Source: Desulfurococcales archaeon
GTDB taxonomy: Archaea; Thermoproteota; Thermoprotei_A; Sulfolobales; NBVN01
DNA: 37,487 nt
NCBI GenBank assembly: GCA_015521325.1
Contig: WAOK01000063.1
Coordinates: forward strand, 1-37,487
Direction of reading: 5' to 3'
The notes beneath the pieces are model-generated. The model searched no databases, had not been told where the DNA came from, and worked only from the letters and a program-made list of their open reading frames with translations. The position numbers and the translations under genes are program-made. This document shows positions 1 through 37,487 of this stretch, piece by piece (the stretch's first letter is position 1; every line of letters starts with the position of its first letter).

Positions 1-657
1 GGCGAGTCACTGCATAAGAGGAGGTACAGGGTGGTCTCGCACCCAGCAGCATTGAAGACAACGCTCGCAGCAGCGATGTACTACTTGGCAAGGGAGCCCG
101 AGAGACTAATAGACCCTATGTGCGGTGGGGGCACAATACCCGCTGAGGCAGTGCAGATAGGGCTTGGCATACCGATCTCGCGCTACAGGCGCGACTACAT
201 GTATAGGAGGCTCCCCCTTTACTCGCCTGACGAAGAGGCCGAGGCACTATCCTCTTACAGACCCAGGAGACGTGATGTCATGCCGTGGTGTACGGACATA
301 AGCCATAAATCAGTCTATATAGCCATAAGGAACCTGTTGAGCGCTGGCATCGAAGAACATGTGACCCTAGGGATCTGGGACGCCGAGGATCCCTTCCTAT
401 ACGAGCTCTCCAGAGCTGATGCTGTGATAACTAACCCACCCTATGGGATAAGGTCACATAACCCGAGGAAGATACCGGCATTCTACCAAGGCTTTATTAG
501 GGCAGCGAGGGACGGGGGCATATCCACGATTGTCTGCATCACTCCCAGGGTGAGGGATATGGTCGCGGCTGTAAAGCGTGCTGAGGGCGTGGTTGAGGAC
601 GTTATTCATGTTATGCATGGCGGGCTGAGAGCCGGCATTCTCAAGATCAGGCTCTAG
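1..657 (+). CDS. THUMP-type RNA N2-methylguanosine methyltransferase, 5'-truncated by the window edge
   Basis: The reading frame is open from base 1, so the gene starts outside the window; the in-frame GTG at 31 is internal. Bases 1-30 already encode GESLHKRRYR, the junction motif seen before the methyltransferase domain of Trm14/RlmL/TrmG10-type enzymes. What is visible is the Rossmann methyltransferase domain: SAM-binding motif I (DPMCGGGT) and catalytic motif IV (NPPYG). The N-terminal THUMP RNA-binding domain expected for the family must lie upstream. The likely role is transfer of a methyl group from S-adenosylmethionine to the N2 of a guanosine in tRNA; a 23S rRNA target is the alternative. 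It ends 4 bases inside the convergent Mrp-type gene. The family is clear, the exact target is not. Confidence 0.85.
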   Translation, partial: GESLHKRRYRVVSHPAALKTTLAAAMYYLAREPERLIDPMCGGGTIPAEAVQIGLGIPISRYRRDYMYRRLPLYSPDEEAEALSSYRPRRRDVMPWCTDISHKSVYIAIRNLLSAGIEEHVTLGIWDAEDPFLYELSRADAVITNPPYGIRSHNPRKIPAFYQGFIRAARDGGISTIVCITPRVRDMVAAVKRAEGVVEDVIHVMHGGLRAGILKIRL

Positions 658-1505
658 GCTTGTTTCTCCAGAGCCTTAAGGATCTCTGATGCTGCATCAA
701 TCACTGCCCTCTTCCAGGCGCTCTCTAACCTGAAATACTTTCGGAGCTCTCCCCTCGAGACGTGCTTGGCTAGCTCGGGATCGATAGGTATCTCAGCAAG
801 TACTTTCACATTAGTAGGTACTGAGACCTCCCCGAATATCTCGTGCCTAGTTCCACACACAGGACACCTAAAGTACGCCATGTTAATGACAACGCCGAGG
901 AGGGGAGCACCAATAATTCTTAGAAAGTTGATGGCCTTCTGAACCACATGCTTAACAAGCCCACCAGGGATCGTTACCAGTACCGCCCCGCCGAGCCTTG
1001 GCTTGAGGTACCTCAGTATCGTTAGTGCCTCATCACCTGTACCGGGGGGTAGGTCAACTAGAAGATACTCCGTCTGGCCCCAGTCAGTCAGGGAGAGGAG
1101 GTCAAGTATCGCCCTTGTCTTTATTGGGCCCCTCCACGCCAGCGGTGTGTCCTTCCTCTCGAGCGCTAAATCCACTGAGACTATGCCCACACCATCAGCC
1201 ATTACTGGAAGTATCCTCCCCTCTTTCGTAGCCCTCATAGAATCGTTGACCACCCCCATTAGCCACGGTATCGATGGCCCATGTAGGTCGGCATCCAATA
1301 TGGCGACATTCTTGCCTAGCTCCCTTAATGCGAGCGCTAGCGACGCTGTCATTAGGGACTTACCCACACCTCCCTTACCTGACATGACGGGGATCACTTG
1401 CCTTATCCCGCTGGTTGATTCCCTGACCTTTTTGAGGAGTTCCTCCATTATCTTTGCCGCCCTCCCTGCGTCGACAAGGGGACCGCTACTCAGTCTGAAC
1501 TTCAT
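654..1505 (-). CDS. Mrp/NBP35-family ATPase, Fe-S cluster carrier
   Basis: This 283-residue cytosolic P-loop ATPase of the MinD/ParA superfamily is the archaeal relative of Mrp and NBP35/ApbC, which assemble or carry Fe-S clusters for delivery to apoproteins. The deviant Walker A motif GKGGVGKS lies near residue 44, followed by switch motifs DADLHGPS and LVDLPPGTGD, all diagnostic of the family. A CPVCG pair near residue 215 is the expected cluster-bridging CxxC. The ATG start is preceded by a strong GAGGGGG ribosome-binding site. The window encodes many Fe-S proteins (hydrogenase small subunit, two ferredoxins), so a client pool is at hand, though no direct link is shown. Length is normal. 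Confidence 0.9.
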   Translation of the reverse strand: MKFRLSSGPLVDAGRAAKIMEELLKKVRESTSGIRQVIPVMSGKGGVGKSLMTASLALALRELGKNVAILDADLHGPSIPWLMGVVNDSMRATKEGRILPVMADGVGIVSVDLALERKDTPLAWRGPIKTRAILDLLSLTDWGQTEYLLVDLPPGTGDEALTILRYLKPRLGGAVLVTIPGGLVKHVVQKAINFLRIIGAPLLGVVINMAYFRCPVCGTRHEIFGEVSVPTNVKVLAEIPIDPELAKHVSRGELRKYFRLESAWKRAVIDAASEILKALEKQA

Positions 1506-1564
1506 TCCGCCCCCTCATGTTATTGTTGAGCAAGCATTATCATTGTAATTAGGGGAAAGTAAGA

Positions 1565-2299
1565 GTGCCTGTGAACACCAGCATATTCGGTATACTGAGG
1601 GCGCCCGCCGAGATGCTTGACAAGCTGGTCTCGCAAGCAGAGATCATTGAATGGGCGGGCATGAAGGCCGTTAGGAAGAGGTTCACAAAGCACATAGGTC
1701 TACTGAAATGGATACCCGCCGCCATAGTCTTTAGGGCGGCGTATAGATTCGCGATAAGCCCTAAAGAGAGGTTGCGAAGAGAGGTCTCGTTCTTCTCCAG
1801 AGGGTGGGGTAATTTATTAGTTCCTAGGGTTCTCAAGGTTGATGAGGATAGGTTTGAGTTAATTAGGGAGTTCATTGATGGGCGAAGACTCGACCCAAGA
1901 AAAGACTGTGGAGTTATTGGAACGGCGCTTGGTTCGATCCACGATAGGGGGGCCGCATTAGGCGATACGAAGCCATCCAACTTCCTAGTTGTTGACGGCA
2001 GGGTAGCCTTAATTGATGCCGAGCAGTCACTCCTCGATGCGAAACCGTACGAGATGGGGTGGGATCTTCTCCTAACAGCTCTTTTCTTCGCGTTCTTCTA
2101 TATAGCTGACACCGCGTCTTTCCGCTCTTGTGTCAGGGACTTCATTAACGCCTATGTTGAGGCTGGCGGGAGGGAGAGCGCCTTAGATGGTGTTAGTAGT
2201 ATAAGGAATAGTGGGCTTGCTGTAGTGATCCCTTTGATGCACCTACATATATTCATTAAGGAAATTGAGGAAGCAAAGGAAAAAGCAGTTTTACCTTAG
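1565..2299 (+). CDS. Diverged protein-kinase-like (RIO/Bud32-type fold) protein
   Basis: This 244-residue protein has the core of a kinase-like catalytic loop near residues 124-140: HDRGAALGDTKPSNF resembles the H-x-x-G-x-x-x-GD-x-KPxN pattern of Bud32/RIO-type and aminoglycoside-type kinases, and VALIDAEQS follows where DFG normally sits. An N-lobe lysine is not obvious, and the DFG triplet reads DAE, so catalysis may be altered. The segment LLLTALFFAFFYIA is hydrophobic and may be buried or a membrane contact. The start is GTG 1565; GTG 1571 is equally possible, because a TATA-like TTGTAATTAG lies about 25 bases before it. It overlaps the zinc-ribbon gene tail-to-tail by 9 bases. Substrate is unknown. 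Confidence 0.6.
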   Translation: MPVNTSIFGILRAPAEMLDKLVSQAEIIEWAGMKAVRKRFTKHIGLLKWIPAAIVFRAAYRFAISPKERLRREVSFFSRGWGNLLVPRVLKVDEDRFELIREFIDGRRLDPRKDCGVIGTALGSIHDRGAALGDTKPSNFLVVDGRVALIDAEQSLLDAKPYEMGWDLLLTALFFAFFYIADTASFRSCVRDFINAYVEAGGRESALDGVSSIRNSGLAVVIPLMHLHIFIKEIEEAKEKAVLP

Positions 2300-2491
2300 C
2301 CTATATATTGTGACGGCCTTAGGCTCTCTCTTCACTATGAGGTGCTGGACGATCTCTCTGTACCCGCAGTAGGTGCACCTTATTATGTGGGTGACCTCCC
2401 TACGCCCGTTGTGCCCGCTCGCCTCCACGATGTACGTCGCCTTCGCTCCGCACCTGGGGCACCTTAGGCCGTTCCCATTCCCCCACTTCAT
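2291..2491 (-). CDS. Small zinc-ribbon protein
   Basis: This 66-residue protein carries one zinc-ribbon: CPRCG at residues 11-15 and CTYCG at 39-43, giving four cysteine ligands (C11, C14, C39, C42) on two knuckles about 25 residues apart. Such ribbons occur in archaeal transcription and translation proteins and in many uncharacterised small proteins. Nothing beyond the ribbon points to a specific role. The ATG start has a GAGGGTGAT ribosome-binding site a few bases upstream. It stands alone and converges with the kinase-like gene. The remaining 3' neighbour space (2492-2628) holds no gene that I can support. Confidence 0.7.
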   Translation of the reverse strand: MKWGNGNGLRCPRCGAKATYIVEASGHNGRREVTHIIRCTYCGYREIVQHLIVKREPKAVTIYRLR

Positions 2492-2628
2492 CCATTATCA
2501 CCCTCGTCTCCTCTACATACGTTCGCTAGCTGTTACCAGCTTGCGCTGTCCCCTGACAGCTTCCCTACTAATCCTATTACAGTGAGGTGGGTAAAATACG
2601 CGGCTGAATTAGAAGATTATTCTCTAAA

Positions 2629-3975
2629 TCAATACCTCCCAGACACCCTATCAAGGAACTCGTCGATCATCTCCTTTATTGTTGGTCCCTCCCTTATCAC
2701 TAGCTCCCACTGAACCCTTACCACAGGCTTGTCGATCTTAATGAGCCTCGTTATGTCGGCAGGGGTGCCGAGCACGACCGTGTCGGCATCAATGCGTTTG
2801 ATCGTCTCCTCAAGGTCCCTTAGCTGCTCTGGTGTGTAGCCCGTTGAGGGCAGCACCTCCTTCATGTGTGGGTACTCCTCATACATCTTCTTGATTATGC
2901 CAACAGCGAACGGTTTAGGATCTATTATCTCAGCCGCACCGTACTTCTTGGCTGCCACATACCCGGCTCCATAGGGCAGGCCTCCGTGAGTTACTGACGG
3001 CGAGTCCTCTATGACCACGACCCTCTTGCCCTCGATGAGCTCGGGCTTATCTACTGTGACCTCCATGTCGGCTAGGGCTATCTTCGCCTTCGGGTTCACG
3101 CGCCTTATGTTGTTAACGACCCTCTCTATGTCCTCCTTCCTTGCCTGCGAGACCTTGTTGACAATGACAGCGTCAGCAAGCCTCGTGTTGACCTCGCCCG
3201 GGAAAGAGCCTATCTCATGGCCCGGCCTCATGGCGTCCGCGACGGTTATCATGTAATCGAACTTATAGAATGGATAGTCGTTGTTGCCGCCGTCCCACAG
3301 GATCACGTCGCCGAGCCTCTCCGCCTCTCTCAGCACGGCGCCGTAGTCCACGCCAGCAAGCACGACGAGGCCCATCCTTATGTACTGCTCGTACTCCTCC
3401 CTCTCCTCTATAGTGACGCCGTACCTCTCGAGATCAGCGTACTCACGGAATATCTGGACGACCATCTTCTCTAAGTCTCCATAAGCCATTGGGTGCCTCA
3501 CCGGCACGGGCTTTACGCCCCTAGCCATGAGTTCCCTAACAACCGCCCTAGACACTGTTGACTTGCCCGCGCCAGTCCTAACCGCCGTAACCGCTATGAT
3601 TGGCCTGAAGGATGAGAGCATGGTCTCTCTGGGAGAGAGGATCTTGAAGCTGGCGCCAGCGGCCAGCGCCTCAGAGAGTATCCTACCAACCGCCTCATAG
3701 GTTAGGTCGGAGTAGGAGAGCACTACCTCGTCTACGTGGAACTCCTTTATGAGGTCACCGAGCTTTTCTTCGGGGAATATCGGTATGCCGTCGGGGTAAA
3801 GGGAGCCAGCGAGCGAGGGAGGGTATCTCCGCCTCTCGACGCCGGGTATCTGGGCAGCTGTGAAAGCCACCACCTCATATTCGGGGTTGTTTCTGTAGAA
3901 GACGTTAAAGTTGTGGAAGTCCCTGCCCCCTGCACCAACTATTATTATTCTCTTGCGGGGCGCCAAAGCCTGCAC
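2629..3975 (-). CDS. Cyclic 2,3-diphosphoglycerate synthetase-family P-loop protein
   Basis: The protein (about 448 residues) matches the archaeal cyclic 2,3-diphosphoglycerate synthetase family, which in methanogens closes 2,3-bisphosphoglycerate into the thermoprotective solute cDPG using ATP. An N-terminal Rossmann-like part begins IIIVGAGGRDFHNF, and a P-loop RTGAGKST lies near residues 134-141. The middle contains DGGNNDYPF and VIVNKVSQ, a nucleotide-binding NKxx-like motif. Many crenarchaea carry this family without known cDPG, so the true substrate here is open. A TATA box centred near 4000 predicts transcription starting about 3975, so GTG 3975 or the in-frame TTG 3978 is a leaderless start. 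The next gene upstream is the acyl-CoA synthetase subunit, 66 bases away with its own promoter. Confidence 0.75.
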   Translation of the reverse strand: MQALAPRKRIIIVGAGGRDFHNFNVFYRNNPEYEVVAFTAAQIPGVERRRYPPSLAGSLYPDGIPIFPEEKLGDLIKEFHVDEVVLSYSDLTYEAVGRILSEALAAGASFKILSPRETMLSSFRPIIAVTAVRTGAGKSTVSRAVVRELMARGVKPVPVRHPMAYGDLEKMVVQIFREYADLERYGVTIEEREEYEQYIRMGLVVLAGVDYGAVLREAERLGDVILWDGGNNDYPFYKFDYMITVADAMRPGHEIGSFPGEVNTRLADAVIVNKVSQARKEDIERVVNNIRRVNPKAKIALADMEVTVDKPELIEGKRVVVIEDSPSVTHGGLPYGAGYVAAKKYGAAEIIDPKPFAVGIIKKMYEEYPHMKEVLPSTGYTPEQLRDLEETIKRIDADTVVLGTPADITRLIKIDKPVVRVQWELVIREGPTIKEMIDEFLDRVSGRY

Positions 3976-3995
3976 CAAGAGATATGCGACCGTTC

Positions 3996-4005
3996 GATAA
4001 AAATT
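3996..4005 (-). promoter_or_regulatory. TATA box for the cDPG synthetase-family gene
   Basis: On the minus strand the sequence AATTTTTATC is an archaeal TATA box. Its centre lies about 25 bases before GTG 3975, so the transcript is expected to have almost no leader. This spacing was used to choose the start codon. Confidence 0.55.
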
Positions 4006-4041
4006 ATTTCCCGTTAGGTGAAACTTATTTAGAATAATATA

Positions 4042-5424
4042 TCAGGCCAAGCCTTTCGAGCGAAGCCACTCTACGTAGTCCTTCAGAGCGCGGAGGGTCT
4101 TCACACCCCTCTCAGGAGTCGGGAACACCGGTATGCCCTTCTTATGCATCTTCAACCTCTCAACTTCCTCCACCTCACCGCCCCCCAGATATATTGGCAC
4201 AATGACCTTACCCTTCCCGTACCATTTCTCAATGACCTCCGCAGCCCCCTCAATCGGGTCGCCGAATATCGTTATGATCGCGTCTATGTCCTCGTCTTTG
4301 AATAGTTCCTCGAACGCCGCATCGTATCTCGCGGCGTCAGCGTCGCCCGTTAGGTCGAGTGGGTTCTTTATGATGCAGTGCGAGGGTAGCTTACTCCTCA
4401 GTGCCGACGCCACGTCCTCCTTGAGCTGGTTCATCTTAAAGCCCAACATCTCCGCGTAGTCTGTTGAGACTATTCCGGAGCCGCCAGAGGACGTCACTAT
4501 CTGCACAGTCTTCACGAGCTTCCGAGGTAGCATCGAGAGTCCCTTGGCGTAGTCGTAGAGTTCCTCGAGCGAGTCAACAGGAATAGCGCCGACTTTCTTG
4601 AATGCTGCTAGGTAGACCTTATAAGAGCCAGCTAAGGAGCCGGTATGTGACGCTACTGCCTTAGCACCTGACTCCGTCCTTCCAGACTTGAACACTATGA
4701 CTGGCTTCTTTCTGCTGACCTCCTCGGCCACCTCTAAGAACCTGCGTCCGTCGCTGACGGCTTCTATGTATAGTGCCACCGCCTTCGTGTTCGGGTCCTC
4801 GCCGAGGTACTCGAGCAGGTCTATCTCGTTTATGTCTGCTTTGTTTCCGAGAGCCGCCATCTTGCTTATGCCTATGCCCTCCCTCTCAGCCCAGTACTCA
4901 AAGGTGGCGGCGAAGGTGCCTGACTGAGAGACTATCGCGAGGGGTCCTGCCGCCTTTATAAGCGGCCAAGACGCACAGAGCCCAAGGTGCGGGTTGTTAA
5001 CACCTTGGCAATTGGGTCCAAGGAACCTTATGCCGTACTTTTTCGCCACGGCCTTAAGCCTCTCCTCGAGTTCCCTGCCCTCTGGCGTGCCCAGCTCCCT
5101 GAACCCGCCCGATATTACCACAGCGGCCTTCACACCCTTTTCTCCCGCTTCTTCCATGGCGTCGGGGACGAATCTCGCGGGAATAACGAATACCGCTAGG
5201 TCAACCTCATCCGGCACCTCCTTTATGGAGGGATACGCCTTGAGCCCCAGGATCTCGCCTGCCTTAGGATTAATTGGGTAGACCTTTCCCTTAAAGCCAG
5301 CGTCTATGATATTCTTGAGTATGATATGCCCAGTCTTCTTGGGGTTTCTCGACGCGCCAATAACGGCTACTGACCTTGGTTCGAAGAGGGCCTTTATCCT
5401 CTCGTCGACCATTAGCTGCACCAT
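4042..5424 (-). CDS. Acyl-CoA synthetase (ADP/NDP-forming), alpha subunit
   Basis: This 460-residue protein is the alpha subunit type of the archaeal ADP-forming acetyl/acyl-CoA synthetase, which converts acyl-CoA, ADP and phosphate to the free acid, CoA and ATP: the energy-conserving last step of peptide and sugar fermentation. The CoA-binding Rossmann domain opens with FEPRSVAVIGAS; the ligase-CoA part has GPNCQG and SQSGTF; the motif ASHTGSLAGS near residue 257 carries the histidine that is transiently phosphorylated in this family. The beta (ATP-grasp) subunit is not in the window, so it must be encoded elsewhere. Its start is ATG 5424 (ATG 5412 possible), with a TATA box about 23 bases upstream. 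It fits functionally with the aminotransferase upstream and the H2-producing hydrogenase. Confidence 0.88.
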   Translation of the reverse strand: MVQLMVDERIKALFEPRSVAVIGASRNPKKTGHIILKNIIDAGFKGKVYPINPKAGEILGLKAYPSIKEVPDEVDLAVFVIPARFVPDAMEEAGEKGVKAAVVISGGFRELGTPEGRELEERLKAVAKKYGIRFLGPNCQGVNNPHLGLCASWPLIKAAGPLAIVSQSGTFAATFEYWAEREGIGISKMAALGNKADINEIDLLEYLGEDPNTKAVALYIEAVSDGRRFLEVAEEVSRKKPVIVFKSGRTESGAKAVASHTGSLAGSYKVYLAAFKKVGAIPVDSLEELYDYAKGLSMLPRKLVKTVQIVTSSGGSGIVSTDYAEMLGFKMNQLKEDVASALRSKLPSHCIIKNPLDLTGDADAARYDAAFEELFKDEDIDAIITIFGDPIEGAAEVIEKWYGKGKVIVPIYLGGGEVEEVERLKMHKKGIPVFPTPERGVKTLRALKDYVEWLRSKGLA

Positions 5425-5442
5425 TAATGGATTGGAATTAGT

Positions 5443-5451
5443 CTATAAAGG
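5443..5451 (-). promoter_or_regulatory. TATA box for the acyl-CoA synthetase alpha gene
   Basis: The minus strand reads CCTTTATAGAC, a good archaeal TATA element, with its centre about 23 bases before ATG 5424. It separates this gene from the rod-RNA locus upstream, so the rod RNA is not part of the coding transcript's leader. Confidence 0.6.
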
Positions 5452-5517
5452 AGGGCTTAATGCACTCATGTTCCTAAATAATACCTCATGACGTAGCTAA
5501 GCGAATTAATAATGAGT

Positions 5518-5593
5518 GGGGGTGAAAAAGCCATGGTCCCGAGGGAAGACCCCTTTCTAGGTCTTCACCCCGGCGACCATGGCTCTCACCCCC
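5518..5593 (-). ncRNA. Candidate rod-shaped small RNA, family unknown
   Basis: The 76 bases fold into one long rod. Reading the minus strand: GGGGGTGA pairs with TCACCCCC (8 bp), GCCATGGTC with GACCATGGC (9 bp), CCGGGG with CCTCGG (6 bp), and GAAGACC with GGTCTTC (7 bp), closed by an 8-base loop (5552-5559). That is 30 pairs with only small bulges. One position in the third stem is a U-G wobble on the minus strand but an A-C mismatch on the plus strand, and the GA/UUUU internal loop can also pair only on the minus strand; both favour minus-strand transcription. A TATA box lies about 27 bases upstream, and T-rich sequence follows the 3' end. It does not match tRNA, SRP, RNase P or a clear H/ACA layout. 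There is no ORF. Confidence 0.55.
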
Positions 5594-5615
5594 GTCATCT
5601 TCATGACTTCCGGGG

Positions 5616-5627
5616 TTAAAAATTTTA
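5616..5627 (-). promoter_or_regulatory. TATA box in front of the rod-RNA candidate
   Basis: The minus strand reads TAAAATTTTTAA. Its centre is about 27 bases from the first G of the rod stem (5593), the normal archaeal TATA-to-start distance. A short dyad GTCAT-CTTC-ATGAC (5594-5607) lies between the two. No coding start lies at the expected initiation point, which is the main reason to call this an RNA-gene promoter. Confidence 0.5.
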
Positions 5628-5670
5628 CTCATTTTCCCAGTCTATGGAAAAATAGTTAAGATAAAATTCA

Positions 5671-7029
5671 TTATGCAGCGGTCTTATCGATCGCCGCCTT
5701 TATTGCCTGGTCGAGTATTTCTGTGGCTATGTCTATGTGCTCTTCCTTTATGACGAGCGGCGGCTGTATTCTTAGGGCAGATATACCGGAGCCGAGTATT
5801 ATGAGGCCGCGCTTGAATGCCTCGTCTATCACGGCGTTCCTCAGCTTCTTGAATGGTTCCTTACTCTTCCTGTCCTTAACGAATTCTACACCTATCATTA
5901 GGCCCTTGCCCCTCACGTCGCCTATGTAGTCGTACTTGTCCTGCAGTTCCTTCAGCCTCTTCATGAAGTACTCGCCGAGCTTCGCAGCTCTCTCCGGGAG
6001 CTTCTCCTCCTCCATTATGTCGAGCACAGCTAGCGCCGCTGAGATCACTATGGGGTTAGCGCCGAGAGTGTTCTCGTGGGCGTCCGGATCCCACTCAAGG
6101 AGCTCCGCCCTAGCTACGCAGGCACCCATCGGGAGGCCGTTCGCTATGGCCTTGCTGAGGGTCATGACGTCCGGGTCTATACCGTAGTACTCGATCGCGA
6201 ACATCTTGCCCGTCCTGCCGAACCCTGTCTGAACCTCGTCGATGATTAGGTAGAAGCCGTAGTCGTTCGCCATCCTCCGCAGCTCTTTCATGAACCTCTC
6301 CGGTGCAGGCACTATGCCGCCAGCACCGAGTATGGGCTCGATTATCATGCCGGCTACCTCGTCAGGCGGTACCACGTGCTTGAAGAGGAAGTTCTCTATA
6401 TAGTCCAGCACAGCCTCTACACAGTCGTCTCCCTCAAGGCCCTTGAACGGGCAGCGGTAGGTGTTCGGGAACGGGACGTGCACGGCACCGCCCATGAACG
6501 GGAAGAACCTCCTCCTAGCCGTTAGCTTAGTTGTTGTGAACGCTAGGGAGCCGAAGGTCCTGCCGTGGAAGCCCGGCACGAACCCTATGATGTATGGTTT
6601 GCCGGGCGAGTGCCACCTGACTGCCTTGAGCGCACACTCGACTGCCTCAGTGCCTGAGTTGCCGAAGAAGACCCTCTTGTGGAAGTTGCCAGGTGTTATG
6701 GAGGTCAGTCTCTCGGCGTAGATCACCTGCAGGTAGTTGTAAAAGTCGCAGGAGTTCGTGTGGTCCAGGATGTCGGCGGTCTTCTTTATTGCCTCAACGA
6801 CCTTGGGGTGCCTGTGCCCGACGTTTGTGACGGCTATGCCGGAGCCGAAGTCGAGGAATATGTTTCCGTCAACATCCTTTATCCAGACGTAGTCGGTCTC
6901 TGCAGGAACGAGGGGCGCTGTCCTGGTCAGCGATGTTGAGAGTAGTTTCTTATCCCTCTCAATCCATTCCCTCGCCTTAGGGCCGGGTGGCTCGACCACA
7001 ATAACGGGTCTGCTCACGTTTATGGCCAT
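5671..7029 (-). CDS. Class III pyridoxal-phosphate aminotransferase (4-aminobutyrate/ornithine aminotransferase-like)
   Basis: This 452-residue fold-type I PLP enzyme of aminotransferase class III is close in length and motifs to archaeal 4-aminobutyrate, ornithine and acetylornithine aminotransferases and to the archaeal amino-acid racemases of the same subgroup. FGNSGTEAVECALK binds the PLP phosphate, GFHGRT and IIDEVQTGFGRTG are signature segments, and the Schiff-base lysine is in LSKAIANGLPMG. Start ATG 7029 has a GAGGTAAG ribosome-binding site. The TATA box (TTTTATTAAG) sits inside a perfect 20-base palindrome at 7064-7083. It is the kind of enzyme that feeds amino-acid carbon to 2-oxoacid ferredoxin oxidoreductases. 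Substrate cannot be fixed from the motifs: transamination or racemisation are both possible. Confidence 0.88.
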   Translation of the reverse strand: MAINVSRPVIVVEPPGPKAREWIERDKKLLSTSLTRTAPLVPAETDYVWIKDVDGNIFLDFGSGIAVTNVGHRHPKVVEAIKKTADILDHTNSCDFYNYLQVIYAERLTSITPGNFHKRVFFGNSGTEAVECALKAVRWHSPGKPYIIGFVPGFHGRTFGSLAFTTTKLTARRRFFPFMGGAVHVPFPNTYRCPFKGLEGDDCVEAVLDYIENFLFKHVVPPDEVAGMIIEPILGAGGIVPAPERFMKELRRMANDYGFYLIIDEVQTGFGRTGKMFAIEYYGIDPDVMTLSKAIANGLPMGACVARAELLEWDPDAHENTLGANPIVISAALAVLDIMEEEKLPERAAKLGEYFMKRLKELQDKYDYIGDVRGKGLMIGVEFVKDRKSKEPFKKLRNAVIDEAFKRGLIILGSGISALRIQPPLVIKEEHIDIATEILDQAIKAAIDKTAA

Positions 7030-7063
7030 AATTACTTACCTCAGTTATGCACCGCATCAACTT

Positions 7064-7083
7064 AATAAAAGAGAACTTTTATT
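7064..7083. promoter_or_regulatory. Perfect palindrome overlapping the aminotransferase TATA box
   Basis: AATAAAAG-AGAA-CTTTTATT is a perfect 8-bp dyad with a 4-base centre. Its right-to-left half contains the minus-strand TATA element of the aminotransferase gene (start 7029). A protein bound here would block TBP, so it reads as an operator. It also lies just beyond the stop of the MntR-type gene (7100), for which it could alternatively act as a weak T-rich terminator. Confidence 0.45.
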
Positions 7084-7099
7084 TCAACGAGATAAGACC

Positions 7100-7552
7100 C
7101 TACCTAATCCTTGCTATAACACGTACCCTACAGGAAGCTGGAGGCGGTGTTGTGCACTTTATAGGGTCTGAGTGAGGACATCTCTCGGGTTTTCCCATGC
7201 CCTCCCAGATCTTTAGGGCCTTATCCATGGGTATGAGTACCTCTATCTCCCTGGCCAGTCTGCATGCCTCATCTGGGTCGAGGCCGAGCCTGCTGAGGGC
7301 TGTCTCTATTATTGTGTGTTTAATAAACATGTCTGTGCATATTGAGAGCCCCTCTTTCGTTAAGGTATAGCCGCCGTTGACCCTTCTCAAGAGTCCGAAC
7401 CTCATCAGCTTCTTCAGCATAAGGGAAGCCGTTGGCTTAGCTACGCCCAGGTACCTGGCGACGTCGCTTATCCTCGCCGTCCCTCTTACGTGGCTGAGGT
7501 GGTACACAACCATTAAGTAGTCGATGTCCCTCGGGCTGAAGAGGCTAGGCAC
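7100..7552 (-). CDS. DtxR/MntR-family metal-dependent regulator
   Basis: This 150-residue protein has an N-terminal winged helix (ARISDVARYLGVAKPTASLM, about residues 25-44) followed by the helical metal-binding/dimerisation domain typical of DtxR/MntR/IdeR regulators. The segment RCPHSDPI near the C terminus corresponds to the CPHG-type metal-ligand stretch of the family; the C-terminal SH3-like domain of DtxR is absent, as in MntR. The GTG start overlaps the permease stop by 8 bases, so it is the last gene of the metal ABC transporter operon and probably represses that operon when Mn, Fe or Zn is plentiful. The metal is not decided by sequence. Confidence 0.85.
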   Translation of the reverse strand: MPSLFSPRDIDYLMVVYHLSHVRGTARISDVARYLGVAKPTASLMLKKLMRFGLLRRVNGGYTLTKEGLSICTDMFIKHTIIETALSRLGLDPDEACRLAREIEVLIPMDKALKIWEGMGKPERCPHSDPIKCTTPPPASCRVRVIARIR

Positions 7553-8357
7553 GCCTCATCACCGCCATCACACCAGCCGATATGGCAACTGAGAGAGCCC
7601 CCACACCCGCGGAGGGGGGTAGGTTAGCGACATAAGCAATGCTGTACCCTCCGAGGAACATCAGCAGCGATACAGTGTATGATGTAAGGAACATCTTCCT
7701 CGCCTTCATGGACGCGACGAGGCCCGGTGTCGATATCGCCACATGCGCTATGAGAACGCCAAGACTCATCGAGAGCGCTCCGGACGCTATGGCTATTAGG
7801 CTGTAGAAGAGGTAGCGGTACACCCTCACCCTCACACCCATGACCTCTGCCCCTTCAGGATCGAATGAGACGTACTTGTGCTCATACCAGAGCAGGTGCG
7901 TCAACGGCGCTATGATCGCGAATGCCCCACCTAGTCTGATGGCGTCGCCCACAGTAGCTATTGCTGAGGTACCGAAGACATAGCTCATCGCCTTAGCCAT
8001 CCCGGTCGGTGTGGAAACACTGACAACATATGTGAGGACTATGGTGACCGTCGTCGAGAACGCTACGCTGAGAGCAACAGCCACATCCTCCGGGAACCCC
8101 CTCGTCACAGCCTCTGCGGTGAGTATCGAAGCTGCTATAGCGAATGCTACGGCCGTGAAGACTGGGGGCACGGGTACCCCGGCTACGTCCTCTAGGTACA
8201 CACCTATGAGAGCACCTGCAAGAAGTGAGTGGAGGAGGGTTAGTGCGAAGGTGACTGATCTGGAGATGACTAGGGAGGGGCTCACGCCCCCTACAAGGAG
8301 CCCGGCGAGGGCGGCGACCCCATAAAGCATTAAGGTTACCTGGTCAGTGGGGAGCAT
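7545..8357 (-). CDS. Metal ABC transporter permease (ZnuB/MntB type)
   Basis: An integral membrane protein of about 270 residues with roughly eight hydrophobic helices, belonging to the ABC-3 permease family that imports Zn, Mn or Fe with TroA-type binding proteins. The cytoplasmic loop around KYVSFDPEGAEVMGV is the conserved coupling region that contacts the ATPase. It overlaps the ATPase gene upstream and the regulator downstream. ATG 8357 follows GGTGA at five bases and is preferred; GTG 8366 is the other option. Normal length, nothing missing. Confidence 0.88.
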   Translation of the reverse strand: MLPTDQVTLMLYGVAALAGLLVGGVSPSLVISRSVTFALTLLHSLLAGALIGVYLEDVAGVPVPPVFTAVAFAIAASILTAEAVTRGFPEDVAVALSVAFSTTVTIVLTYVVSVSTPTGMAKAMSYVFGTSAIATVGDAIRLGGAFAIIAPLTHLLWYEHKYVSFDPEGAEVMGVRVRVYRYLFYSLIAIASGALSMSLGVLIAHVAISTPGLVASMKARKMFLTSYTVSLLMFLGGYSIAYVANLPPSAGVGALSVAISAGVMAVMRRA

Positions 8358-9117
8358 GGTCCTCACCCAGTATGATCATTCCTTCAACCTCAGTCACGTC
8401 TGGGTAGGCCTTCCTCAGTATCTCGGGCCTGAGTACGTCCCTTATCTTGCCGACGGCGAACACCTTCCTGTTTATGAGTATGACCACGGGGTCTATCAAA
8501 GCACATGGCGAGACGTCGTGGGCTGACATGATTATGTCTGTCCCGAGCTCCTCATGTATCCTCTTGAGCGTGTTCACTATCTCGCACTTCGACTTGAAGT
8601 CAAGCATTGAGTAAGGCTCATCGAGCACAAGGAGCCTCGGCTTCCTCAGCAGCGCCCTAGCTATCAACACCCTCTGCTGCTGCCCACCGCTGAGTTCTGA
8701 GAATAACCTGTTCTCGAGTCCCTCGAGACCTACGAGCGAGAGGGCCTTCCTAACCGCCTCCCCCACCTCCCTCGTTATCAGTCTTGGTGGGGGCAGCTTC
8801 GAGAGGAGGCCCATCGCGACAACTTCCTCCACTGTTATTGGGACGTTCCTAGAGACGTTCAGTATCTGCGGTACGTAACCCACCAAGCCCCTAACCCTCG
8901 CCCTGTCCTCGTAGGGGTCCATGCCGTAGATGCTGAGCCTTCCCCTGATCGGACGAAGGATCCCGACTATCGCCCTTATGAGGGTCGTCTTCCCCGCGCC
9001 GTTGGGGCCCATGAGGAGGGCTATGAACGGAGACCTCAGCTCGAACGTCACGTCCTCAAGGACCACCCGGCTCCCATAAGCCAGCGTGACTGACTCTGCC
9101 CGCACAGTGTCATTCAT
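8344..9117 (-). CDS. Metal ABC transporter ATP-binding protein (ZnuC/MntA type)
   Basis: This 257-residue ABC ATPase has Walker A GPNGAGKTT (about residue 37), the Q-loop region VGYVPQ, signature LSGGQQQR, Walker B LLVLDEPYSMLD and the switch histidine in SAHDVS. It powers the permease encoded next to it. Its ATG start overlaps the stop of the binding-protein gene (ATGAATGA), indicating coupled translation. In the Walker B segment DEPYSMLD replaces the more usual DEPTxGLD; the catalytic glutamate is present, so activity should be kept. The operon order is binding protein, ATPase, permease, regulator. Confidence 0.9.
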   Translation of the reverse strand: MNDTVRAESVTLAYGSRVVLEDVTFELRSPFIALLMGPNGAGKTTLIRAIVGILRPIRGRLSIYGMDPYEDRARVRGLVGYVPQILNVSRNVPITVEEVVAMGLLSKLPPPRLITREVGEAVRKALSLVGLEGLENRLFSELSGGQQQRVLIARALLRKPRLLVLDEPYSMLDFKSKCEIVNTLKRIHEELGTDIIMSAHDVSPCALIDPVVILINRKVFAVGKIRDVLRPEILRKAYPDVTEVEGMIILGEDHAPH

Positions 9118-10129
9118 GCCCTATCACCGCCCTTGCTAGGCTCCTCCTACAAAGATAGAGGAAGTACGCCAGGATCACTATCACGAGTGCCTCGCCGAAG
9201 GCAGTCGCTATGACCATCAGGTAAGCCGGGGAGGAGGCCCCTGGTCTGCCCACAGACTCCGCCGCAGTCACTAGGGCAACGGGGATAAGGTGAGGAGACG
9301 CCTTTAGGGTAGAGAGGGGTATGACCACCACGGGTATGCCAGCAGCTTTTAGTGCGTCAACTACTTTACCGAGCCTCGACGCCTCCATGTCCGTCGTTAC
9401 GACAACGCCGTAGAGGCCCTCACGCCACTTGCTGATGAAGTCATTGATTTGCTGCTGTGAGGCCTCAACACCGAGTTCGGGGAGCATCACCGCCCCCACA
9501 CCTATGCCTGCGTCCGCCGCAGCATACTGAAGGATAGGTGTCAACAACCCTATGCGGGGTGCTGAGGAACTCATCTCCTGCGCCACGGACTCCTCCCTAG
9601 CAAGCATATCGATGAATGACTCCGCCCTCTCTTGGAAATAATTCCTTAGCTCTGGTCTCTCGGCTACTAGTGCCTTAGCCAGTGCCTTAGCTATTGCCTT
9701 AAGGCCGGTGTAGCTGAAGATGTAGCCGTGCGGGTTTGGCTTACCTGTTATTGGGTTGTTGAGTAGTGTCATGCCCTCCGCCTCGTAGTCTGTGTAGTCT
9801 ATTATCCTGACGCTGATCATGCCTTGCTCTTCTAGCTCCCGTATCTTTTCTTCAATCACTAGGTGGGACGGCCCGGTCATTACGACGAGGTCTGCCTGCG
9901 AGAGCTTACCCAGTAACTCGTTGAGAGGTGGGTCGTAGGTATGTGGGTCTGCTCCCGGAGGCACCAGCTCAAGCACCTCCACGTACTGTCCGCCGATGCA
10001 CTCCACTACCTCGGTCAGGGAGGGCGCTGTCACAGCAACGACCACATGCTCCTGTTGCTGAGCGATTGGGGTGATCGCTGATGCAAGCATAATCACCATT
10101 AGCGTTACCAGGGCGGCTGATGTTCGCAT
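9110..10129 (-). CDS. TroA-type metal-binding protein of the ABC transporter, membrane-anchored
   Basis: This 339-residue extracellular protein has an N-terminal hydrophobic signal segment (residues about 5-24). The cluster A-1 fold shows metal-ligand motifs GADPHTYDPP near residue 60 and PNPHGYIFS near residue 131, with acidic candidates in TTDMEA later. A C-terminal hydrophobic helix, VIATAFGEALVIVILAYFLY, followed by the positive tail CRRSLAR would hold it to the outside of the cell membrane, replacing the lipid anchor of bacterial homologues. The ATG has an AGGTGA site. It is the first gene of the four-gene metal operon, and a dyad lies on its promoter. Zn or Mn is the likely cargo. Confidence 0.88.
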   Translation of the reverse strand: MRTSAALVTLMVIMLASAITPIAQQQEHVVVAVTAPSLTEVVECIGGQYVEVLELVPPGADPHTYDPPLNELLGKLSQADLVVMTGPSHLVIEEKIRELEEQGMISVRIIDYTDYEAEGMTLLNNPITGKPNPHGYIFSYTGLKAIAKALAKALVAERPELRNYFQERAESFIDMLAREESVAQEMSSSAPRIGLLTPILQYAAADAGIGVGAVMLPELGVEASQQQINDFISKWREGLYGVVVTTDMEASRLGKVVDALKAAGIPVVVIPLSTLKASPHLIPVALVTAAESVGRPGASSPAYLMVIATAFGEALVIVILAYFLYLCRRSLARAVIGHE

Positions 10130-10141
10130 AGGGTCACCTGA

Positions 10142-10156
10142 TTTTATGGTGTAAAA
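10142..10156. promoter_or_regulatory. Dyad at the metal-transporter promoter, candidate MntR-type operator
   Basis: TTTTA-TGGTG-TAAAA is a perfect 5-5-5 dyad that includes the probable TATA element (minus strand TTTTACA) just upstream of the binding-protein ATG at 10129. A DtxR/MntR-type regulator is encoded at the end of the same operon, so autoregulation at this site is a reasonable reading. The short length makes chance occurrence possible in such AT-rich sequence. The T run on the minus strand at about 10161-10168 (CTTTTTTC) is a plausible terminator for the ROK kinase gene upstream. Confidence 0.4.
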
Positions 10157-10171
10157 CAGGATTGAAAAAAG

Positions 10172-11137
10172 TTACGCCTTCCTCAGGTAGTACCTGAGAA
10201 GCGTCGGCGGGGGATCGATCGCCACCCACGCGGCCCCGTAGAGAACAGCATCGTCGCCGAAGCTTGCCTCAACTATTGGTGGGGCATCAAGAAGGGCATA
10301 CTTCGGAACTGCCTCAACCACCTTCCTTAGGAAATCCCTGTTCTTGAGGGCAACGGAGCCGCCAACCGCTACGACCTCAGGGTCAAAGACGTTTATTACG
10401 CTGGCTAAGCCTGCGGCTGTTGCTTCAGTCACCTCATTGATCACCCTAGAGGCAAAGGGATCCCCCAGCCTCCACAACCTGAAAATCTCTGGTGCATCGA
10501 CCTCGCCCCTGATAGCTCTCTTAGCTGTCTCATTATCCCAACCTTCTTCCAAGGCAATAGCCCTTGCCAGCTTCGGGATAGATGCTCCACCCGCGTATGC
10601 CTCCCAGTGACCTATCCCGCCACACCCACATACAGCACCCCTGTAATTAATTACTATATGGCCGGCCTCGACGGCGTTACCGGATTTCCCAATGAGTAGG
10701 TTACCGTCGACTACCGCCCCAGCACCGACGCCTGTGCTGAGGGTGACATAGACCACGTTGAGCTTGCCCACGCCTACACCTCCCTTGAACTCCCCCCACA
10801 CCGCAGCGGTAGCGTCGTTTACCACGTACACAGAGACGCCGAACCTCTCCTCAAGCAGTTCCTTCAGATCAAAACTCCTTATCCCGGCATTAGGGGTGCC
10901 GACTACCCTACCTGTGTAAATGTCGAGAGGACCTATCGTACCGATCCCTATAGCCGTGAAATCCTCCTCAGCGGCCAGTGACTCGATTAGCTCGGCCACA
11001 ACCTTAGCGACGGAGTTCCTCCCGCCCTCTGAAGGCGTCCTTGCCTCGGCTCTTGACAGGAGGCGCCCGTCCCTAGAAAAGTACCCGACTCTTAGCCTCG
11101 TCGCGCCCACATCAACACCTATCACGCCATCACCCAC
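10172..11137 (-). CDS. ROK-family sugar kinase (glucokinase-like)
   Basis: A protein of about 321 residues with the actin-like ATPase fold of the ROK family. Phosphate motif GVDVGATRLRVG opens the protein, NDATAAVWGE and STGVGAGAVV follow, and EAGHIVI supplies the zinc-ligand histidine before the zinc motif. The zinc motif reads CGCGGIGHWE, where the usual third cysteine (CxCGxxGCxE) is a histidine, a plausible ligand swap. Archaeal members are ATP-dependent glucokinases or hexokinases; N-acetylhexosamine kinase is an alternative. GTG 11137 is preferred over the upstream TTG 11155, because GGAGGTG lies seven bases before it; it overlaps the LOG-family stop by 8 bases. It is the last gene of a three-gene operon. 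Confidence 0.85.
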   Translation of the reverse strand: MGDGVIGVDVGATRLRVGYFSRDGRLLSRAEARTPSEGGRNSVAKVVAELIESLAAEEDFTAIGIGTIGPLDIYTGRVVGTPNAGIRSFDLKELLEERFGVSVYVVNDATAAVWGEFKGGVGVGKLNVVYVTLSTGVGAGAVVDGNLLIGKSGNAVEAGHIVINYRGAVCGCGGIGHWEAYAGGASIPKLARAIALEEGWDNETAKRAIRGEVDAPEIFRLWRLGDPFASRVINEVTEATAAGLASVINVFDPEVVAVGGSVALKNRDFLRKVVEAVPKYALLDAPPIVEASFGDDAVLYGAAWVAIDPPPTLLRYYLRKA

Positions 11138-11663
11138 CGTGCCCCACCTCCCCAAGGAGCCTGCACACCTGATTAACCAGCTCCTCAGGTGTGTCGACGT
11201 AGGTTATTAGCGAGGTCTTCCTGTCATCGAGGTATGGCGCGAGGCTCTCCAGCCTATCACTGGGCAGGCCGGAGCGGAGGACAACAACAGGCACACCCTC
11301 GGTGTACGCAGTCACGACCTCCTGCATAGTGCCGGAGGCCCCACCCATAGCAACCAGGACCTCCGACGTCCTCACAAGGAAGACCGACCTGACGCGGAAG
11401 GACGTCCCGGTCCTCACCACGACAGCGCCTTCAGGGAACCTCACGTCCTCCATCTCGAGGGGAGGCAGAATGACCACCTTAAGCCCCTCCGAGAGAGCGG
11501 CATCGACTACGTGCCGCATAAGGCCCCAGTAACCGCCCACGACAACGACGATGCCCCACCTACTTCTAGCGCAGGCGCTGAGGATGTGGATGAACTCCTC
11601 AGCAGCAACTCTCAGGTGCTCCGGGGGCGTCCCTGAATAGGCAGCGATGCCCACGTACCTCAT
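11130..11663 (-). CDS. LOG-family (SLOG) protein, phosphoribohydrolase-like
   Basis: This 177-residue Rossmann-type protein belongs to the LOG/SLOG superfamily (the TIGR00725-like subgroup). The signature near residues 107-115, MGGASGTMQE, corresponds to the PGGxGTxxE motif that in LOG enzymes removes ribose 5-phosphate from nucleoside 5'-monophosphates. The leading proline of the motif is replaced by methionine. GIAAYSGT at the N terminus fits the usual opening strand and glycine loop. Its ATG overlaps the thiamine-binding-like gene stop (ATGA). The ligand could be a nucleotide or a sugar-nucleotide; function in this operon is not known. Confidence 0.75.
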   Translation of the reverse strand: MRYVGIAAYSGTPPEHLRVAAEEFIHILSACARSRWGIVVVVGGYWGLMRHVVDAALSEGLKVVILPPLEMEDVRFPEGAVVVRTGTSFRVRSVFLVRTSEVLVAMGGASGTMQEVVTAYTEGVPVVVLRSGLPSDRLESLAPYLDDRKTSLITYVDTPEELVNQVCRLLGEVGHGG

Positions 11664-11977
11664 GACCCCCCACCCAGCTTCTCGAGCACTTTCCTCGGCA
11701 TTTCCTCCATGATGAGGGGCTTGTCAACCCGGATGTCGACCTTTATCTCGGCGATGACCCTCGCTGCCCCAGCCTTGAGCACCGCCTCAATGGCGTCGGT
11801 AACCGCCTCCAACCCTTCCCTCACGCTAGGTGCCTCAAACACTGTGGAGGCCGGGGTGACGGTAAACTTGTAGCCCTTCTCCTTAATCACTCTCACAGCC
11901 TCAGCTACGTACGAGGACGCGCTAGCTGAAGACGAGTCCGGGACAATTGGGACGACGTAGAAAGATATGACAACCAA
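11660..11977 (-). CDS. MTH1187/YkoF-type thiamine-binding-family protein
   Basis: A 105-residue ferredoxin-like-fold protein of the MTH1187 (DUF77) family. The pattern ISFYVVPI, an Y-V-A-E-A helix, KFTVTPASTVFEA and a conserved IKVDIR near residues 81-86 match the family, whose members bind thiamine or related ligands and form tetramers. No catalytic residues are known. TTG 11977 is the start, preceded by GGGGATATC; it is the first gene of an operon with the LOG and ROK genes. A TATA-like TTATAGAA at about 12059-12066 (minus strand) would give a leader of about 60 bases. Confidence 0.75.
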   Translation of the reverse strand: MVVISFYVVPIVPDSSSASASSYVAEAVRVIKEKGYKFTVTPASTVFEAPSVREGLEAVTDAIEAVLKAGAARVIAEIKVDIRVDKPLIMEEMPRKVLEKLGGGS

Positions 11978-12000
11978 GATATCCCCATCAATAAGTGTTT

Positions 12001-12075
12001 GCTGTACGGTATTAGAGCTAAGTCAGGTGCTGTGACATTATCTCTAATCCATTTCCATATTCTATAACGTACAGC
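12001..12075. repeat. Nested inverted repeat between tRNA-Pro and the thiamine-binding-family operon
   Basis: GCTGTACG (12001-12008) is the exact reverse complement of CGTACAGC (12068-12075), and inside it ATTAGAG (12011-12017) matches CTCTAAT (12042-12048); a third short stem GTCA/TGAC lies in the inner loop. The arms are asymmetric (2 bases versus 19 bases between stems). It could be a structured RNA or a DNA-level control region, since the operon's TATA-like element falls within the 19-base arm. No family was recognised. The rest of the 11978-12109 gap shows no gene. Confidence 0.4.
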
Positions 12076-12109
12076 ATTTCATGTTTAGAATTCACGCTTG
12101 TTCGGGAAT

Positions 12110-12208
12110 TGGTGGGGCCGCGGGGATTTGAACCCCGGGCCACGGGGGTTCCCGCCGCTTTTGTGCGGACCCAAGCCCCGCATCCTGACCAAGCTAGACG
12201 ACGGCCCC
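12110..12208 (-). tRNA. tRNA-Pro (anticodon UGG) with an intron and an encoded CCA end
   Basis: On the minus strand: acceptor GGGGCCG/CGGCCCC, a D arm with GTCT/GGAT stem, anticodon stem CGGGG/CCCCG, loop CTTGGG-C with anticodon TGG, a five-base variable loop and T arm CGGGG-TTCAAAT-CCCCG; discriminator A and CCA are encoded (12110-12113). A 21-base intron follows position 37 and holds a small CCGC/GCGG hairpin, as expected for the bulge-helix-bulge site cut by the archaeal splicing endonuclease. Without intron and CCA the length is 75 bases. A TATA box lies 25 bases upstream. The open reading frame running through this stretch on the plus strand is not coding. Confidence 0.93.
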
Positions 12209-12230
12209 ACCGTTGGTGTTTCTGTGTCTG

Positions 12231-12239
12231 TGCCTTATT
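12231..12239 (-). promoter_or_regulatory. TATA box of the tRNA-Pro gene
   Basis: The minus strand reads AAAATAAGG, centred about 26 bases before the tRNA 5' end at 12208. On the opposite strand a second T-rich element, GTTTTTAG (12254-12261), is the likely promoter of the MoxR gene, so the two genes are transcribed divergently from a gap of about 80 bases. Confidence 0.5.
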
Positions 12240-12292
12240 TTCGTTTTGTGCCCGTTTTTAGTTTCGTTAGCATGATCTGGCTGGGGTTGGGT

Positions 12293-13441
12293 GTGGATAA
12301 GATCCAGGTGTTCCTTAGGGAGTTGCAGAGGCCGTTCGTGGGTAGGGAGGAGGAGGCTAGGCTGGTAGTGCTGACCCTGCTCGCGAGGGAGCACGCTGTG
12401 CTGATCGGTGAGCCTGGTGTGGCTAAGTCAGCGATTGTTAGGAGGGCTGCTGACCTCCTTAATGCGAGGTTCTTTAAGTATCTCCTCACCCGCTTCACTG
12501 AGCCGGCCGAGCTTTTTGGGCCCCTCGACATCAAGGCCCTCGAGGACGGCAGGTACGTGAGGTTAACGAGAGGGAAGCTTCCGGAGGCTGATATCGCTTT
12601 CCTTGACGAGGTCTTCAAGGCTAACTCGGCGATACTGAACGCCCTTAACTCGATACTGCAGGAGAGGATCGTCTATGACGGCTACAGTGAGATAAGGACG
12701 CCGCTATGGTCCCTCTTCGGGGCGAGTAATGAGGTCCCGGACGAGCCAGAGGTGGAGGCCTTCTACGACAGGTTCCTCGTAAGGCACTTCGTCAGGCCCC
12801 TCCCCGAGGACATGTGGGGCGACCTTCTCGACAGGGCCTGGGAACTCGAGAGGGCTATGTACTTCGGTGACTTCGACGGGAAGCCAGTGATGAGCATCAC
12901 CGACCTCAAGACGTATCACGAGAGAGTTCTGAACGTGAGATTCGATGCGGTGAAGCAGAAACTCGTTAAGGTATTCGCTGTGCTAGAGAGCAGGGGGATA
13001 CACCTAAGCGACAGGAGGAAGGGAAAGGCCCTCAAGCTCATAGCAGCTAATGCCGTACTCGAGGGGAGGGACGAGGTGATTGAGAAGGACCTCCTCGTAC
13101 TGAAGTACGTTGCCGCTAAAGACTGGGACGAGCTCGAGAAGGTGAACGCCGTGCTAGCTGACGAGCTGAAAACCCCGTACAAGTACCTGAGGGAGCTAGA
13201 AGAGATCAAAATAAACGTTAGGGAGACGAAGAACTACGTCATATCCCTCGAGCACATAGAGTCGAGGTACATTGACCTGAGGTTCAAGCAGATGCTAAGG
13301 GACCTCGAGATAACCAAGGATCGGGTGATAGCGATGATGCTTGAGTCCGGCGACCCGAACGTGGAGAGGGCGGCGAATGAGGTCATCGAGCTGATAGAGG
13401 AGACCGCCGAGAGAATAAGGAGGAGACTCAGGGGTGAGTGA
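12293..13441 (+). CDS. MoxR-type AAA+ ATPase
   Basis: An AAA+ ATPase of about 382 residues in the MoxR/RavA group. Walker A is GEPGVAKSA (near residue 37), Walker B with the extra glutamate is IAFLDEVFKAN, and FGASNEVP is sensor 1. The C-terminal third is helical and charged. MoxR proteins act as chaperones that insert cofactors or remodel complexes together with a VWA-domain partner, and here the partner gene follows directly. GTG 12293 is taken as start because TTTTTA at 12255-12260 gives a start of transcription near 12284; TTG 12287 and ATG 12272 are alternatives. Any start before 12209 would lie inside the tRNA gene. The stop TGA abuts the GTG of the next gene. Confidence 0.85.
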   Translation: MDKIQVFLRELQRPFVGREEEARLVVLTLLAREHAVLIGEPGVAKSAIVRRAADLLNARFFKYLLTRFTEPAELFGPLDIKALEDGRYVRLTRGKLPEADIAFLDEVFKANSAILNALNSILQERIVYDGYSEIRTPLWSLFGASNEVPDEPEVEAFYDRFLVRHFVRPLPEDMWGDLLDRAWELERAMYFGDFDGKPVMSITDLKTYHERVLNVRFDAVKQKLVKVFAVLESRGIHLSDRRKGKALKLIAANAVLEGRDEVIEKDLLVLKYVAAKDWDELEKVNAVLADELKTPYKYLRELEEIKINVRETKNYVISLEHIESRYIDLRFKQMLRDLEITKDRVIAMMLESGDPNVERAANEVIELIEETAERIRRRLRGE

Positions 13442-14719
13442 GTGCCCGGGGTCTTGAGGGGGGTCAAGTACAGGGATCCTGTCACGGTGTTCAGGGGTGA
13501 GAAAGTATTAAACATAGCTAAGAGGCTCGGCCTTAACGAGGCACTCCGGGACCTCGACCTAGCGATTGACTTCTTCTACAGCCTTTACCTACCTGTTCCA
13601 ATAATCAAGCCATTCAGCGCCGTCGAGGAAGGAAAGGAGAGAAACTACCACATAGTGAGGGCCCTCCTCAACAACCCCGTACTCAACGAACTTAAGCAGT
13701 ACACAACAGTCAACTCCTCTATCTCGACTCTCCTCTCAGCTTCCCTAATGAGTAGGGTCGCTGACGAGCTAGAGAAGGAGGGCAGCCTCGGGGGGGAAAA
13801 TGAGAGTGACGGAAGAGACGTCGATGAGGGAACAGCCTCGAGAGCCGTCAACAGAGCGCTCAAGGATGTCGCTGAGGAGGCTAAGGCTATGAAGAGCCTC
13901 GAGAAGATGATGGGCTACGGCAAGAGGGCGGGCTCGGGCACCGTCCTAGACCTCGAGGACACGGGTGAGGACATCATAAGGATGGCGAGATCCGCTGATG
14001 TGAGGAAGCTCCTCGAAATAATGTCAACGATACCGTCACTTGACTTCAAGCTAAAGAGGAAGGTCTATTCGAGTGCTAAGGGCGAGGTCATTGGGTACCT
14101 TGTGGGCTCCGACGTAGAGAGGGTCGTCCCGACTGAGCTGGCCCTCCCAAGAATATACTTTAGGACAAAGCTCCTCGAAGGCAGACTACTCGTCTATGAC
14201 AAAGTACTCCCAAAGACACCCGGCCCACTCTACGTCCTCATAGATAAGTCGGGATCGATGGAGGGCGAGAAGATCAGGTGGGCGAAGGCGACGGCAATAG
14301 CACTGTTCCTCAGGTCAAGGAGAGAGGCTAGGGACTTCTACATAAGGTTCTTCGACGGCTCTGCCCACCCCCTCATAAGGGTGTCCAGGAAGACGTCTGC
14401 GAGGGAAGTCATCAACCTCATCGACTACCTCGCCAGGGTCAAGGGGGGCGGGGGCACAGACATAACTGGGGCGGTGCTGACGGCGTGCGACGATATCTCG
14501 AGGGCGGGCGGCAGGAAGCCGTCTGACCTGATCGTTATAACCGATGGCGAGGACCGCATAGGGATATCGACGATAAAGAGGAGGCTAAGGCAGGTCAACA
14601 CGAGGCTCGTATCAGTCATGATAGCCGGGGATAACAGGGACCTGAGGGAGGTCAGCGATAAGTACATGCGCGTTATCAGGCTCTCCGACCGAGAGATCCT
14701 TCAGGTCGTGGAGGCATGA
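13442..14719 (+). CDS. VWA (CoxE-like) domain protein, partner of MoxR
   Basis: This 425-residue protein has a C-terminal von Willebrand A domain. The metal-ion-dependent adhesion site is intact: DKSGSMEG (about residue 268, DxSxS), the threonine of GGGGTDITGA, and ITDGED. The N-terminal part is helical and highly charged, as in CoxE/YehP-type partners of MoxR. The start GTG directly follows the MoxR stop, so the two are co-translated. Together they form the MoxR-VWA chaperone module; the client cannot be told from neighbours here, although large metalloenzymes are typical. The last 44 bases overlap the convergent GTPase gene. Confidence 0.85.
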   Translation: MPGVLRGVKYRDPVTVFRGEKVLNIAKRLGLNEALRDLDLAIDFFYSLYLPVPIIKPFSAVEEGKERNYHIVRALLNNPVLNELKQYTTVNSSISTLLSASLMSRVADELEKEGSLGGENESDGRDVDEGTASRAVNRALKDVAEEAKAMKSLEKMMGYGKRAGSGTVLDLEDTGEDIIRMARSADVRKLLEIMSTIPSLDFKLKRKVYSSAKGEVIGYLVGSDVERVVPTELALPRIYFRTKLLEGRLLVYDKVLPKTPGPLYVLIDKSGSMEGEKIRWAKATAIALFLRSRREARDFYIRFFDGSAHPLIRVSRKTSAREVINLIDYLARVKGGGGTDITGAVLTACDDISRAGGRKPSDLIVITDGEDRIGISTIKRRLRQVNTRLVSVMIAGDNRDLREVSDKYMRVIRLSDREILQVVEA

Positions 14720-15500
14720 AGAAGTAGTTAATCTTCCCCGCCAGGTAGTCCCTTATGATCGCTTTCGCCGCCTCCTCGATTATTGGTTCCTTATCCCTCT
14801 TATAGACCCAGCCCCTCATCCGGGCCAGCTCCCTGAGTATCCCGTCAAGATCCCTCGACTCTATGCCGTAGGCCTCGAGGAAGGCGTAGGGGTTGTGTTG
14901 GAGGATGATCTTCATTAGCTCCAGCGCCACCTGGATAACGTTCTTGATGTTGTCTACGGGCGCCGACCTTATGATCGCCTCAACACCACCTGACTCCGGC
15001 GGGAGAATACCTGGAGAGTCTATGAGGTATATACCGCCCCCTATCTTGTAGACCTGCGCGTGCGTTGTGTACCCCGGTGACCCAGGGTACGGGGATGTCC
15101 TCGCTGAGTGCCTCCCCTTCAGTATGTTAATCAAGGTTGACTTACCCACCTTCGGCACCCCAAAGACCGAGACAGTTATCTGGCCCCTGCCAGCAACGTC
15201 CTTTATCGCCTTCCTCAACACTCTAGTCCCCATCCTCCGCTGCGCCGCTATGTACACAGCCCTCAGCCCCTGCTCCTCAAACCACTCCTTCCATGCCTCG
15301 GCGACCTTCCTCGGTATGAGGTCTGCCTTATTGATCACCACGAGAATAGGTACCCCGAGCTTCTCCGCCACACGCTCGAGCTTCTTGCTCCTGGTAGCTA
15401 TCGGGTTCCTAGAATCAACTAGCTCCAGCGCCACATCGCTCACGCTCAGCAGCTCCCTCACCAGTGACCAGCTAGCGAACCTCGTCGCCCAGCACCCCAC
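14676..15500 (-). CDS. Circularly permuted GTPase (YlqF/RbgA-YawG type)
   Basis: A 274-residue GTPase whose motifs run in permuted order: G4 NKADLIP first (about residue 59), then G1 GVPKVGKST (about 114), then G3 DSPGIL (about 158). This layout is typical of the YlqF/YawG/Nog2 GTPases that act in large ribosomal subunit assembly. VDSRNPI near the N terminus is the characteristic first strand. GTG 15500 appears leaderless, with minus-strand TATA sequence AATAATAAGG about 25 bases upstream. The gene's last 44 bases lie inside the convergent VWA gene, an unusually long tail-to-tail overlap. Confidence 0.85.
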   Translation of the reverse strand: MGCWATRFASWSLVRELLSVSDVALELVDSRNPIATRSKKLERVAEKLGVPILVVINKADLIPRKVAEAWKEWFEEQGLRAVYIAAQRRMGTRVLRKAIKDVAGRGQITVSVFGVPKVGKSTLINILKGRHSARTSPYPGSPGYTTHAQVYKIGGGIYLIDSPGILPPESGGVEAIIRSAPVDNIKNVIQVALELMKIILQHNPYAFLEAYGIESRDLDGILRELARMRGWVYKRDKEPIIEEAAKAIIRDYLAGKINYFFMPPRPEGSLGRRA

Positions 15501-15572
15501 CTACGTGGTGTTCGACCTTATTATTCGTGGCCGCCGCGAAGACGTAATTAGGTTCCTGGCCCTATAACACAG

Positions 15573-15893
15573 GTGCGTGAATTGAGCCGGGTTCACGTGA
15601 AGCTGTCCTCATTCGATGACCTGGCCTACCTCGTCTTCACGGGCCTCACGGCCTACAAGGCCTCAGCCTCAATAATATGTGCCGAGAGCAGTTGCTTCGT
15701 GATAGCCACGACGGGGGAGAGGGAGTACGTCTACTCCTCACCCAAGCCAGAGAAGGTGTGCAGGTTCGTTAGCATGGATGATAACGGTAAGATAATGTGC
15801 TCGAACACCCCCTTCAAGGGAAGGCCCTACGTGCTCGTTATCAGTGCCGAGAAAGTGGAGGACATCGAGGACATAGGCTCCGTTCTTGAGTGA
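15573..15893 (+). CDS. Small conserved-looking protein of unknown function
   Basis: I do not recognise this 106-residue protein. It has a hydrophobic N-terminal half (DDLAYLVFTGLTAYKASASI) rather than a clear signal or membrane segment, four cysteines, two of them close together (CAESSC, CRF, CSN), and an acidic C terminus (EKVEDIEDIGSVLE). Codon use resembles its neighbours. GTG 15573 is used; TTG 15582 and GTG 15597 are in frame, and the TATA-like CCTATAAC at 15560-15567 would favour GTG 15597. It converges with the C/D box sRNA, whose D box lies only eight bases beyond the stop. Confidence 0.6.
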   Translation: MRELSRVHVKLSSFDDLAYLVFTGLTAYKASASIICAESSCFVIATTGEREYVYSSPKPEKVCRFVSMDDNGKIMCSNTPFKGRPYVLVISAEKVEDIEDIGSVLE

Positions 15894-15895
15894 AG

Positions 15896-15956
15896 CGCCC
15901 TCAGTTGAAACCTCCGTCATCACTTTCTTCAGGAACCGGATTACTCATCACTAGCG
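15896..15956 (-). ncRNA. C/D box sRNA guiding 2'-O-methylation
   Basis: On the minus strand all four boxes are perfect and in order: C box GTGATGA (15945-15951), D' CTGA (15929-15932), C' GTGATGA (15917-15923), D CTGA (15901-15904). Both guides are 12 bases and the D'-C' spacer is 5, which is textbook for archaeal dual guides bound by L7Ae, Nop5 and fibrillarin. A short CGC/GCG terminal stem flanks the boxes. The D' guide (GUAAUCCGGUUC) can pair with GAACCGGAUUA, the stretch before AGAUACCC in archaeal 16S rRNA as I recall it; by the box+5 rule the target is the C matching E. coli position 784. The D guide (CGGAGGUUUCAA) target is not known to me. Confidence 0.9.
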
Positions 15957-15979
15957 ATGACCATGATTTTAGGAGGGAG

Positions 15980-16092
15980 TGGCGCCGGGGGCGGGATTTG
16001 AACCCGCGCGGGGGTTCCCCCACCGGCTCACCGCGCCGGGTGGGGTACCTGGCTTAGCAGGCCGGCGCCCTACCAGGCTAGGCGACCCCGGC
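15980..16092 (-). tRNA. tRNA-Ser (anticodon GCU) with an intron and an encoded CCA end
   Basis: Minus strand: acceptor GCCGGGG/CCCCGGC, D stem GCCT/GGGC, anticodon stem CCGGC/GCCGG, loop CTGCTAA with anticodon GCT, a 15-base long variable arm (GGGG/CCCC stem), T arm GCGGG-TTCAAAT-CCCGC, discriminator G and encoded CCA (15980-15982). Without an intron the anticodon stem would have a C-A mismatch; removing 26 bases after position 37 restores five perfect pairs, which locates the intron. Mature length without CCA is 84 bases, normal for a class II tRNA. The C/D box sRNA begins about 24 bases downstream on the same strand. Confidence 0.93.
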
Positions 16093-16118
16093 TCCGTTTT
16101 CTGGTAGTGAGTGGGAGG

Positions 16119-16126
16119 ATTTAAGG
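16119..16126 (-). promoter_or_regulatory. TATA box of the tRNA-Ser gene
   Basis: Minus-strand CCTTAAAT is centred about 30 bases before the tRNA 5' end, between the ferredoxin stop and the tRNA. I see no equally good element at the right distance in front of the sRNA downstream, which is why a shared transcript is proposed. Confidence 0.5.
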
Positions 16127-16130
16127 ATTC

Positions 16131-16373
16131 TTAGCTGAGGAGGGAGTGCCTGATTATCTTGAGGCCCTCGTCCATCGCCTCGAGCTTAATGGCCCTCGCC
16201 GGGCAGAGTGGCTCGCACCCCCTGCAGTAGATGCATCCCTCCTCATGAATCACGAGCTTCCCTGAAACTATCTCGAACACACCCCCTGGGCAGTACCTCA
16301 CGCAGTCGCCGCAGAGTGTGCAGTCATCCGTGACCCTAACCCTTACCCTTATCCTGCCCAACCCCACCGACAC
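16131..16373 (-). CDS. Two-cluster [4Fe-4S] ferredoxin
   Basis: An 80-residue bacterial-type ferredoxin. The first motif is CTLCGDCVRYCP and the second CIYCRGCEPLCP, so both CxxCxxC...CP sets needed for two [4Fe-4S] clusters are complete. The N-terminal alternating R-I-R-V-R-V-R-V strand and the C-terminal helical tail are extensions. It is likely a low-potential electron carrier or a subunit. The gene overlaps the 3' end of the KaiC-like gene by 38 bases in another frame, so the two are probably co-translated; GTG 16373 is used, GTG 16367 is possible. Confidence 0.88.
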   Translation of the reverse strand: MSVGLGRIRVRVRVTDDCTLCGDCVRYCPGGVFEIVSGKLVIHEEGCIYCRGCEPLCPARAIKLEAMDEGLKIIRHSLLS

Positions 16374-17187
16374 CTCTCAAGGATGCCACGTACGCTGCCT
16401 CCTTCATTCTTTCCTGGATCAGTGCCATGAGCTTGCTCTGATCGACACCCATGATACCCTCATCAACTATCACGTAGGGCACCCACTGAGGGTTCGTCAT
16501 AGTGCCCCTCATCTTCCTCACCATCAGCTCCTTCAGCGGTATCCCTATCTCCAAGAGGGTCGGGTTAAGCCTCGTCTCGATGAACCCGTCCACGAGATAC
16601 TCGAGATGGGCGGCGAGCTCCTCGAGCAGCTCGGTCGCTGTGTGGAGGACCGTGACCACCATTATGCCGAGGCCCTTAGCGAAGACTGCCCTGATCGTCT
16701 TGACGAACTCTAGAACCTGGGATATGTCCATGGAGAACATCAGCTCGTTGAGGGAGTCAACCACTATCAGTCCCTCGCCCTGCATAGAGTACCTTTTAGC
16801 GGCTATGTCATAAAGCCCATATATTATCCCGTCCTTGTCGGAGGGAGTAACCCTCCTGACCACGTACTCGTCCCCTATGTCAGCTGAGAGATCACCAAGT
16901 CTGAAGCTGAAGCCGTCGACTATTGAGAAGAGCCCCTTGCTGAACAAGGTGTCTATGTTCCAGCGGAAGGAGCGGAAGTGCTCTACGAGTGATTTGGGGT
17001 CGTCGTCGAATGTGAGGTATATGACCTTCTCCCCTGACTCCATGAAGAACTTGCTGAGGTGCGCCGCCAGCACGGTCTTCCCCGTGCCGGCGGGGCCGGC
17101 GAGGACTATCAGGGAGCGCCTGGGTATGCCCCAGGGAAGAGCGACCTGGAGAGGCACTATCGAGGGTCTCACAAGCCCTGATGGCAT
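16336..17187 (-). CDS. KaiC/RadA-like (RecA-superfamily) ATPase
   Basis: A protein of about 283 residues with a single RecA-type domain of the KaiC/GvpD group. Walker A is GPAGTGKT (about residue 32), strand YLTFDDDP follows, and Walker B is LIVVDSLNEL. The C-terminal part after the ATPase core has basic GTMTNPQWVPYV, like the KaiC motif region that ends in a conserved proline-rich segment. Archaeal members of this group are signal-transduction ATPases, some controlling motility or transcription; no partner domain is fused here. It is followed, with overlap, by a ferredoxin, which hints at a redox-linked role, an inference only. Start ATG 17187 or GTG 17190. Confidence 0.75.
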   Translation of the reverse strand: MPSGLVRPSIVPLQVALPWGIPRRSLIVLAGPAGTGKTVLAAHLSKFFMESGEKVIYLTFDDDPKSLVEHFRSFRWNIDTLFSKGLFSIVDGFSFRLGDLSADIGDEYVVRRVTPSDKDGIIYGLYDIAAKRYSMQGEGLIVVDSLNELMFSMDISQVLEFVKTIRAVFAKGLGIMVVTVLHTATELLEELAAHLEYLVDGFIETRLNPTLLEIGIPLKELMVRKMRGTMTNPQWVPYVIVDEGIMGVDQSKLMALIQERMKEAAYVASLRGVGGVGQDKGKG

Positions 17188-17218
17188 CACGCCTGCCCGA
17201 TTAAGTTAGTCCTCAACC

Positions 17219-17226
17219 GTTATATG
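17219..17226. promoter_or_regulatory. Near-symmetrical TATA box usable in both directions
   Basis: GTTATATG reads CATATAAC on the other strand. Its centre is about 27 bases before the plus-strand start GTG 17249 (TTG 17246) and about 33 bases before the minus-strand start ATG 17187 or GTG 17190. No second element of similar quality is placed as well for either gene, so one box may serve both divergent genes. Confidence 0.4.
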
Positions 17227-17248
17227 CGGTAGGAGACCGTCTTTCTTG

Positions 17249-17650
17249 GTGCCGGCGATGCGCATCATACCCGTTAAGGTGCCTAAGGGAGCGGATCCTC
17301 ACGAGTTCCTGAGGGACTTCATAAGCAAGGAGGGCCTCGTAGGCGGGCTAATAATAGGTATAGGTGGGTTCGAGAGGGCAACAATAGGCGTGTTCCGCGG
17401 GGACACATACGACACCATGGATATAGAGGCGTTCCCCGGCCACGTTCTCGAGGTCGCGTCCCTAACAGGTAATTACGTAGTGACTAAGGACGGGGTAAGC
17501 ACACACATACACGTAGTGCTGGCCAGGAGCCACGGGGAAACGTACGCGGGGCACCTGGTTAGGGCGAGGGTCAAGCCGTTCCTGGAGATATTTCTCCTTG
17601 AGTACGGTGACCTGACGAAGGTGTTCGACCATAGGGCTGGTCAGAAGTGA
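17249..17650 (+). CDS. PPC/DUF296-domain protein
   Basis: This protein of about 133 residues is a stand-alone PPC (DUF296) domain, the trimeric beta-sandwich fold that in plants is joined to AT-hooks. Signature stretches are GLIIGIGGFERATIGVF, EVASLTGNYV and a histidine-rich THIHVVLARSHGETYAGHL, which resembles the metal-binding histidine cluster of the archaeal and bacterial members. Its biochemical role is unknown in the family. GTG 17249 is used on account of the TATA position; TTG 17246 and ATG 17258 are alternatives. The stop overlaps the next gene's GTG (GTGA), so they are co-translated. Confidence 0.8.
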   Translation: MPAMRIIPVKVPKGADPHEFLRDFISKEGLVGGLIIGIGGFERATIGVFRGDTYDTMDIEAFPGHVLEVASLTGNYVVTKDGVSTHIHVVLARSHGETYAGHLVRARVKPFLEIFLLEYGDLTKVFDHRAGQK

Positions 17651-18999
17651 AGAGAGCTGCTCTATGCATAGTAGGCGGGGGCCTCACAGGCCTCGCCGCC
17701 GCATATAGGGCTGCGAGCAAGTACGGTGTCTCGACGCTGCTCCTCGAGGCTGATGAACGGGTCGGGGGCCTGCTCCGGAGCGAGTTTATTGGAGGGTACC
17801 TCTTCGACATCGGGGGCTCACACATCCTTTTCTCTAAGAGTGAAGAACGGCTGAGAAACCTTCTGCGTCACTTGAGGAGGGTGAGGTGGTTTGTCCATAG
17901 GCGTGTGACGAGGATATACCTGAAAGGGAGCTTCGTTAAGTACCCCTTCGAGGTAGGGCTGGCCGACCTCCCCCCAGAGACTAGGGTGAGGGTGTTGAAG
18001 GGAATGATCGCAGCGACAAGGGAGAGGGCTGAGCCGAAGAACTTCCTTGAGTGGATCTACGCCGTCTTCGGCGAGGGAATGGCTGAGGAATACCTGGTTC
18101 CTTACAATAGGAAGCTGTGGAAGATCCCGCTCGATGAGATAACACTTGAGTGGGTTGGGGGTAGAGTGCCGAATCCGCCGCTAGACGATATCATCAAGGC
18201 CGCTGTCGGGGAGACTGTGGAGGCGTACACTCATCAGCTCGTGTTCATGTATCCTAGGAAGGGAGGCATAGAGGCACTAGCTAAGGAGATCGCGGCCGAT
18301 GCTAAGGGGGCTGGTGCTGAGATACTCACCTCAGCGCCTGTTGAAAGAGTGGAAAGCCTAGGCAACAGTTTAAGAATAAAATACAGAGGAGGCGAGAGCG
18401 AATGTGGAAGAGTTATCTATACCGCCCCTCTCACTGTTGCGCCAAGGATCATTAAAGACCTGTCTGGCGAATCGCGGGCACTCCTTTCCAGACTGAGGAG
18501 CGTGCCCCTAGCCGTGGTCGGGATCGGTGCACGGGTTAGACCACCTTTCATTCACTGGGTCTATTTCCCTGGGGAAGAGACGGTATTCCATAGGCTCGCC
18601 GTGCTGAGCAGGTACAGCACTTACAACGCTCCTAAGGGCAGCGCGTCGTTCATTGCCGAGGTAAGCTTCCGCTCCATTGACGAACTTAGGGGAACCAGCG
18701 ACGACGCTATTGTTAGGAAAGTCGTTGAGGGCATGGAGTACGTCGGTTTGATCAAGGCTTCCGATGTCGAGGTAACATCGGTTTGGAGATGGGAACACGC
18801 TTACCCCGTATATGATACAGCCCGCTCGAAGGCACTTAGGAAAGCGATCCCCGAACTGAAGGAGCTGGGGATAATACCGGCGGGGAGGTTCGGTGCCTGG
18901 GAGTACCTGAACATGGACGCCGTGTATTCAAGGGGTGTCGAAGCCGCTGACGAAGCCCTTATCCACGTAGACAGGCAAACCCCCGACGAGGGTGGCTAG
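17647..18999 (+). CDS. FAD-dependent amine-oxidase-like oxidoreductase (HemY/Glf-like)
   Basis: A 450-residue flavoprotein. The N terminus is a dinucleotide-binding fold: CIVGGGLTGLAAAY then the ribose-binding acid in LLEADERVGGLL. The middle has FVKYPFEVGLADLP and EEYLVPYNRKLWKIPLDEI, which recur in UDP-galactopyranose mutase-like and protoporphyrinogen-oxidase-like proteins of archaea. The C terminus ends in the FAD-contacting GRFGAWEYLNMDAVYSRG. Because haem synthesis is not otherwise visible, a sugar-nucleotide or lipid-linked substrate is as likely as a porphyrin. Its last 72 bases overlap the convergent amidohydrolase gene. Start GTG 17647. Confidence 0.72.
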   Translation: MKRAALCIVGGGLTGLAAAYRAASKYGVSTLLLEADERVGGLLRSEFIGGYLFDIGGSHILFSKSEERLRNLLRHLRRVRWFVHRRVTRIYLKGSFVKYPFEVGLADLPPETRVRVLKGMIAATRERAEPKNFLEWIYAVFGEGMAEEYLVPYNRKLWKIPLDEITLEWVGGRVPNPPLDDIIKAAVGETVEAYTHQLVFMYPRKGGIEALAKEIAADAKGAGAEILTSAPVERVESLGNSLRIKYRGGESECGRVIYTAPLTVAPRIIKDLSGESRALLSRLRSVPLAVVGIGARVRPPFIHWVYFPGEETVFHRLAVLSRYSTYNAPKGSASFIAEVSFRSIDELRGTSDDAIVRKVVEGMEYVGLIKASDVEVTSVWRWEHAYPVYDTARSKALRKAIPELKELGIIPAGRFGAWEYLNMDAVYSRGVEAADEALIHVDRQTPDEGG

Positions 19000-20430
19000 G
19001 CTCCTTATTGACGGTATGTCGTGGGGACTCATTTTTCTTGGATTACCGCTGAGAATCGCTATATCAGCCCTCGCTCCCTCCTTCAGCATTGTCTCACCCA
19101 TGCATGGATCCCTTGAGTAGATAGTGAAGGCGTCATCAACACTTAGTGCCTCCGTAGGGCTCAGCGACCCTATCCCTGGTCTTAAGACAGCCGAGTAGAC
19201 GCCTAATAACGGGTTCTTTGGCTCAACGGGGTAGTCGCTACTACCATACACCTTTGTCGCTGAGTGAAGGGATTTGAGGGCGTAGAGATGCCTCGCCCTA
19301 TCCTTACCGAGTTTCTTATCAGCCCACCAGTCGCTTATCATGAAGTGAGGCTGAACAACTACATGAGGTCTGTACGAGGCTATCTCCTCGAGAACATCGG
19401 GCGGAGTTAGGGAGGCATGCTCTATCCTTACCCTTTGTGGCCTCAGGCCGAGAGAGTTAACCAGCTCAATTACGTAGTGTATGGCGGCGTCACCTATTGC
19501 GTGTATCGCCAGCTGGCCCTCATCACCCATCAGGTCGAGAGCGTCGACAATATCGGAACGACTTATCAGCATCTCGCCATTCCTGCCGGAGAGGAAGGGC
19601 TCCCTTAGGTAAGCGGTCTCCGCGCCTAGAGAGCCGTCCGCATACATCTTGATCCCGCACACGACCGCTTTCCTGGCCTTGGACTTCACGACTGCGTACG
19701 CCCGCGCGTGGGGGTACAGCCCTATAACCAGCGGTACCTTGGTGAGCGCTTCCTCGAGCACGGGCACGTGCCGCTCCTCTACAGACACTATGTTAAGATG
19801 GGTGACCCCGTAAGACGCGTACTCTCTCAGGTATCTGATCGTATGGTTTATCAGGATGTTCATAGGCGGCGGGGGTAACCTACCTATGACCTCCCAAAGA
19901 AGCTCCTCCACGATCACGCCAGTCGGGCGGCCGTCCTCCTTTATGATGTATTGCGGGTACTTCCTCTCCAAGCCCCACTCCCTTATTCTCTCGAGCATCA
20001 CTGTGTTGACCACGGCGAGGTGGCCGCAAACCCTGACGGCTATGACGGGGTGATCGGTGCTCACCCTGTCCATGTCATCTATCGTGGGCATTGCCCGCGA
20101 GGGGAAGATCTCGTGGTCCCAGCCCCTCCCAACAACGTAAGGGTACCCCAGCCTCCTCACCTTCTCCACATGCCTCTTCATAACGGCAATCAATTCCCCC
20201 ACGTCCCTCACATACCTCAGGTCAGCGCTCACGGCCAGGGAGAACGCTAGGTGAGTGTGGGAGTCGTGAAGCCCTGGAACAAGATACCCCCCGTCAACAG
20301 ATATCCTCTTTACCCCGCCGAGCTCGTGCCATAGGCTTGACTCATAACCTATCCTCGCTATCCTCGGCGGGTCTATCAGGATGGTGTCACCCTCGGCGCA
20401 ACACGGCTCTATACCGGTGATTGCGAACAA
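18928..20430 (-). CDS. YtcJ-like metal-dependent amidohydrolase
   Basis: This 500-residue protein belongs to the amidohydrolase-3 (YtcJ) group: a TIM barrel with metal ligands DSHTHL near residue 56, KMYADGSLGAETA in the middle, AIHAIGDAAI, RIEHASL and the acid in YGSSDYPVEP. Such enzymes hydrolyse N-acyl or amide bonds of unknown natural compounds. A minus-strand TATA box (AATATAAT) predicts a leaderless TTG start at 20430. The family is secure, the substrate unknown. The tail-to-tail overlap with the flavoprotein gene (72 bases) is long; codon choice there suits both genes. Confidence 0.83.
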   Translation of the reverse strand: MFAITGIEPCCAEGDTILIDPPRIARIGYESSLWHELGGVKRISVDGGYLVPGLHDSHTHLAFSLAVSADLRYVRDVGELIAVMKRHVEKVRRLGYPYVVGRGWDHEIFPSRAMPTIDDMDRVSTDHPVIAVRVCGHLAVVNTVMLERIREWGLERKYPQYIIKEDGRPTGVIVEELLWEVIGRLPPPPMNILINHTIRYLREYASYGVTHLNIVSVEERHVPVLEEALTKVPLVIGLYPHARAYAVVKSKARKAVVCGIKMYADGSLGAETAYLREPFLSGRNGEMLISRSDIVDALDLMGDEGQLAIHAIGDAAIHYVIELVNSLGLRPQRVRIEHASLTPPDVLEEIASYRPHVVVQPHFMISDWWADKKLGKDRARHLYALKSLHSATKVYGSSDYPVEPKNPLLGVYSAVLRPGIGSLSPTEALSVDDAFTIYSRDPCMGETMLKEGARADIAILSGNPRKMSPHDIPSIRSLATLVGGLPVYVDKGFVSGFDTP

Positions 20431-20449
20431 GAACGTGTCCCAACACCCG

Positions 20450-20457
20450 ATTATATT
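20450..20457 (-). promoter_or_regulatory. TATA box of the amidohydrolase gene
   Basis: Minus-strand AATATAAT, centred about 24-26 bases before TTG 20430, predicts a leaderless transcript and supports the TTG start. A dissimilar element on the plus strand (TTAAAGG or CCTTAATAG at 20465-20496) would serve the surface protein gene. Confidence 0.5.
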
Positions 20458-20527
20458 GGGGTCGTTAAAGGGTTTGGCACCTCACAACCCTTAATAGATT
20501 AACCATACTTCCTTGGAGGGGTTGTTG

Positions 20528-21586
20528 ATGAACCTGCGAGGCATTGCGGTGGCTGTCGTTGTTGTCGTGTTAATCGCGGCGATCTATAGCCCGGGCATCG
20601 GATTAGCTCAGGAAGAGCTCAGGACGGTGACGCTCAGGGCGATAAACGATCCTGTGGGTGACGACTACGGGCCGGGAACCTATAAGTACCCCACTAATGA
20701 GGCCTTCACTAACGGGTCGCTTGACCTGACGAAGTTCGAGCTACTGAGGTACGAGGAGGGGAACGTCACTAAGTACATCGGCTTCAGGTTCACGTTCTCA
20801 TCCCTTGGCGAGAACTACCTCAACACCACCTACGGCTGGTCGGTGCAGGCGATCCAGGTCTACGTCACTGTAGTCTCTGGCGGCGTGGGGAGAATGGATA
20901 CCTTCGGCCTGAATGCCGTGGTCAGGCCCGTTGACGCCTGGCAGTTCGCCGTGATAGTTGAGCCATACAACGCCACGAACACCACCTCCCTGAACCCTCT
21001 GAGGGGCCCGGTCCCGCCGTCACTAATATTTGAGAACGGTACCGTAGTGACAGCCAATATCACGACAGTAGTTAACACCACCGCCAACTACATAGAGGTT
21101 AGGATACCTGCCCAGTACCTCAAGAACTACCTTAGTTATCTGGCAGCGTGGCGCTTCATAGTCACTGTTTCAGGGTACGACCCCAACAGTCCCGGGGGGA
21201 TCATGCCGGTAAGGGCCTCAACCGGTGAGACAGTCATCGGCGGCGCGCCAGCAGACGCACTCAACGCTTTCGTAGCGCCGAAGATAATGGACCTCCTCAA
21301 CCCCGAGAACGGGACGCAGGAGCAGATACTCGGGAGCTACTTCCCAAGCACCGGAGAGCCAGCGGTGCTCGCTGCATACCCCGCTGCCACAGGAATGGAT
21401 TATCCGAAGCCGCCTGAGACAGTGACCGTGACGACGACCGCTACCTACATATCGACCACGACCAAGACCATCACCACCTCGACAGTGCAGGCGGTGGAGT
21501 ACTTCGGACCGTCTACATACGCTCTCGCCGCCCTCCTGATAGTTCTGCTGGGCGCTCTAGCGTACGTGCTGAGGAAGGGGAGGTAA
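20528..21586 (+). CDS. Secreted, C-terminally anchored surface protein with glucodextranase/DOMON-like domain
   Basis: The protein (about 352 residues) starts with a signal peptide: basic NLRG then a hydrophobic run to about residue 25 ending GIGLAQ. The body has the pattern of the C-terminal DOMON-like beta-sandwich of glucodextranase (INDPVGDDYGPGTYKYPTN early, with a Ca- or sugar-binding DDYGPG), with many N-glycosylation sequons (NVT, NTT, NAT, NIT). A threonine/serine-rich stalk follows (VTVTTTATYISTTTKTIT) and then a single membrane helix (YALAALLIVLLGALAYVL) and RKGR. This is typical of archaeal cell-surface binding proteins. ATG 20528 is preferred to TTG 20513 because GGAGGGG lies six bases before it. 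Confidence 0.75.
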   Translation: MNLRGIAVAVVVVVLIAAIYSPGIGLAQEELRTVTLRAINDPVGDDYGPGTYKYPTNEAFTNGSLDLTKFELLRYEEGNVTKYIGFRFTFSSLGENYLNTTYGWSVQAIQVYVTVVSGGVGRMDTFGLNAVVRPVDAWQFAVIVEPYNATNTTSLNPLRGPVPPSLIFENGTVVTANITTVVNTTANYIEVRIPAQYLKNYLSYLAAWRFIVTVSGYDPNSPGGIMPVRASTGETVIGGAPADALNAFVAPKIMDLLNPENGTQEQILGSYFPSTGEPAVLAAYPAATGMDYPKPPETVTVTTTATYISTTTKTITTSTVQAVEYFGPSTYALAALLIVLLGALAYVLRKGR

Positions 21587-21629
21587 TCGGTTTTTACAGT
21601 CATAAAGGAAGGAGTTAATAGGGCTAGGC

Positions 21630-24014
21630 TTGAGGCTCCTATTTTACTTATTGGACACGAGCTACGAAGTACGTGATAACAAGCCAGTTATCCTCATATG
21701 GGGCCTCACAGACGGAGGCAACACTGTGCTCATACTTGACGACACCTTCCGCCCCTATTTCTATGTTCTTCCTGATAATGGCGTTGATCTAGAGGCGCTA
21801 GCTACGAGGGTGAGAACCCTCAGTAAACCGCCCTCACCAATAACGAAGGTGGAGGTCGTTGAGAGGAGGTACTATGGGAAGCCCGTTAGGGTTCTGAGGG
21901 TTGAGACAGTGATACCTGAGTTCGTTAGGGAGTACAGGGAGAAGGTGAGGAAGATTGAGGGTGTCCGGGACGTTCTCGAGGCCGACATCAGGTTCGCGAT
22001 GAGGTACATAATAGACAGGTCCGCTATACCGTGCACGTGGTACGAGGCAGAGGTCGAGGAGGTGGAGGGAGAGAAGAGGTATAGGGCACGAGTCTATAGG
22101 CTTCTATCGGATCTAAAGCGTGTTGAGCGTGATTTACCACCGAATATGAAGGTCATGGCTTTCGATATAGAAGTCTATAACCCCGCCGGCTCTCCGAGAC
22201 CGAAGCACGATCCCGTCATAATAATCGCTACTTACGATGGCCAAGAAGTGAAGCAGTTCCTTGCAGAGGGCTCCAGAAACAGCATAAGGGATGCCGGTGC
22301 TATCAGGTCGTTTATTTCTTATGTGAAGGAACTCGATCCCGACATCATCGTAGGGTACAACAGCAACGGATTCGACTGGCCATACCTACTCGAGAGGGCG
22401 AAGATCAATAGCGTCCGCCTTGATGTGGGTAGAGTCAAGGGTGCAGAGCCTAGGTCGTCGGCATACGGCCACATATCTGTGCCAGGCAGGCTCAATGTTG
22501 ATCTCTACGACTTTGCACAAGAGATCGGTGAAGTGAAGATCAAGTCACTAGAAGAGGTAGCTGATTACTTGGGTGTCATGAAAAAGAATGAGAGGGTTCT
22601 AATACCGTGGTACAGGCTATACGAGTATTGGGACGATGATAAGAAAAGAGAGATCCTGCTCAAGTACTCCAGGGACGACGTGATCGCTACCTACGGTCTT
22701 TCGGAGAAGTTCCTCCCATTCGCCATACAGCTCTCCGCCCTAACCGGTCTCCCCCTCGATCAAGTAGGTGCTGCGTCAGTTGGGTACAGGCTTGAATGGT
22801 ACTTAATGAGAGAGGCGTTCAGGTTCAGCGAGCTTGTTCCGAATAGGGTTGAGAGGAGAGCGGAAAGCTATAAGGGGGCCATAGTGCTCGAGCCCAAGAA
22901 GGGAGTCCACGAGAACATAGCCGTCCTCGACTTCAGCTCCATGTACCCAAACTTAATGATAAAGTATAACATTGGCCCGGACACCTTCGTTGAGGGCGAG
23001 TGCGGAGAGGACGAATGCTACGTGATCCCCGAGGTGGGGTATAAGTTCAGGAAGGAGCCGCCTGGTTTCTTCAAGAACGTCCTCACCACGTTGTTGAGGC
23101 TGAGGAAGCAGGTTAAGTCTGAGATGAGGAAGTACCCACCTGACTCCCCCATGTATAGGCTGCTGGACGAGAGGCAAAAGGCGTTGAAGGTGCTGGCGAA
23201 CGCTACCTACGGATACATGGGATGGTCTGGTGCTAGATGGTACTTCAGACAGGGAGCTGAGGCTGTCACTGCCCTAGGCAGGGCGACTATAAGGAGAGCG
23301 ATAGAGATAGCTAAGTCTCTAGGGCTTGAGGTGATCTACGGTGACACTGATTCTCTCTTCGTAAAATACGATAAAGAGAAGGTGAAGGAGTTCATTAGGC
23401 GGGTTGAGGAGGAGCTCGAGCTAGAGATAAAAATTGACAAAATCTATAAGCGGGTGTTCTTCACAGAGGCAAAGAAGAGGTATGTAGGCCTTCTCGAGGA
23501 CGGCAGAGTAGACATTGTCGGCTTCGAAGCGGTCAGGGGTGACTGGACAGAGGTTGCGAAGGAGGTACAGGAGGAGGTCGCTAAGATAGTGCTTAGTAAG
23601 GGGGAGGTTGGTGAGGCGATAAATTACGTAAGGAGAGTAATAGCTGACCTACGAGCAGGCAAGATCGACATAACGAAGCTAGTGATCTGGAAGACGTTAA
23701 CGAGGCCTATAAACCAGTACACCACTGAACCCCCTCATGTGGCCGCAGCTAAGAAGCTCATGAAGGCAGGGTATAGGGTGGAGGTGGGCGACAAAATAGG
23801 TTACGTCGTCGTCAAGGGCGCTGGTAAAATAGCTGATAAGGCCGTTCCCTATATCATGGCTGATCCAAGAGATATCGACGTTGAGTATTATGTAAAGCAC
23901 CAGATCATCCCTGCAGCTCTAAGGATACTGAAGTACTTCGGTGTCAGTGAGAAAGCGCTTGAGGGCGTTGGTAAGGCGAGAAAAACCCTATTGGATTTCT
24001 TTGGGAAGAGGTAG
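21630..24014 (+). CDS. polB: Family B DNA polymerase with proofreading exonuclease
   Basis: The 794-residue protein is a complete replicative-type polymerase. Exonuclease motifs are intact: Exo I FDIE (D179, E181), Exo II YNSNGFDWPY (about 243-252), Exo III YSRDD (346-350). Polymerase motif A DFSSMYP (D434), motif B KVLANATYG (520-528) and motif C YGDTDS (570-575) carry the catalytic acids. No intein or insertion interrupts it. Length agrees with the shorter of the multiple crenarchaeal PolB enzymes (B3-like), but assignment to B1 or B3 needs alignment. A paired cysteine segment CGEDEC (458-463) could form a disulfide, as known for hyperthermophilic polymerases. TTG 21630 is the start. It converges on dnaG. 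Confidence 0.93.
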   Translation: MRLLFYLLDTSYEVRDNKPVILIWGLTDGGNTVLILDDTFRPYFYVLPDNGVDLEALATRVRTLSKPPSPITKVEVVERRYYGKPVRVLRVETVIPEFVREYREKVRKIEGVRDVLEADIRFAMRYIIDRSAIPCTWYEAEVEEVEGEKRYRARVYRLLSDLKRVERDLPPNMKVMAFDIEVYNPAGSPRPKHDPVIIIATYDGQEVKQFLAEGSRNSIRDAGAIRSFISYVKELDPDIIVGYNSNGFDWPYLLERAKINSVRLDVGRVKGAEPRSSAYGHISVPGRLNVDLYDFAQEIGEVKIKSLEEVADYLGVMKKNERVLIPWYRLYEYWDDDKKREILLKYSRDDVIATYGLSEKFLPFAIQLSALTGLPLDQVGAASVGYRLEWYLMREAFRFSELVPNRVERRAESYKGAIVLEPKKGVHENIAVLDFSSMYPNLMIKYNIGPDTFVEGECGEDECYVIPEVGYKFRKEPPGFFKNVLTTLLRLRKQVKSEMRKYPPDSPMYRLLDERQKALKVLANATYGYMGWSGARWYFRQGAEAVTALGRATIRRAIEIAKSLGLEVIYGDTDSLFVKYDKEKVKEFIRRVEEELELEIKIDKIYKRVFFTEAKKRYVGLLEDGRVDIVGFEAVRGDWTEVAKEVQEEVAKIVLSKGEVGEAINYVRRVIADLRAGKIDITKLVIWKTLTRPINQYTTEPPHVAAAKKLMKAGYRVEVGDKIGYVVVKGAGKIADKAVPYIMADPRDIDVEYYVKHQIIPAALRILKYFGVSEKALEGVGKARKTLLDFFGKR

Positions 24015-24018
24015 GCGC

Positions 24019-25203
24019 TCAGTGAAGGATATCATCAAACGTAACTATGATTACGTCTGGCGGTCTCTTACTTATCACACCGACTCTCGCGCCTATTATT
24101 AGTTTAACACCGCTCACCGACGCAGCGTCAACAACCCTCTGCGTTATTATCCCGTCCATCACCACTGCGTAGGGCCTCATCTGTCCTGAAGCAAGTGTGT
24201 CGACGAGATCCCTAACCGGTAATCTCTTGATTTCCCGCCACTTCTCGTCGTAGAGCACTGCCTCAAGTGTACCTCTCAGTGCTTTAACGGTATCTATTAC
24301 GTGCTGGGGTACCTGAATGGTTTCCTCAGCTAACTCCTCAGGCGCTGGTGCCGGCCTCGGCTTCGGCGGCTTTATCTCGGGTTTCCTCTCTATTGCTTGG
24401 AGGTAGACATCAACGGGTACAGCGTTCTTTAACGCCTTCATTATTTCTTTACCTGTTAGTTCTTCGACTTCTCTGCCCGGTGGTGCCCTAGCAACGAGGT
24501 CGACCTTCGCTGCCGATAGTAGATGCCTGAGTATTAAGTCTCCGGCGTGGTCACCGTCAATAAACGCTATCACTTTCTTCTTCCTCTTACTCAGCTCTAC
24601 CACGGACCTCGGTATCTCGCCCTTTGCCCCGCCGATCGCTATGGCGTTCTTGTAGCCGTAGCGGAGAAGGTTGAGGACATCGGCCCTACCCTCCACGATT
24701 ATTAGTGTGTCTGAGTGCTCGACCTCCGGCCCAGCGGGGAGTCTTTCTGGGCCGTAAGCTATTATTTCTTCTTTCTTTACTGCTTCCTCTATCTGCCTGA
24801 TTACCTCCTTAATGTCTATGCCCTTCTCCTCGCCCCACTTCTTCAGTATCTCCCTGGCCCTCTCTATGATCTTCTTGATCTTCTCCCTCCTTACGTCAAC
24901 GATATCAATGAGAGTTATCCTGGCGTTGTACGGGCCTACCTTGTCGACGGATTCGAGCATAGCTGCTATTAGGGCGGTCTCTGCCCTGTCGAGGTTTGAT
25001 GGGAGGAGTATCTCTCCCACGGTTTTATTTCCTTGATGTCTTATGTCGACTATTATTCTTCCTATCCTGCCCTTTTCCTGTAGATCCCTTAACTCGAAGT
25101 CAGGCGCGAAGAGGCCCTCTGTCTGGCCGAATATCGCACCTACAATGTCTGGCTTATCTACCCTTCCATCCACCTCTATCCTTGCCCTTATGAGGTACTT
25201 CAT
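24019..25203 (-). CDS. dnaG: Archaeal DnaG-type primase (TOPRIM)
   Basis: A 394-residue archaeal DnaG. The TOPRIM domain is near residues 163-245: LIIVEGRADVLNLL supplies the catalytic glutamate and AFIDGDHAGD the DxD-like acids. N- and C-terminal parts, including KPPKPRPAPAPEELAEET, are the archaeal extensions. In archaea DnaG has primase activity in vitro and is also a stable exosome subunit that recruits poly(A)-rich RNA. ATG 25203 has GAGGTGA six bases upstream and is preferred over GTG 25212. It lies 5 bases from the polymerase stop, in convergent orientation. A 22-bp palindrome lies in its leader (25223-25244). Confidence 0.92.
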   Translation of the reverse strand: MKYLIRARIEVDGRVDKPDIVGAIFGQTEGLFAPDFELRDLQEKGRIGRIIVDIRHQGNKTVGEILLPSNLDRAETALIAAMLESVDKVGPYNARITLIDIVDVRREKIKKIIERAREILKKWGEEKGIDIKEVIRQIEEAVKKEEIIAYGPERLPAGPEVEHSDTLIIVEGRADVLNLLRYGYKNAIAIGGAKGEIPRSVVELSKRKKKVIAFIDGDHAGDLILRHLLSAAKVDLVARAPPGREVEELTGKEIMKALKNAVPVDVYLQAIERKPEIKPPKPRPAPAPEELAEETIQVPQHVIDTVKALRGTLEAVLYDEKWREIKRLPVRDLVDTLASGQMRPYAVVMDGIITQRVVDAASVSGVKLIIGARVGVISKRPPDVIIVTFDDILH

Positions 25204-25222
25204 GAGTATCACCTCGTGACAT

Positions 25223-25244
25223 GATGATGAGCATGAGCATCATC
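25223..25244. repeat. Palindrome in the dnaG leader
   Basis: GATGATG-AGCATGAG-CATCATC is a perfect 7-bp dyad about 20 bases before the dnaG start, just beyond its ribosome-binding site. It may form a leader hairpin or bind a protein. The flanks contain a C-box-like ATGATGA but no D box follows, so it is not a C/D sRNA. No other repeat of it was noticed in the window. Confidence 0.4.
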
Positions 25245-25343
25245 CAGTTTAGTTACTGCAGAGCAAACTTAAGTGAGCACTAATAAGGTGTTGGCACAGT
25301 TAACGGATTTAGGCCCTGCCAGAAGATGGATTAGGGGTCCGGG

Positions 25344-25676
25344 ATGAGCTGGAGGACCAAGTACCTAGCTAACAGGCTTTCTCAGAAATATGGAGAGCTC
25401 GGGAGGGTGGCGTCGAAGTACGTCCTCGCCGGGCACTCGGTACAGCTGAGGGGGGACCACATCATTGTAAAGGGGAAGGGCTTTAACGCCGTTATCACGT
25501 TGGCCAAGAGCAGGAAGGAGATACGTGATAGTGCAAGAAAAGCCAAGGACATAGCTAGCAAGCTAGGCCCGAGTTACAGGCCAGTGCTCGTTATATACGG
25601 CTCCTACAGGGTTCCGAGGGACGCGCTCGAGGAGATTAGGGGAGACGGTGTTCTTGTGAAGAGGTTCAAGCCTTGA
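25344..25676 (+). CDS. Small basic protein of unknown function
   Basis: I do not recognise this 110-residue protein. It is strongly basic (many K and R, KAKDIASK, KSRKEIRDSARKAK) with a short beta-rich middle (HSVQLRGDHIIVKGKGFNAVITLA) and no membrane or signal segment. The make-up suits nucleic-acid or nucleotide binding, which is only an inference. ATG 25344 follows a purine-rich GGGGTCCGGG. It overlaps the next small gene (TTGA), so both are probably translated together. Divergent from dnaG. Confidence 0.6.
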   Translation: MSWRTKYLANRLSQKYGELGRVASKYVLAGHSVQLRGDHIIVKGKGFNAVITLAKSRKEIRDSARKAKDIASKLGPSYRPVLVIYGSYRVPRDALEEIRGDGVLVKRFKP

Positions 25677-25801
25677 GCGATTACGAGAGAACCCACGCTA
25701 TCAAGGTGTGCAGGGAAAGGTGTGCTGAGGCTGGGTTCTGGGGAGAGGGGTTCGAAGAATGTGTAAAGGCATGTGTTCATGAGCTCAGGCACAACAGTTA
25801 A
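25673..25801 (+). CDS. 42-residue twin-CX3C miniprotein
   Basis: A short frame starts at TTG 25673, inside the previous stop (TTGA overlap), and ends at 25801. It encodes 42 residues with cysteines at 13, 17, 30 and 34: two CX3C motifs separated by 12 residues, CRERC and CVKAC, in two predicted helices joined by GFWGEGF. Twin CX3C is the arrangement of helical hairpins held by two disulfides, or of a tetracysteine zinc site. It is too short for a statistical ORF case, so support comes from overlap with the upstream gene, the regular cysteine spacing and the hairpin just at its stop. Confidence 0.5.
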   Translation: MSDYERTHAIKVCRERCAEAGFWGEGFEECVKACVHELRHNS

Positions 25802-25808
25802 CACTGTT
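25793..25808. promoter_or_regulatory. Perfect dyad before the HTH gene, candidate operator or terminator
   Basis: AACAGT-TAAC-ACTGTT is a perfect 6-bp dyad that ends five bases before the TATA box of the HTH gene and covers the stop of the miniprotein gene. Two uses are possible: operator for the HTH protein, or, with the following TTTTT, a terminator for the upstream pair of genes. Confidence 0.45.
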
Positions 25809-25812
25809 AATG

Positions 25813-25818
25813 TTTTTA
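25813..25818 (+). promoter_or_regulatory. TATA box of the HTH gene
   Basis: TTTTTA is centred about 27 bases before GTG 25843, giving a leaderless transcript and supporting that start. The dyad above touches the BRE position. Confidence 0.5.
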
Positions 25819-25842
25819 GGGAGTTAAATCATTCATTAGGTA

Positions 25843-26223
25843 GTGAAGCACGTCATGAAGAGGCCCCACTGCGAAGTAATGATAAAGACGACGATCCCCC
25901 TAATTAGGGCATGCCTTGCACACATACTCACTAAGGAATGCGGGATTTCGATATATCACGCCTCAAAGATGCTGGGTGTGACACCGGCAGCTATTTCAAA
26001 CTACCTCTCTAACAAGCGCTCTAGAGTCGATGCCGTAATGAAGGCACTAAAGGACGATACTCTAGGGAAAGAGATGAGGAAATGGGCAAGCGAAATAATA
26101 AAAGGTAATGTAGAGGCTGGGGACGTTATCTGCATTCTCTGCAGGAAGTACGGAGACATTTTCAGGAAAATAGCCGAGGACAGCCTAAACAACAACATAG
26201 TAGTTAAGAGCGGCAGCTCCTAA
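25843..26223 (+). CDS. HTH transcriptional regulator (Cro/C1-type, COG2522-like)
   Basis: This 126-residue protein has a helix-turn-helix at residues about 35-56, ISIYHASKMLGVTPAAISNY, preceded by a short cysteine-containing segment and followed by a helical part with CILC (CxxC, near 97-100). One CxxC and further cysteines (PHCEV, KECG) could bind a metal. It resembles small archaeal HTH proteins of the COG2522 type. GTG 25843 is the leaderless start. Its 3' end overlaps the convergent hydrogenase gene by 39 bases. The dyad just before its TATA box suggests autoregulation; control of the hydrogenase is possible but not shown. Confidence 0.75.
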   Translation: MKHVMKRPHCEVMIKTTIPLIRACLAHILTKECGISIYHASKMLGVTPAAISNYLSNKRSRVDAVMKALKDDTLGKEMRKWASEIIKGNVEAGDVICILCRKYGDIFRKIAEDSLNNNIVVKSGSS

Positions 26224-27165
26224 CGCCGCTATCGATACTAGGAGAGAGTACTTACCAAGCAGCGCAACACCCTGCTCGATTCTGAGCCTGCCAAGCGACG
26301 CTGATATGGCGGTCGCCGTTAACACGACGGCAACGAACTTAACACCAATTAGCACCCACCCAAGAGGATCGGCGTAGCTGAGCGGGTACGGTCCCCTCAA
26401 CACCAGCAGCGTCAGCAACATCGCCAAGAAAGCTGCTTCCATATCATGGAGGATACGGAACATACCCAGTAGCGGGCCACCCACATCAGCAATAATACCG
26501 CCAGCGAGCTCTGTCTCGGCTTCCGGTATATCGAAAGGTTTCATCAACGACTTAGCCATCATTACCAGGAACAAAGCAACACCGCCGAGAATCAGCGCTG
26601 GTAATTGCTGTAATCCTACCTCAGCAATCATTGCTTTAGATACGGACGCTGTGTCCATGCCTGTGAAGGATGCTGATATAGAGTATATTGATATCGCGGC
26701 GGCTGGCTCGACCACACATATCATAGAGAGCATTCTTGATGAACCGACAACACCGAAGGGGCTGGGAGAAGAGAAACCTATGGCAAGGAAGCCTAGGGTA
26801 GAGTAGAATAACACATAAACCAAGACGAGGGAGTCCAGTGGGGTGCTTAGACGGATCGGAGATATGGGCATTAGGAGAGTTGCCGCAGATAGCGCCATCA
26901 CACCGGTGGATACAAGAAAGAGCGTCGTACGCCAAGAGAACCCTTTAGATACCACCAGTTCCTTCGCCCAGAGTAGCTTGAGTATATCTGCTATAGGCTG
27001 GAACAGCCCTACTGGCCCAACATAGGTAGGGCCCATTCTGTTCTGTGCCCTAGCTGCGACTTTTCTCTCAATCCATTCGGTGAAAGTACCGAGGAGCGAC
27101 AGGAAAATGAATCCAGGGAACACCGCCACCGCAAATAGGTAGAGGAGCACCTCAATCGAGTTCAC
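26185..27165 (-). CDS. mbhM: MbhM-like membrane subunit (NuoH/complex I-like) of the hydrogenase
   Basis: A protein of about 326 residues with eight or so membrane helices. The NuoH/HycD-like family signature is FTEWIERKVAARAQNRMGPTYVGPVG, and FDIPEAETELAGG lies in the conserved loop near the quinone-site equivalent. It is the membrane anchor that links the hydrogenase arm to the antiporter module. GTG 27165 fits a GTGA overlap with the upstream gene; the longer in-frame start is not needed. It is the last gene of the cluster. Confidence 0.9.
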   Translation of the reverse strand: MNSIEVLLYLFAVAVFPGFIFLSLLGTFTEWIERKVAARAQNRMGPTYVGPVGLFQPIADILKLLWAKELVVSKGFSWRTTLFLVSTGVMALSAATLLMPISPIRLSTPLDSLVLVYVLFYSTLGFLAIGFSSPSPFGVVGSSRMLSMICVVEPAAAISIYSISASFTGMDTASVSKAMIAEVGLQQLPALILGGVALFLVMMAKSLMKPFDIPEAETELAGGIIADVGGPLLGMFRILHDMEAAFLAMLLTLLVLRGPYPLSYADPLGWVLIGVKFVAVVLTATAISASLGRLRIEQGVALLGKYSLLVSIAALGAAALNYYVVV

Positions 27166-27491
27166 GGCCACGCCCACCCCCTCACCAAAGACATGATCAG
27201 TAGGAGCGCTGCCCAGACGATCATCAGCGACCACCAATCATCGAGTACGCCGGTATGGATCTTTGTACGAACGAAACGCACCCATGAATCAAGTGTTTTC
27301 TCGAGACCCCACTGCACCTCGGTCGCGGGCGGGGACACAGAGTCCGTGAAATCAGTTTCTGACTCACCGCAAAGGTAAGGCTCTGTCTCCCTGACGCCCT
27401 TCTTCGTTACGGCGACGAACACAGCAAGGATTAACCCGCCCACGATAACCGTGATCGAGAATATTAACCCAAGTGTCCCGGGATCAGCCAT
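27162..27491 (-). CDS. mbhI: MbhI-like small membrane subunit
   Basis: A 109-residue protein with a helix near each end (TLGLIFSITVIVGGLILAVFVAV and SLMIVWAALLLIMSLVRGW). Between them is the motif ETEPYLCGE, which resembles the PYECG motif of the NuoA/Nqo7 subunit of complex I; the Pyrococcus MbhI is known to take the Nqo7 place. Position right after the MrpD-like gene agrees with mbhI. ATG 27491 is chosen (GTG 27494 overlaps the MrpD-like stop). Confidence 0.7.
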   Translation of the reverse strand: MADPGTLGLIFSITVIVGGLILAVFVAVTKKGVRETEPYLCGESETDFTDSVSPPATEVQWGLEKTLDSWVRFVRTKIHTGVLDDWWSLMIVWAALLLIMSLVRGWAWP

Positions 27492-29077
27492 CACGTACCA
27501 CCCCCGAAATAAGACGTTAACGCCCTGACAGCAGCGCTAATGTACCCGAGCCTGTCGAGAGCAGAGGCACCAGACGATATGAAATACTGATTGATAAGCG
27601 GGTAGAGCACGCCGAGAACTACTACACCGACGATTAGTGCTATCATCGCAGCGTTGGCCGAGGCAGTAATCCTTGTCGGGGCCTCGGTCTTAGGTAAGCG
27701 GAAGAACATTGTGTGTACGAGCTTCATGTATGCCATGAGGGCGAAAGCAGACGACACCAGTATGACTGCAACCATCCATACCTGGCCAGCGTCTGCGAAT
27801 GCTTTGTAGAGGGCTAGCTTGCTGAAGAAGCCGCCGAACGGTGGTAAACCGATTAAGGACATCGCCGCCACCACTGCCCCCGCTGAGGCTATGGGTGCGT
27901 ATTTCTGAGCACCTGATAGGTCGCTTAGGTATCTTGAGCCCATTACCTTAACGAGAGCACCTGCTGAGAGGAAGAGAAGGGCCTTCCCCACTGCGTGCGT
28001 TGTTATGTGGTACGTCGCTGCATACATCCCCTCAGGTGTTCCCAGAGCTATCGCAGAGGCTATGAGCCCTGTATGCATCACTGTAGAGTAGGCTATCAGC
28101 CTCTTGATGTCGTACTGGGTTATCATGGCTGTCGAGGCTATGATCGCTGAGACACCACCCAAGATAAGGAGTGAATATGAAAGCACCTGAACAGTTGCGT
28201 CTATGTCTGAGTGCCCCCCGAAGATCGTGTGGATAAACCTGGCTATGGCGTAGAGACCCACATTCACGAATAAACCAGATAGAGCAGCGGAGACAGGTGA
28301 GGGAGCTGCTGGGTGGGCGTCAGGTAGCCAGAAGTGAGTCGGAAACACTGCTGATTTTACCATAAATACCCAGATGGAGAGGGCCAGTGCTATCGAGGCT
28401 CCTAGGCTAACCAGTCCGGGGTTCTGCGGCATGAAGTTACCTATCGGTAGTCCAGAGTTGGTCGAGACCCGGAGCGCTATATCGGCCATGTTGAGTGTGC
28501 CAAAAGAGCCGTAGATGAAGAGTAGGGCGAGGAAGTATATCGTAGTGGCTGTAGCCCCTATCAGTGAGTACTTAAGTGCTGCCTCTACCGCCTCCTTTGT
28601 TCTCCTGTGGTAGGCTACGAGGCCGTAGGCTGAGACTGACATGACCTCAAGCATAACGAAGAGGTTGAACGCGTCGCCTGTGTAGAGGCTTCCGAGCATG
28701 CCTGCCTCTAGCCCAAGGAGCATTGTGTAGTACCACGCTACTCCCTCATGGTCTCCTAGATACCACCTACTATACACCGTTATGGCCAGCATCACAACAC
28801 CCGTCACAGCGCCGAGGAGCGCCGAGAACTGATCGACTTCGTATATTATGCCGACCGGCGGGAACCATCCGCCGAAGAAGTAGACCAGCGTACCGTTATC
28901 GACTACGTACTTGTACGTCAGCACAGTCGAGAGCGCTGCGAACGCCGCCACTGCTGAGGCGTAGTAGTGATATAGTCTGGCGCACTTCGTCGCCAGCGTC
29001 ATTATGGGTATGAGGAACGCGGCCGCCATCAGTGCCGGAACCGTGGCACCAAGCAACTGCTCATACCACACGATCAC
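27491..29077 (-). CDS. mbhH: MbhH-like (MrpD/NuoL-type) antiporter subunit
   Basis: The 528-residue protein has about 14 membrane helices and belongs to the MrpD/NuoN/L/M family. Proton-path residues are seen: the TM5-type glutamate in FVMLEVMSVSAYG, the TM7-type lysine in FMVKSAVFPTHFWLPDAH, and the broken-helix histidine/lysine region HITTHAVGKALLF. It should carry out cation/proton exchange in the complex. It starts with GTG overlapping the MrpE-like stop. Confidence 0.93.
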   Translation of the reverse strand: MIVWYEQLLGATVPALMAAAFLIPIMTLATKCARLYHYYASAVAAFAALSTVLTYKYVVDNGTLVYFFGGWFPPVGIIYEVDQFSALLGAVTGVVMLAITVYSRWYLGDHEGVAWYYTMLLGLEAGMLGSLYTGDAFNLFVMLEVMSVSAYGLVAYHRRTKEAVEAALKYSLIGATATTIYFLALLFIYGSFGTLNMADIALRVSTNSGLPIGNFMPQNPGLVSLGASIALALSIWVFMVKSAVFPTHFWLPDAHPAAPSPVSAALSGLFVNVGLYAIARFIHTIFGGHSDIDATVQVLSYSLLILGGVSAIIASTAMITQYDIKRLIAYSTVMHTGLIASAIALGTPEGMYAATYHITTHAVGKALLFLSAGALVKVMGSRYLSDLSGAQKYAPIASAGAVVAAMSLIGLPPFGGFFSKLALYKAFADAGQVWMVAVILVSSAFALMAYMKLVHTMFFRLPKTEAPTRITASANAAMIALIVGVVVLGVLYPLINQYFISSGASALDRLGYISAAVRALTSYFGGGT

Positions 29078-29586
29078 GCCTGCTCACCTCCCTCAAAGAT
29101 GTGTTTGATGAACGTCTCGAACGGTTTCGCTATTTTCTCCCGAACTCCCTCCCTGTCCTCGGATTCAACCCATAACCAGTGGACGTAGAGTACCTGCTTC
29201 TCCGGGTCTATGTCAACGGTCGCTGTACCCGGCGTGTTAGTGATTGAGTTAGCGAGTGTGACCATACCGTACTCTGTCTTAAGGTGGGTCCTCACCTCCA
29301 CAACTCCGGGCCTTATCCTACCCGAGAGCACCTTAGGAGCGAAGGATAAGTGCGACTTCAACTCAGCAATAGTCAAGTAGTAGAAGGCATACGCTATCAA
29401 CCACCCTAGCCTACGTATGTCGAGGGATTTCCTGGTATCGGTCACCAGAAAGTCGGAAACGAGTATACCTGTGATGACTGCTATGGCTGCGCCAGTTATT
29501 AAGTCGTATCCAGACACCGAGCCACTGAAGACTATGTACGCTATGAACGTCAAGATCGCCGGACCAAGCGCCTTAGCCGGGTTCAT
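29074..29586 (-). CDS. mbhA: MrpE-like (MbhA) subunit
   Basis: A 170-residue MrpE-family protein with two or three membrane helices at the N terminus and a soluble C-terminal domain; the conserved VTLANSITNTPGTATVDID is the family hallmark. ATG 29586 with GAGGGGG-type site is preferred to TTG 29592. It lies between MrpC- and MrpD-like genes, whereas in Pyrococcus mbhA is the first gene of the operon. Confidence 0.88.
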   Translation of the reverse strand: MNPAKALGPAILTFIAYIVFSGSVSGYDLITGAAIAVITGILVSDFLVTDTRKSLDIRRLGWLIAYAFYYLTIAELKSHLSFAPKVLSGRIRPGVVEVRTHLKTEYGMVTLANSITNTPGTATVDIDPEKQVLYVHWLWVESEDREGVREKIAKPFETFIKHIFEGGEQA

Positions 29587-29592
29587 CCCCAA

Positions 29593-29970
29593 TCACCCCC
29601 TCAACTTCTTTATCAGCCTGGTGTCTAGGGTGCCGTAGAGGCGGTAGGTCTGGAGGGCGATGTATATTATGAGGAGATTAACTGCCATACCTATCACTAT
29701 GGCTGTGAGCACCAGCGCCTGGGGGAGCGGGTCGACGGCCCTACCAACGAACTCGTTAGGGGGCTGCCCTGTGTAGACAGGGGGGATCCCGCCAGGGTAT
29801 CTATACCCTAGAAGTATAGCTAGTGCGTTCACGGTATCGCCGAGTATGGTCAACGATATTATCTTCTTTGTGGCGTGCGGCTTAGCTACTACTCCGTACA
29901 GCCCTACACCGGCTGTGCCGAATAGTGCCAGGACTATAAATGTCTTAATGAATACCTCAATATCTATCAC
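29593..29970 (-). CDS. mbhG: MrpC-like (MbhG/NuoK-type) subunit
   Basis: A protein of about 125 residues with three membrane helices, of the MrpC/NuoK family: GVGLYGVVAKPHATKKIISLTILGD, DPLPQALVLTAIVIGMA and a NuoK-like glutamate-free helix pattern. GTG 29970, five bases after GGAGGTGA, is chosen rather than GTG 29979. Confidence 0.88.
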   Translation of the reverse strand: MIDIEVFIKTFIVLALFGTAGVGLYGVVAKPHATKKIISLTILGDTVNALAILLGYRYPGGIPPVYTGQPPNEFVGRAVDPLPQALVLTAIVIGMAVNLLIIYIALQTYRLYGTLDTRLIKKLRG

Positions 29971-30808
29971 ATTCCTCACCTCCCCTGATCATGCATGAGC
30001 GAACCGTGTCCTCATCTATTGAGATAAGCAGGAACAGTATAGTGAAGCCGAAGGACACGGCCAGGAACTCGAAGAGATTGAGGAACCATATGGAGCCGGA
30101 GATCAAGGCGCCTCCCAGGTAGGCTGGGTAGCTGAACGCCTCTGCACCAGGTTTCCACTGGTTCTGCATTACCCACGCCCATTCACCGCTAATCACGCTC
30201 CAGATGACGGGGATGAGCACGACTAGCGCTATTCCTATTAGGCCGGCTGACCTGAAGAAGAGTGCCTTTAGTTTAGTTACACCTCTCTCCAGTAGATACC
30301 TCCTTGAGAACACTACGATGACTATTATAGGCGCCACCGCTAGTGCTGCACCTGCCTGGAAACCGCCTCCGGGCGTTAGGTGGCCGTGGAGGGCTATGGA
30401 CGCCGCCACCGCTATGTTTATCGGTATGAGGAACTTCGTGACTGCCCTAACTATCGGCGATAGACCTGATGCCGGCCTCCTCAGCACGGGCTCCTCTATG
30501 CCTCTGTAGATCGCTACCGCACCTATTATGGCGAGGAAAAACACCGCAGTCTCGAAATAAGTGTCGAGGCCTCTGTAATCCCACACTATGGAGGTCACTA
30601 CCTCGGGTGAGTATGAGGAGAGACCCCTATAGCTGGGGCCGAGCACTAGCTCAGCGATCTGCGGCGGCGCCGTCGAGAGGTAGAATGCGCCGAGAGACCT
30701 TATCCCGTCGAAGAACGGACCCATGCCGCCGGCGGCCGCCCCTAGGGAGAGTGCGGCAACTATGGCTAGGAGCGCGACCGCCGAGGCCACCTTCCTTACA
30801 CCGCTCAC
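29957..30808 (-). CDS. Fused MbhE-MbhF-like subunit (MrpB type)
   Basis: A 283-residue membrane protein. The C-terminal half is MrpB-like (MbhF), with the signature HGHLTPGGGFQAGAALA. Before it is a segment with VTSIVWDYRGLDTYFETAVFF that corresponds to MbhE, normally a separate small subunit of about 100 residues. Here both lie in one uninterrupted frame, so this appears to be an E-F fusion. The start GTG overlaps the MbhD-like stop. No sign of a frameshift. Confidence 0.85.
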   Translation of the reverse strand: MSGVRKVASAVALLAIVAALSLGAAAGGMGPFFDGIRSLGAFYLSTAPPQIAELVLGPSYRGLSSYSPEVVTSIVWDYRGLDTYFETAVFFLAIIGAVAIYRGIEEPVLRRPASGLSPIVRAVTKFLIPINIAVAASIALHGHLTPGGGFQAGAALAVAPIIVIVVFSRRYLLERGVTKLKALFFRSAGLIGIALVVLIPVIWSVISGEWAWVMQNQWKPGAEAFSYPAYLGGALISGSIWFLNLFEFLAVSFGFTILFLLISIDEDTVRSCMIRGGEECDRY

Positions 30809-31059
30809 GGGTTCTCCACCTCCTCTGTCTTTCTTATTAGGAAGAGGAGTGCGGCTGGGTATATCCCGACGGTGACTGGGACGTACACCAGGACTATGTC
30901 GGGCGCGCCGAGCAGGTAGAACAGGAAGGCGAAGGCAGCCGACTGAACCGCTGAGTAGACGACTGCCCTTATGAGCTTCCGTTCCTCAACTGCCAGATAG
31001 GCGAATACGAAGGCTATGGACACGAAGATCAGCATGAGTGCTAGCTCGGGAGTTATCAT
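30805..31059 (-). CDS. mbhD: MbhD-like subunit (MrpA C-terminal/DUF4040 type)
   Basis: An 84-residue protein with three membrane helices, matching the DUF4040 domain found at the C terminus of MrpA: EERKLIRAVVYSAVQSAAFAF and APDIVLVYVPVTVGIYPA. The ATG overlaps the upstream stop. In P. furiosus MbhD fills the Nqo10-like place together with MbhE. Confidence 0.85.
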   Translation of the reverse strand: MITPELALMLIFVSIAFVFAYLAVEERKLIRAVVYSAVQSAAFAFLFYLLGAPDIVLVYVPVTVGIYPAALLFLIRKTEEVENP

Positions 31060-31430
31060 TCTGTCTCACCCCTCTCCTGCTGATCAGTTACGAGTATGTC
31101 CTTCCTGTAGAGCCCCCTCCTGCGAGCTGCCCTAGCTAGTGCGTGAGACCCTGCCGGTGCGAGAAGGAGTATCAGGAAAGCTGTGAGCGCTGCTGACCCA
31201 GCTGCTATGTACCTATACTCCCCCATGATGTCCGTGCCGAGGAGTATCAGGGATATGCCTATCAGGGGGTAGAAAGCCCCACCTATCACCCCTATGGTTG
31301 CGGCGTGGAGCCTGCTGAGGAAGTCGGGGAGCCTGTTCATGCCTATCGCGGCTATGAGATCCCATATGGCCCCGCCTACGAATAGTGCGAGGCCAGCCCA
31401 TGCCGCTATGGCTGTAATGTCCTCAATCAC
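31056..31430 (-). CDS. mbhC: MrpG-like (MbhC) subunit
   Basis: A 124-residue protein with three membrane helices in the MrpG/PhaG family (GGAIWDLIAAIGMNRLPDFLSRLHAAT is the hallmark). GTG 31430 sits just after a GGGGTGA site and is preferred to GTG 31439. It overlaps both neighbours. Confidence 0.88.
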   Translation of the reverse strand: MIEDITAIAAWAGLALFVGGAIWDLIAAIGMNRLPDFLSRLHAATIGVIGGAFYPLIGISLILLGTDIMGEYRYIAAGSAALTAFLILLLAPAGSHALARAARRRGLYRKDILVTDQQERGETE

Positions 31431-31716
31431 CCATCTCACCCCTTTCTATATACTTGGATACGTACACGTCGAGTGCGTAGCCCCAGAGGGCGAAGATAAT
31501 GGCTGTGGGTGCCAGTATATGGAGCCTGAAGTACGCTGCGAGTGCCATAACGAAGACTGTGACGTCGAAGAAGAACGCGTCCACAGCCAGTACCCTATCG
31601 ACTATTGTTGGCCCCTTGATCACCCTGACTAGGTAGAGGCTGTAAGCGACTATGAATATAGGGAATGTAAAGAGTATAACCTGCATGACCAGTTCCACGG
31701 ACGGGGGCTCGATCAT
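31423..31716 (-). CDS. mbhB: MrpF-like (MbhB) subunit
   Basis: A 97-residue protein of the MrpF family with three membrane helices; the conserved VIKGPTIVDRVLAVDA lies between helices 1 and 2. ATG overlaps the upstream ferredoxin stop. Mrp B, C, F and G subunits together form the cation-translocating module. Confidence 0.9.
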   Translation of the reverse strand: MIEPPSVELVMQVILFTFPIFIVAYSLYLVRVIKGPTIVDRVLAVDAFFFDVTVFVMALAAYFRLHILAPTAIIFALWGYALDVYVSKYIERGEMGD

Positions 31717-32114
31717 TCTTTCCCACCTCTCCCTATGGTTTTGAGGCTTAGGGCCTGTGAGTTATGGGTGGCGTAGTCCGCCATGTCGAACTTATTGCTC
31801 GTGATGTAAGCCTTTACCGGGCACACAAACACGCACTGATAGCAGAACACGCACTTCCCGTAGTCGACTACCGGGTATATGCCCCTAGGATTCTTCGGGT
31901 TCTTGTAGTCAGGCGGGAGCTTCACCATCTTTATGGCGTTGGCCGGGCAGTCCACCATGCATAGGGAGCACCCAATGCACTTGTTTAGGTCGGGGTAGTG
32001 GAGACCTCTGTACTCACTGCTCACTGCCGCGGGCTCTCTTGGGTACTGTATGGTTGCTGGCCTGGAGAAAATATTTGATATGACTTCCCTCAATAGCTTG
32101 AGCTTAGGTGACAC
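31713..32114 (-). CDS. mbhN: MbhN-like ferredoxin subunit (NuoI type)
   Basis: A 133-residue subunit with two [4Fe-4S] motifs, CIGCSLCMVDCP and CVFCYQCVFVCP, that passes electrons from free reduced ferredoxin to the hydrogenase. GTG 32114, preceded by GGGGTGAG, is chosen over GTG 32123; either overlaps the large-subunit gene. In Pyrococcus this gene is last; here it follows the large subunit. Confidence 0.9.
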   Translation of the reverse strand: MSPKLKLLREVISNIFSRPATIQYPREPAAVSSEYRGLHYPDLNKCIGCSLCMVDCPANAIKMVKLPPDYKNPKNPRGIYPVVDYGKCVFCYQCVFVCPVKAYITSNKFDMADYATHNSQALSLKTIGRGGKE

Positions 32115-33273
32115 GTATCTCACCCCTGGACAGAGCCATGAAGGGCACCCACTTCCTCAGACCCCTCTTCTCGTCCACCACAAGCACACGCTCGGTACAG
32201 GAAATGCACGGGTCGAATGATGTGAGTATTACTGGCACGTCAGCCAGTCTCTCACCTATGTAGGCGAAGCCTGAGTTGACGATGTTATTGAATGACGGAG
32301 TCCTCACCTTTACCCTGTACGGCTTCGGCCCACCCGTACTCACTATGTGGTATATCAGCTCCCCCCTAGGCGCCTCCACCCTAGAGAATACCTCCCCCTT
32401 ACCGGCTGCCCTCTTGATCGCTTTGGGCACGGGGTTGCCTTTAGGCATGTTCTTTATAGCATCACGTATCAACCTCACAGACTCCAGCGCCTCATCCCAC
32501 CTAAGCAACATCCTAGCGAGTGAGTCTCCCTCGTGTCTCACGACGATGTTCGGCTTTAGTTCGTCGTAGGCAGAGTATGGGTCATCAACCCTCACATCTG
32601 ACGGCACGCCCGAAGCCCTGAGTACTGGGCCAACAAGTGAGTGCTTCAGTGCCTCCTGCTTAGAGATTTTGCCCACACCCTCAAGCCTCTTCCTTATCGT
32701 GTAGTCCTCCTCAAACACCTTCTTGTAATACCTTAGCCTGGCCTCTATGTAGTCAAGCACTCTCAGAACCTTCTCGGCTGTCTCAGGCCTTAGATCCCTC
32801 TTGACGCCCCCGATCATGTGAATGTCTGCGTGCACCCTTTGCCCGGTGACGATCTCCTTTAGATGCATCACTCTCTCTCTATCCCTCATTATCAGCATGA
32901 AGAGCGTGTCGAAACCTATGGCCTCAGCCATCACTGCGTTTATGAGCATGTGCGAGTGTATTCTCTCTAGCTCCATAACTATTGTGCGTATGTACTTCGC
33001 CCTCAGCGGGGGCTCGACACCCATGAGCTTCTCAACGCCCTGGGTATATGTTTGCGCGTGCACAGCGTTGCATATGCCGCAAATCCTGCTGAATATGTAT
33101 ATGTCCCTCACCCAGGAGTTCTTTTCACCCAGCTTCTCAACACCTCTATGATTATAGCCGGTAACGATGTCCACACCCTCAACAACTTCACCATCGAGCC
33201 TAACCCTCAGCATTATAGGCTCGTGGAGAGCTGGGTGCTGGGGACCGACCGGTACCTCGACATACTTGACCAT
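32104..33273 (-). CDS. mbhL: Membrane-bound [NiFe] hydrogenase large subunit (MbhL type, group 4)
   Basis: The 389-residue catalytic subunit has both nickel-binding pairs: SRICGICNAVH (C65, C68) and DPCISCTER (C356, C359). Keeping all four cysteines makes H2 production likely and separates it from the MBX/MBS-type sulfur-reducing homologues, whose site is degraded. The N-terminal GPQHPALHEP and EKLGEKNSW segments are family features. A 27-residue C-terminal tail after R362 fits the family and may be removed by the protease encoded upstream. ATG 33273 starts three bases after the MbhK-like stop. Confidence 0.94.
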   Translation of the reverse strand: MVKYVEVPVGPQHPALHEPIMLRVRLDGEVVEGVDIVTGYNHRGVEKLGEKNSWVRDIYIFSRICGICNAVHAQTYTQGVEKLMGVEPPLRAKYIRTIVMELERIHSHMLINAVMAEAIGFDTLFMLIMRDRERVMHLKEIVTGQRVHADIHMIGGVKRDLRPETAEKVLRVLDYIEARLRYYKKVFEEDYTIRKRLEGVGKISKQEALKHSLVGPVLRASGVPSDVRVDDPYSAYDELKPNIVVRHEGDSLARMLLRWDEALESVRLIRDAIKNMPKGNPVPKAIKRAAGKGEVFSRVEAPRGELIYHIVSTGGPKPYRVKVRTPSFNNIVNSGFAYIGERLADVPVILTSFDPCISCTERVLVVDEKRGLRKWVPFMALSRGEIRVT

Positions 33274-33276
33274 CGC

Positions 33277-33711
33277 TTACACCCCTTTGGCGTCCTTTCT
33301 TAGTGGATAGACACCTGCCTCAACGATTTCTGGCGGTAGCAGGAACCCTCTCCTCAGCGACCCGTTACCCTTAAACACGACGCCGAGAAGGTCGTGTGCC
33401 TCTAGTTCGGCGTTATTCGCGCCGGGCAGTATGTCGGTTATTGTATCGATCTCCGGCTCGTCTCTGGGAACCTCCACCTTTATTATTATTCCTTTCTTCT
33501 CGGTAACGCTCCAAAAGAAATAATTGAGCTCTATCACGCCCTTCTCCGGGTAGTCCACAGCCGACACAGTCGATAAGTAGATCATCTCATCAACAGAGAC
33601 AAGCTCCTTGACGGCGTCCCTTAGCTTATCTTTTTCGACTCTGATCACTAATCTACGGGGCCCTACCTCCTCTGCCCCCCACTTGATGAGGAAAGAAGAA
33701 AGCTCAGTCAC
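33277..33711 (-). CDS. mbhK: MbhK-like subunit (NuoC type)
   Basis: A soluble subunit of about 144 residues in the NuoC/HycE-N 30-kDa family; VSAVDYPEKGVIELNYFFW and EPEIDTITDILPGANNAELEAHDLLGVVFKGN match its conserved C terminus. It sits next to the small and large subunits. GTG 33711 is chosen after the GGAGGGT site; it overlaps the MbhJ-like stop. Confidence 0.9.
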   Translation of the reverse strand: MTELSSFLIKWGAEEVGPRRLVIRVEKDKLRDAVKELVSVDEMIYLSTVSAVDYPEKGVIELNYFFWSVTEKKGIIIKVEVPRDEPEIDTITDILPGANNAELEAHDLLGVVFKGNGSLRRGFLLPPEIVEAGVYPLRKDAKGV

Positions 33712-34144
33712 TTCCCCCACCCTCCTCTAACTTCTTGATTGCCTTGAGTATTCCATCGATAATGGCTTCTGGTCTGGGAGGGCATCCGGGGACGTACACA
33801 TCTACGGGGATGACCTTATCAGCACCAGAAACAAGGGGGTACGAGCCCGCGAATACTCCCCCGCTTATCGCGCACGCACCAACCGCTACCACAGCTTTTG
33901 GGGAGGGCATCTGATCGTACAACCTCTTGAGCCTCTCACCGGCCTTCTTCGTTACGGCACCAGTAACGATCAGTATGTCGCCGTGTCTGGGGTTGGGTGC
34001 GAGCTTAACACCCATCCTCTCTGGGTCAAAGAGGGGCGTGATCGCTGCTAGCACCTCAATGTCACAACCGTTACAGGCGCCTGTGTTAAAGTGCACGAGC
34101 CAGGGTGAGTACCTGATCAGCTTGTTACGCACACCCATACCCAT
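33704..34144 (-). CDS. mbhJ: [NiFe] hydrogenase small subunit (MbhJ/NuoB type)
   Basis: The 146-residue small subunit holds the proximal [4Fe-4S] cluster: C24 and C27 (ACNGC), C91 (VGACAISGG) and C121 (VPGCPPRPE). It is the first gene of the hydrogenase cluster, and its ATG lies directly after a TATA box, so the transcript is probably leaderless. The C-terminal half ends in a helical tail. Confidence 0.93.
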   Translation of the reverse strand: MGMGVRNKLIRYSPWLVHFNTGACNGCDIEVLAAITPLFDPERMGVKLAPNPRHGDILIVTGAVTKKAGERLKRLYDQMPSPKAVVAVGACAISGGVFAGSYPLVSGADKVIPVDVYVPGCPPRPEAIIDGILKAIKKLEEGGGSD

Positions 34145-34162
34145 GAAAGTATAATCACACAG

Positions 34163-34170
34163 TTAAAAAG
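34163..34170 (-). promoter_or_regulatory. TATA box of the hydrogenase operon
   Basis: Minus-strand CTTTTTAA lies 22 bases before ATG 34144, suggesting a leaderless mRNA. It starts the thirteen-gene cluster; the AT-rich 34145-34240 gap holds no gene. No dyad of note lies on it. Confidence 0.6.
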
Positions 34171-34240
34171 TATATGTAGTTACACCTGTTGATATTACAT
34201 GCATAAACAATTTAATTGAATAATTAATGAGTTACCCTAT

Positions 34241-34756
34241 TTACTTATACAATCGCTTACGCAGGTACTCAATGTACGATTTAGTGATTTCCCTCAAATT
34301 CTCGGCAACCTCCCTTGAGAGACCTATCTCATAACTGAGGCACTGAGGAACTGTCCCAAGAACAACCACCTTGTCAAGAGAACACACCCTCATTATTACT
34401 GGGAGGTTCATGGAGTGAGTAGAGATGAGTAAAGGCTGTTTCTCATCAGCACCGACCTCAGCCAAGATAACGGTACCCGGTGGGTAATTCCCTGGCACCT
34501 CAACAGCGTCCAATATGAGCACGTCACCGTGCCTCCTCATGACGTCAGTGTATAGTTCGGGGGCATTGCCAGCATCCACCACATTAGTATCGAGCCCGAA
34601 GGACTCAGCAACAGCTCTCACTATCCTTGCGAGGTACGGGCCGAAACCATCGTCGCATCTGAGCTCGGAGCCCACACCAACGATCAGCCAACCAGATAAG
34701 ACGCACTCTGCGAGTATCTTGCCAGCTTCCTGTGGACTCAGTCTCCGTACAGCCAA
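34241..34756 (-). CDS. Hydrogenase maturation endopeptidase (HycI/HyaD type)
   Basis: A 171-residue protein with the nickel-sensing peptidase motifs: VGVGSELRCDDGFGPYLA (glutamate and following DDG), VDAGNAPEL and STHSMNLP with the histidine ligand. The usual asparagine of GNxLxxDDG is a serine, a modest variation. It cuts the C-terminal tail of the large subunit after nickel insertion. TTG 34756 follows AGGTGA and overlaps the hypF stop by 19 bases, so hypF and this gene are one operon. Confidence 0.87.
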   Translation of the reverse strand: MAVRRLSPQEAGKILAECVLSGWLIVGVGSELRCDDGFGPYLARIVRAVAESFGLDTNVVDAGNAPELYTDVMRRHGDVLILDAVEVPGNYPPGTVILAEVGADEKQPLLISTHSMNLPVIMRVCSLDKVVVLGTVPQCLSYEIGLSREVAENLREITKSYIEYLRKRLYK

Positions 34757-37047
34757 GCCGCGATCACCTGCCCTAACGCTATGCCGCCGTCATTGGGGGG
34801 CACCCTCGAGGGGAGGACGTACTTGAGCCCTGCCTCCTCCAAACCGGCCCTCATCGAACGCATTATCACGTCATTCACCGCCGCCCCACCACCTACGGGC
34901 ACGTGATTTGATGCTCTCCTCCCCTTCATCACCCACTTCACTGCCTCAGCAAGCCCTCTGCCAAACGCCCACAGAGCCGAGTAAGCTACGTCAACGATCC
35001 TGTGACCCTCACTAATAGCCTCTAGCACAGCCATGACAAGGTTAGCTGGCTTTATGAGAGGCGGGTCGAAGACCTTCGCTGATGCGACACTCTCTATAGG
35101 CTTACCCGATACTGCCCGCTCCTCGAGCATTATTGCTGGCTCTCCCTCGAAGTCCCTGTATGTGCTGATCCCGAGAAGCGATGATATAGCGTCTAGCAAG
35201 CGTCCCGTGCTCGAATATCTTATCCTGGGTGACTTAGTAACGACCCTGTAAACTGCGCGTACCTCCGCTTCACCACCCTTTAGCGATGCAATCAGCCCCC
35301 TCGCTTTCAAAGTACTGATTATCTCTTCGATCCCCATCACCTTCGAGAGAATGGATATGAGAACCCTGACAGGGTAGTAAGCATCGATGTCGCCGACACC
35401 GCCTATGTACTCCATATGAGACACCCTCTCGTAACGCGCCCCCTTGACAACCATGACCTCACATCCCCACACCTCCCCATCGTCTCCGTAGCCGACGCCA
35501 TCAATTGCTACGCCAACGTATTCCTCAGAGGGGTCTAAGCCTGAATCAGCTATCGTCGAGAGTATGTGAGCATGGTGGTGCTGAACCTTCAGCGTCCCAC
35601 CGCCCTTGTCGGCAGCCATTCCTTCTATCACTTGGCTGGATATGTATCCCGGGTGGAGATCCCTCACGTAGAGAGGTGCCTCGATCCCGTAAACACCCAT
35701 GAAGAAGTTGAGGTAGTGGCGTAGTTCAGAGGCCACACTCACCTCGGTGAGGTCGCCTATGTATTGAGTAAGCACCACCTTATCCTCGAAGGCTACGGCG
35801 CCAACGTTGTGTATGTCCGCGCCTCCCGCCACCACCTCCAGGCCGGAGAGGTGCTTTACCCGTATCCACCTCGGCGCGTAGCCCCTGCCCCTCCTCAGCA
35901 TGACGGGCCTTCCGTCCGTGAACCTCATGACGCTGTCATCGACCCTGTTCACTATTTTCCTCTCGTGTACGAGGAAGTAGTCAGCTATTTCTCCGAGATG
36001 TTCCCTAGCGCACCGCTCGTCCTTACACATCGGGTGACCTCTCCTGTTCCCGCTGGTCATTATGGCCATGCCGCCCTCCACGTCCTTTAGAAGAAGGTAA
36101 TGCAGCGCCGTGTATGGGAGGAAGATGCCCTCCTTCCTCATACCGGGGGATACGTACTTAGAGACAGGTGTGTCATCCCTCTTCATCAGCAGGAGTATCG
36201 GTTTCTGGGGAGAGGTGAGTAGCGATGCCTCCTCAGGCCCTATAATGACTGCCCTAGAAGCTGTGTCCAGATCCAGGGCCATCACAGCGAAGGGTTTGGT
36301 TGGTCTCCGCTTCCTCTTCCTTAGCTTGAGTACGGCCTCGTCGTCGGTAGCGAGAGCCGCTAAGTGGTACCCGCCCACACCCTTCACAGCGACTATGTAG
36401 CCTTCATTCACTAGCTTAGCCGCCTCCGCGACAGGGTCCTTTGAGTCGATGAGTTCCCAGCCCCTTCCGTACAGCCTTATCTTAGGGCCGCAGATAGGGC
36501 AAGAGATACCCTGCGCGTGAAACCTTCTCTCGTTCATCGGGTCCCTGTACTCCCTCAGGCAGTGCTCGCACATCGGGAAATCCCTCATTGACGTGTTCTC
36601 CCTGTCCCATGGTATGGTGTACATCATCGAGAATCTCGGCCCGCACCACGCGCATGAGTTTAGGGCGTAGCGGTACCTCCTGTCCCTAGGGTCAAGCACC
36701 TCCCTCAGGCAGTGCTCGCATATGCCTATATCTGGCGGTATCTGTGATCGAAGTATTCTCCTCTTACCAGAGGGAAGTATTGTGAAGCCCTTGATCCCTT
36801 CAGGCGGCCCGTACTCCGCCCTCAGTTCCTCGATCTCCGCAGGGGGCGGGAGCCTTGTGAGCAACGCTTTCTGGAACTCAGCGACGGACTCCGCAGGTCC
36901 CTCAACAACTATCTCCACCTCCGAGCCCCCGACGTTCCTCACGTGCCCTGCCAGGCCAAGGTAGGTCGCAAGCCTATAAATAGCCGGGCGGAACCCTACC
37001 CCTTGAACTAACCCAGCAACCACTATCTTCGCTCTAACCCTTCTCAT
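34738..37047 (-). CDS. hypF: HypF carbamoyltransferase, hydrogenase maturation
   Basis: The 769-residue HypF makes the thiocarbamate used for the cyanide ligands of the [NiFe] site. Domains in order: acylphosphatase-like (VQGVGFRPAIYRLA, residues about 14-27), double zinc-finger region CEHC/CAWC and CEHC/CPIC (about 110-190), YrdC-like domain (about 195-370), and the Kae1-like C-terminal domain with VQHHHAHILS metal-binding histidines (about 485-494) and VPVGGGAAVN. All catalytic parts look complete. A TATA box about 28 bases upstream gives a leaderless ATG 37047. No other hyp genes are in the window. Confidence 0.95.
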   Translation of the reverse strand: MRRVRAKIVVAGLVQGVGFRPAIYRLATYLGLAGHVRNVGGSEVEIVVEGPAESVAEFQKALLTRLPPPAEIEELRAEYGPPEGIKGFTILPSGKRRILRSQIPPDIGICEHCLREVLDPRDRRYRYALNSCAWCGPRFSMMYTIPWDRENTSMRDFPMCEHCLREYRDPMNERRFHAQGISCPICGPKIRLYGRGWELIDSKDPVAEAAKLVNEGYIVAVKGVGGYHLAALATDDEAVLKLRKRKRRPTKPFAVMALDLDTASRAVIIGPEEASLLTSPQKPILLLMKRDDTPVSKYVSPGMRKEGIFLPYTALHYLLLKDVEGGMAIMTSGNRRGHPMCKDERCAREHLGEIADYFLVHERKIVNRVDDSVMRFTDGRPVMLRRGRGYAPRWIRVKHLSGLEVVAGGADIHNVGAVAFEDKVVLTQYIGDLTEVSVASELRHYLNFFMGVYGIEAPLYVRDLHPGYISSQVIEGMAADKGGGTLKVQHHHAHILSTIADSGLDPSEEYVGVAIDGVGYGDDGEVWGCEVMVVKGARYERVSHMEYIGGVGDIDAYYPVRVLISILSKVMGIEEIISTLKARGLIASLKGGEAEVRAVYRVVTKSPRIRYSSTGRLLDAISSLLGISTYRDFEGEPAIMLEERAVSGKPIESVASAKVFDPPLIKPANLVMAVLEAISEGHRIVDVAYSALWAFGRGLAEAVKWVMKGRRASNHVPVGGGAAVNDVIMRSMRAGLEEAGLKYVLPSRVPPNDGGIALGQVIAAWLYGD

Positions 37048-37072
37048 GCTCCCGTATTAGGGTGAGGCCGCC

Positions 37073-37080
37073 GATTATAG
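37073..37080 (-). promoter_or_regulatory. TATA box of the hypF operon
   Basis: Minus-strand CTATAATC, centred about 28 bases before ATG 37047. The gap is shared with the divergent TrkH-type gene, which also has an own element (plus strand CTTATTTCC, about 37083-37091). Confidence 0.5.
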
Positions 37081-37097
37081 TCGCTTATTTCCTCTCG

Positions 37098-37117
37098 CCA
37101 CCTAAGCCATTAGGTGG
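37098..37117. promoter_or_regulatory. Perfect dyad between TATA and start of the TrkH-type gene
   Basis: CCACCTAA-GCCA-TTAGGTGG is a perfect 8-bp dyad with a 4-base centre, 10 bases before the GTG start of the TrkH-type gene and within the window where its transcript would begin. It could be an operator or an initiation-region hairpin. Confidence 0.45.
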
Positions 37118-37126
37118 TGCGGGGGA

Positions 37127-37487
37127 GTGAACCTAAGGAACATAGCGAAGTCCCTACTAGCCCTCCTAATGGTTCTCGGCATACTCATGCTGACCGTCCC
37201 CCTCGTTGACTTACTCTATGACGAGCCTTTGAGTGAGTGGTTTCTCCTTGTGGGTCTGTCCCTTATATTGGTCGGGTACGTTGGGAGCAGGATCCCTGCA
37301 TCGCCGCTGACGACCCTTGAGGCACTAACGGTTGCCGCCCTCGCCTGGGTGATGATATCACTCATTTCTGCGCTGGTTCTTCATGTTGAGACCGGCTACA
37401 GCCTAGTTGATACAGTGTTCGAGTCGGTGAGCGGTTTCACCGGAACAGGCTTTACTGTTTTCAGCGTCGACGGGATGAAGCACTCGA
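37127..37487 (+). CDS. TrkH/KtrB-type cation transporter, truncated at the window edge
   Basis: About 120 N-terminal residues are visible. The first membrane helix is AKSLLALLMVLGILMLTVPLV, followed by two more, and the conserved pore-entry stretch ESVSGFTGTGFTVF, where SGFTGTGFT is the P-loop/selectivity-filter of the Trk/Ktr family of K+ (or Na+) uptake proteins. GTG 37127 lies just after a GGGGGA site. Divergent from hypF, with a dyad in the leader. Confidence 0.85.
   Translation, partial: MNLRNIAKSLLALLMVLGILMLTVPLVDLLYDEPLSEWFLLVGLSLILVGYVGSRIPASPLTTLEALTVAALAWVMISLISALVLHVETGYSLVDTVFESVSGFTGTGFTVFSVDGMKHS

Follow-up and report, generated by a model that had tools for sequence, protein, structure and literature searches.

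The stretch of DNA analysed here, called the window, is 37,487 nucleotides long and comes from a Desulfurococcales archaeon. Between an aminotransferase gene and an acyl-CoA ligase gene it carries a 76-base element with a TATA-like box in front of it, all on the minus strand (Table 1). The sequence-only reading had claimed a rod-shaped RNA here, and the fold and the shuffled controls confirm it: read on the minus strand, the 76 bases form a rod of 33 base pairs with an energy of -61.6 kcal/mol (z -9.6), which none of 200 shuffled sequences equalled. This is the most stable of the 9,353 stretches of 76 nt in the 37.5 kb (mean -20.4, sd 5.1). The thirty pairs in four stems described earlier stand as far as the extensive pairing is concerned, but the rod is a single long helix with small bulges and not four stems. 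The same bases on the plus strand give -54.7 kcal/mol (z -8.6), and the covariance model described below, derived from the minus strand, scores 96 bits on that strand and 38 bits on the other. The lower energy, the higher score and the TATA-like stretch upstream all agree with the preference for the minus strand expressed before.

Table 1. Features at the rod locus, numbered from the first base of the window.
Feature	Position	Strand	Remarks
ADP-forming acyl-CoA ligase, alpha-type subunit	4042..5424	-	neighbouring gene; own TTTATA at 5449-5444
Rod-shaped hairpin RNA, predicted transcript core	5518..5593	-	5' end near 5593; from fold, homologues and covariation
Invariant 3' arm CCATGGCTTTTTCACC	5521..5536	-	pairs with the SD-like sequence and the start codon; two-U bulge
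Micro-ORF ATG GTC GCC GGG GTG AAG ACC TAG (MVAGVKT*), putative	5557..5580	-	from six-genome comparison
Shine-Dalgarno-like GGGGGTGA	5586..5593	-	in 5' arm, 5 nt ahead of ATG; GGTGA part invariant in six genomes
TATA-box-like AAAATTTTTAA	5616..5626	-	~22 nt upstream of the rod (about -33 to -23)
Class-III aminotransferase, acetylornithine aminotransferase family, NF004426	5671..7029	-	neighbouring gene

In every one of the six genomes in which the rod is clearly present, the minus strand has the TATA-like box 22–24 nt ahead of the rod, and this near-constant spacing bears out the earlier claim of a TATA box at the right distance. What the six copies have in common is the rod and this short promoter stretch. 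The ligase gene has its own TTTATA about 20–25 nt ahead of its ATG, which suggests that its mRNA is leaderless, and it is thus plausible that the rod lies outside the leader of the downstream gene, as had been proposed.

Elsewhere in the window, the genes at 7100-10129 (-) encode a DtxR-type iron-dependent repressor, an ABC-3 metal permease, an apparent ATPase and an apparent binding protein, and are likely to be a metal-uptake operon. A tRNA-Pro at 12110-12208 (-) was found by ARAGORN and is absent from the Rfam listing. The listed start of the ORF at 12098-13441 (+) overlaps this tRNA on the opposite strand, so the true start is probably further in; its first residues, GRGDLNPGPRGF, resemble an antisense-translated tRNA. 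The second-best fold of the window, at ~17037-17140 (-41.8 kcal/mol), has ORFs on both strands.

Among the 4227 Rfam models no family reaches its gathering score at the rod, the best being MIR9672 with 28.9 bits where 74 are required, which is in line with the claim that the RNA belongs to no known family. Over the whole window only a tRNA at 15983-16092 (-) scores above the gathering threshold; it was missed by ARAGORN and, being 110 nt long, it probably contains an intron.

Homologues were sought by similarity search in 41 genomes and then with a covariance model built from six sequences, a structure-model search of related genomes that had been suggested beforehand. The rod gene was found in six genomes of one family of heat-loving archaea (E 1e-22 to 3e-19), namely the two of genus g1 and two each of g8 and g9. 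A seventh, weak match (E 0.01) is a divergent sequence, L069, in the 59% complete genome G018. It directly adjoins a radical-SAM gene which shares 63–64% identity with a gene close to the RNA in g9, and for this reason we take it as a true, divergent copy, as judged from its sequence and position. The presence is patchy, 6–7 of the 31 genomes of the family. Covariance searches across the order (214 genomes) and the class (229 genomes), run with stricter filters by which weak matches are lost, gave no further convincing match, and the rod was not found in the other ~207 genomes of the order. One match outside the family, L071, looks like a normal mRNA start and was rejected as a homologue.

The surroundings of the rod differ between genera. 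In g1 its neighbours are the aminotransferase and the acyl-CoA ligase, and an orthologue scan using the ligase found only one near relative; in g8 and g9 they are MFS transporters, a class-II (ThrRS-type) tRNA synthetase, and a PAP2 protein or a MinD-like ATPase. In the window the rod lies 78 nt past the aminotransferase stop on the same strand, as would suit a transcription terminator or 3'-end hairpin of that mRNA. However, the rod lies between two gene starts at L072 and L073 and is antisense to the flanking genes at L074, so a terminator does not fit, and with the promoter-like box accompanying the rod in all six genomes we consider it very improbable. A cis attenuator with a leader peptide was also rejected; a same-strand downstream gene is found in the window, at L072 and at L073, whereas L074 and L075 lack one and the following gene is convergent.

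The patchy presence and the changing neighbourhoods could also point to a mobile or selfish DNA element, either an inverted repeat of the MITE type or one derived from a virus. There is even an empty site: in the sister genome G009 (L117, G009:C132, ~2760-2830) the MFS and ThrRS-type synthetase genes are ~60 bases apart without the RNA, and in G016 the RNA sits between their orthologues. Against this, each carrier has one copy, no further copies were found in the host genome, and the several copies per genome that would mark a mobile inverted repeat are not seen. The promoter belongs to the unit, and the changes between copies, described below, are compensatory and concentrated in third codon positions. 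No match with both arms was found in viral, phage and plasmid collections. A 16-mer is contained in 27 viral contigs and an 18-mer in one, and a covariance scan of 14 of the 27 and of the contig with the 18-mer reached 14.4 bits at best (E 0.48), which is not convincing. Single copies and a kept promoter speak against a mobile repeat, and a mobile origin of any kind appears improbable to us. The earlier statement that the rod is hard to explain as a terminator or chance repeat agrees with its genomic context, its single copies and its kept promoter.

The structure of the rod is, judging by the comparison of the copies, under selection. Six of the 31 consensus pairs have changed on both sides, where shuffled alignments gave a mean of 2.5 and only 3 of 500 were as high, and the covariation was 0.222 as compared to 0.146 in the shuffles (0 of 500). 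Controls in which the partners were slid by one to three columns gave at most two double-changed pairs and a covariation of at most 0.090. Between G000 and G001, of the same genus, the rod is identical in 75 of 76 positions, the sole difference being a loop base, whereas only 31 of 45 upstream columns are identical in the promoter-proximal flank. No variation is seen among the six genomes in the outer stem and its UU bulge, and the rods of the relatives are also very stable. The compensatory changes are what a covariation analysis had been expected to look for, and the stems, whose loss in close relatives had been named as counting against the RNA, are kept. Together with the TATA-like box in the relatives, the conserved stems support a separate, promoter-driven RNA gene. 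At the level of genome comparison the gene unit, its strand, the position of its promoter and the kept pairing are demonstrated, and we regard it as highly probable that this is a real, new and narrowly distributed archaeal RNA gene, whose transcript is predicted.

The 5' arm of the rod contains a feature which the sequence-only reading had missed and which is recognised here for the first time. It reads, in order, a Shine-Dalgarno (SD)-like GGGGGUGA, a 5-nt spacer, an AUG, the codons of MVAGVK(T/I/V) and a stop. The SD-like sequence fits the general archaeal anti-SD, UCACCUCC, which is used here because the host assembly yielded no 16S rRNA at the threshold applied. Seven residues is about the shortest product that known genes encode. 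The peptide variants among the six genomes are MVAGVKT, MVAGVKI, MVAGVKV and MVAGVKIR, and among the 31 genomes of the family the pattern ATGGTNGCNGGNGTNAAR is confined to the six carriers, with a single occurrence in each. In the divergent copy the ATG of the micro-ORF is changed to ATA and the frame needs an upstream ATG instead; it then reads ATG CGG GCG AGA GCT ATA GTT AGA GAG GTT AAA ATC CAA TGA in the same frame.

The differences between the copies follow the codons. In codons 2–6 every variable column is a third position, with 0, 0 and 24 differences at the three codon positions (p 0.004; 0.012 for any frame). The first two positions of codon 7 are variable, and with this codon included the numbers are 4, 6 and 24, that is 24 of 34 in third positions (p 0.02). 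With the divergent copy added and a wider stretch taken, 54 of 82 differences are at third positions (p 0.002; any frame 0.008), and in the comparison of this copy with L004 it is 6 of 9 (p 0.013). The opposite, 3' arm shows no such periodicity (30/30/22), and 14 of its 17 columns are variable as compared to 6 of 17 in the 5' arm. A synonymous change compensated by the pairing was also observed, codon 2 going from GTC to GTG together with G to C in the opposite arm. Depending on the stretch and set taken, the tests of synonymous bias gave p 0.002–0.025 with few sequences. We call the coding signal moderate because the test loses strength through codon 7 and the choice of stretch and because only five distinct sequences and one divergent one are compared; the outer arms, being invariant, carry no codon information. 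This pattern gives moderate support to selection on the frame and to a putative translation of the micro-ORF, and on balance it is probable that the 5' arm is, or was, a selected micro-ORF.

The main rival is a structural, non-coding rod that binds a protein, for instance through the outer stem with the UU bulge, with the frame arising as a side effect of constraints on the 5' arm sequence. It stays the main rival because this stem, invariant in the six genomes, tells nothing about coding; the strong covariation and the stability of the relatives' rods would suit it too. It does not predict variation restricted to third positions in codons 2–6 and absent from the opposite arm, nor an SD-like sequence at a good spacing from an AUG, and we regard it as rather unlikely. 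The protein-binding decoy suggested earlier thus survives as a non-coding rival, but the SD-like sequence and the conserved micro-ORF in the 5' arm make another reading more economical than a purely non-coding decoy.

It is also conceivable that the RNA acts in trans, its 3' arm CCAUGGCUUUUUCACC blocking the translation starts of other mRNAs. This arm is complementary to an ideal SD-spacer-AUG sequence, and the divergent copy keeps a similar arm, CCAUGGUUCUCACCC. The target sequence with at most 3 mismatches is nevertheless about as frequent in the host as a reversed control, and the sole host match below 3 mismatches is the rod element itself. Longer similarities in the host are weak, and the best, at G000:C93, was rejected as a possible target because it lies inside the coding frame of LeuRS. 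With no target beyond chance in the host genomes, the antisense regulator that had been suggested finds little favour, and we think it improbable.

The reading we tentatively prefer, at somewhat short of even chances, is that the minus strand carries a stand-alone RNA gene specific to this lineage, with a ~76-nt transcript that acts as a self-sequestering micro-mRNA. Its 5' arm, with the SD-like sequence, the AUG, the seven-codon frame and the stop near the loop, would leave the polymerase first, and could be read co-transcriptionally by a ribosome loading on the nascent arm. The 3' arm, made last, would then pair with the whole SD-AUG-frame stretch and exclude the ribosome, leaving a silent, heat-stable rod. 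Each transcript would be read only briefly, because the completed 3' arm closes this stretch. Folding of prefixes of the window's RNA at 80 °C gave an AUG that is 0.69–0.97 unpaired at the tested lengths up to 56 nt, closed from ~62 nt, and ~0.01 unpaired when the RNA is complete, the SD-like part closing last; these values are indicative only, as the RNA energy parameters are extrapolated to 80 °C. The modelled folds suggest a time window for ribosome loading on the nascent RNA. The use of the RNA by ribosomes, the importance of the peptide or of the act of translating it, and the cycle of opening and closing are what we infer.

A separate gene for a heptapeptide, associated with a hairpin, is known in mccA of microcin C. 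The rod gene resembles it in the seven residues and the hairpin, but here the hairpin includes the frame and the last residue of the peptide is not conserved; no MccB/ThiF-type adenylating enzyme was recognised among the subset of rod neighbours profiled with Pfam. In Sinorhizobium meliloti, rnTrpL is a small, liberated attenuator RNA whose very short frame gives the leader peptide peTrpL, and the RNA and the peptide are both of importance (PMC7298713). In contrast to rnTrpL, the rod is archaeal, has no cis target gene in several genomes, and holds its frame wholly within one rod. mRNAs with sequestered ribosome-binding sites or uORFs, for example in Salmonella (PMC8092293), are similar in that SD and start codon are paired by other parts of the transcript; the rod differs in having no main ORF behind it in several genomes and in that the whole transcript is a hairpin. 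Autonomous, structured RNA genes in the intergenic regions of a hyperthermophile are represented by small non-coding RNAs from a Pyrococcus abyssi screen (PMC3124441), from which the rod is set apart by the lack of an Rfam match and by its conserved micro-ORF.

A more general possibility, which we hold to be doubtful, is a class of archaeal genes whose rod RNA unites a heptapeptide message, as one arm, with the silencer of that message, as the other; the arms would co-evolve, synonymous changes on one side being mirrored on the other, and would serve as a built-in, short-lived translation switch. If the gene is translated, few known separate protein-coding genes would be as small, and it would be, to our knowledge, the first of this build in archaea and would offer a simple system for co-transcriptional translation at high temperature. 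If untranslated, it would still represent a new RNA family of archaea, for which promoter, strand, covariance model and phylogenetic range are defined.
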